Below, piece after piece: positions 1-37,363 of a stretch of DNA of 37,363 nt. Below the pieces are notes generated by a model that ran no database searches, was not told where the DNA came from, and saw nothing but the letters and a program-made list of their open reading frames with translations. The stretch is from the NCBI GenBank assembly GCA_019459485.1, contig JAIBEZ010000046.1, positions 1 through 37,363 of the forward strand, given 5' to 3'. The translations under genes were made by a program, and so were the position numbers. Source of the DNA: Prolixibacteraceae bacterium. GTDB lineage: Bacteria; Bacteroidota; Bacteroidia; Bacteroidales; Prolixibacteraceae. Numbering within the stretch: position 1 is the first letter of the stretch; every line of letters starts with the position of its first letter.

Positions 1-2
1 TA

Positions 3-962
3 TTTGCCCATGCCTTTTTGCTGGCAAACAAAACCCCCGCCATTTGGGCGCGTTTATCCGATGCCCAAAAAAATAAACTCGACTGGCTAATGAAAGCGAT
101 GGCCGTGGCCGGGCATTTTTGTTTTGACGATGGGAACGATTTTCGCACCGGATTGGGAAGCGAAGGGAATTTTTATAAGTTAAGTAACCCCAATTACTCG
201 GAAGGTTATGTGGGATGCGTAATTGCGGCAAGCCTGTATTTTGGGGCTGATAAGCTGAATACTATTTTCAGGGAGTTCAGTTTTGTGGAGTATATCAACC
301 AATTTGGTCCATCGAACTTGAACTTTCCCAATATTTTATCGAGGTGGAGCAGTTACGACTGGGCTCCGGTGCTTGAGAATGGGGGCAGCCACCCCAGGGG
401 CGGCAAAGGCGAAGGAGTCCGAAACACGTTTACCTACCAGGGAATTGGACTGGACGACCCGTTCGGAATTTTCAAAAAACTGGCCGATGTAATGTACGGA
501 GCCGGATACTTTTACGGGAACAACCCGTGGACCCAATCGCCACTTGTTATCGACGGGCTGATCGTGAATGGCGTTGTTTATTCGGAGACATTAAACAATG
601 GCACCTCGCCCTATTTGGGGCAAGCCGGAATGTGTTACGAATTCCACTCTTCTGATGGCGCGGGCGCCAATACCAAGCCCCGAAGCCACATCAACTACGT
701 TTCCGATGGATGGGGAAATAGTGTTTGTACCCGCGCGAGCCTCGAAGTTTTAGGATACTGGAAGGGTCAAGCCGATTCGTTGGCCAAAGTTGAAAGCCAC
801 ATGTTTGTTGGGTCTGAAGATTTTTTATACAAAGCTCAGAAGGGATTTCGGGGCTATAGTAGTGGCAAGCCCAAGGGCGATGTATTCGAAGCCGACCTGA
901 TCAGCAACCGGGGTCATGCCTACCCAAAAGAAATATGGCAATCACTTTTGAAGAAGAATTGA
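3..962 (+). CDS. Unrecognised protein, 5'-truncated by window edge
   Basis: The frame is open back to base 3, before any convincing start codon, so this is the C-terminal ~319 residues of a longer protein; the TTG at 18 is unlikely to be the start. I do not recognise the family. The fragment is rich in aromatic residues and glycine (for example YGAGYFYGNNPWTQSPL and CYEFHSSDGAGANTKPRS), and its helical, aromatic-rich character would fit an (alpha/alpha)-toroid carbohydrate-active enzyme such as a lyase. That is a guess, with no catalytic motif assigned. The C-terminus ends in a plain basic tail (LLKKN) without a type IX sorting domain. Composition is similar to the enzyme run after 4234 and unlike the AT-rich genes directly downstream. 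Confidence 0.8.
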   Translation, partial: FAHAFLLANKTPAIWARLSDAQKNKLDWLMKAMAVAGHFCFDDGNDFRTGLGSEGNFYKLSNPNYSEGYVGCVIAASLYFGADKLNTIFREFSFVEYINQFGPSNLNFPNILSRWSSYDWAPVLENGGSHPRGGKGEGVRNTFTYQGIGLDDPFGIFKKLADVMYGAGYFYGNNPWTQSPLVIDGLIVNGVVYSETLNNGTSPYLGQAGMCYEFHSSDGAGANTKPRSHINYVSDGWGNSVCTRASLEVLGYWKGQADSLAKVESHMFVGSEDFLYKAQKGFRGYSSGKPKGDVFEADLISNRGHAYPKEIWQSLLKKN

Positions 963-1109
963 ACAAATGAAGAAAATGCCAGCAGAATAGGTCAATTATG
1001 AAAATCTTATTTTAAATACAACCATTTTACAGTCTTTGCATCTATTAACCAGAAAACTTAAGAAACATCATAAATTATGAAAATAAGTGATAGTTGTTTG
1101 CCTTAAACT

Positions 1110-1138
1110 CTGGGAGGAAACAAGGTTTCAACTCCCAG
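1110..1138. other. Hairpin in the 963-1260 intergenic stretch
   Basis: CTGGGAG plus GAAAC on the left pair with GTTTC plus CTCCCAG on the right, around an AAG loop with a two-base AA bulge. No T-tract follows, so it is not a classical intrinsic terminator. It could end the upstream transcript with Rho or be a structured leader. Apart from this and the promoter-like box at 1161, I see nothing in the 298 bp. Confidence 0.4.
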
Positions 1139-1160
1139 CCAATCTGCTAATATAACCTTA

Positions 1161-1168
1161 TATATTTG
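1161..1168 (+). promoter_or_regulatory. Possible Bacteroidota -7 box (TATATTTG)
   Basis: The octamer matches the TAnnTTTG consensus described for Bacteroidota housekeeping promoters and lies about 93 bp before the lipoprotein start at 1261. No clear TTTG-type -33 element is visible at the usual spacing, and the surrounding DNA is AT-rich, so a chance match is quite possible. Confidence 0.25.
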
Positions 1169-1260
1169 GATTTGGTCTTTGGCTCCGTAGCCTTGTTGCC
1201 AGAAATATGAAATGCAAGCTTTATTATTGGAAACAATTAACAAACTTAAATAGAAGTACT

Positions 1261-1749
1261 ATGAAAGCAACAATCAAAAAAATCAGTTTAATGTTCCTGC
1301 TCTTTAGCTTGATGGGGGTAGGGTGCGAAAAAGAAGAAGGAGAATGGATTCAAATTGATTCATTAACCCTTAATGAAGAAACTGACATTCAATTAAATTC
1401 AATCTTCTCAAGTAATAACAATTGTCTCCTTAATTTTCAAAAGGACACAATTTACCATGTAATTTTCAATCAAAATGAATTAAGAAAATTTGATAATTGC
1501 AATTCAATTCCAGAAATTGATTTTAGTAAATATACTTTAATTGCGGGAAGAGTAATGGTATCTTCGATATCAGATAATATTTCTTCAATAATATTGACCT
1601 CAAACAAAAATAATGCTTCATATAATCTTAAGGTTTCAATACTTGAACCTCAAGGAAGATATGGAGCTATTGGATACCTCTATTTTTGGAAAGTTTATCC
1701 ACGGTTAGAAACGATATTTGAATTTAAACTATTAGTAACTAAAAATTAA
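1261..1749 (+). CDS. Small secreted lipoprotein of unknown function
   Basis: The product is 162 residues. I chose the ATG at 1261 because it gives a textbook lipoprotein signal: basic MKATIKK, a hydrophobic stretch, and a lipobox ending in GVGC with the lipidated Cys at about residue 21. An in-frame ATG at 1207 would bury that signal. The mature part is mostly predicted beta, with a section around PEIDFSKYTLIAG that resembles small Bacteroidota lipoproteins with a PrcB-like C-terminal layout; this is a loose impression, not a family assignment. The gene is AT-rich and sits 4 bp before the subtilase gene, so the two are probably co-transcribed. A role as chaperone, inhibitor or stabiliser of the protease is plausible inference only. 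Confidence 0.75.
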   Translation: MKATIKKISLMFLLFSLMGVGCEKEEGEWIQIDSLTLNEETDIQLNSIFSSNNNCLLNFQKDTIYHVIFNQNELRKFDNCNSIPEIDFSKYTLIAGRVMVSSISDNISSIILTSNKNNASYNLKVSILEPQGRYGAIGYLYFWKVYPRLETIFEFKLLVTKN

Positions 1750-1753
1750 TAAA

Positions 1754-4237
1754 ATGAAAGTAATCTTGTTGATTTTAATAATAATAATAATAACATCAAT
1801 TCAAGGCTTTTCTCAAAAAAATCAATCCGATGTAAAGCTTACTAAAAAGAATGGTCACTATAAAATTGAATATAATGGTAAAGAATATGATGCAAAAGAG
1901 GATATATTGACAATTCGTCCAAAACATTCATTTCAATCTTTGTATAAAAGTAACTTAGAAATTGTGCGTGAGAACAAGTTGGGATTTATCGATGTTAAAG
2001 TACCTGTTGGTAAAGATATCGAAGAATATGCTGAAGAATTAAAAAGCAGAGGTTTATTTGATATTGTTGAATTTAATTCTTATGGTGAATATAATAATTT
2101 TATACCTAACGATCAATTAAGGAATAATCAATGGTATTTATCAAAAATAAACATGTATAATGCTTGGGAAATTACTTTCGGGGCATCCTGCATTGTTGTT
2201 GGAATTTTGGATTCTGGGATTGATTGGGAGCATGAGGATATTGGAAGTGGTTTCGATGCATATCAAAATATATTTTTGAATCCCGGAGAAGATGTGTGGT
2301 CTGATATAAATGACCCTACTACTGGTAATGGAATTGATGATGATGGAAATGGTTTAATTGATGATTGGAAAGGCTGGAATTTTGTAAACAATTCAAATGA
2401 TTCAAGAACGAGCAACTATCATGGTACCTTTGTTAGTGGCATTATCAGTGCAAAAACTAATAATGGAAGAGGGATTGCGGGAATCGCAGGTGGAAATAAT
2501 AATGCTGGCGTTAAAATTTTATCTTATTGTATTGGTGTTACAGCCCCTGATGGGTCAATCCTCGATGATGCCATAATTAATGCGGTAGACAATGGTGTAA
2601 AAGTGATACAATTAAGCCTAGGCGTTCCACCATCTTCTGCTATTGACACTGCGATACAGTACGCTATTGAAAATAAGGTTGTAGTAGTTTGTTGTTCTAT
2701 GAATGAAAGCTATTCAAGTGTTAGTTATCCAGCTTCAAATAGTAATGTTATAGCTGTTGGAGCGACAACTACGAGTGATACACGAGCCTCTTTTTCAAAT
2801 TACGGAACAGAACTTGACATAGTCGCGCCAGGTGTAGATATTTATAGTACTACCCTAAACAATGGTTATGCCTATGAGTCCGGAACTTCTTTTGCCGCTC
2901 CTCAGGTTTCCGCAGTAGCAGCATTATTATTATTATCAATAAATAATAATCTAACTGTTCAAGAAATAAGAAATATCATAGAGAATACAGCCCAGAAAGT
3001 TGGCGGGTATTCATATGTAATAACTTCAGGCCATCCAAGCGGTACTTGGAATAATCAAACAGGCTATGGTTTATTAAATGCCAATGCCGCTGTCCAATCA
3101 ATTTATCCATGGATTGCTGGCCCCACCACCGTCTGCCCATCCGGTGCCGCCTTTACCATTACAAACCCTCCTACGGTTGATTCCATTGTTTGGATTCCTG
3201 GGCCCAATCTTGCCATTTCCTTAGGGCAAAATACGCAGGAATGCACCATTGTCCGGACAGGTAACAGCAACAGTTGGATCCGCGTCAGGTTGGTTAGCGG
3301 TTGTGGTGCGGTTATATTGGAAAAGAACATCCCAGCTCTTGACCCGCCCTCCGTTTCAATATCCACTTATCCCGAAACACCCCCATGTTTAAACATCGAA
3401 CATTCGTTTTATGCAACGGCATCAGGTTCATGCCAGCCCTATTCTTATAAATGGTTTATTGATAATAAGGAAGTGGGCGATAACAGTAGTGAGTTGCATT
3501 ATACGTTCGATGACGATGAATGGTATGAATCTCAAACCGTACCTGTTTATTGTCGGGTATATTTTGTCGGCGATTCCGTGACCTCCCCCGTGTTGTACAA
3601 AACCATCATTGATTGTTATCAACCCATACTCGCCTCTATTTCGGGAGATGCAACAGTTTGTTTAAACGACGAAGGCCACTGGGCCGCAACAGTTTCCGGC
3701 GGCTCGCAAAATTACATATACGATTGGTATATTAATCAGGATGATAATCTACATTTTTTAAGCGAAACGCTCGATTATTATTTCTCTGTTCCCCAATGGT
3801 GGGGTGGGCAGCAAATCCGGATTGATGTCCGGGTTACCGACGTTATTACCAATGTACAGGCTTATGCAAGTCCTTATTACAGTTGGTTGTCTAACTGCGG
3901 ACGAAGTGATTATTCGGTTCAGGTTGCCCCGAACCCCGCTTCCGATTATATTGAGATAACCGTCTCTGAAGAGATTAATCCAGAAAATGTCCTTCCCTCA
4001 TCTAATAAAAATAGTATCGGCTTTTCATCGGCAAACAATACTGGCACAAAAAAACCTTTCTCTGAAGAAGTGTTGACATACACCATTTCAGATAATAACG
4101 GGAAGCCACTTCTACAGAGAAAAACCGCTGAAAAGAAACTCACCATTCCTGTTTCAGGTTATTTACCAGGAGTTTATATTTTAACCGTAACATCTTCAAC
4201 CGAAAAAGTAACACAACAAATATTAATAAACCGATGA
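1754..4237 (+). CDS. Secreted subtilisin-like serine protease (S8) with T9SS sorting domain
   Basis: An 827-residue exported protease. A Sec signal peptide rich in isoleucine (about 1-20) is followed by a prodomain-like segment and an S8 catalytic domain with Asp153 (GILDSGID), His223 (YHGTFVSG), probable oxyanion Asn317 and Ser379 (GTSFAAPQ). From about residue 452 come PKD/Ig-like modules beginning IAGPTTVCPSG, typical of Bacteroidota surface proteins. The last ~100 residues look like a type A type IX sorting domain (VAPNPASDYIEI through GVYILTV), implying export across the outer membrane and cell-surface attachment or release. The catalytic half is strikingly AT-rich and the C-terminal half is not, with the change near base 3110. 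The stop overlaps the next start (ATGA), suggesting translational coupling to the GH99-like gene. Confidence 0.93.
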   Translation: MKVILLILIIIIITSIQGFSQKNQSDVKLTKKNGHYKIEYNGKEYDAKEDILTIRPKHSFQSLYKSNLEIVRENKLGFIDVKVPVGKDIEEYAEELKSRGLFDIVEFNSYGEYNNFIPNDQLRNNQWYLSKINMYNAWEITFGASCIVVGILDSGIDWEHEDIGSGFDAYQNIFLNPGEDVWSDINDPTTGNGIDDDGNGLIDDWKGWNFVNNSNDSRTSNYHGTFVSGIISAKTNNGRGIAGIAGGNNNAGVKILSYCIGVTAPDGSILDDAIINAVDNGVKVIQLSLGVPPSSAIDTAIQYAIENKVVVVCCSMNESYSSVSYPASNSNVIAVGATTTSDTRASFSNYGTELDIVAPGVDIYSTTLNNGYAYESGTSFAAPQVSAVAALLLLSINNNLTVQEIRNIIENTAQKVGGYSYVITSGHPSGTWNNQTGYGLLNANAAVQSIYPWIAGPTTVCPSGAAFTITNPPTVDSIVWIPGPNLAISLGQNTQECTIVRTGNSNSWIRVRLVSGCGAVILEKNIPALDPPSVSISTYPETPPCLNIEHSFYATASGSCQPYSYKWFIDNKEVGDNSSELHYTFDDDEWYESQTVPVYCRVYFVGDSVTSPVLYKTIIDCYQPILASISGDATVCLNDEGHWAATVSGGSQNYIYDWYINQDDNLHFLSETLDYYFSVPQWWGGQQIRIDVRVTDVITNVQAYASPYYSWLSNCGRSDYSVQVAPNPASDYIEITVSEEINPENVLPSSNKNSIGFSSANNTGTKKPFSEEVLTYTISDNNGKPLLQRKTAEKKLTIPVSGYLPGVYILTVTSSTEKVTQQILINR

Positions 4238-5451
4238 AACACAAAAGTCTGAAAATCAAATTAGCGGTTGTACTGGGAGTTCTCCTGGGGAGTATTTCCT
4301 GTTCGCAGCAGCAACCGCAGCAAAAAGCTGAACCTGTAAAAAACGACTATTTAGTAGCAGCTTACATCTGGCCATCGTGCCATGATGATTCACTGGGACG
4401 TGCAAAACTTTGGTCGGAAGGTACCGGCGAGTGGGAAGTAATCAAAAAAGGGAACCCGCGTTTCGAAGGGCATTACCAGCCCCGCCAGCCGCTGTGGGGT
4501 TACGAAATGGACAACGACCCGAAAGTGGTAGAGAAGTGGATTGATGTGGCAACTGACCACGGTGTCAACGTATTTGTTTACGACTGGTACTGGTACGAAG
4601 AAGGCCCCTATCTGGAAAGCGCACTAAACGATGGTTTCCTGAAAGCAGCGAACAACTCGAAAATGCAGTTTTACATCATGTGGGCCAACCACGATGTGAA
4701 ACACAATTACTGGAATTATCACCGGTACGGCGACGACACTTCTATTCTTTGGAATGCCAAGGTGGATTGGAAAAACTACAAAATCATCGTTGACCGGGTC
4801 ATCAATCAGTATTTCAAACAACCGAATTATTTGAAAATCAATGGTGAGCCGTTATTTTCTATTTTCAGTGTGAACAAACTGCTGGAAAGTTTTGATGGCA
4901 GCGTGGAAGAAACCCGCAAAGCGCTCGATTATTTCCGTGATGAGGTAAAAAAAGCGGGCTTTCCCGGCTTGCATATCCAGTGGAACCAGGGTGGCGGTTC
5001 TGTGATGTCGGAAGAAAAGGCGAATGAGTTTCGGGAACGTGTTGATGCGATGGGCTTTAACAGTGTGGCCATGTATAACATGGGCGGAACGGTTGAGGAT
5101 TATGTGGTTTACGGGACCAACTCCATCAAAATACGGGAGCAAATGGACGCCATTTTGGATGTACCGGTATTCCCCTGCGTTTCCATAGGCTGGGACGATA
5201 CGCCGCGTTTCCCTGCAAAAGGAATTAAGGACGTTGTGCATTACCACAATACGCCAGAGAGCTTTGCTGCCTTGCTTTCCAAAGCAAAGAAATATGTCGA
5301 CGCCCACCCGGAACAGCCTAAGCTGATCACCATCAACGCGTGGAACGAGTGGGTGGAAGGTAGCTATCTGCTGCCCGATATGCTTACCGGGTTCGGATAT
5401 CTGGAAGCAGTGAAAGACGTGATTGTTGACGGCAAATATGATAGGTATTGA
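4234..5451 (+). CDS. GH99-like / WbsX-type (beta/alpha)8 lipoprotein
   Basis: A 405-residue lipoprotein (lipobox GSISC, Cys23) of the GH99-like family often annotated as WbsX or glycoside hydrolase family 99-like. Family marks are the N-terminal tract YIWPSCHDD, GHYQPRQPLWGYE, the barrel segment VNVFVYDWYWYEEGP and the C-terminal INAWNEWVEG. In true GH99 endo-alpha-mannosidases two glutamates three residues apart near the C-terminus are catalytic; Glu372 and Glu375 match that ExxE spacing. Many members are uncharacterised, so the substrate (an alpha-mannan-like glycan would be the family precedent) is not established. It overlaps the protease gene by 4 bp and is followed by a diverged paralogue, so it is likely an early gene of the enzyme run. 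Confidence 0.85.
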   Translation: MKHKSLKIKLAVVLGVLLGSISCSQQQPQQKAEPVKNDYLVAAYIWPSCHDDSLGRAKLWSEGTGEWEVIKKGNPRFEGHYQPRQPLWGYEMDNDPKVVEKWIDVATDHGVNVFVYDWYWYEEGPYLESALNDGFLKAANNSKMQFYIMWANHDVKHNYWNYHRYGDDTSILWNAKVDWKNYKIIVDRVINQYFKQPNYLKINGEPLFSIFSVNKLLESFDGSVEETRKALDYFRDEVKKAGFPGLHIQWNQGGGSVMSEEKANEFRERVDAMGFNSVAMYNMGGTVEDYVVYGTNSIKIREQMDAILDVPVFPCVSIGWDDTPRFPAKGIKDVVHYHNTPESFAALLSKAKKYVDAHPEQPKLITINAWNEWVEGSYLLPDMLTGFGYLEAVKDVIVDGKYDRY

Positions 5452-5502
5452 TTGTTTCTTATACTTAACCTATGTGAACAAACACAAATCAAAAAGTTAC
5501 CC

Positions 5503-6672
5503 ATGAAAAAGCATTCAATTGATTATACAACGAAAACCGGAACACTGCAAAAAAGTACGGTGGGGACTTCTCTGTTCTGGATGATAGCCTTGCTGATTGG
5601 AATTTTCATTTTTTCCGGATGTCTCCGCGAGGCAAATGCCCAGGGAAACAAAGCCAACGTGAAAGTGGGAGCTTATTATTTCGACGGTTGGGCAGGAAAA
5701 AATAAGTTGGCTGACAATCCGAATGAACCGTGGGCCAAAAATGCCCCAACACACCTGACCAAACGCTTTGTCCGTGACTTTTCCGAAAGAGAGCCTGTTT
5801 GGGGATGGCGTGATGACTCCATGGAAATTATGGAACGGCAAATCGACCTGGCAGCCGACAATGGCTTGGATTTTTTCCTTTTCTGCTGGTATTGGAAGGA
5901 TAACAAAGGCCCAATCAACATTTCGGCGATTGAAAAAGACCACCACCACACGAGCATGGAGCTGTACATGAAAGCTAAAAATCGAAATCGCTTGAAATAC
6001 AGCTTGCTGGTTGCCAATCACGCTGGTTTTGAAATATTGGGGAACGAAAATTGGGAAAGTGCCGTGAAGTACTGGACCAGATTTTTTAGAGACCCGCAAT
6101 ATATCAAAGTAGATGGGAAACCGTTGGTAGTCATCTTCGGAACTGGCGACGATGCCATTACCGATGAACAAATAGCCATTATGCAGGAAACGGCCAAAAA
6201 GGAAGGGTTTAAAGATGGGCTGTCGATTGCAGGTTGTGGCGCGCCGGCCAGGAAAAAGGCGTTTACCCACAGTACGCATTACAACCTGACATCAGGATAC
6301 GCCGACGGACACGAAGAACATAAGTTTCAGGAGTTGATTGACAAGGCCAAGCCCAATTGGAAAGGCTCAGAAGCACAACCGTATATCCCAGTACTCAATT
6401 CGGGTTGGGACAAGCGTCCGTGGGAAGGTCCCGAAGGGCTTAACCAGAAGGAAGGCTGGTATTTCCCCGACAGTTCGCCTGAACTGTTCAAAAGCTTCCT
6501 GAAAGATGCTGTTAAATGGATGGACGACAATCCGACAAAGACAACAAAGGAAAGGCTGATATTGGTTTATGCCTGGAACGAACTGGGCGAAGGCGGTTAC
6601 CTCGTTCCCACCAAAGGCGATCCGGGTGCAGCCAAACTTAAAATGATTAAAGAAGTAATTGACGGAAAATAA
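5503..6672 (+). CDS. Second GH99-like / WbsX-type protein, lipoprotein-like
   Basis: Reading from the ATG at 5503 gives 389 residues with a long N-terminal basic/polar stretch, a membrane segment and a lipobox-like FSGC; extending to the in-frame TTG at 5452 adds 17 residues with no signal character. The fold marks match the preceding gene: KVGAYYFDGW, EPVWGWRDDS, GLDFFLFCWYWK and YAWNELGEGGYLVP, where Glu360 and Glu363 keep the ExxE spacing of the GH99 catalytic pair. The sequence is clearly diverged from its neighbour, so a different specificity or position of cleavage is likely. It lies 51 bp after gene one and 22 bp before the phosphoesterase, in one apparent operon. Confidence 0.83.
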   Translation: MKKHSIDYTTKTGTLQKSTVGTSLFWMIALLIGIFIFSGCLREANAQGNKANVKVGAYYFDGWAGKNKLADNPNEPWAKNAPTHLTKRFVRDFSEREPVWGWRDDSMEIMERQIDLAADNGLDFFLFCWYWKDNKGPINISAIEKDHHHTSMELYMKAKNRNRLKYSLLVANHAGFEILGNENWESAVKYWTRFFRDPQYIKVDGKPLVVIFGTGDDAITDEQIAIMQETAKKEGFKDGLSIAGCGAPARKKAFTHSTHYNLTSGYADGHEEHKFQELIDKAKPNWKGSEAQPYIPVLNSGWDKRPWEGPEGLNQKEGWYFPDSSPELFKSFLKDAVKWMDDNPTKTTKERLILVYAWNELGEGGYLVPTKGDPGAAKLKMIKEVIDGK

Positions 6673-6694
6673 ATAATTTTAAAAGAAAATTAAC

Positions 6695-7648
6695 ATGAAA
6701 CGAAATTTGTATTTCCTGGCGTTAGTATTACTGATCGTATTTTACACGCCTCAAGTTTTTGCACAAAAGTTTACCATCCCGGTTATGCCCGATACACAGG
6801 GTGAAGTTGGCGATAAACCTGAAATGCTTATCAGTCAGTTAAAGTGGATCGTTGACAAGAAAGATTCCCTGAACATTCCATTCGTTTTGCACGTGGGCGA
6901 CATTGTTAATTTCGATAACCATGGCCATTGGCAAACGGCAAGCGATTGCTTTAAAATTCTCGACGATGCGAAAATGCCTTACGTGCTATGCCTGGGCAAC
7001 CACGATACCGAAGCAGTTGGGGAAAATACAGGGAGCGCTGCCCCTGGAAACGTGAACCTAAACCTGCGGAAAACAACAAAATTCAATACCTATTTCCCTG
7101 TAAGCAGGTTAATGGGGCAACAAGGCCGGTTTGAAGAAGGCAAAAGCGATAACGCGTATTACACGTTTAAAGCCGGTGGACTCGACTGGATGATTGTTTC
7201 GCTGGAGTTTTGCGCCCGCTTATCGCCGGTACGTTGGGCAAATAAGGTTGTTGCCGATCACCCCAACCACAACGTTATTATCCTGACCCATTATCACCTG
7301 AATGGCAGTGGCGATATCAGCGAACGGAATGCCGGTTATGGCGACCTTAGCCCCTACGAAATCTACGACATGCTCATTAAAAAGCACCCGAACATCCTGA
7401 TGGTTTTGAGCGGTCACACCGGGAACTCAACCTTTCGCAACGACCGGGGTGAAAACGGAAACCGGATTTACCAGATTTTGACAGATTACCAGAACGAAAA
7501 TCATGGCGATGGTTACCTCCGTCTGCTGGATATCAATCCCGAAAGGCGCTACATGTTAGGAAAAGTATATTCGCCCTATAACGGGAAAGACAAGTGCGAA
7601 GCATTGATCCGGTTCATGGGCGTAAATTTTATTACACCGCAGAAATAA
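6695..7648 (+). CDS. Secreted calcineurin-like metallophosphoesterase
   Basis: A 317-residue protein with a Sec signal peptide ending VFAQ, so periplasmic or exported. The dimetal phosphoesterase motifs occur in order: PDTQ (Asp33), GDIV (Asp69), GNHD (Asn102, His103), THYH (His199) and GHTG (His241). This fold hydrolyses phosphomono- or phosphodiesters; the actual substrate cannot be read from the sequence. The DTQ variant of the first motif is common in secreted Bacteroidota members. Its place between glycoside hydrolase genes suggests removal of phosphate groups from a glycan or its fragments. A hairpin 30 bp after its stop may end the transcript. Confidence 0.88.
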   Translation: MKRNLYFLALVLLIVFYTPQVFAQKFTIPVMPDTQGEVGDKPEMLISQLKWIVDKKDSLNIPFVLHVGDIVNFDNHGHWQTASDCFKILDDAKMPYVLCLGNHDTEAVGENTGSAAPGNVNLNLRKTTKFNTYFPVSRLMGQQGRFEEGKSDNAYYTFKAGGLDWMIVSLEFCARLSPVRWANKVVADHPNHNVIILTHYHLNGSGDISERNAGYGDLSPYEIYDMLIKKHPNILMVLSGHTGNSTFRNDRGENGNRIYQILTDYQNENHGDGYLRLLDINPERRYMLGKVYSPYNGKDKCEALIRFMGVNFITPQK

Positions 7649-7678
7649 TCAGAAATTGTTTGGATTTCTCTCTTAATA

Positions 7679-7719
7679 ATTTTTCGGGTTACCCAAGTCC
7701 TGAAGGGTACCCGAAAAAT
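7679..7719. terminator. Terminator-like hairpin between phosphoesterase and esterase genes
   Basis: The left arm at 7679-7694 pairs with the right arm at 7705-7719 (GGGTACCCG followed by A5) with one bulged T and a 10-base loop. The A-tract/T-tract ends make it usable in either direction, but on the + strand no U-run follows the stem directly, so it could attenuate rather than fully stop transcription. No other signal is seen in the 177 bp. Confidence 0.45.
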
Positions 7720-7825
7720 CAAAAATTTCCCTTTGGAGCAGGGTTTATCTTTTGATTTTGACATCAATTCAAATTTTAATCAGCCCTTAGTTTCCTTTGT
7801 GAATTAATACAACTAAATTTTACCA

Positions 7826-8794
7826 ATGAAGAATTACTTATCTACTCTAAAAGTTTGCATCCCCTTACTACTTTTTAGTCTAAATCTTCTAGCTCAAAAC
7901 CGTTACAAAGACGAAATTACTGATTCTGTGAGGGTTGAAATATTTATGTATGCCTCCAAAGATGATCAGTCGCTCGAACTTGACGCCTACTTTCCGGCAT
8001 CCGACAATCAGACAAAACGGCCTCTAATAATCTATGTACATGGAGGTGGTTTTTATGGAGGAACCCGTGACAGGTCTGATATTCAGGAATTTTGCAAAAA
8101 GCTTGCTCGGCGGGGATATGTTGCGGCCTCAATAAGCTACAGGTTGACACGAAAAGGAACCGAGACCGCATTTGGTTGTAATTGTCCGGCTGCTGATAAA
8201 TTAATTACATTCCGTAAATCGGTTGAAGATATCCAGGATGCCACATCTTTCATGGTTAAAAACCGCAAAAAAATGGGTATCGATCCCCGGAAAATAATTC
8301 TGTCGGGTGGTAGTGCAGGTGCTGAAGCTGTACTCAACGCCGCTTACCAACCTCCTTACTTCTACGATTCTGAGCGTGTACCGATATCCTATGCCGGAGT
8401 AATTTCGATGGCTGGAGCAATTCCTGATACTTCGAAAATTGATGCAAAATCGGCAGTCCCTTCTCTGCTTTTCCATGGAACATGTGATAATCTGGTTCCA
8501 TATGGATCAGCTTCGCACCATTACTGTAAGGAAAATAAACCCGGATACCTGATTTTGCATGGAGCTTATACAATTTCCGAAAAGCTAAAAAAGGTCGGAA
8601 TTCCTTATTGGTTATATACTTATTGTAATGCCGCTCACGAAATAGCAGGCAAGCCGATGACAACTAACTTCAACGAAATTGTTGATTTCTGCTACTCTTT
8701 TATCCTGAACAAAGGAACAGAACAGCGAGTGACTGTCATTAAAACCGACAATAAACCTTGTGACTACCAAACGTATAATTTTTGTATCGATTAA
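7826..8794 (+). CDS. Secreted alpha/beta-hydrolase esterase (carboxylesterase/BD-FAE-like)
   Basis: A 322-residue enzyme with a Sec signal peptide (to about LLAQ, residue 23). The alpha/beta hydrolase marks are an oxyanion loop YVHGGGFYGG, a nucleophile elbow GGSAGA with Ser163, a late acidic residue in GTCDNLVP (Asp221) and His271 in NAAHEIAG, a complete triad in the right order. Such proteins in polysaccharide loci remove acetyl, feruloyl or similar ester groups; the bond cleaved here is not known. Several cysteines (FGCNCPAAD) suggest disulfides in the periplasm. It begins after a terminator-like hairpin, is more AT-rich than the genes around it, and may have its own promoter, which I could not identify. 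Confidence 0.85.
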   Translation: MKNYLSTLKVCIPLLLFSLNLLAQNRYKDEITDSVRVEIFMYASKDDQSLELDAYFPASDNQTKRPLIIYVHGGGFYGGTRDRSDIQEFCKKLARRGYVAASISYRLTRKGTETAFGCNCPAADKLITFRKSVEDIQDATSFMVKNRKKMGIDPRKIILSGGSAGAEAVLNAAYQPPYFYDSERVPISYAGVISMAGAIPDTSKIDAKSAVPSLLFHGTCDNLVPYGSASHHYCKENKPGYLILHGAYTISEKLKKVGIPYWLYTYCNAAHEIAGKPMTTNFNEIVDFCYSFILNKGTEQRVTVIKTDNKPCDYQTYNFCID

Positions 8795-8843
8795 AACAAA
8801 TGTGCATATCAAGGGATGACCTATTAACTCATTTTACAGACGT

Positions 8844-9776
8844 ATGAAAAAAACTATTTTGTTGTTTGCATTTTTCGTAACGATTTTGCAAACGGGCTTT
8901 GCCCAGAAAAATATTCCGGTAAACGTTGGTTCCTACAACATCCGGTACGATAATCCGCACGACGGAGCCAATGTTTGGGCCAACCGGAAAGAGCATGTTA
9001 AGGCGCTGATCCAGTACCACGATTTCGATATTTTCGGGATTCAGGAGGGAATGTTTAATCAGGTGAACGACGTTGCCCAACTTCAGCAGTATGCCTGGTA
9101 TGGCAAAGGGCGCGACGACGGAAAACAGGCGGGTGAGCATTGTGCCATTTTCTACAAGAAAGACCGGTTCAAAATGCTCGAATCAGGCGACTTCTGGTTA
9201 AGCGAAACACCCGATAAACCAACCATTGGCTGGGATTCGCGGGTGAACAAACGGGTTTGCTCCTGGGGGAAATTCCGCGACCTTCAGGCTAAAAATGAAT
9301 TCTATTTTTTTAGTGTCCATTTCGACAATCTGGGGGCAGTGGCCCGCCGCGAGTCGGCCAAACTGATGGTGGTAAAAATCAAAGAGATTGCCAAAGACAA
9401 ACCGGTTATTTGTGTTGGCGACTTAAATTCGACTCCTGAAACCGAACAGATTGCCACATTAGAAACCATTTTGAACGATGCGTATAAAGTAACTGAAATT
9501 CCGCCGTACGGGCCGGAAAGGACATCCAGCGGTTTTGGGTACGACCCGGTTCGTGAACGCCGGATGGATTCGCTTTTTGTGGCGCAGGCTCGCCGCAGGG
9601 CTGAAGAAGCAGGCAATAATTCTGTGCCCACCCGTCCACGAAGCCGGAGAATTGATTATATATTTGTCAGTAACCAGGTGAAAGTGCTCAACTATGGCGT
9701 GATAACCGATTTTTACGGGCAATACAGTTTTCCGTCCGATCATTTTCCCATTGTTTCAAAAGTCGTAATTAACTAA
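8844..9776 (+). CDS. Secreted endonuclease/exonuclease/phosphatase (EEP) family protein
   Basis: A 310-residue protein with a Sec signal peptide ending GFAQ. EEP-fold motifs are present in order: SYNIRYDN, GIQEG with metal-binding Glu68, FSVHFDN, GDLNSTP with Asp193 and Asn195, and the terminal SDHFPI with Asp299 and His300. Family members cleave phosphodiesters in nucleic acids, phosphoinositides or sphingomyelin. Exported versions next to glycoside hydrolases are common in Bacteroidota, but their substrates are largely unknown. The stop lies 11 bp before the GH127-type start, so these two are co-transcribed. An insert of charged residues before the last motif (RRAEEAGN) looks like a surface loop. 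Confidence 0.88.
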   Translation: MKKTILLFAFFVTILQTGFAQKNIPVNVGSYNIRYDNPHDGANVWANRKEHVKALIQYHDFDIFGIQEGMFNQVNDVAQLQQYAWYGKGRDDGKQAGEHCAIFYKKDRFKMLESGDFWLSETPDKPTIGWDSRVNKRVCSWGKFRDLQAKNEFYFFSVHFDNLGAVARRESAKLMVVKIKEIAKDKPVICVGDLNSTPETEQIATLETILNDAYKVTEIPPYGPERTSSGFGYDPVRERRMDSLFVAQARRRAEEAGNNSVPTRPRSRRIDYIFVSNQVKVLNYGVITDFYGQYSFPSDHFPIVSKVVIN

Positions 9777-9787
9777 ACCTAATTCAC

Positions 9788-11659
9788 ATGATCAAAATTT
9801 CAGCATTCCTGATCTGCTTTGTTTTAATGGCCGGACTGGCCATGTCGCAGCCGGTTACACCTCGTGTCAGTGATCAATTGTCGGCTGCTAAATCGGCACA
9901 ACTAAAAGGCTTTGTGGGCGAAAAGCTCGATGCCTCGTACCAAAACCGCATCTTGGCGCAGGATGTAGATCGTTTGGTCGCACCATTTAAAAACCGTACC
10001 GAAACCAGTTGCTGGCAAAGTGAATTCTGGGGAAAATGGTTCACCTCGGCCATGTTGGCCTACCATTACAAGCCCGAAGCCCCATTGAAAAAAGTGCTCG
10101 ATCAGGCCGTTTCAGGTTTAATCGCCACCCAAACCCCCGATGGGTATATCGGGAATTATGCCGACGACAAACACCTGGCGGCCTGGGACATCTGGGGTCG
10201 CAAATATTGTATGCTGGGGCTGCTGTCGTACTATGACCTGACGAAAGACCAGAAATCGCTGACCGCCGCCAGCAAAGTGGCCGACCACCTGATGAAGGAA
10301 CTGGAAGACAGCAACGCGCTGATCGTTAAGCTGGGAAATCACCGCGGCATGGCGGCATCGTCAGTTTTGGAACCCATTTGCCAGTTGTATTCGCGCACAG
10401 GCGACAAAAAATACCTCGATTTTGCCGAAGAAATTGTGCGTCAGTGGGAGACTCCCGACGGACCGCAATTGATTTCGAAATCGACTGTTCCCGTTGCCGA
10501 GCGTTTCCCAAAGCCAAAAGCGAGTTGGTACGGTTGGGAACAGGGACAAAAAGCATACGAAATGATGTCGTGTTACGAAGGTTTGCTTGAACTGTACCGT
10601 TTGACCGGCAAACCAGAATATAAAACAGCCGTTGAAAAAACCTGGGAAAGCATCCGTGAGACTGAAATCAATGTGGCCGGATCGGGCTCGGCGGTGGAGT
10701 GCTGGTTTCATGGGAATGAACATCAGGCGCACCCGGTTTACCATTACCAGGAAACCTGCGTGACGGCCACCTGGGTGAAGTTGAGTCAGCAATTGCTGCG
10801 CCTGACGGGCGAAGCAAAATATGCCGATGCCATCGAAGAAACCTACTACAATGCGCTGATAGGTTCAATGAATCCCGATGGATCCGACTGGGCAAAATAC
10901 ACCCCGCTTTCGGGACAACGGTTACAAGGCACCGAACAATGCGGAATGGGATTGAACTGTTGTAACGCGAGCGGACCCCGTGGATTGTTTACCTTTCCGC
11001 TCACCACGGTAATGTCTGGAAATAAGGGCGTTCAGGTTAATTTTTATGCGGCCGGAACCTATTCCATGCAAACTCCCGGAAAGCAAAAAGTTGAAGTCGT
11101 TCAGGAAACCGATTATCCTGAAACCGGAAAAGTCAGGATAAAGATTCAGTTGGAGAAACCCGAAAACATGTCGGTACAGTTGAGGATTCCGAATTGGAGT
11201 GCCAAAACATCGCTGACAGTGAACGGAGAAGTAGTAGCCAACTCCGGAGCCGGAACTATCGCTGGCATTCAGCGCAACTGGAAATCGGGCGACGTCATTG
11301 AACTGAACCTTGATATGCGCGGTCGGATTGTCCGATTGGGCGACTCACCAGAAAGCGTGGCTATTTTACGCGGACCAGTTGTGTTGTCGCGCGATGCCCG
11401 CATGGCCGAACCATCGCTCGAATCGATTATCACACCAGTTGCCGATAAAGACGGGTACATTCAACTGGAACCGGTTGCCAAGAAAAATCCAGAAATGTGG
11501 ATGCAGTTTCAGGCAATGTTTGTTCCTGAATCGTATGCCGAAGGAGGCGCGAAACCAATTAAAGTGGCACTTTGCGACTATGCTTCAGCCGGAAACGCGA
11601 AGGACGGTCACCCGTTCTTTAAAGTGTGGCTGCCACAGTTGTACGACCCAAGAAAATAA
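9788..11659 (+). CDS. GH127-type glycosidase (DUF1680 family), secreted
   Basis: A 623-residue protein with a Sec signal peptide (AMSQ near residue 21), an (alpha/alpha)6 catalytic region and C-terminal beta domains, the length and layout of the beta-L-arabinofuranosidase superfamily (GH127 and relatives). In characterised GH127 enzymes a Glu, a Cys two residues later and a Cys-Cys pair about 80 residues on form the zinc site, one cysteine acting as nucleophile. Here Glu322-x-Cys324 (QETCVTATW) and Cys391-Cys392 (LNCCNASGPRG) reproduce that arrangement, so the enzyme should be active. Substrate is probably an L-arabinofuranose-like sugar, but related families act on other pentoses. It sits between EEP and the large lipoprotein glycosidase. 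Confidence 0.88.
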   Translation: MIKISAFLICFVLMAGLAMSQPVTPRVSDQLSAAKSAQLKGFVGEKLDASYQNRILAQDVDRLVAPFKNRTETSCWQSEFWGKWFTSAMLAYHYKPEAPLKKVLDQAVSGLIATQTPDGYIGNYADDKHLAAWDIWGRKYCMLGLLSYYDLTKDQKSLTAASKVADHLMKELEDSNALIVKLGNHRGMAASSVLEPICQLYSRTGDKKYLDFAEEIVRQWETPDGPQLISKSTVPVAERFPKPKASWYGWEQGQKAYEMMSCYEGLLELYRLTGKPEYKTAVEKTWESIRETEINVAGSGSAVECWFHGNEHQAHPVYHYQETCVTATWVKLSQQLLRLTGEAKYADAIEETYYNALIGSMNPDGSDWAKYTPLSGQRLQGTEQCGMGLNCCNASGPRGLFTFPLTTVMSGNKGVQVNFYAAGTYSMQTPGKQKVEVVQETDYPETGKVRIKIQLEKPENMSVQLRIPNWSAKTSLTVNGEVVANSGAGTIAGIQRNWKSGDVIELNLDMRGRIVRLGDSPESVAILRGPVVLSRDARMAEPSLESIITPVADKDGYIQLEPVAKKNPEMWMQFQAMFVPESYAEGGAKPIKVALCDYASAGNAKDGHPFFKVWLPQLYDPRK

Positions 11660-11693
11660 CTGATAAAAACTCCTTATTAACCTGACTGCAACC

Positions 11694-14600
11694 ATGAAAG
11701 CCTTTCTCTTTTTAATACTTGCCATTTTTTCTTTTGCCGCGTGCACAAAAACCGACAATTCAGCAGAACGGATCAAAGCCGATATCTTTCTGAACCCTCC
11801 GGTCGATTACCGGTCTGCCCCGTTTTATTCGCTCAACGATAAATTGGACACCACCGAGTTGATCAGGCAAATCAACGGTTTTAAAGCTGGTGGCTTTGGC
11901 GGAAGCTTTCTGCACAGCCGTGGTGGATTATTGACCGAATACATGGGCAAAGAATGGTGGGAGGCAATGGATGTGGCCGTCAGGACGTCAAAAGAAATCG
12001 GGATAAAAGCCTGGTTTTATGACGAAGATAAATGGCCGAGCGGGTTTGCCGGCGGAAAAATACCGCTCATGAGCGAGGATTTTCATGCCAGGTGTTTGAG
12101 CCGGGTTGACAAAAACGAGAAGCTAAAAGAGACTGATCATGTGTTGTTTGAAGACGATCAGTTCAAATACATCATCCACAAAGCCCGGATGGGGAATGGC
12201 TGGTTTAACGGCACTTGCTACACCGACCTGCTGAATCCGAACATGGTAAAAGCGTTTATCGACAGCGCATATTCGCCGTATCTCGACCGGTATAAAGACG
12301 AAATCGGGAAAACGGTACCGGGCATTTTCACCGATGAGCCGCAGGTTTCGCCAAGAGTTTCAGGAGGAAGAGAAGGTTCGGTAAGTTTTTCGCCGTTTGT
12401 TGTCGATCAATTCAAAGCGATGCACGGTTACGACCTGCTGCCCGTAATTCCCTCGCTGTTCGATACGGTTGGCAATTTTAGGAAAGTGCGTTACCAGTAC
12501 TATCAAACGATTTCGCGTGTTTTCGAGGAAAACTTTACCAAGCAGATTGGAACGTATTGCGGCGGAATAAATGCAGTTTTTACCGGTCACCTCAACGGCG
12601 AAGAATCCTTTCATTCGGCGATGGTCAATTCAGGAAACTCAATGGTCAACTACCGCCACATGCAGATGCCCGGCATCGATCAGCTTGGCTTGCATTACCT
12701 TCCGCTGAACGTGGCCCGGAGCGTTTCGGGCGTTGCCAACCAATACGGCATTACCCGGAGGATGAGCGAATCGTACGGCATCAGCGGCCAAAACATGAAC
12801 TTTGAAGACCGAAAATGGCTGCTCGACTGGCTGACACTTAACGGGATCAATTTCATTGTTCCGCACCTTTCGTCGTACAGTATGAAAGGGGAGCGCAAAC
12901 GCGATTATCCGCCCAATTTCAGTCCAGCCCAGCCTTACTGGGAGTACAATAAGTTGTTTGAGGATTATTCGGCCCGGATGTGTTACGTGAACACGATCGG
13001 GAAATATGCCGCCGATTTGTTGCTGATCCATCCGCTCGAATCGGAATATTTAGGTGTCAGGAATGATTGCTACCATAAATATGACGAGTGTTTGAACCTG
13101 TTGCAAAAACTCCATAGAAACTACGATTTGGGCGACGAGCAGATTATGTCCGAAATCGCAAAAGTTGAAAATCAGGAACTGGTCATCGGGCAAATGACCT
13201 ACAAAGTAGTTGTTTTGCCCAATATGTTGGTTATCCGAAATTCCACACTCGATATTTTGAAAAAGTTCAGCGCTTCAGGAGGCAAAATTTTGGTTTATGG
13301 CCGTTATCCTGAATATGTGGATGGAGAATTGAACCCTGAAGCCATTGAATCGCTGAAACAAATCAGCGGTTTTGTTGCTGAAAATGATTTTGCGGAAGCT
13401 CTTGATCAGGTTTTGCCTACCGATTTTAAAGTCGAAGGGCCGAACAATGAATTGATCTGGACGCATTACCGGGAAGTTGCCAATGGCGGAATTCTGCAAC
13501 TATCGAATACTTCGCGGTTGAAGGAAGTGGATGGCGAGCTGTTGTTTTCGTCTCCTGTAACCAATCTGGCACTCTGGAATCCCGAAAACGGGCGGTCGGT
13601 GAAACTGGTACCAGAAAAAGATGGCCGGATCAAACTGCACTTTGCGGCAAACAAATCGTGGCTGGTTACTTTTGGCGATGCTTCAGAAGAGGCCGATCTG
13701 ACGGAAGTTTATCAGCTTCCCGGAGCGAAAACGGACTTGGCAAAAATGCAGGGGGCATGGCAGGGAAAACGCCTCGATCCCAATGCGCTGACACTCGATT
13801 TTGCGCGCTATTCAACCGACAACGGTAAAACGTTCAGCCAACCGGAACCGGTAATTGGTATTCATCAAAGGCTCACAAAAGACAGATATATCGGCAAACT
13901 TATCCTGAAATTTGAACCACAGGTGACCGATGTTCCGGACAACTACTCATTGGTGGCTGAGCAGCCGCACTTGTACCAGTTTTCAGTCAACGGGAAAGAA
14001 ATCAACTTTGAGGGCACCGAGTATTACCGCGACCATGCTTTCCGGGTTCAAGACATTTCAGGAACATTGAAAAAAGGAAGCAATGAAATCCTGATGGCAG
14101 TTGAATACGTGTCGCCGGAACCGTCCAGCCTGAATGCCATCAAACGCTATGGGACAGAAATAGAGAGCATTTACTTGATCGGCGACTTTGCTGTGGCGGC
14201 CACACCTTCGGTACAGCCTTCAGGCTTATCGCAAAAATACCGCGACAAAACGCTGGTTGAAAAGCCGGTTTACCACATGAGCCGATTTACGATAACCAAA
14301 GAAAACACATCGTTCGATAACGATTTGGTACTGCAAGGCTACCCGTTTTTTTTCGGAAAATTTGCGTTAAGCAATTCATTTCAAGTCGAAAAAATACTCA
14401 AGTCGAAAAAATATTTCCTTTCGTTTCCATTGTTTGAAGCCATCGTTTTGAAAGTGAAGGTGAACGGACAGGAACTGGCGCCTTTGGTGTTTAGTCCTTG
14501 GGAAACCGACATTTCAGGAGCAATAAAAGATGGGGAGAATGTCGTTGAAATAGAGATGGTCAACTCCCTGCGCAACTTGTTGGGGCCGCACCATAATTCG

Positions 14601-14783
14601 GGCGGCGAATTGAATGAGGTTGGCCCGGCCAGTTTCACGGGCAATCCACAATGGCCAAATGTTGGAGGCGAAAACAATTGGTACGATCTGCGCCTGAATG
14701 GCAACCCCGCACTCTGGCGCGATGATTATTGCCTGATTCCATTCGGGCTGCTTGAGCAACCTGTTGTTTTGGAAACAGAGTAA
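11694..14783 (+). CDS. Large lipoprotein glycoside hydrolase, GH106-like
   Basis: A 1029-residue lipoprotein (lipobox FAAC, Cys17). The N-terminal half looks like a TIM barrel: GGFGGSFLHSRGGL, GIKAWFYDEDKWPSG, PGIFTDEPQ and a later SESYGISGQ / INFIVPHLSSYS pair, as in large glycosyl hydrolases of the GH106 (alpha-L-rhamnosidase) type. The C-terminal part carries jelly-roll, galactose-binding-like segments. I am confident of a large glycosidase and less sure of the exact family or sugar. Acidic candidates are Glu and Asp in YDEDKWPSG and TDEPQ, not proven. It follows the GH127-type gene by 34 bp and continues without overlap (22 bp) to the pyruvyl-transferase-fold gene when that gene is started at its Tat leader. 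Confidence 0.7.
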   Translation: MKAFLFLILAIFSFAACTKTDNSAERIKADIFLNPPVDYRSAPFYSLNDKLDTTELIRQINGFKAGGFGGSFLHSRGGLLTEYMGKEWWEAMDVAVRTSKEIGIKAWFYDEDKWPSGFAGGKIPLMSEDFHARCLSRVDKNEKLKETDHVLFEDDQFKYIIHKARMGNGWFNGTCYTDLLNPNMVKAFIDSAYSPYLDRYKDEIGKTVPGIFTDEPQVSPRVSGGREGSVSFSPFVVDQFKAMHGYDLLPVIPSLFDTVGNFRKVRYQYYQTISRVFEENFTKQIGTYCGGINAVFTGHLNGEESFHSAMVNSGNSMVNYRHMQMPGIDQLGLHYLPLNVARSVSGVANQYGITRRMSESYGISGQNMNFEDRKWLLDWLTLNGINFIVPHLSSYSMKGERKRDYPPNFSPAQPYWEYNKLFEDYSARMCYVNTIGKYAADLLLIHPLESEYLGVRNDCYHKYDECLNLLQKLHRNYDLGDEQIMSEIAKVENQELVIGQMTYKVVVLPNMLVIRNSTLDILKKFSASGGKILVYGRYPEYVDGELNPEAIESLKQISGFVAENDFAEALDQVLPTDFKVEGPNNELIWTHYREVANGGILQLSNTSRLKEVDGELLFSSPVTNLALWNPENGRSVKLVPEKDGRIKLHFAANKSWLVTFGDASEEADLTEVYQLPGAKTDLAKMQGAWQGKRLDPNALTLDFARYSTDNGKTFSQPEPVIGIHQRLTKDRYIGKLILKFEPQVTDVPDNYSLVAEQPHLYQFSVNGKEINFEGTEYYRDHAFRVQDISGTLKKGSNEILMAVEYVSPEPSSLNAIKRYGTEIESIYLIGDFAVAATPSVQPSGLSQKYRDKTLVEKPVYHMSRFTITKENTSFDNDLVLQGYPFFFGKFALSNSFQVEKILKSKKYFLSFPLFEAIVLKVKVNGQELAPLVFSPWETDISGAIKDGENVVEIEMVNSLRNLLGPHHNSGGELNEVGPASFTGNPQWPNVGGENNWYDLRLNGNPALWRDDYCLIPFGLLEQPVVLETE

Positions 14784-14805
14784 AATATTGATTAAACTTG
14801 ATTAT

Positions 14806-16083
14806 ATGACACAATACAACAGAAGAGATTGGCTGCGGATGATGGCCTTGACGCAGGGAGCTTTGCTTTTACCGGGAGTATTAAAAGCCGGAGTAAAGAA
14901 ACATCCGACATTGCTGGTTGTTTCGGGTTGGCAGGATGTGAATATCGGCGATATTGCCCATACCCCTGGACTTTTACATGTGCTGGAAACCTTTATGCCC
15001 GAAGCTAAAATTATTCTGTGGAAAAAAAGTGGGACAAACGAACAGGTAACCCGGATGCTAAAACAAAATTTTCCAAAAGTTGCCATTGTTTACGGTGATG
15101 TTGGCCCGGATAAAACGGTATCGAGTCCTGAAATTTTAAAAGCCTTTGAAGAGGCTGATGTAATGGTGCACGGATCCGGTCCATCAGTGGTTGGCGCCGA
15201 TAATCTGGCGGCTTGGTCCAAACAAACCGAGAAGCCTTTTGGCATTTTCGGAACCACCATTCAAACCATCGGGCAGCAGTTAAAGTCGCTTTTGTTGAGC
15301 GCTTCGTTTATTTTTACCCGTGAAACAGCATCGATAAAAGCTCTTGTGAAAGCCGGGATTACAGGCGGTCACATTTTGTTCGTTCCGGATGCGACCTTTT
15401 ATCTTAACATTTGCGACGATCGAAAAGCTGACGCATTTTTGAAGGAAAAAGGGTTGGATCCGGGCAAGTTTATTTGTGTCATTCCGCGGTTGCGTTATAC
15501 TCCTTATCACAAAATCAGGAAAATAGACTGGACTGAGCAGAAGATCAAACAGGTGGAAGAGACCAATGAGAAATATAAGGAATCTGATCATGCGAAGTTG
15601 CGCGAAGCGATGATTGCCTGGGTCAGAAAGACTGGTAATAAAGTGCTGGTATGTCCGGAAATGACTTATCAGGTTGATATTATGGACGAACTGCTGATCA
15701 ATCCATTACCCGGAGATGTCAAACCATTTGTGATGAAGCGCGGCTACTGGATGCCCGATGAAGCTGCTTCTGTATATGCTAAAGCCTTTGCTGTCCTGAG
15801 TTTCGAATGCCATTCTCCGATTATTGCTCTGGCCAACAGGATTCCTGCTTTTTACCTTCGCCAGCCTGAAGACACCATCAAAGGACAAATGTATTATGAT
15901 TTGGGTGCAACCGATTGGGTTTTCGAAATTGAGCAAACCACCGCAGAACAGGTTGCGGATGCGCTAATGAAATTAGTGGACGATCCTAAAAAGGCATTCG
16001 CTTTGGTCAAAACCATTCAGGGGAGAGTAAAGTCGCATTACAAAGAGGCCATTTCAGTAATGAAAAACACAGGTATCGGATAA
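14806..16083 (+). CDS. Polysaccharide pyruvyl transferase-fold protein with Tat-like leader
   Basis: The start at 14806 gives 425 residues beginning with NRRDWLRMMALTQGALLLPG, a twin-arginine-like signal with a short hydrophobic core; the in-frame ATG at 14752 lies inside the previous gene and hides this signal. The rest matches the polysaccharide pyruvyl transferase family: VVSGWQDVNIGDIAHTPG near the N-terminus, VMVHGSGPSVVGAD, GIFGTTIQTIG, FTRETASIKAL and a C-terminal AVLSFECHSPIIALAN. Classic members move pyruvate from cytosolic PEP to glycans, so an exported, cofactor-type-secreted relative in an enzyme locus probably does another reaction. It is the last gene of the run; no terminator with a T-tract is evident after it. 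Confidence 0.82.
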   Translation: MTQYNRRDWLRMMALTQGALLLPGVLKAGVKKHPTLLVVSGWQDVNIGDIAHTPGLLHVLETFMPEAKIILWKKSGTNEQVTRMLKQNFPKVAIVYGDVGPDKTVSSPEILKAFEEADVMVHGSGPSVVGADNLAAWSKQTEKPFGIFGTTIQTIGQQLKSLLLSASFIFTRETASIKALVKAGITGGHILFVPDATFYLNICDDRKADAFLKEKGLDPGKFICVIPRLRYTPYHKIRKIDWTEQKIKQVEETNEKYKESDHAKLREAMIAWVRKTGNKVLVCPEMTYQVDIMDELLINPLPGDVKPFVMKRGYWMPDEAASVYAKAFAVLSFECHSPIIALANRIPAFYLRQPEDTIKGQMYYDLGATDWVFEIEQTTAEQVADALMKLVDDPKKAFALVKTIQGRVKSHYKEAISVMKNTGIG

Positions 16084-16333
16084 TCAAAGAAAAAATATTG
16101 GGCGGGATAATGTTTCCCGTTGCGATTGCGCATAACGGAGGGTTGTATGGAGGGTTAAAAGGAATAATAAGTAGCAGGAACGATTTGCATCGGTGGCTTG
16201 CTTTTTCCGGTGGGTGGTGTTAAGTTTGTTGACGATAGATGACTAAATTATTTCGAGCGAAAATCTCATTAGGTAAGCATAGGGATATTCAAAAAAAGGT
16301 TATTTTAATTGCTTCCGTTATGATTTTGGGATT

Positions 16334-16402
16334 TCAGTTTGTTTTCAATGAAGTATGTCCCAATATTTTCGAAACGGTTTCAATCGGAACACCCATGCTC
16401 AC
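16334..16402 (-). pseudogene. Tyrosine recombinase (integrase) C-terminal fossil
   Basis: The minus strand reads GVPIETVSKILGHTSLKTN followed by a stop. This is the well-known stretch after the catalytic Arg region of Bacteroidota tyrosine recombinases (usual form GVPIETVSKMLGHTxIKTTQ), containing the conserved LGH histidine motif. Nothing else of the integrase survives: a stop precedes it within four codons and the Tyr-bearing tail is gone. Its presence implies that an integrative element once ended near here. Confidence 0.7.
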
Positions 16403-16520
16403 CTAAAAGGTTATAAAACCTATTCCTTCCACAGCTGGGACATGAATTTTCTTTATTACATGTAGCTAATAAAAAGAGAAAAAATAATAATGAAAAAATT
16501 TTAAGTCTAAAAATTTTCAT
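16380..16520 (-). CDS. Very small Cys-rich lipoprotein, possibly truncated
   Basis: A 46-residue frame starting at the ATG complementary to 16518-16520. It opens with a strong lipoprotein signal, MKIFRLKIF then a Leu/Phe core and the lipobox LLATC (Cys21). The mature peptide is only 26 residues and contains CPSCG plus a later GC near its end. The coding end overlaps the integrase fossil in another frame, so the present C-terminus is probably a junction artefact and the gene may be the surviving head of a longer lipoprotein. Expression is unknown; function not assignable. Confidence 0.45.
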   Translation of the reverse strand: MKIFRLKIFSLLFFLFLLATCNKENSCPSCGRNRFYNLLGEHGCSD

Positions 16521-16677
16521 AATTACGTAATTTTAAACGATGATAAAAAAGAATCTGGTTAAGTTATTATGTTTTTACATCGAATTGCATTTCTTAATAA
16601 TATTATCAGATTTAATTCATCGATTGGAAAAAACAAATAATTATTATCTCTTAATTCAACTTTAACACATTTAATTG

Positions 16678-16788
16678 TCATCCAACTACAACACTTTTGT
16701 TGCCCTTTTTAATCCAGCCGCTTTCATTAATAATCAGACCTGTTAGCTTTTTTTTGTAAGAGTTGAACTTACTTCTTTTGAGACCTGA
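16678..16788 (-). pseudogene. DDE transposase fragment (IS4-superfamily/IS701-like)
   Basis: The minus strand encodes LTGLIINESGWIKKGNKSVV before a stop. It resembles the first catalytic strand of IS701/IS4-type transposases, normally a ...IDESGxxKKGxxSVGV stretch, here with Asn in place of the catalytic Asp. Neighbouring bases up to about 16860 contain more transposase-like text in shifted frames (for example GKRTQVEDLNTYYHK), but too broken to assign. Inactive. Confidence 0.45.
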
Positions 16789-16998
16789 TCAATAACCGAA
16801 CACGCATCCACTTGGATTCGGTAATAAATATTTGCATCTTATGGTAATAAGTATTAAGGTCTTCAACTTGTGTCCTTTTTCCGATGTAATGTTTTTCAAA
16901 AGTTATCATGGGATGATTTGCCGAGAGAATTCATCGATGAGATTCCTTCCATCCAAGAATACGTTGTGGCATCAACACCGTCCTAGTACTTTGCTAAT

Positions 16999-17314
16999 TC
17001 AAGTCGTCAAAACATCACCCAAAAGCTTCAAATCCTCCACCAAATAGTTCGAGTTTTGTTCCATAATGGTCTTTTGCGCTTGTGAAATCTTTGTTCCATC
17101 AAATTTCAAAAATTTCATGAAAAACACTTAATCGTTTGAACTCGTCGTATTTATAGATGTAGTTGACTTCCTCAGGGATAATTCGATTGATAGTATCAAT
17201 TAAATAGGGTGGGAGTATGATTCCAATAATTCTGTAATCTTCAATCTAGTCTAAAATTGATGCGAAATTGGAGAAAAATGGGATCAGCTTTAATATTTTT
17301 ACTCGAATAAGGTT
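16999..17314 (-). pseudogene. Broken unrecognised reading frame
   Basis: From 17314 downward one minus-strand frame reads sensibly (IEDYRIIGIILPPYLIDT, then an Ile/Glu/Tyr-rich stretch ending HEIFEI) but contains an in-frame TAG near its start and ends at 17099. A second frame starts with ATG at 17118 and runs 39 codons to 16999 (MKFLKFDGTKISQAQKTI...). The two overlap by a few codons, as if one gene had suffered a frameshift. I do not recognise the family. Base composition is AT-rich like the surrounding debris. Confidence 0.35.
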
Positions 17315-17340
17315 TTAGCAGATAACTTTTCAGAATCAAA

Positions 17341-17413
17341 TGAGCCAATTATCAGTTTTTATCGGCTCATATTTTTACTACATTTGAGCCGAATAAGAAA
17401 AATAATCGGCTCA
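17341..17413 (+). promoter_or_regulatory. Double palindromic operator overlapping the fic start codon
   Basis: TGAGCC at 17341-17346 pairs with GGCTCA at 17364-17369, and TGAGCC at 17385-17390 pairs with GGCTCA at 17408-17413. Each inverted repeat spans exactly 29 bp and the two start 44 bp apart, about four helical turns. The four half-sites agree on TGAGCCGATTAW with few mismatches. The last base of the second palindrome is the A of the ATG of the Fic gene, so a bound repressor would block initiation. The C-terminal winged-helix-like part of the Fic protein is an obvious candidate ligand. Confidence 0.6.
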
Positions 17414-18519
17414 TGAAATACAACTGGCAGTTGCAGGGATGGCCCAAATTTTCATTTGAGACCACGGATGTTCAGCCTCTTATCCTCGAATTTGCAAAAG
17501 AAACAGGTGAAATCAACGGCATGATCCTAGGGTTGCCCAACCACCTGAAACAGGAAACGTTGTTGCAGTTGATGATGTTGGAAGCAATAAAAACATCGGA
17601 AATAGAAGGTGAATATATCAGCCGTGAAGATGTGTTCTCGTCGCTGAGGAACAATCTTGGCCTAAACGATATACCTGTTCCTGTAAAAGACCGGAGAGCG
17701 ACTGGGATAGCCCAACTGATGACGGAAGTCAGGAAAAGCTTTCAGGAGCCGCTGGCCATAGACACACTAAAGACCTGGCACAACCTGTTAATGGCCGGAA
17801 CAAGAAATATAAATCGGGGAGAGTGGAGATCGGGAAACGCCCCTATGCAAGTGATTTCGGGTGCTGTTGGAAGAGAAGTGGTACATTTTGAAGCGCCGCC
17901 ATCGGAACAGGTACCCGCAGAAATGGAAGCGTTTGTTAGATGGTATAATTCGGCTGATTTTCCATTGAAAGGGGAGATAGCCGAAGCGGTACTAAAGTCG
18001 GCCATTGCACACCTGTATTTTGAATCCATTCATCCTTTTGAAGACGGGAATGGTCGCATAGGCCGGGCAATTGCTGAAAAAGCGCTATCGCAGTCACTCA
18101 AACGTCCGGTTACGCTCAGTCTGTCAAAAACCATCGAAAAGAACAAGAAAGACTATTATAATGCGCTGAAGGAAGTACAACGTTCCCTGGACATCACTTC
18201 CTGGATACAATATTTTACACAGGTTATTCTGGATGCCCAGCGTGACGCCAAATCCATGGTTCAGTTCACATTAAAGAAATCCCAATTTTTTGACCGTTAC
18301 AGGGACAAGTTAAATGAGCGCCAGTCGAAAGCCGTCCTCAAGGTGATGGAACAGGGTGCCGAGGGTTTCGAAGGGGGAATGACAGCGAAGAAATATATGA
18401 GCATAACCAGGGCATCGAAAGCGACGGCGACAAGAGACTTACAGCAATTATATGACCTGGGCGTATTTATTCGTGAAGGAGGCGGAAGATCAGTACGTTA
18501 TCAACCGAATTTTGATTGA
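17413..18519 (+). CDS. Fic family protein with DUF4172 N-terminus and C-terminal winged helix
   Basis: A 368-residue cytoplasmic protein. Residues 1-80 match the DUF4172-type N-terminus (YNWQLQGWPKF, FAKETGEINGMI). The inhibitory helix motif (S/T)xxxE(G/N) is present as T61-SEI-E65-G66, so AMP transfer is probably self-inhibited, as in N-terminally regulated Fic proteins. The active-site loop HPFEDGNGRIGR contains catalytic His207, and the family core is complete. The end (about 300-368: MTAKKYMSITRASKATATRDL) looks like a winged helix with DNA-binding character. Fic enzymes usually AMPylate protein hydroxyls; the target here is unknown. The start is fixed by the operator that runs into the ATG and by full N-terminal family similarity. 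Confidence 0.92.
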   Translation: MKYNWQLQGWPKFSFETTDVQPLILEFAKETGEINGMILGLPNHLKQETLLQLMMLEAIKTSEIEGEYISREDVFSSLRNNLGLNDIPVPVKDRRATGIAQLMTEVRKSFQEPLAIDTLKTWHNLLMAGTRNINRGEWRSGNAPMQVISGAVGREVVHFEAPPSEQVPAEMEAFVRWYNSADFPLKGEIAEAVLKSAIAHLYFESIHPFEDGNGRIGRAIAEKALSQSLKRPVTLSLSKTIEKNKKDYYNALKEVQRSLDITSWIQYFTQVILDAQRDAKSMVQFTLKKSQFFDRYRDKLNERQSKAVLKVMEQGAEGFEGGMTAKKYMSITRASKATATRDLQQLYDLGVFIREGGGRSVRYQPNFD

Positions 18520-18646
18520 ATTGCAGTCCCACACTCAAAAAAAGGATACAGAAATAAAAGGCATGATTTCGATTGGAATGAAAAGCTTTATTGAATGCTT
18601 TGAGGCACTCTGACAGAAAATACAATCACGAATAAATCAATAACTT

Positions 18647-19324
18647 ATGACAAGCCGGTTTGATAAAAATTTTACGGAAAGCGGATATACGATGAACTAT
18701 TCCAAACTACAGGAATCCGGCCACTTCAAAACCCATGTACTGCAGTTCCGGATTGAAATACAGGGAATCTTTCCACCCATCTGGAGGAGAATACAGGTTC
18801 CTGCCAATTACAATTTCTGGGACCTGCATGTTGCGATACAGGATGCCTTGGGCTGGCAGGATTACCATCTGCATCATTTTGAGATAAAAGGCAAAGGAAA
18901 AAGGAAGGCGGAGCGGATAGGCATTCCCGATTTTTCAGGATCGGGTGATTTGCCTGAAGTTTTCCCCGGTTGGGAGATACTGGCCACGACCTACTTTAAT
19001 GACTTCGGCATCCAGGCCACCTATGAATATGATTACGGCGACGGCTGGCTTCATCAAGTTATGCTTGAAGGCTATTTATACAGAGATCCAAAAATCAAAT
19101 ATCCGGTATGCATCGAAGGAGAGCGGGCATGTCCGCCTGAAGATTGCGGAGGTGTTCATGGTTATGAAAATGTACTGGAGATGTTGGCCAATCCGGAACA
19201 TGAGGAACACGAAGAGATGAGCGTCTGGGTTGGAGAAGATTGGGACCCTGAAAAGTTTAATCCGGATACAGTAAAATTTGACAACCCTTATAAAAGATGG
19301 GTTTATGCTTTCCTGAAAGATTAA
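18647..19324 (+). CDS. Plasmid pRiA4b ORF-3 family protein
   Basis: A protein of up to 225 residues; the ATG at 18692 (MNYSKLQESG) would give 210 and fits the family start better, but neither has a clear ribosome-binding site. Family marks are FRIEIQGIFPPIWRRIQVP, a WDLHVAIQDALGWQDYHLH segment and the YDYGDGWLHQV motif, followed by Cys-containing CIEGERACPPEDCGG and HGYENVLEML. The family is widespread on mobile elements (also called IS1096 passenger TnpR-like) and has no firmly established biochemical role. The gene lies between a fic gene and two unrecognised genes in a region with integrase and transposase fossils, consistent with accessory DNA. Confidence 0.85.
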   Translation: MTSRFDKNFTESGYTMNYSKLQESGHFKTHVLQFRIEIQGIFPPIWRRIQVPANYNFWDLHVAIQDALGWQDYHLHHFEIKGKGKRKAERIGIPDFSGSGDLPEVFPGWEILATTYFNDFGIQATYEYDYGDGWLHQVMLEGYLYRDPKIKYPVCIEGERACPPEDCGGVHGYENVLEMLANPEHEEHEEMSVWVGEDWDPEKFNPDTVKFDNPYKRWVYAFLKD

Positions 19325-19412
19325 CCGACTTGTCGCCATTGGATTCATATTTCATTCTTAATTTTCATCTGTATTTTGTAATTTGCACTCCCGTATAAAT
19401 GATGGATACCAC

Positions 19413-19904
19413 ATGAAGACAATACAAAAAGCGGATAAAAAAGAAAGTTTCATGAAACAATTCAGATTGCCACGGAAGGAAAAAAAATCACTAAAAAAAG
19501 GGTTATGGCTATTCCCTCCGGATGAAAAAGGCAACTCTCTGATGGCTCGTCCTACCAGGTCCCAGGACGATTATACGGCAGTGAAAAAAGGCATTGCAAG
19601 AAATCTTTTCGACTTGAAAGAGTCAAAATCAAGAAGGAAGAGACTTCGGGAACAACTTGACAAAGAAGTCATTGTCCCGGATGAGGAGCTAAGGGATTAT
19701 GTGGATGAAATTATTAGAGAAGATATCCGGAATTCGTCATACAATAAATTAATAGCGGCAAAGAATAACCCGAAGGCAATTATAGCTTATTACAATTTTG
19801 TCAATGCATACCATCTTTACAAACAGGGAGATGACTCTTATGGCAATCTCTGTTGTCTGGCTGTTGACAGAGCAAAGGAATTACTAAACAACAAGGGAAA
19901 ATAG
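19413..19904 (+). CDS. Hypothetical basic protein
   Basis: A 163-residue product from the ATG at 19413; an in-frame upstream ATG at 19383 would add ten residues. I do not recognise it. The first ~100 residues are very rich in lysine and arginine (PRKEKKSLKKG, SKSRRKRLREQL) and the C-terminal part is predicted helical (NNPKAIIAYYNFVNAYHLY), ending near AVDRAKELLNNKGK. No signal peptide or membrane segment is visible, so it is probably cytoplasmic and could bind nucleic acid by charge. It follows the pRiA4b ORF-3 gene by about 90 bp on the same strand and converges on the minus-strand gene that ends at 19925. Confidence 0.6.
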   Translation: MKTIQKADKKESFMKQFRLPRKEKKSLKKGLWLFPPDEKGNSLMARPTRSQDDYTAVKKGIARNLFDLKESKSRRKRLREQLDKEVIVPDEELRDYVDEIIREDIRNSSYNKLIAAKNNPKAIIAYYNFVNAYHLYKQGDDSYGNLCCLAVDRAKELLNNKGK

Positions 19905-19924
19905 TTTTTTAAGACACAACTAAT

Positions 19925-21181
19925 TCAAACCAAAGTGATCCACTCCAAAGGGTACCAATAAATCTTTCCCACTATTTTACCGTTTATTTCCCTATCATAT
20001 CCCAGATTCATAAAATCGATGATCTGATCTTCTTTCGGGAAAAACCCGTGACAGTAGCGGGGAAAAATATACTCCGGAACTATCCCGATATAGTCATTTC
20101 CGGTAACCATACCTAAAATCTCTTCTGCGTCTGTCAGTTCAAATGGGATGCCGTTGTCGTAAAGTGCAACAGCCATCTTTACAGTCTCTTCCACCCGGAC
20201 AATACTTGATCCCGCCAGGCGAACTTTCCATTTGCCCTGCATTTCAGAAATATAAAGAGATACATGCGTTGAATTTCCTCCCCGACATATTTCCCAGGGG
20301 TGACCACCTAACCAGGCCGAACTGTGGTGCCATTCGTAAAAAGCAGATGGCGAATCATTGGCAAGTTCTCTTAATCCAGCATCTCTGCCGTCAGCCATTT
20401 TCAGGTACTTTTCTTTTGGCGTCAATTGCATCTGTGAATTACTGAAATAGCTGTTGGCCTCATAACAAATTTCACAAATCCTGAAAAATTCACCGGTGGT
20501 CATCGTCTCTAACAGAGGAATATTCTGACTTTTCGTTTTCGCTACAACTATTTTTAACTTTTCAATGCTTTCATCGCCTAAATTTTTATCGGGTCGAATG
20601 GTTTCATCGCCTTGGATCTCCCAATAACCTCTCCTTTTTATTCTGCCGAATCGCTTCGACCAGGAAAGATTCTGCTCAATAAAATGATTATAGGCGGTTA
20701 CATCTTTTTTCAGTTTATCTGTTTCGTTCACCACTTTTCTGAGTAGCCAATCAGCGAAACTCTCAAAATAATCGGGATCAATAGCTGGAACTTTTGCTGG
20801 TGGTTCATCCTGCCTGATCGAACATATAAGTTTCCCGTCTAAGTAGAAAAATAACTCGTCCTCATATTTTGCAGTATCAAACCGGTACCAGATGGTTTCT
20901 TCAGGGTAATAATCTTTCCAAAGTTGTTCAAACTCTTCGGGGGTTTCAACCTCACCGCTTTCTTTATATTCTTTAAAATCGCCAAAAGCTGAGATTGGTC
21001 CTCGCGAAACTTCAATCCAGATATGTCTTTTTTCATCATCCTCGCCTGGTTTTATACAGCTGAGAATTTCGTATATTTTCTTCAATTTCAGGTAAGAATC
21101 ATCTGAAATGTAGCTTCCTTCAGAATGAGCATGTTCGATAATCACATTTATTTCAGGGACAAAAAGTTCAGTTGCATCCAT
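19925..21181 (-). CDS. Unrecognised 418-residue cytoplasmic protein
   Basis: A long, acidic, intact reading frame starting at the ATG complementary to 21179-21181. No signal peptide, membrane helix or known catalytic motif is visible and I cannot name the family. Conspicuous tracts are IWIEVSRGPISAFGDFKEY, FYEWHHSSAWLGGHPWEI followed by CRGGNSTHVSLYI, and FPRYCHGFFPKEDQIIDFM, the second being Trp/His-rich enough to suggest a conserved pocket. It is the only full-length minus-strand gene in the window and converges with the preceding hypothetical gene. The sequence upstream of its start carries the tRNA-end-like element and repeat arrays, so its promoter must lie in that odd DNA. Confidence 0.75.
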   Translation of the reverse strand: MDATELFVPEINVIIEHAHSEGSYISDDSYLKLKKIYEILSCIKPGEDDEKRHIWIEVSRGPISAFGDFKEYKESGEVETPEEFEQLWKDYYPEETIWYRFDTAKYEDELFFYLDGKLICSIRQDEPPAKVPAIDPDYFESFADWLLRKVVNETDKLKKDVTAYNHFIEQNLSWSKRFGRIKRRGYWEIQGDETIRPDKNLGDESIEKLKIVVAKTKSQNIPLLETMTTGEFFRICEICYEANSYFSNSQMQLTPKEKYLKMADGRDAGLRELANDSPSAFYEWHHSSAWLGGHPWEICRGGNSTHVSLYISEMQGKWKVRLAGSSIVRVEETVKMAVALYDNGIPFELTDAEEILGMVTGNDYIGIVPEYIFPRYCHGFFPKEDQIIDFMNLGYDREINGKIVGKIYWYPLEWITLV

Positions 21182-21406
21182 TGATAATGAAATTTTCCAC
21201 TAAGTTACCGACTTTAAATGACAGACAAACAGAAAAGATCGTATTCCCGATTTTCAGGATCAATCAAAGAATCACAAAATTAACTATTTTCGTAAAAGCA
21301 AATGGAAGCAACCTGATACTGAAAACAGTACGTTTTTGAGGTGGTAATTCGGGAGTTTGACGAATTTTGAAAAATTAAATAGCTGATATTTAGCTGGATA
21401 ACTGAT

Positions 21407-21432
21407 GAGTTCCGTTCCCGCCAACTCCACTA
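21407..21432 (+). other. tRNA/tmRNA 3'-end-like sequence, possible attachment-site remnant
   Basis: GAGTTCCGTTCCCGCCAACT followed by CCACTA resembles a T-loop plus 3' acceptor strand ending near CCA, as in tRNA or tmRNA genes. No matching 5' half or complementary T-stem exists nearby, so it is not a functional RNA gene. Such partial ends are typical of att sites left by islands that integrate at tRNA/tmRNA 3' ends. Confidence 0.35.
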
Positions 21433-21466
21433 ATTGCGGATATCGTTGAAAAACGGTATCCGCAAT
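21433..21466 (+). terminator. Strong hairpin with GAAA tetraloop and T-rich tail
   Basis: Fifteen bases at 21433-21447 pair with 21452-21466 with only one G.T wobble, closed by a GAAA loop and followed by TTCTTTTAT. This is an excellent intrinsic-terminator shape for the + strand. Since it directly follows the tRNA-end-like piece, the two may have been carried along together from an RNA gene. Confidence 0.6.
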
Positions 21467-21518
21467 TTCTTTTATATCAAGTTATTAAGGCTATTGATGA
21501 TCGACTGTAAAAATAAAA

Positions 21519-21562
21519 ATTCGTTCAAAATTCGTTCAAAATTCATTCAAATTTCATTCAAA
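21519..21562. repeat. Four tandem copies of an 11-bp unit (ATTCRTTCAAA)
   Basis: Four contiguous 11-bp units: ATTCGTTCAAA twice, ATTCATTCAAA, then TTTCATTCAAA. The period is one helical turn, so a protein could read all copies on the same face. It is immediately before the 21-bp-phased array. The 33 bases before and 10 after hold nothing else recognisable. Confidence 0.8.
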
Positions 21563-21572
21563 AAAAATGGCT

Positions 21573-21859
21573 ACAGGACGGTTATTTATTCACGATCCTG
21601 CTTATTTTCTCGTTCTCCTGTTTCTCCGGCAAACCGTCCAGTTAATCCGGTTGATCTCGCTGTAAAAGAGTTTGTGCATCCTGTTTATTTTCTCGCTGTG
21701 CTGTAAGCAGGGGAGAGCGTCCTGTTAAAAAGGCGGGGCGTCCTGTCGGGTTTTGTCCCCGTCCTGTGGAACAGGGCAACCCAAAAGAGCAACAGGGTGA
21801 TGAAAAATATTAACAGGGCAGTTGGAAAACTAACAGGACGATGTAACAAAGTTACAGGG
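21573..21859. repeat. 20/21-bp-phased interspersed repeat array with central inversion
   Basis: TCCTGT-type hexamers (two of nine strongly degenerate) start at 21596, 21616, 21637, 21658, 21679, 21699, 21720, 21741 and 21762, always 20 or 21 bp apart. ACAGGR hexamers, the same core on the other strand, start at 21771, 21792, 21813, 21833 and 21854 with the same spacing; one more lies at 21573. The filler of about 15 bp varies from unit to unit, except that units at 21596 and 21679 share nearly all 20 bases. The two arms meet at CCTGT-GGA-ACAGG (21763-21775), a perfect short palindrome. Stops and 20-bp steps break every frame, so it is not a coding repeat. Confidence 0.8.
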
Positions 21860-22030
21860 AGACCAACCTCAAAAACAATTGTTTTACAATGCGATTAATA
21901 GCATTAGGGTGAGCTCTTATGTGAATATTTTCCACTAACGAAGTGTCGAATATTATGCTGTGCTTGTGCAATAGTATTCAAACAACGGCAGGCTGCTTCT
22001 TAATATCTCACTGAAATTTGAGATCTTATT

Positions 22031-22243
22031 ATGCCGATACACGTCAATTCCTATGGAGTACCTTTCCATGTCAAACAAATTAATTACATCCGCAGTCAAC
22101 TATTACAGTTTGTTGACAAATACGAGTTTGAAAAGCTAGTTAAGTGTTACCAAGGAGTTTATCATGAGAGGTATTCTGGAATATTGAATGCCGAACAATA
22201 TCGCAAAAATAGGGTTTCGGGTAATTATCGCCTGTTGTTGTGA
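22031..22243 (+). pseudogene. N-terminal remnant of an IS4-type transposase (DUF4372-like)
   Basis: Within this 70-codon frame the stretch QLLQFVDKYEFEKLVKCYQG resembles the start of IS4-family transposases of Bacteroidota, which open with a QLLxFIxxxxFEKxVxxYxG helix pair. The frame then loses the expected WxQF region and ends without any DDE domain, so only the first ~50 codons of the transposase survive. A short inverted repeat (ATCTCA at 22005, TGAGAT at 22019) precedes it but I cannot show it is an IS end. Confidence 0.45.
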
Positions 22244-22293
22244 TTTCTTTTCAGAAAAAATTCTACTTTTATTTTTTTCAGAAATGAGTTTAG

Positions 22294-22884
22294 ATGGAAA
22301 CAGGTAATCAGGCAAAAGAGCTATTTATATTTGAGGAATTGAAAAGGGGGAAAGAATATGCTTTCGATTTCTTTTTCAATTATTATTATCCCGGCCTCTG
22401 TGTGTATGCCCAAAAGATAATCGAACTCCCCGAACCGGAAGCCAAGGATATTGTTCAGGATGTTTTCGTTAAATTATGGAACGACCGAAAGAAGCTCGAC
22501 GTGCAGATTTCTGTTCGATCGTATTTGTTTGTTGCCGTCAAGAATAAATGTTTTGATGTTCTTCGGAAAAAGAAAAGGAGTGTGAAATTACAGGAGATTA
22601 CCCATCAACATGACATAGCTGACGAATCGTTTGATGGTTATGTCCTGTGTGAACTTGAGATCATCTTTGACAATGGCTTGAAGAAATTACCCGATCGTTG
22701 CCGCGAGATTTTCGAACTTAGCAGGTTGCAAGGTCTTAAAAACCGCGAAATAGCCGAAAAACTAAATTTATCGGAGAAAACGGTTGAAAATCAGATGACA
22801 AAAGCCCTTCGTATTTTAAAGGAAGAGCTAAAAGACTACCTGCCACTATTGGCTTTGTTCGAAATTTTTCACTTTCTGCGTTAA
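22294..22884 (+). CDS. ECF sigma-70 factor, FecI-like Bacteroidota type
   Basis: A 196-residue sigma factor. Region 2 (about 22-88) includes FDFFFNYYYPGLCVYAQ and the EAKDIVQDVFVKLWN core-binding motif; region 4 (about 130-180) has LPDRCREIFELSRLQGLKNR and the helix-turn-helix AEKLNLSEKTVENQMTKAL. There is no region 3 or 1, as expected for ECF factors. With the FecR-like gene 90 bp downstream and the STN-containing SusC after that, this is the regulator of the glycan-uptake operon, held inactive by the anti-sigma factor until a ligand is bound outside. Its own promoter is not obvious in the AT-rich leader. Confidence 0.95.
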   Translation: METGNQAKELFIFEELKRGKEYAFDFFFNYYYPGLCVYAQKIIELPEPEAKDIVQDVFVKLWNDRKKLDVQISVRSYLFVAVKNKCFDVLRKKKRSVKLQEITHQHDIADESFDGYVLCELEIIFDNGLKKLPDRCREIFELSRLQGLKNREIAEKLNLSEKTVENQMTKALRILKEELKDYLPLLALFEIFHFLR

Positions 22885-22974
22885 GTCCGGTTGCTTTACT
22901 TTAGATATTTTCTGAAATTGCATGGGGGGTAATTCAAAAAATTACGTCCTGATGATGTAACGCAATAAAAAAAC

Positions 22975-24015
22975 GTGGAAGACAAAGATTATATATACCA
23001 TTTAATTACGATTGAGTTTAACAACCAACTGGATGCCAGTCAGAAGCTGGAGCTGCAGTCATGGCTCGATTCGTCGCTTGCCAACCAAGCCGAATATAAC
23101 GCATTAATCAAAATATTGAACTACCACCAGCGGCTCCATCAAATGAAGCGAATAAACATCGATCGCGATTTGTCGATTGTAAAGAAACGGTTCGGGCAAC
23201 TATCAAGATCAAAAAAGCTGCTCCTCAATTTCCAGCGGATTGCTGCCATTTTGATCATTCCTCTCATTATTTATGCGGCCTGGAACATATTCGATCGTTC
23301 AACCACGAATGAAAAAATCGCCCTGTTGAAAAGTTCAGAAACTGCTTATGGTGTGCGCTCTCAGATTCAATTGAGCGACGGCACAAAGGTGTGGTTGAAT
23401 TCAGGTACAAAACTTACCTATCCCGACGAATTCATTGGCCAAACGCGCGAAGTGAAGCTGGAGGGTGAAGCCTATTTTCAGGTTGAATCGGACCCAGACC
23501 ATCCTTTCTATGTCGATCTAAATGGGTTCAAGGTAAAGGCTACCGGAACCCGGTTCAATATTTCCAATTATCCGGATGATAAAGACATTTTAGCCTACCT
23601 TGAACACGGGAAGATTGCGTTGGTCTCATCTGTTGAGGGTGCCCCTGAAATTCAGTTGAAGCCCCTAAACGAAAAAGAGTTGCTTGTACTGAATAAAGCG
23701 CTGCGACAGTACAACCTGCAACAAGTGGATGGAAAAAAGCAAACGGCCTGGATGAAAGGCACTTTGGTTTTCAAAAACGACAATACGGCCGATGTGGCCA
23801 CCCGGCTTGGACGTTGGTTCAACGCCGAAATTGTTTTTGATGATGACTTGCAAAAAAGTGGTTATGTTTTTACGGCCACCTTTAAACAGGAGTCGCTCGA
23901 AGAGGCATTGAAGCTTCTTTCTTACAGTTCTCCTGTAAAATATAAGATTATATCAACCAGTCAGTTGGGTGATTCTTCTTTTAGCAAACGCAAAGTAATA
24001 ATCTCAAAAAAATAA
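22975..24015 (+). CDS. FecR-family anti-sigma factor
   Basis: A 346-residue inner-membrane regulator starting at GTG. The cytosolic N-terminus (1-85) should bind the sigma factor; one membrane helix lies at about 88-106 (RIAAILIIPLIIYAAWNIF). The periplasmic FecR domain follows, with YGVRSQIQLSDGTKVWLNSG, REVKLEGEAYFQV and VKATGTRFNI, and the end is a DUF4974-type domain (LGRWFNAEIVFDD, TFKQESLEEALKLLS) that contacts the STN domain of the SusC partner. The alternative start further downstream would lose the sigma-binding part, so the GTG is preferred. Position between sigma factor and SusC is the standard order. Confidence 0.93.
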   Translation: MEDKDYIYHLITIEFNNQLDASQKLELQSWLDSSLANQAEYNALIKILNYHQRLHQMKRINIDRDLSIVKKRFGQLSRSKKLLLNFQRIAAILIIPLIIYAAWNIFDRSTTNEKIALLKSSETAYGVRSQIQLSDGTKVWLNSGTKLTYPDEFIGQTREVKLEGEAYFQVESDPDHPFYVDLNGFKVKATGTRFNISNYPDDKDILAYLEHGKIALVSSVEGAPEIQLKPLNEKELLVLNKALRQYNLQQVDGKKQTAWMKGTLVFKNDNTADVATRLGRWFNAEIVFDDDLQKSGYVFTATFKQESLEEALKLLSYSSPVKYKIISTSQLGDSSFSKRKVIISKK

Positions 24016-24059
24016 ACTATTGCTTAAACAAAATATAACGAGGTCTTGAAATGAAAAAA

Positions 24060-24105
24060 GGGAAGCTGGTAACTTCCCTTCCGATTTGTCCTGTGGAGAC
24101 AGGAC
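24060..24105 (+). promoter_or_regulatory. Two hairpins in the susC leader
   Basis: GGGAAG (24060-24065) pairs with CTTCCC (24073-24078) around a 7-base loop, and GTCCTGT (24088-24094) pairs with ACAGGAC (24099-24105) around GGAG. They lie in the 123 bp between the anti-sigma stop and the SusC start and could be an attenuator, RNA-stability element or operator. No T-run follows the second stem. Confidence 0.4.
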
Positions 24106-24138
24106 TTAATAAAAGTATAAACTTAATAATGCAAATTT

Positions 24139-27100
24139 ATGAAAAAAAAACATTCCCGAAACAGGGAAGCGGTTACTTGTGTGCCGCTAAAAACTTTTTT
24201 GAGAACTATGAAACTAACTTTATTTGTGGTTTTACTTTCTACAATTCAGATTCTTGCAAATAGTGTTTATTCACAGAGCACTAAATTTACGCTGGCCAGA
24301 GAGAATGTGACCATCGAAAACGTTCTTGGTACGATTGAAGACCAGTCGGAATTCTATTTTCTCTACAATGGGAAACTGGTTGATGTAACGCAGAAAGTAA
24401 ACATCAAGGTTGAAAAGCAAAACCTTGAGAATACCTTGAATGAACTTCTCCGGAACACCAACATTACCTACAAAATTTACGATCGCCAGGTTGTTCTGTC
24501 GCCAGTTGGCGCAGTGGAAACCATCCAGCAACAAAAATCAGTTTCCGGTAAAGTCACCGATTCCACAGGCTCGCCCTTGCCCGGTGTTTCGGTAGTGGTG
24601 AAAGGAACTACAAACGGAACCATCACCGATGCAGACGGAAACTACTCGTTGCCTAACGTTCCGGAAAATACCACCTTGCAATTTTCGTTCGTGGGGATGA
24701 AGGCGCAGGAAGTGCTAGTTGCCGGGAAATCAACTATAAATTTGAAGATGGAAGAAGACGCTATTGGGATTGAGGAAGTGGTTGCGATTGGGTACGGAAC
24801 TGTAAAAAAATCGAATTTGACCAGCTCTGTTTCAAAAATTGATGATAATGCGATAAAAAGTCGCCCCATCACCACAATTGGTGAAGCTTTCGCCGGACAA
24901 CTTGCCGGGGTAAGGGCGCAAGATGCTACTGGTATTCCTGGTGCTGAACTTATTATCAGAATACGTGGTATCAATACCATTAATGGAAATAGCAGTCCGC
25001 TTTATGTAATTGATGGCATACCGCGCGACAATATGACTGACATCAATCCAAGTGACGTGGCCTCGATTCAGGTGTTGAAAGATGCATCAGCAACATCTAT
25101 TTATGGATCGAGGGGTGGTAATGGAGTAATCCTGATCGAGACCAAACAGGGTGCTGGAAATGCAATTACAACTATTGATGCCTATTATGGCATGCAGGAA
25201 CCTGTTAAAATGATGGATTTTATGAACGATGCTGAATATGTGGCTTACAATACTTTTTTACGTAATGATGGATATATTCGAACAGGAGGTTCAATGAAAG
25301 ATCCTATGTCAAAACGCCCAGCAAATCTTCAGATTCCAACAAGCTGGAATGATGGCTCCCGTCCCTATGTAGATTGGCAAGACGCAATAATGCAAACAGC
25401 ACCGATTAACAATTATCAAATATCTTCTTCATGGGGTAGTGATAAAGGAAGCATTTATATATCGGGTGGATTTTTGGATCAGAAAGGGATCATCATGGAA
25501 ACCTATTACAATCGTATGAATTTCAGGGTGAATTCAACACTAAATGTTGGAAAAAAGATAAAACTAGGTGTTAATATCACCCCTTCTTATTCAAAACAGG
25601 CTGATCAAGATACGCAAGGAAAAGATACGAATCTTCATACAGCACTTATGATGCCTCCGCTGATTCAATTATGGGAGAATACGGTTGCAGGGGGATATCC
25701 AAAATCAGAATTTAGAGTTGCATATACCAACCCGTATGAGAAAATTAAAACGATGACTGACGACACAGAGAAAGCTAAATTGTTGTCATCAATATGGGGT
25801 GAATATCAAATTATCAAAGGGCTGACATTCAAATCGTTATACAGCCACGACTATCGGGTTAATATTTATGAATACTTTATGCCGGATCATATAAAATTGA
25901 ATTCATTTCCAGAAGGGAATAGTAATACATCGCGCTGGATCGATTGGACTTTCCAGAATACGTTGACTTACGACTTTACAGTTGCAAAAGATCATGCAAT
26001 CAATCTTTTGTTAGGACAGAGCGCCGATGAGCATACCTTCTATAATATTTCAGCTTCTGCCACCGGTTTCCCAAACAATCTGGTACGCACATTAAACGTT
26101 GCCGCAACACCAACACAAGCCTATACTTTTAAAGACCGAAGTACTACTGCTTCATATTTTGGTCGGGTAAGCTACAATTACAAAGACAAGTATTTGCTAA
26201 ATGCCACTGTTCGCCGCGACGGATCATCCCGTTTTGGAGGGAACAACAAATGGGGAACTTTCCCATCGGTCTCCGCCGGATGGAAACTGAATGAAGAGTC
26301 TTTTATGAACGGTTTTGATTGGTTGTCATTATTAAAATTAAGACTTTCATGGGGAATGGCAGGTAATGACCGGATTGGCAATTATGATTATATGTCCTTG
26401 CTAACGGTTGACAATACAGCCTGGAACAATACCATTCAGGTTGGTTTAGCTCCAAACAATATTGGAAACCAAGACTTGAAATGGGAAACTACCGAAACAA
26501 CCAACTTTGGCGTTGATCTGTCAGCATTTAAAAACCGTGTTCAGTTAAATCTGGATTATTACATCAATAAAACAAAAGATCTGCTCTTTAATACACCTGT
26601 TCCCTTCGCTTCCGGTTTCAGCAGCATCCGGACAAACTTGGGAGAGGTCGAGAATAAAGGATGGGAGATTGACCTTACTACAGTCAACACTTCCGGCAAA
26701 TTCAGATGGACTTCCTCTTTAAATCTCTCTCACAACCAAAACAAGGTGATCGATATGGGAGGAGTTAAACAGTTTATTTCAACAAACTGGGATGGACAGT
26801 TTCTTACCAGGGTTGGAGGACCTGTAAGCCAGTTCTTTGTTTACCGTACTGATGGGATACTCCTACCCACAGATTTCGACGACAAAAATAAGGCACTTGT
26901 ACCTATCGTGCCAGGTCAAATAGCCGGGAACACTAAGTATGTCGACCAATTGACCATCGACTCTAATGGTGATGGGATTATGGATAAAGCAGATGGTGTA
27001 ATCAACTCCTCAGACTTTACTCCTTATGGCAGTAACTTACCTGATCTGATGTACGGATTTACCAACAGGTTCGAATACAAAGGTTTTGAGCTTAGTGTAC

Positions 27101-27594
27101 TACTGCAGGGACAGTTTGGTGGTGAAGTCCTATTTTTAGGGTCACGACAAATGGACATTGGATTATTTGAGGCTAATCAGCTAAAAAGGTGGGTGCGCAG
27201 CTGGAAACCGGATTATGAAGCTATTTATGGTGAAGGAGAAAATCCAATTCCCTCAATTCCGGGAGTTGATATGTCTTGGGATGGTATAACACCCTTCAGC
27301 CTGGCTGGAAAAAATGAAAACAACAGTGATTTACGAATCTATGATGCCACATTTTTCAAAATCAAGAATATTTCTTTAACGTATAATTTTCCCAAAAGTA
27401 TTCTCGGTAAATCACTTCTGAAGGCTGCTAAAGCATACATATCTGTAGATAATCTGGCAACTTTTGATAATAATTACCCGGGTGTTACCACTGAGACGAA
27501 CACATTTGGGAATGATGCGACACAATTGGGTGTGGATTATACCACTTATCCCCTTTCAAAGCGTTATACGTTAGGAGTAAATTTAACCTTTTAA
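24139..27594 (+). CDS. SusC/RagA TonB-dependent outer-membrane transporter with STN domain
   Basis: A 1151-residue outer-membrane importer. The ATG at 24139 gives an N-terminal extension before the signal core MKLTLFVVLLSTIQILA; cleavage is near residue 46. Then follow an STN domain (about 47-122), which relays ligand binding to FecR, a carboxypeptidase-regulatory-like domain (about 134-208: SVSGKVTDSTGSPLPG), the SusC-specific IEEVVAIGYGTVKKSNLT segment and plug with YVIDGIPRDN and YGSRGGNGVILI, and the barrel ending ...YTLGVNLTF. It pairs with the SusD lipoprotein to import glycan oligosaccharides driven by TonB. The sigma/anti-sigma genes just upstream regulate it. It is intact and of normal family length. 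Confidence 0.97.
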   Translation: MKKKHSRNREAVTCVPLKTFLRTMKLTLFVVLLSTIQILANSVYSQSTKFTLARENVTIENVLGTIEDQSEFYFLYNGKLVDVTQKVNIKVEKQNLENTLNELLRNTNITYKIYDRQVVLSPVGAVETIQQQKSVSGKVTDSTGSPLPGVSVVVKGTTNGTITDADGNYSLPNVPENTTLQFSFVGMKAQEVLVAGKSTINLKMEEDAIGIEEVVAIGYGTVKKSNLTSSVSKIDDNAIKSRPITTIGEAFAGQLAGVRAQDATGIPGAELIIRIRGINTINGNSSPLYVIDGIPRDNMTDINPSDVASIQVLKDASATSIYGSRGGNGVILIETKQGAGNAITTIDAYYGMQEPVKMMDFMNDAEYVAYNTFLRNDGYIRTGGSMKDPMSKRPANLQIPTSWNDGSRPYVDWQDAIMQTAPINNYQISSSWGSDKGSIYISGGFLDQKGIIMETYYNRMNFRVNSTLNVGKKIKLGVNITPSYSKQADQDTQGKDTNLHTALMMPPLIQLWENTVAGGYPKSEFRVAYTNPYEKIKTMTDDTEKAKLLSSIWGEYQIIKGLTFKSLYSHDYRVNIYEYFMPDHIKLNSFPEGNSNTSRWIDWTFQNTLTYDFTVAKDHAINLLLGQSADEHTFYNISASATGFPNNLVRTLNVAATPTQAYTFKDRSTTASYFGRVSYNYKDKYLLNATVRRDGSSRFGGNNKWGTFPSVSAGWKLNEESFMNGFDWLSLLKLRLSWGMAGNDRIGNYDYMSLLTVDNTAWNNTIQVGLAPNNIGNQDLKWETTETTNFGVDLSAFKNRVQLNLDYYINKTKDLLFNTPVPFASGFSSIRTNLGEVENKGWEIDLTTVNTSGKFRWTSSLNLSHNQNKVIDMGGVKQFISTNWDGQFLTRVGGPVSQFFVYRTDGILLPTDFDDKNKALVPIVPGQIAGNTKYVDQLTIDSNGDGIMDKADGVINSSDFTPYGSNLPDLMYGFTNRFEYKGFELSVLLQGQFGGEVLFLGSRQMDIGLFEANQLKRWVRSWKPDYEAIYGEGENPIPSIPGVDMSWDGITPFSLAGKNENNSDLRIYDATFFKIKNISLTYNFPKSILGKSLLKAAKAYISVDNLATFDNNYPGVTTETNTFGNDATQLGVDYTTYPLSKRYTLGVNLTF

Positions 27595-27599
27595 AATAA

Positions 27600-29096
27600 A
27601 TGAATATGAAACTATTATATAAGTTTATCTTGCTTCTATCAGTGATTACACTGGTAAGTTGTGATGATTTCTTAACAGTTCTTCCCGAATCATCTTACAG
27701 TGAATCAGGTAGTTATCAATCACAAACGGATTTTGAGCAGGCTATCGCGGGTGTTTATGCTGTACATCAATCCTTTTATAAGACAACTTCACAGAATCCG
27801 TTGTATATTCTAATGATGCGATCGGATGAAACCAATGTAAAAACTCCCGGAAGTGAACCAGGCTACCTTGGAGGTATAGAAAGATTTATTGATGGCGCCA
27901 ATAACAGCACACATACCCTGAACTACTCAACTCATTACATGATTATAAACCGTTGTAATTATATTCTGGATAAGATCGATGCAATACCTTTTACCGATGA
28001 AGCAACAAAAAAGTACATCAAAGGTGAGGCTTTAGCTTTCAGGGCTTACGCCTATTGGATGCTTGGATGGCAGTATGGCGGTGTTCCGTTGATCAAGAAA
28101 ATATCAACGGTTGCAGAAATTAAAACTATTCCTCGCTCTACCCAAGCGGAAACTTTTGCTTCTGCAGCTGAAGATTTCACCGCTGCGATAGCTCTTTTAC
28201 CATCGGTAAAATGGACAGGTAAAAACATTGGCAGGATTACTAAATTTTCTGCAATGGGTATGCAGGCCCGTATGTATATGTTCACGAAAGAGTATGCAAA
28301 GGCCAAGCCCCTGCTCGAAGGAATTATCAACTCTGGTTTGTATAGTATGGAGGCAGATTACAAAAATTGTTTTTCTGAAAGCAAGGAAAATGGAGTTGAA
28401 CGGTTATGGGAAGTGCAGTTTATGGGAGGACAACTTGGTGAAGGTCAAGGATTCACTACCTGCTTTATGCCTTCTGGTTCAACTAGTCCTGTTCAACCTT
28501 TTGCTGGTTCCACCTCATGTCCTATAATTTCTGCCGATCTTGTTTCAGCTTATGAAACCGGCGACCTGAGGAAAGATCTTTCAATTATAACCGGTATTAC
28601 TTGGTCGGGACGAGTTGATAATATAAACTACTTTGGTCGTAAATTCCATAATGCCGATGTATATACACCAAAAGCGGACAATGATTGGGGAGTAAACCTG
28701 CCAATTCTTCGCTTTACCGATGTGAAACTAATGTATGCTGAAGTATTGAACGAAGAAGCATATTCTGCCAACGGTGAAGCTTTCAATATTGTTAACCAGG
28801 TGCGCGCCCGTGCAAAACTTGCTCCGTTAACTTCGACCACTACTCCAGATAACGCAGCGTTTCGGAATGCAATTATGAAGGAACGTCGTGTAGAATTTGC
28901 CTTCGAAGGATTGCGTTGGATGGATATAATCCGTTGGGGAATTGCTGTGGATGTCATGAATGCCAAACTTTCCAAGCCGGTTCAGGACGGAGGAAGATTT
29001 AGTATGAAATCACACCAGACACTTTTCCCTATCCCATTCGATGAATTGAATCGGTATCAGAACGATAAGGTGTTGTGGCAGAATCCAGGTTATTGA
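27600..29096 (+). CDS. SusD/RagB-family glycan-binding lipoprotein
   Basis: A 498-residue surface lipoprotein, lipobox LVSC at about residue 21. Family marks are CDDFLTVLPESSYSESG near the N-terminus, FRAYAYWMLGWQYGGVPL in the TPR-like core and the C-terminal LRFTDVKLMYAEVLNEEA, RRVEFAFEGLRWMDIIRWG and LFPIPFDELNR. SusD proteins form the lid of the SusC barrel and bind the incoming oligosaccharide; the ligand cannot be told from sequence. It starts 5 bp after the SusC stop (an ATG at 27606 is an alternative start) and ends the operon, with a hairpin 56 bp beyond the stop. Confidence 0.97.
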   Translation: MNMKLLYKFILLLSVITLVSCDDFLTVLPESSYSESGSYQSQTDFEQAIAGVYAVHQSFYKTTSQNPLYILMMRSDETNVKTPGSEPGYLGGIERFIDGANNSTHTLNYSTHYMIINRCNYILDKIDAIPFTDEATKKYIKGEALAFRAYAYWMLGWQYGGVPLIKKISTVAEIKTIPRSTQAETFASAAEDFTAAIALLPSVKWTGKNIGRITKFSAMGMQARMYMFTKEYAKAKPLLEGIINSGLYSMEADYKNCFSESKENGVERLWEVQFMGGQLGEGQGFTTCFMPSGSTSPVQPFAGSTSCPIISADLVSAYETGDLRKDLSIITGITWSGRVDNINYFGRKFHNADVYTPKADNDWGVNLPILRFTDVKLMYAEVLNEEAYSANGEAFNIVNQVRARAKLAPLTSTTTPDNAAFRNAIMKERRVEFAFEGLRWMDIIRWGIAVDVMNAKLSKPVQDGGRFSMKSHQTLFPIPFDELNRYQNDKVLWQNPGY

Positions 29097-29151
29097 GCAT
29101 CATAAGCAACGAAAGTTGGAACTCAGTAAGCGATGGGGATGAGGTCTCACA

Positions 29152-29175
29152 GAACCAGCGTGAAGGCGCTGGTTC
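29152..29175 (+). terminator. Terminator-like hairpin after susD
   Basis: GAACCAGCG at 29152-29160 pairs perfectly with CGCTGGTTC at 29167-29175 around TGAAGG. The tail CAAAATTCCTTTAA is only weakly T-rich. It probably marks the end of the sigma-SusCD transcript before the esterase gene. Confidence 0.5.
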
Positions 29176-29354
29176 CAAAATTCCTTTAAGCTGCTGAGTT
29201 TATCTGGTTCTGATGGAAAGAAAATTGTGCTTTCCCAGGGAAAAAAGAACCACTGCAGCACATGGTATAACTGTAATATTAAATGTATTATGGAGCAACA
29301 AAAACTTTTCATTATTAAGAAAAGATCGACTTAATAAATTGTAAATTAAACGAT

Positions 29355-30779
29355 ATGGTAATCAATATAGGAAAATCTCTGAAGCTCATTTCTGCCATCC
29401 TTCTTTTAATGGCACTTTCAACTGGCACCCTTTGGGCCGAAATTAAATTGCCAGCTATTTTCTGCGACAATATGGTATTGCAGCAGCAGACAGAAGCTGC
29501 AATATTTGGTTTTGCAACCCAAAATGCCTCTGTCAGCGTCACCACATCGTGGAACCACAAGAGCTACAATACCAAAGCTAATGCCGATGGCAGTTGGAAG
29601 GTGAAAGTTGCTACACCTCAAGCTGGTGGTCCTTACGAGATCGCTGTCAGCGATGGAAAAAGTGTGAAATTGAAGAATGTTTTGATCGGCGAGGTTTGGG
29701 TCTGTTCCGGACAATCGAATATGGAAATGCCGATGAAAGGATTCCGCAATCAGCCCGTTACGGGCTCTGCTGATGCGATTGCCTTGTCTTCCAACCCAAA
29801 CATCAGGTTATTTACCGTGCAAAAAGCCTCCAACCTGGATCCACAGGCTGATTTCTCTGGCACCTGGAGCCTTTGCGAACCCGAAAATGTGGTGGATTTC
29901 AGTGCAACTGCCTACTTCTTTGGCTTAATGCTAAACCAGGCACTTCATGTTCCGGTGGGACTGATTTGCTCCAGTTGGGGCGGCACCCGAATCGAACCAT
30001 GGATGAGCGAAAGCGGCTGCAAAAATTTTTCATGGGTGAAGATTCCAGATAAGCAGACTGTTGAAAAACTATCTCAAAAAACACCTACCGCTCTGTTCAA
30101 TGCCATGATCAATCCGATGGTTGGTTACGGAATTCGCGGAGCCATCTGGTACCAGGGCGAAGCCAACCGCAACGAACCTGCCGAATACCAGAAATTAATG
30201 CCGGGACTGATTGAGAACTGGCGAACCATGTGGGGAATTGGCGATTTTTCATTCTATTATGTGCAAATTGCTCCCTTTGACCACCGTTCGACGGGTGTTA
30301 GCACAGCTTACCTTCGGGAGGCTCAGCTAAAAGCTTCAACGGTATTGAAAAACACGGGTATGGCATGCATCCTGGATATCGGCGAAAAGGATTGTATCCA
30401 TCCTGCCCGCAAGGAGACAGGAGCCAAACGACTTGCCCTGCTTGCCTTGGAGAAAACCTACGGAATCAAGGGAATCAACAGTCAAAGTCCGGTTTTGAAA
30501 GAATTCAAAGTAGTTGAAGGTACTGTCAAACTAACTTTCGACAATGCCCCAAACGGACTTACATCTTTCGGGAAAGAGCTCTCCTGCTTCGAAGTTGCGG
30601 GTGCTGCCAAAAAGTTCTATCCTGCTAAAGCATTTATCACAGCAACGGGTGTAACATTGTTTTCACCTTCAGTGCCCGAACCTGTTGCCATTCGCTATGC
30701 TTTTCATGATTTTGTAGTTGGTGATCTTTTCGGCACCGATGGTTTACCGGTTTCTTCCTTCAGAACCGACGAATGGTAA
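29355..30779 (+). CDS. Sialate O-acetylesterase-type SGNH esterase, secreted
   Basis: A 474-residue exported esterase with signal peptide ending TLWA. SGNH-type motifs in order: CSGQSNMEMP with nucleophile Ser121, an oxyanion Gly region, IWYQGEANR, and a catalytic Asp346/His349 pair in KDCIHPARKE. The N-terminal region (KLPAIFCDNMVLQQQ, a beta-sandwich) and length match the sialate 9-O-acetylesterase (SASA) family. Such enzymes remove acetyl groups from sialic acid or, in many loci, from other acetylated plant or algal glycans, so the name is a family label. It follows the susD hairpin by 180 bp and may have its own promoter. Confidence 0.9.
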   Translation: MVINIGKSLKLISAILLLMALSTGTLWAEIKLPAIFCDNMVLQQQTEAAIFGFATQNASVSVTTSWNHKSYNTKANADGSWKVKVATPQAGGPYEIAVSDGKSVKLKNVLIGEVWVCSGQSNMEMPMKGFRNQPVTGSADAIALSSNPNIRLFTVQKASNLDPQADFSGTWSLCEPENVVDFSATAYFFGLMLNQALHVPVGLICSSWGGTRIEPWMSESGCKNFSWVKIPDKQTVEKLSQKTPTALFNAMINPMVGYGIRGAIWYQGEANRNEPAEYQKLMPGLIENWRTMWGIGDFSFYYVQIAPFDHRSTGVSTAYLREAQLKASTVLKNTGMACILDIGEKDCIHPARKETGAKRLALLALEKTYGIKGINSQSPVLKEFKVVEGTVKLTFDNAPNGLTSFGKELSCFEVAGAAKKFYPAKAFITATGVTLFSPSVPEPVAIRYAFHDFVVGDLFGTDGLPVSSFRTDEW

Positions 30780-30896
30780 TCATGTGAAATAAGGTTTTTT
30801 CGAAATGAATCATCTAAGTCCCTATGTTTTTAATTGACTTATGCCTCTTTAGCAGCGCGCATTTACAAACATAGAGACAAAATCAAAGTATATTCA

Positions 30897-31147
30897 ATGA
30901 CACCTAATAAACTGACTTTGCACTTTCTTGCTTTACTATTCGTTCAAAGGTTGGTTGCACAAACCACTGTTTCTCCCGATCAGATTAAATTTGTACGGCA
31001 TGGAGTTCAATGGTTAATCTTCGTTGAAAATCTAAAATTCCGTTGGCCAGTTTAAAACCAGCGGAAATTATCGGAATGTCAGCCATGAATCCTACTACCT
31101 TTTATTCCGAATATAATACCGAATTTCAAGTTAAGGAGGATCAATGA
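30897..31147 (+). pseudogene. Frameshifted copy of the glycosidase-like gene's 5' end (copy A)
   Basis: Starting with MTPNKLTLHFLALLF, this matches the first ~80 codons of the intact gene at 33786 (SPDQI, FVRxGVQ, ASLxPAxIIGMSAM, PTTFY). A base missing near 31032 (AAAATCTAAAA against AAAATCAGAAAA in copy B) shifts the frame, and the 3' part of the gene is absent. A possible tail of some other gene (KSSEAAEILKQILE) follows in another frame to 31208, then a copy of the GDPD gene's start. Confidence 0.75.
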
Positions 31148-31300
31148 TGAAGGAAAGGTGGGAAAAAGCTCGGAAGCCGCAGAAATATTAAAGCAAATTC
31201 TGGAATAAACAATAATACTTAGTTGAAATGAAAACAAAAACATTAATGGCATTTCTATTCGTTCTTTTCATCTTTTGCGGATGTCAGACAAATAAAAAAG
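30951..31300 (+). repeat. Direct repeat, copy A
   Basis: About 350 bp nearly identical to 32631-32985, from TTGGTTGC through the start of a lipoprotein signal (TTTTCATCTTTTGCGGATGT in this copy). It flanks the 31386 phosphoesterase on the left; similarity decays at both ends. Confidence 0.85.
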
Positions 31301-31341
31301 CAGTTGTTTTACTGTATATCAGAAAAATACCTAAGTTCTGA
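31228..31341 (+). pseudogene. Truncated start of a GDPD-type lipoprotein gene
   Basis: A 37-codon frame whose first 19 codons (MKTKTLMAFLFVLFIFCGC) are the same as the intact glycerophosphodiesterase at 32910. After CQTNKK the match ends and the frame stops. It is a copy made with the direct repeat, not an independent gene, although it could still make a short lipopeptide. Confidence 0.7.
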
Positions 31342-31385
31342 ACGAATTATTATTGATCTGGATTAGGAAAAATTGAAAAACAATC

Positions 31386-32363
31386 ATGAGTATGAAATTC
31401 ACCCTTATTTTTATTTGTGCAATATTTTTTATCAGTTGCTCAAAAAATAATACTAATCAAAAAGGAAGTAATAATGAAGATTTCTCATTTATCTTTATGA
31501 CGGATATTCATCTACAACCCAAACATAGGTATCCTAATCTTCCCCAGACTGTTGATTATAGTCCTCATAAAGCATTTTCAGTTGCAATAGACACGGCAAA
31601 TAAATTGGGTGCAGCTTTTGCAATAATGGGCGGTGATCAAGTGTATGATGTGATGAGGGGACAAGTATGGGCAGACTCACTATTTCATGATTATAAAAAT
31701 GCCGTGGCTTCATTAAATATGCCTGTTTACCATACCATCGGAAATCACGAACTTTTTGGAATTTATAATGAAGACCAAGCGATTAAAGATCACCAGGATT
31801 ATAAGTATGGAATGTTCGAACGACATTTTGGCAAAACATATTATTCTTTCGACTACCAGAATTGGCATTTCATCATCTTAAATTCTCTTGACGAGGAGGG
31901 AAACAGATACATTGGCACTATATCAGAGGAACAAATAAGCTGGCTTCGGCAACATTTGGCTGAAATCGACCCTACAACTCCTATTGTAGTTTCTACCCAT
32001 CTTCCTCTTATTTCGGTGCTGCGTCAAATACATTCCACCAATACTTTAGATAATCGATGGATAAAAAACAGGGATGAATTATTGGACTTATTCTCCGGTC
32101 ATAATCTGAAACTTGTACTTCAAGGGCATTTACATATAATGGAAGATATTTATATCCATCAATCAGATATTCATTTCATTACAGGAGGTTCAATCGCAGG
32201 TCGTCCTTCATGGCAGGGCTTCAGTAACGGAGAACCCGGATTTCTTCTTATAAAAATAAAGGATCAGGATATATCGTGGGATTTTATTGATTTCGGTTGG
32301 CGTGATTATATATTGAATTGTGAAACAGAGATTCTGTTGAATGATGAAAAAGAGAGGAATTGA
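31386..32363 (+). CDS. Calcineurin-like metallophosphoesterase lipoprotein
   Basis: A 325-residue lipoprotein (lipobox FISC, Cys18). Dimetal motifs in order: TDIH with Asp40 and His42, GGDQ with Asp84, GNHE with Asn120 and His121, a STH motif, and GHLH with His248 and His250. The family cleaves phosphomono- or diesters. It is not close to the phosphoesterase at 6695 (TDIH and GNHE against DTQ and GNHD), so it is a separate acquisition or subfamily. The gene is AT-rich and sits between two copies of a 350-bp direct repeat, suggesting that it was inserted or captured during the duplication. The convincing start is MSMKF at 31386. Confidence 0.87.
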   Translation: MSMKFTLIFICAIFFISCSKNNTNQKGSNNEDFSFIFMTDIHLQPKHRYPNLPQTVDYSPHKAFSVAIDTANKLGAAFAIMGGDQVYDVMRGQVWADSLFHDYKNAVASLNMPVYHTIGNHELFGIYNEDQAIKDHQDYKYGMFERHFGKTYYSFDYQNWHFIILNSLDEEGNRYIGTISEEQISWLRQHLAEIDPTTPIVVSTHLPLISVLRQIHSTNTLDNRWIKNRDELLDLFSGHNLKLVLQGHLHIMEDIYIHQSDIHFITGGSIAGRPSWQGFSNGEPGFLLIKIKDQDISWDFIDFGWRDYILNCETEILLNDEKERN

Positions 32364-32459
32364 TGTTGTTGTGATTAAATATCTCGGTATGAAAATTCGG
32401 TAATGGGTATATGTAGCGATTTCATAGCCGATCGTTGAAAAGAAAGAATGTTCAGCAAT

Positions 32460-32511
32460 AAAAAAACACTAAAGTTGTGTAATTTAATTATTTGATTACT
32501 AGTGTTTTTTT
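32460..32511. terminator. Long-loop terminator after the phosphoesterase lipoprotein
   Basis: AAAAAAACACTA (32460-32471) and TAGTGTTTTTTT (32500-32511) are perfectly complementary with a 28-base loop. The T7 run makes it a fair + strand intrinsic terminator and it could work in both directions. The rest of 32364-32630 shows nothing recognisable. Confidence 0.5.
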
Positions 32512-32630
32512 GAGGCAGCAGAAAAAGGATTTTAACCGATTATGAAAAACAAATTTATACATGTGTTAAGGTAGAATTAATAAACGGCCTGTATTTTGTC
32601 TCTTTTTTCGCAATTCAAACTATTCGGAGC

Positions 32631-32825
32631 TTGGTTGCCCAAAGCAACCTAACTCCTGCCCAAATTAAACTTGTACGGCAGGGAGTTCAACGGTTAATCT
32701 TCGATGAAAATCAGAAAATTCCGTTGGCCAGTTTAAACCCAGCGGAAATTATCGGAATGTCAGCCATGAATCCTACTACCTTTTATACCGAATATAATAC
32801 CGAATTTCAAGTTAATGAGGATTAA
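32631..32825 (+). pseudogene. Truncated copy of the glycosidase-like gene's 5' end (copy B)
   Basis: The frame SLVAQSNLTPAQIKLVRQGV... through EFQVNED matches residues about 20-85 of the intact protein encoded at 33786. The true start and most of the signal peptide are gone (only FFAIQTI-like debris precedes), and it stops where copy A stops. Both copies therefore share one older deletion. Confidence 0.75.
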
Positions 32826-32985
32826 TGATGAAGGAAAGGTGGAAAAAAGCTCGGAAGCCGGAGAATTACTAAAGCAAATTCTGGAATAAAACAATAATAC
32901 TTAGTTGGAATGAAAACAAAAACATTAATGGCATTTCTATTCGTTCTTTTCATCTTCTGCGGATGTAAGACAATAAAAAGAGCAG
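32631..32985 (+). repeat. Direct repeat, copy B
   Basis: About 355 bp matching 30951-31300 with scattered substitutions and a few one-base indels. Unlike copy A it runs on into an intact gene, the GDPD lipoprotein at 32910. Confidence 0.85.
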
Positions 32986-33755
32986 AGTCAGTTTTTAAAC
33001 TCCCTGAACGCGGTTTGTGCGCCCACCGTGGTGCAATGGAGAGCCATCCCGAAAATACCATTCCGGCATTTCGAGCCGCTGTGGAAGCCGGTGCACACAT
33101 GATCGAGTTCGATGTGTGGCTTACCAAAGACAAACAAATGGTGGTGATCCACGATTCAAGCGTTGACCGCACCACCAACGGAAAAGGGAAAGTCTCGGAA
33201 CTTACCTTCAGTGAAATCAGGGATTTGGATGCCGGAAGTTGGAAAAATCCGAAATTTAAAGGCTTACAAATCCCAACACCAGAAGAAGTATTGAATGAGA
33301 TGCCGCACAATGTGTGGATCAATATCCACATCAAGGAAGTGGGCGAACTGCCCACTATGATTGCCCGATTGGTTGAATCGCAGCGCCGTTTGCACCAGGC
33401 TTTTCTCGCATGCAATGCAGACGCAGCCCGTAGGGCAAAAGAAGCCGTACATGGAATAAAAATCTGCAATATGGAACGACTGAGTTCAGTGCAGCAGTAT
33501 GTCGATGAAACCATCCGTGTAAAAACAGATTTCGTTCAACTCCTTAATAAATCGGATTATGCCGATTTTGCCGGAAGTGTCAGGAAACTGAAAGAAAATG
33601 GTGTCAAGGTAAATTATTTTGGAACTGATTCACCTGAAGAATTAAAAATATTGTTTGACTCAGGTGTCGATTTTCCACTGGTAAACAACATTGTACAGAC
33701 GATTGATGTTGCACGCGAACTGGGCATTGAGCCGCTGAAGCCGATTTTCAAATGA
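32910..33755 (+). CDS. Glycerophosphodiester phosphodiesterase family lipoprotein
   Basis: A 281-residue lipoprotein (lipobox IFCGC, Cys19). GDPD TIM-barrel marks: CAHRGAMESHPENT with His39 and Arg40, the metal-binding pair Glu66-x-Asp68 in MIEFDVWLTKD, and His81 in VIHDSSVDRTT, the expected catalytic histidines. Family members cleave glycerophosphodiesters to an alcohol and glycerol-3-phosphate, and lipoprotein versions occur in glycan loci. The sequence is complete, and the 5' end is shared with the truncated copy at 31228. It is followed after 30 bp by the propeller-type glycosidase-like gene, so the pair is probably co-transcribed. Confidence 0.9.
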   Translation: MKTKTLMAFLFVLFIFCGCKTIKRAESVFKLPERGLCAHRGAMESHPENTIPAFRAAVEAGAHMIEFDVWLTKDKQMVVIHDSSVDRTTNGKGKVSELTFSEIRDLDAGSWKNPKFKGLQIPTPEEVLNEMPHNVWINIHIKEVGELPTMIARLVESQRRLHQAFLACNADAARRAKEAVHGIKICNMERLSSVQQYVDETIRVKTDFVQLLNKSDYADFAGSVRKLKENGVKVNYFGTDSPEELKILFDSGVDFPLVNNIVQTIDVARELGIEPLKPIFK

Positions 33756-33785
33756 AGAAGTTTTTTTGTTAAAAATAATTATCCG

Positions 33786-35354
33786 ATGTCTTTAAATAAA
33801 CAGTTTTTGTCCTTTCTATTTTTAGCAATACTAGGACTTCAAAGTTTGGTTGCACAAACCAACCAGTCTCCTGACCAGATTAATTTTGTGCGGCAGGGAG
33901 TTCAAAGGATCATCTTCGATGAGAACCAGGAAATTCCTTTGGCCAGTTTAAAGCCAGCGAAAATAATTGGGATGTCAGCCATGTATCCTACTACCTTTTA
34001 TTCCGAATTTCATGCCGATATTCAAGTTAAGAAGGATCAATTGCTGATTCAGTCCGACAAAGAATCACAGTCTTCGATTTGGTTTGGCGGATTTAACCCG
34101 TTTGCTGTCTATACCATTGATTTGGATTCGTGCAGCGGTCAGGGTGAGCTTGGATTTGAGTTTTCCGAGCCTGAAAAAGCAGAGCAGTTTTTCGTCACCA
34201 TCAGTTATAAAGGAAGCGAGATTCTCGATGTGAATCAAAAATACGTCAGGGAATCGAAAACCGTTGTAAACGAGTCGATACTCAACAAAGACAATGACTC
34301 AGTGAATATCGAAGGAAAAATCATACTTCAAATGCTCGGGAGCGGATTTACTCTGTTTGTGCAAAACAGCGGCTTACCGTTGCCAATCGCACAGTCAGAT
34401 TTCGCTTCGTTTGTCGATTTGCGGGAAAAGCAGTACATGCGTTCGTTTCAATCGAATTTGTATTTCTCAATAAAAAAAGGAGCACTTGCCATCCGAAAAG
34501 TTGAATCAGCACTAAGCCCCGGGATGGGTTTGGCCGACATACGGGCCATTACCTATGAAGACGGAGAACCTTTGCTTGACCAAGGGCGGTTGTGGTACAC
34601 CATGACCATCCGTGGGCGCGCGTTGCCTCATCACATTCAAGGTGTTTTTAGCCTGAATCCAACGGTTTTTGACCTTCGCTTTGAAGGGGTCATTTTATTT
34701 GACCGCAAAGATGGATTACTCAGAAACGAAGTTGCTTCGCATATCTTTTATGATCGAAACGAAAAATGCTGGCGTGGACTGACTACCGGGTTCAGCGCGT
34801 ACGCCAATCCAGATGAAAAGAAACAATTGCTGGCCGTGGATAGTAAAAAGGATCCCCGATTTGGTTTTTCGGTAATGAAAGCCAGCCCAATGGGAATGGT
34901 TGGTGATTATGAAGACCCGCATATTTTATTCGATTCGGCTGCTAAAAAATGGCGGATGCTTGCTTGCGAGAATGTGAAAGGATATAAAGCAATTTTGCTG
35001 GAATCAGACGAATGGAATAAAAACTATCAGCGAATGGCAGGTCCGGTAAAAAACAATTCAACCGGCACATCCATACAGCGAATAGGTGACGAACGATACT
35101 GTTTCTCCGGTAGTCAGGATCGGAAAATCTACATTTACACCTATCCTGAACTTACTGAAGCTGGTACGTTGAACATAGATTTACCGCCGTGGGACGAAAC
35201 TTCAGGCACCAGAATATGGCCCAATGTTGTGCAATTGCCCGAAGGTTACCCTTTCCGGTATGTTGCGCTTATGATGGATCGGTTCAATTATCCCGGACTA
35301 AAAGGCCCCAACTGGACGTATGGCGCGTTGTATCTGTATCATGGATATGAATAA
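33786..35354 (+). CDS. Secreted beta-propeller glycosidase-like protein (GH43-like)
   Basis: A 522-residue exported protein with signal peptide ending LVAQ. The first ~190 residues, a beta-sandwich-like region, precede repeated segments such as ITYEDGEPLLDQGRLWYTM, GDYEDPHILFDSAAKKW and GTSIQRIGDERYCFSGSQD, where an acidic residue precedes short strands, as in five-bladed propellers of GH43/GH130-like enzymes. I cannot name the family precisely and catalytic acids are unproven. Two broken copies of its 5' end lie upstream. An in-frame open extension of 66 codons after the stop is discussed under rejected items. The gene is intact and comparable in composition to the GDPD gene before it. Confidence 0.6.
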   Translation: MSLNKQFLSFLFLAILGLQSLVAQTNQSPDQINFVRQGVQRIIFDENQEIPLASLKPAKIIGMSAMYPTTFYSEFHADIQVKKDQLLIQSDKESQSSIWFGGFNPFAVYTIDLDSCSGQGELGFEFSEPEKAEQFFVTISYKGSEILDVNQKYVRESKTVVNESILNKDNDSVNIEGKIILQMLGSGFTLFVQNSGLPLPIAQSDFASFVDLREKQYMRSFQSNLYFSIKKGALAIRKVESALSPGMGLADIRAITYEDGEPLLDQGRLWYTMTIRGRALPHHIQGVFSLNPTVFDLRFEGVILFDRKDGLLRNEVASHIFYDRNEKCWRGLTTGFSAYANPDEKKQLLAVDSKKDPRFGFSVMKASPMGMVGDYEDPHILFDSAAKKWRMLACENVKGYKAILLESDEWNKNYQRMAGPVKNNSTGTSIQRIGDERYCFSGSQDRKIYIYTYPELTEAGTLNIDLPPWDETSGTRIWPNVVQLPEGYPFRYVALMMDRFNYPGLKGPNWTYGALYLYHGYE

Positions 35355-35558
35355 TTATTCACAAAATCAAACACCCAATATGCCTTTGAATACCAATTCA
35401 TAACAGATCGAAGCGAAAGCTCTGGTTGTACAATTTTTTATCTTGATGGAAAGCCATGTAAGCATGATGAAGTTAATCTGATAAAATCGTTGACTAAGCC
35501 ATCGCAAATCTGTGTAATTCTTAATAGTTGTATTGTCGAACCATTAAAATATTGAATC

Positions 35559-36569
35559 ATGTATCTAATCAGGTTTTTTTTATGTGTCGTTTGTGTTAGT
35601 ATTTCTGTATTGTCAATAGCCCAAGACCAAAAAGAGCAGCCTACTTTGGCTTCCCGGGACAAAATCGAGACTCTTTTGTTCAAGCAGGCAGCAATTATGT
35701 TCGATTTAATAGATCATACATTGAAGGAATATCCCCCCGAAATAGGTCAGCCAATTGTTCGTAAACATGCATTGTATAATCTGGATGCTTTGTTCCATGA
35801 GACAAGGTATGACCAAAGCCCGGAATTACATCAATTTATGGCTAAAAGGATAGCAGTAGCACTCGCAGATTTGTCGCATCCATTAGAGGATGGTATGAAA
35901 ATTTACAAATTGTATAATCATGGTTTTGTTGTTCGTACTCCAACCGTTACTGTTGCATTCGATTTGTACACTGGCAAAGGATTAATTGCAGATTCTTTGA
36001 TGCAAGCAATCGTTGATAAATGCGATATTTTATTCGTTACACATTTTCATAAAGACCATGCGGATAAACAAGTTGCTGAGATGTTTATAAAAGCAACGAA
36101 GCCAATTTGGGCTCCTACTAATTTATGGGAAGATAATGCACAGGTTCAACATATTCGCTGTGACAAATTGACTGAGAGGGAAATAAAAATTAAAAACAGT
36201 TTATTGAAGGTGACAATTTTACCAGGTAACCAGGGTCAAGTAATGAATAACATATATGAAATTACTACTCCCGAAGGATTTAATGTTATCCATACTGGCG
36301 ACCAACACAGCGAAAAGGATATGGAATGGCTATCAAAGATTGGTAGACAAATTCCAGCACCGGATGTTTTAATTGTAAATTGCTGGACGAAGAATTTAAG
36401 CGTCTTCTTGAATGATTTTAATCCCAAGTTGGTAATAACTGGTCATGAAAATGAACTGGGTCATTCGATAGATCATCGTGAACCGTATTGGTTATCATTT
36501 CAAAAACTGGAGCAAATAAACAAACCTTATGTGCTAATGACCTGGGGCGAATACTATAAAATTCCCTAG
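35559..36569 (+). CDS. Secreted MBL-fold metallo-hydrolase
   Basis: A 336-residue protein with a hydrophobic signal peptide ending SIAQ. The zinc motif HxHxDH is present as THFHKDHAD, and further ligands are likely in HTGDQHSEKD and TGHENELGHS. The ~100-residue helical region before the MBL fold (LLFKQAAIMFDLIDH...) is unusual and unidentified. Substrates of secreted members range from lactones and beta-lactams to phosphodiesters, so none is proposed. The gene is AT-rich and separated by about 200 bp of otherwise empty DNA from the propeller gene; an IS630 remnant follows. Confidence 0.82.
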   Translation: MYLIRFFLCVVCVSISVLSIAQDQKEQPTLASRDKIETLLFKQAAIMFDLIDHTLKEYPPEIGQPIVRKHALYNLDALFHETRYDQSPELHQFMAKRIAVALADLSHPLEDGMKIYKLYNHGFVVRTPTVTVAFDLYTGKGLIADSLMQAIVDKCDILFVTHFHKDHADKQVAEMFIKATKPIWAPTNLWEDNAQVQHIRCDKLTEREIKIKNSLLKVTILPGNQGQVMNNIYEITTPEGFNVIHTGDQHSEKDMEWLSKIGRQIPAPDVLIVNCWTKNLSVFLNDFNPKLVITGHENELGHSIDHREPYWLSFQKLEQINKPYVLMTWGEYYKIP

Positions 36570-36626
36570 TAAGGTATTGGCCGAACATTTTCTTGTAGCA
36601 AATTTAATTGGGGTAATTATCTCATT

Positions 36627-37255
36627 ATGAAATCTGCAACACTAAAAACAGATGAGATTGAAGCACTCGAAAAGCTTCAAAAAACAGTACGAATAATACA
36701 GTGCGCAAACGTAGCCAATGCCTTTTGTTATCCCATCAAAGACGAACGATTACCGACTTGTCGGGCATTTTTGATGTGAACAGAAGAACCACTGAACGTT
36801 GGTTTGATCGCTGGGTTAAAAAGCGGTGTTGACTCTCTTGCCATACAGCCCGTCAGAGGAGTTAAAACCAAATTAAAAGGTCTTGAAACCGAGATTGCTG
36901 AACAATTAAAAGATAACAGTCGCAACCTAAAAAGTGTGCTGATTTATCTCAAAGAGCGCCACCATATCATCATCTGCAAAAAGACTTTGCAGAATTTTTT
37001 AAAAGATACTGTGACAACTTACCAGTCCATAAATCTAAGAAGTTTATGGCCAGGATTAGAGAGTGGAAAGAAAAAGATTTGCTGATTTTCTTTTTGCCGC
37101 CATATTCTCCGGAATTGAACCTGGTTGAAATATTGTGGCGAAGAATAAAATATCAATGGTTACCTTTTGATGCTTATCGCTGTTTTCAGAATCTCAAAGA
37201 ACGATTGTCGTATGTGCTAAAGAACTTTGGTACATTATACGACATTATATTTTGA
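36627..37255 (+). pseudogene. IS630-family transposase, frameshifted and internally deleted
   Basis: Three frames join into one IS630 product. Frame one gives MKSATLKTDEIEALEKLQK; a shift at an A6 run leads to RKRSQCLLLSHQRRT and DVNRRTTERWFDRWVKK, the HTH; a second shift at an A5 run leads to the helical section ending TLQNFLKD. A third junction near 37010 continues with DNLPVHKSKKF and FFLPPYSPELNLVEILWR, the second Asp and the Glu of the DDE triad. The segment carrying the first catalytic Asp is missing, so the element is dead. Inverted repeats are unclear: GGCCGAACATTTTC near 36580 and an AAACGAACATGCCACT stretch near 37300 pair only roughly. The last 108 bp hold nothing else. Confidence 0.85.
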
Positions 37256-37363
37256 CTAATACATAATTAATCTCAGTAAAAGTTAATGCAAATGAAACGA
37301 ACATGCCACTGAAATGATTTCAAAGGTAGCGGCGCAAATAGAGATGAAAATTAATAATCAAAG

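What the first reader, a model, noticed from the sequence alone, without database searches (positions are those of the whole stretch)
21573..21859. A 20/21-bp-phased array of TCCTGT/ACAGGR cores that inverts at a central palindrome
Seen: nine TCCTGT-type cores (two degenerate) followed by five ACAGGR cores on the opposite strand, every step 20 or 21 bp, with about 15 bp of changing filler. The arms meet at CCTGT-GGA-ACAGG. A two-turn period with a fixed core and free filler means that something reads the same face of the helix many times. Iterons and classical tandem repeats keep the whole unit, so this differs. Coding is excluded because 20-bp units and stops break frames. Inference: a multi-site protein-binding platform, a replication or segregation site of a lost element, or the source of an array-like RNA. 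I know of no named element with this layout.
Basis: partly seen in the sequence, partly recalled or inferred. Interest (0 to 1): 0.72.

Follow-up and report, generated by a model that had tools for sequence, protein, structure and literature searches.

The report
Two-turn DNA arrays with private code-words
The odd repeat is real and belongs to a widespread, apparently undescribed pairing in Bacteroidota bacteria: a small protein gene beside a row of short DNA words spaced every two turns of the helix, where the word differs from locus to locus in step with the protein's tail, as if each protein reads its own array.

Summary
The array is real: nine CCTGT-type units face five ACAGG units across CCTGT-GGA-ACAGG, every step 20 or 21 bp. 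Local shuffles never reach its phasing (2000). Same-word relatives occur in Prolixibacteraceae and Marinifilaceae.

Some relatives lie 3' of a ~245-aa gene without a Pfam family. Following that gene showed that the two-turn phase is constant and the word is not: ACAGG, GCAGG, ACTCG, CCTCG, GTGATAAC, GGAGAAC, TGTAGGA and others. The strongest downstream period is 20/21 bp in 104 of 117 loci, upstream in 10 of 112. Remote homologues across the phylum mostly have 21-bp arrays upstream (31 of 38; controls 1 of 60).

The word co-varies with the protein's C-terminal tail far more than with the rest. One tail residue predicts one base: Asn with A, His/Lys/Arg with G in 26 of 26 distinct loci that could be classed; Asp with C in 4 of 4.

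Best reading: each array is a same-face docking platform for the protein beside it; the window array is a gene-less copy. The cellular output is unknown, and no structure could be predicted.

The parts
21597..21767 (+). + arm: nine 20/21-bp units with word CCTGT (five exact, four with one mismatch)
21763..21775 (.). centre: CCTGT-GGA-ACAGG, where the two arms meet; the same 5-3-5 geometry recurs in relatives, most often with TAA in the middle
21771..21858 (-). - arm: five exact ACAGG units, steps 21,21,20,21
21432..21467 (+). terminator-like hairpin (16-pair stem, T-rich tail) with no + strand gene found before it; possible relic of a lost linked gene, since in many linked loci the order looks like gene, hairpin, array (inference)

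Best explanation
The window array is a gene-less member of a large family of two-turn-phased DNA arrays. SHOWN by sequence: arrays of this phase lie beside members of a protein family of about 245 aa; the repeated word is private to each locus or group of loci; it co-varies with the protein's basic C-terminal tail, and one tail residue matches one base of the word. INFERRED: the tail reads the word on DNA; copies dock every two turns on one face of the helix and build a regular nucleoprotein platform; in this genome the protein encoded on contig C76 (tail WKVKN, Asn type, beside its own ACAGG array) could bind the window array in trans. INFERRED and uncertain: the output of the platform. A centromere-like or tethering scaffold, or a sink that sets the free level of the protein, are the two I favour.
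For: Phase and side: 3 or more exact links at 20/21 bp in 65 of 117 downstream flanks, 0 of 108 upstream flanks, 0 of 117 shuffled flanks, and none downstream at periods 12-18 or 22-31; by autocorrelation 104 of 117 downstream, 10 of 112 upstream, the latter close to the 112 of 1239 control windows with top period 20 or 21. Private words. Tail follows word: L169/L171 (93% identical, words ACAGG/ACTCG) differ at 21 columns, 19 of them in the last 39; L214/L220 (91%, TGTAGGA/GGAGAAC) at 24 columns, 16 in the last 18. Scan of the protein: partial correlation with word sharing peaks in the tail, 0.36 over 1653 pairs and 0.63 over 219 pairs at least 60% identical; best elsewhere 0.16 and 0.29. Code: Asn/A 13 and His,Lys,Arg/G 13 distinct loci without a contrary one, Asp/C 4 of 4 (45 of 47 units). 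On a tree of the body without the tail the state switches 8 times, near the shuffled mean of 9.0. Window array: word columns kept better than filler between window and L049, 56/60 against 136/175, p=0.006.
Against: No binding, structure or expression data. ACAGG arrays exist in genomes without the gene (G003, G022: none up to E=10; Maribellus CM-23: a 47-residue stub only) or whose one gene has another word (Mangrovibacterium lignilyticum), so either another reader exists or those arrays are relics. A subclade without the tail still has arrays (24 of 30). Exceptions to the code: L186 (Lys, 5 A and 4 G), L160 (Ser with A, 4 units), four NCTCG loci with Asn and mixed A/G, one with Tyr and G; three of the Lys/G loci have only 60-73% G. 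Tail and array are neighbours on the DNA and could be exchanged as one block.
Confidence: 0.62

Rival explanations
1. Tail and array are inherited and exchanged as one block, so their match is hitch-hiking and the protein does not read the word; a different, unknown factor reads the arrays.
For: The tail-coding end adjoins the array. All eight His/G loci come from one group of related genes. ACAGG arrays occur without the gene.
Against: Different basic tails (His; Lys in L143; Lys in L191, L193, L194; Arg in L199) all go with G, and Asp goes with C: the chemistry, not only the block, repeats. In a Draconibacterium group the first filler and distal units stay while the proximal words differ between loci, which block replacement does not predict.
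Confidence: 0.2
2. The array is transcribed and works as RNA, a long hairpin or an array-like RNA.
For: The arms are complementary; the window array folds somewhat better than shuffles (z -2.35, 3 of 200 as good).
Against: Several arrays are one-directional with non-palindromic words and cannot pair word to word (L195 ATCCG, L165 TAACTCG, L206 TGATCCG). Many lie beyond a terminator-like hairpin (by eye). Consensus fold of 11 same-word arrays: words invariant, so uninformative; 4 of 32 pairs with two-sided change, covariation term not favourable. No Rfam family. 20/21 bp is two turns of B-DNA.
Confidence: 0.08
3. A REP- or MITE-like mobile element, spread by a transposase, with no binding role of its own.
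For: Dispersed intergenic copies; window and L049 arrays align over 235 bp and the alignment stops 10-17 bp inside the array ends, while their flanks do not align. A motif resembling an IS end lies beside three loci.
Against: No recurrent transposase neighbour. Arrays keep a fixed side of one gene family. Words change between loci and match the tail.
Confidence: 0.07
4. A plain minisatellite that grows and shrinks by slippage.
For: Some upstream arrays are near-perfect 21-bp tandem repeats (autocorrelation 0.83 to 0.96 in four loci).
Against: In the window type the fillers differ while the words agree; slippage would copy both. Tail-word matching.
Confidence: 0.05

Closest known systems
ParR/parC of ParMRC plasmid partition, e.g. 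pSK41 with 20-bp repeats, and the family-specific ParR/parC pairs of Clostridium perfringens plasmids (PMC9426499, passages read)
   Same: A small protein, an array of sites near its gene, 20-bp spacing in pSK41, and array and protein specific to each other; different families have different repeats and spacing.
   Different: Here only a short word repeats, not the whole unit; units also invert across a centre; loci are chromosomal and several per genome; no filament ATPase recurs beside them; the protein family is different (no Pfam match).
REP sequences and RAYT transposases (PMC3733652, passages read)
   Same: Dispersed short extragenic repeats, and copies beside a dedicated gene.
   Different: The gene is not a transposase by profile (no Pfam match); two-turn phase; many words per genome.
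Iterons of plasmid and phage origins (recalled)
   Same: Phased protein-binding repeats near the gene of their binder.
   Different: Iterons keep most of the unit and serve one replicon; here the loci are many and chromosomal, and no Rep family was found among the proteins tested.
NCBIfam NF052641, 'PQLLE family protein'
   Same: The linked proteins match it weakly (E 3.6e-8 at best). True members occur in two genomes that also hold CCTGT arrays; both show their top upstream period at 21 bp, weakly (0.36-0.37).
   Different: All three linked proteins tested score far below its cut-off (15.5-33.4 bits against 80). A search for PQLLE in the paper library gave 0 papers.

Membership tests
ParMRC partition system | ParM-like filament ATPase gene next to the array and its binder | tested here: not met
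   No such gene family recurs within 4 kb of the arrays (clusters of ORFs of 70 aa or more shared by three or more loci; only the main ones were identified)
ParMRC partition system | ParR ribbon-helix-helix DNA-binding protein | tested here: inconclusive
   No Pfam match; profile search of the PDB without a significant hit; no structure
ParMRC partition system | Whole-unit direct repeats | tested here: not met
   Words repeat, fillers differ, arms invert
ParMRC partition system | Stabilises its replicon | not testable with these tools
   Needs a plasmid-loss assay
REP/RAYT | Y1/HUH transposase beside the repeats | tested here: not met
   Linked protein has no Pfam match; no transposase cluster found among neighbours
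REP/RAYT | 20-40 bp palindromic unit tagged GTAG or CGTC | tested here: not met
   Unit consensus CCTGTTARNTTTTTNGCCGY, not a palindrome and without such a tag
CRISPR-like array | Repeats with unrelated spacers, transcribed, with cas genes | tested here: not met
   Word of 5-7 bp, fillers with a shared T-run, no cas among the window genes scanned; transcription not testable
NCBIfam NF052641 (PQLLE) | Score above the curated cut-off (80 bits) | tested here: not met
   15.5-33.4 bits for three linked proteins

The most novel reading that the evidence does not exclude
A phylum-wide class of protein-DNA pairs in Bacteroidota: each protein carries a fast-evolving terminal tail that reads a private 4-7 bp word repeated on one face of the helix every two turns, in an array at the tail-coding end of its own gene. 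The pairs re-code themselves in place, the words of an array changing together with a few tail residues, so that several paralogous pairs can live in one cell without cross-talk.
Probability: 0.5. Interest if true: 0.93.

Novelty: categorically new. Interest (0 to 1): 0.86.

Why it matters
It would give microbiology an undescribed protein family with a readable recognition code: dozens of natural tail/word pairs, some differing by a few residues and a few bases, ready for a specificity assay. It explains a class of two-turn-phased repeats beside Bacteroidota genes and poses a testable question: why should a cell keep several distinct same-face binding arrays? If the arrays are centromere-like or tethering sites, this is a new kind of chromosome-organising system; if they are titration sinks, a new kind of autoregulation.

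Tried and rejected
Coding: rejected for the window type, since 20- and 21-bp steps mix; not excluded for exact 21-bp upstream arrays. Chance: rejected. RNA family: none in Rfam at gathering scores. CsrB-like reading (ACAGGA resembles CsrA sites): considered from memory, dropped because words lie on either strand and change between loci. A known mobile or defence gene beside the arrays: none recurs among the clusters that I identified; PADLOC gave nothing for three linked proteins. Plasmid and phage homes: no hit for the array in plasmids, for one linked protein in plasmids and phages, or for the strict array pattern in viral contigs. A motif beside some arrays (seen) was followed as a possible IS end: exact in 3 of 133 loci, and with up to 1 mismatch in 1 of 41 genomes; left open. 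A strictly gene-linked model: fails for the orphan arrays. Solved structures: no significant relative for the linked family (best E 0.39); for the upstream family only its carboxypeptidase-like domain. Protein structure: not obtained. Literature: ten searches found no description; the library is open-licence PMC only and the terms were few, so absence from print is not shown.

Rows dropped before counts: of the 42 stretches, three gave no array of five linked words (L073, L084, L100), two were set aside because they lie inside ORFs (L072, L083) and one because it is a plain tandem repeat (L079), leaving 36; I printed and looked at part of these. One search left out L072, L077, L079, L081, L083, L084, L100 (L077 and L081 are second copies of L050 and L058). 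One search measured 13 of 14 loci (gene of L252 not located). In one search loci with fewer than 4 in-phase units were not shown, and the table needs a base at 60% or more, which leaves out L186. One search used 58 of 63 loci after removing identical ones. In one search the states of 26 loci were entered by hand; L160 (Ser, A), L186 and second copies of four genes were left out. In one search, L277 and L278 lie in the alignment used for the search, L316 and L317 are near-identical, L314 lacks upstream DNA. The gene sets hold a few genes twice, because one genome was reached by two routes.

Full report
WHAT IS IN THE WINDOW. The array runs from 21597 to 21858. Nine + units (word CCTGT, five exact, four with one mismatch) meet five - units (ACAGG, all exact) at CCTGT-GGA-ACAGG; all steps are 20 or 21 bp. 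In 2000 approximately dinucleotide-preserving shuffles of the local 500 bp the best same-word phasing was 4 links against 6 observed; over the whole window only the four overlapping 500-bp windows at this place exceed 3. The array lies between a - strand ORF without a Pfam family (19925-21181) and an ECF sigma/FecR/SusC/SusD row (from 22294). No tRNA and no Rfam match is in the window.

RELATIVES WITH THE SAME WORD. A pattern of three CCTGT words at 20/21 bp hit 24 of 61 related genomes; some hits are coding or simple repeats, and the reversed control pattern hit in 5 of the 61, so the two-armed pattern is the stricter test. It found 42 stretches in the 84,980-species collection, 36 of which I keep. 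By record title these are Draconibacterium, Maribellus, Mangrovibacterium, Sunxiuqinia, Mariniphaga, Labilibaculum, Ancylomarina, unnamed Prolixibacteraceae, Bacteroidales or Bacteroidetes, and one Cyclobacteriaceae MAG (L063). Draconibacterium is Prolixibacteraceae and Labilibaculum Marinifilaceae. None was found in viral contigs. The unit consensus is CCTGTTARNTTTTTNGCCGY; the centre is most often CCTGT-TAA-ACAGG; in a large share of arrays one arm steps 21,20,20 and the other 20,21,20,20,21. The closest relative of the window array (L049, genome G022) is 192/235 identical without a gap; the alignment ends 10-17 bp inside the array ends and the flanks do not align. Word columns are 56 of 60 identical, filler columns 136 of 175 (Fisher p=0.006).

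THE GENE BESIDE THE ARRAYS. Among ORFs within 4 kb of the arrays one family recurs in 8 loci: a protein of about 245 aa whose stop codon lies 7 bp before the first word in three loci and whose ORF lies 36-171 bp away in five more (the copy in L085 is broken by a frame change). It has no Pfam family and a sub-threshold likeness to NCBIfam PQLLE. It occurs in 49 of 140 genomes of the window's family, and among 295 genomes of the class only in the window's own. The window genome has two such genes (contigs C76 and C5); the window itself shows none.

THE WORD IS PRIVATE, THE PHASE IS COMMON. Flanks of these genes showed arrays of the same phase with other words: GCAGG, ACTCG, CCTCGCA, TATCCGG, TGATCCG, TAACTCG, GTGATAAC, GGAGAAC, TGTAGGA, GCGGAC, TGGAA, TGCAAAG, TCCAC and, by eye, CCCGGG, CCATGG and others. 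Three or more exact links at 20/21 bp: 65 of 117 downstream flanks, none at periods 12-18 or 22-31 (the neighbouring settings 19/20 and 21/22 catch part of the same arrays: 17 and 37), 0 of 108 upstream flanks (one upstream hit at 23/24), 0 of 117 shuffled. By autocorrelation the top period is 20 or 21 in 104 of 117 downstream and 10 of 112 upstream flanks; control windows give 112 of 1239. In a Draconibacterium group the first filler (gacaaatgtaa or close to it) and the distal GCGGA units are shared, while the proximal words are GTGATAAC, GGAGAAC, TGTAGGA, TCAGGAC or GCGGAC (compared by eye): the words changed together, in place.

THE TAIL FOLLOWS THE WORD. L169 and L171 are 93% identical and have words ACAGG and ACTCG; 19 of their 21 differing columns lie in the last 39. 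L214 and L220 (91%) have TGTAGGA and GGAGAAC; 16 of 24 differing columns lie in the last 18. A scan of 10-column windows over 58 loci, controlling for identity of the rest, peaks in the last windows (partial r 0.36 over 1653 pairs; 0.63 over 219 pairs at least 60% identical); the best window outside the tail reaches 0.16 and 0.29. In tails of the form Y-W-[KR]-x-x-N the sixth residue goes with the base before CAGG: Asn with A 16, His/Lys/Arg with G 14, Ser with A 1; 13 and 13 without repeats (Fisher p=1.9e-7, not corrected for kinship). On a tree of the body without the tail the state switches 8 times; shuffled states need 9.0 on average, minimum 5, so kinship of the body explains little. Exchange of tail plus array as one block could account for switches that involve the His group; the different Lys and Arg tails and the Asp/C loci (4 loci, 45 of 47 units) argue that recognition, not only linkage, is at work. 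Against: L186 (Lys, 5 A/4 G), L191, L193 and L194 with only 60-73% G, L244 (Tyr with G), and four NCTCG loci with Asn and mixed A/G. That Asn-A, Arg/Lys/His-G and Asp-C are common protein-DNA contacts is recalled, not tested.

HOW FAR IT REACHES. Weak PQLLE-like genes in other Bacteroidia and in the window genome had their strongest upstream autocorrelation at exactly 21 bp in 13 of 13 measured loci; downstream 21 bp was at the top only once, in a three-way tie at 0.34 (L249). A phylum search with a second profile (A4) matched 155 of 395 genomes, but most listed hits are to the shared carboxypeptidase-like domain of large proteins; 18 listed genomes have matches over the helical body (my count from the capped listing). 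Of 38 such loci examined, 32 have a top period of 20-22 on at least one side (31 upstream, 10 downstream, the downstream ones mostly weak), against 1 of 60 stretches from 12 loci without the body; six loci show none.

MECHANISM. Shown: association, phase, private words, tail-word co-variation. Inferred: the tail reads the word; proteins line up on one face every two turns; the inversion at a 3-bp centre sets two rows facing each other. Not known: what the platform does. A centromere-like or tethering scaffold is suggested by analogy to ParR on the 20-bp pSK41 repeats and to private ParR/parC pairs (PMC9426499, passages); a titration sink is the simplest alternative. The window array would be a gene-less outpost: its word is ACAGG, and the genome codes an Asn-type protein beside another ACAGG array on C76. 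A + strand terminator-like hairpin at 21432-21467 without a + gene may mark a lost gene.

AGAINST. G003 and G022 hold ACAGG arrays but no such gene at E up to 10; Maribellus CM-23 has a stub, and Mangrovibacterium lignilyticum one gene with another word, both with long ACAGG arrays. A subclade without the tail keeps arrays (24 of 30). No structure, binding or expression data exist here. As RNA, the consensus fold rests on invariant words, and the window array folds only somewhat better than shuffles (z -2.35).

Noticed in passing
L249, L256, L270/L326, L275 (genome of the window, contigs C17, C110, C91, C54): Four more, remotely related genes in the same genome, each with a 21-bp array at one end: upstream in three, downstream (word ATAGCCA) in the one on C91, whose protein has a basic C-terminal end.
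   Followed up: partly
L044, L048, L042, L076, L082, L099: Within single arrays the word shifts in blocks at constant phase: CCTGT beside CATGT (L044, L048) or beside CGAGT (L042, L076, L082, L099), as if caught in the middle of re-coding (seen by eye).
   Followed up: no
L208-L220 group, distal units: Distal units keep the old word GCGGA while gene-proximal units carry a new word, which suggests polarity of re-coding from the gene side.
   Followed up: no
L055, L057, L064 and, less exactly, L058, L059, L153, L242: A motif like CCTAAAATAGCTTGACA sits at the edge of some arrays and might be an insertion-sequence end.
   Followed up: partly
arrays: By crude ORF calling, arrays seem to lie between convergent genes more often (about 13) than between divergent ones (about 4), the window being divergent (counted by eye).
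   Followed up: no
window 17413-18519; L049 7953-9041; L051 1472-2584: A related gene (Fic with DUF4172 in the window) lies within about 4 kb of three CCTGT-type arrays.
   Followed up: no
L063: A Cyclobacteriaceae MAG holds a good 3+11-unit ACAGG array, outside the order of the other hosts: transfer or a mis-binned contig.
   Followed up: no
L281, L291, L318, L321: Some upstream arrays are near-perfect 21-bp tandem repeats of about 18 to 32 units; 21 bp is also seven codons, so a coding reading should be checked there.
   Followed up: no
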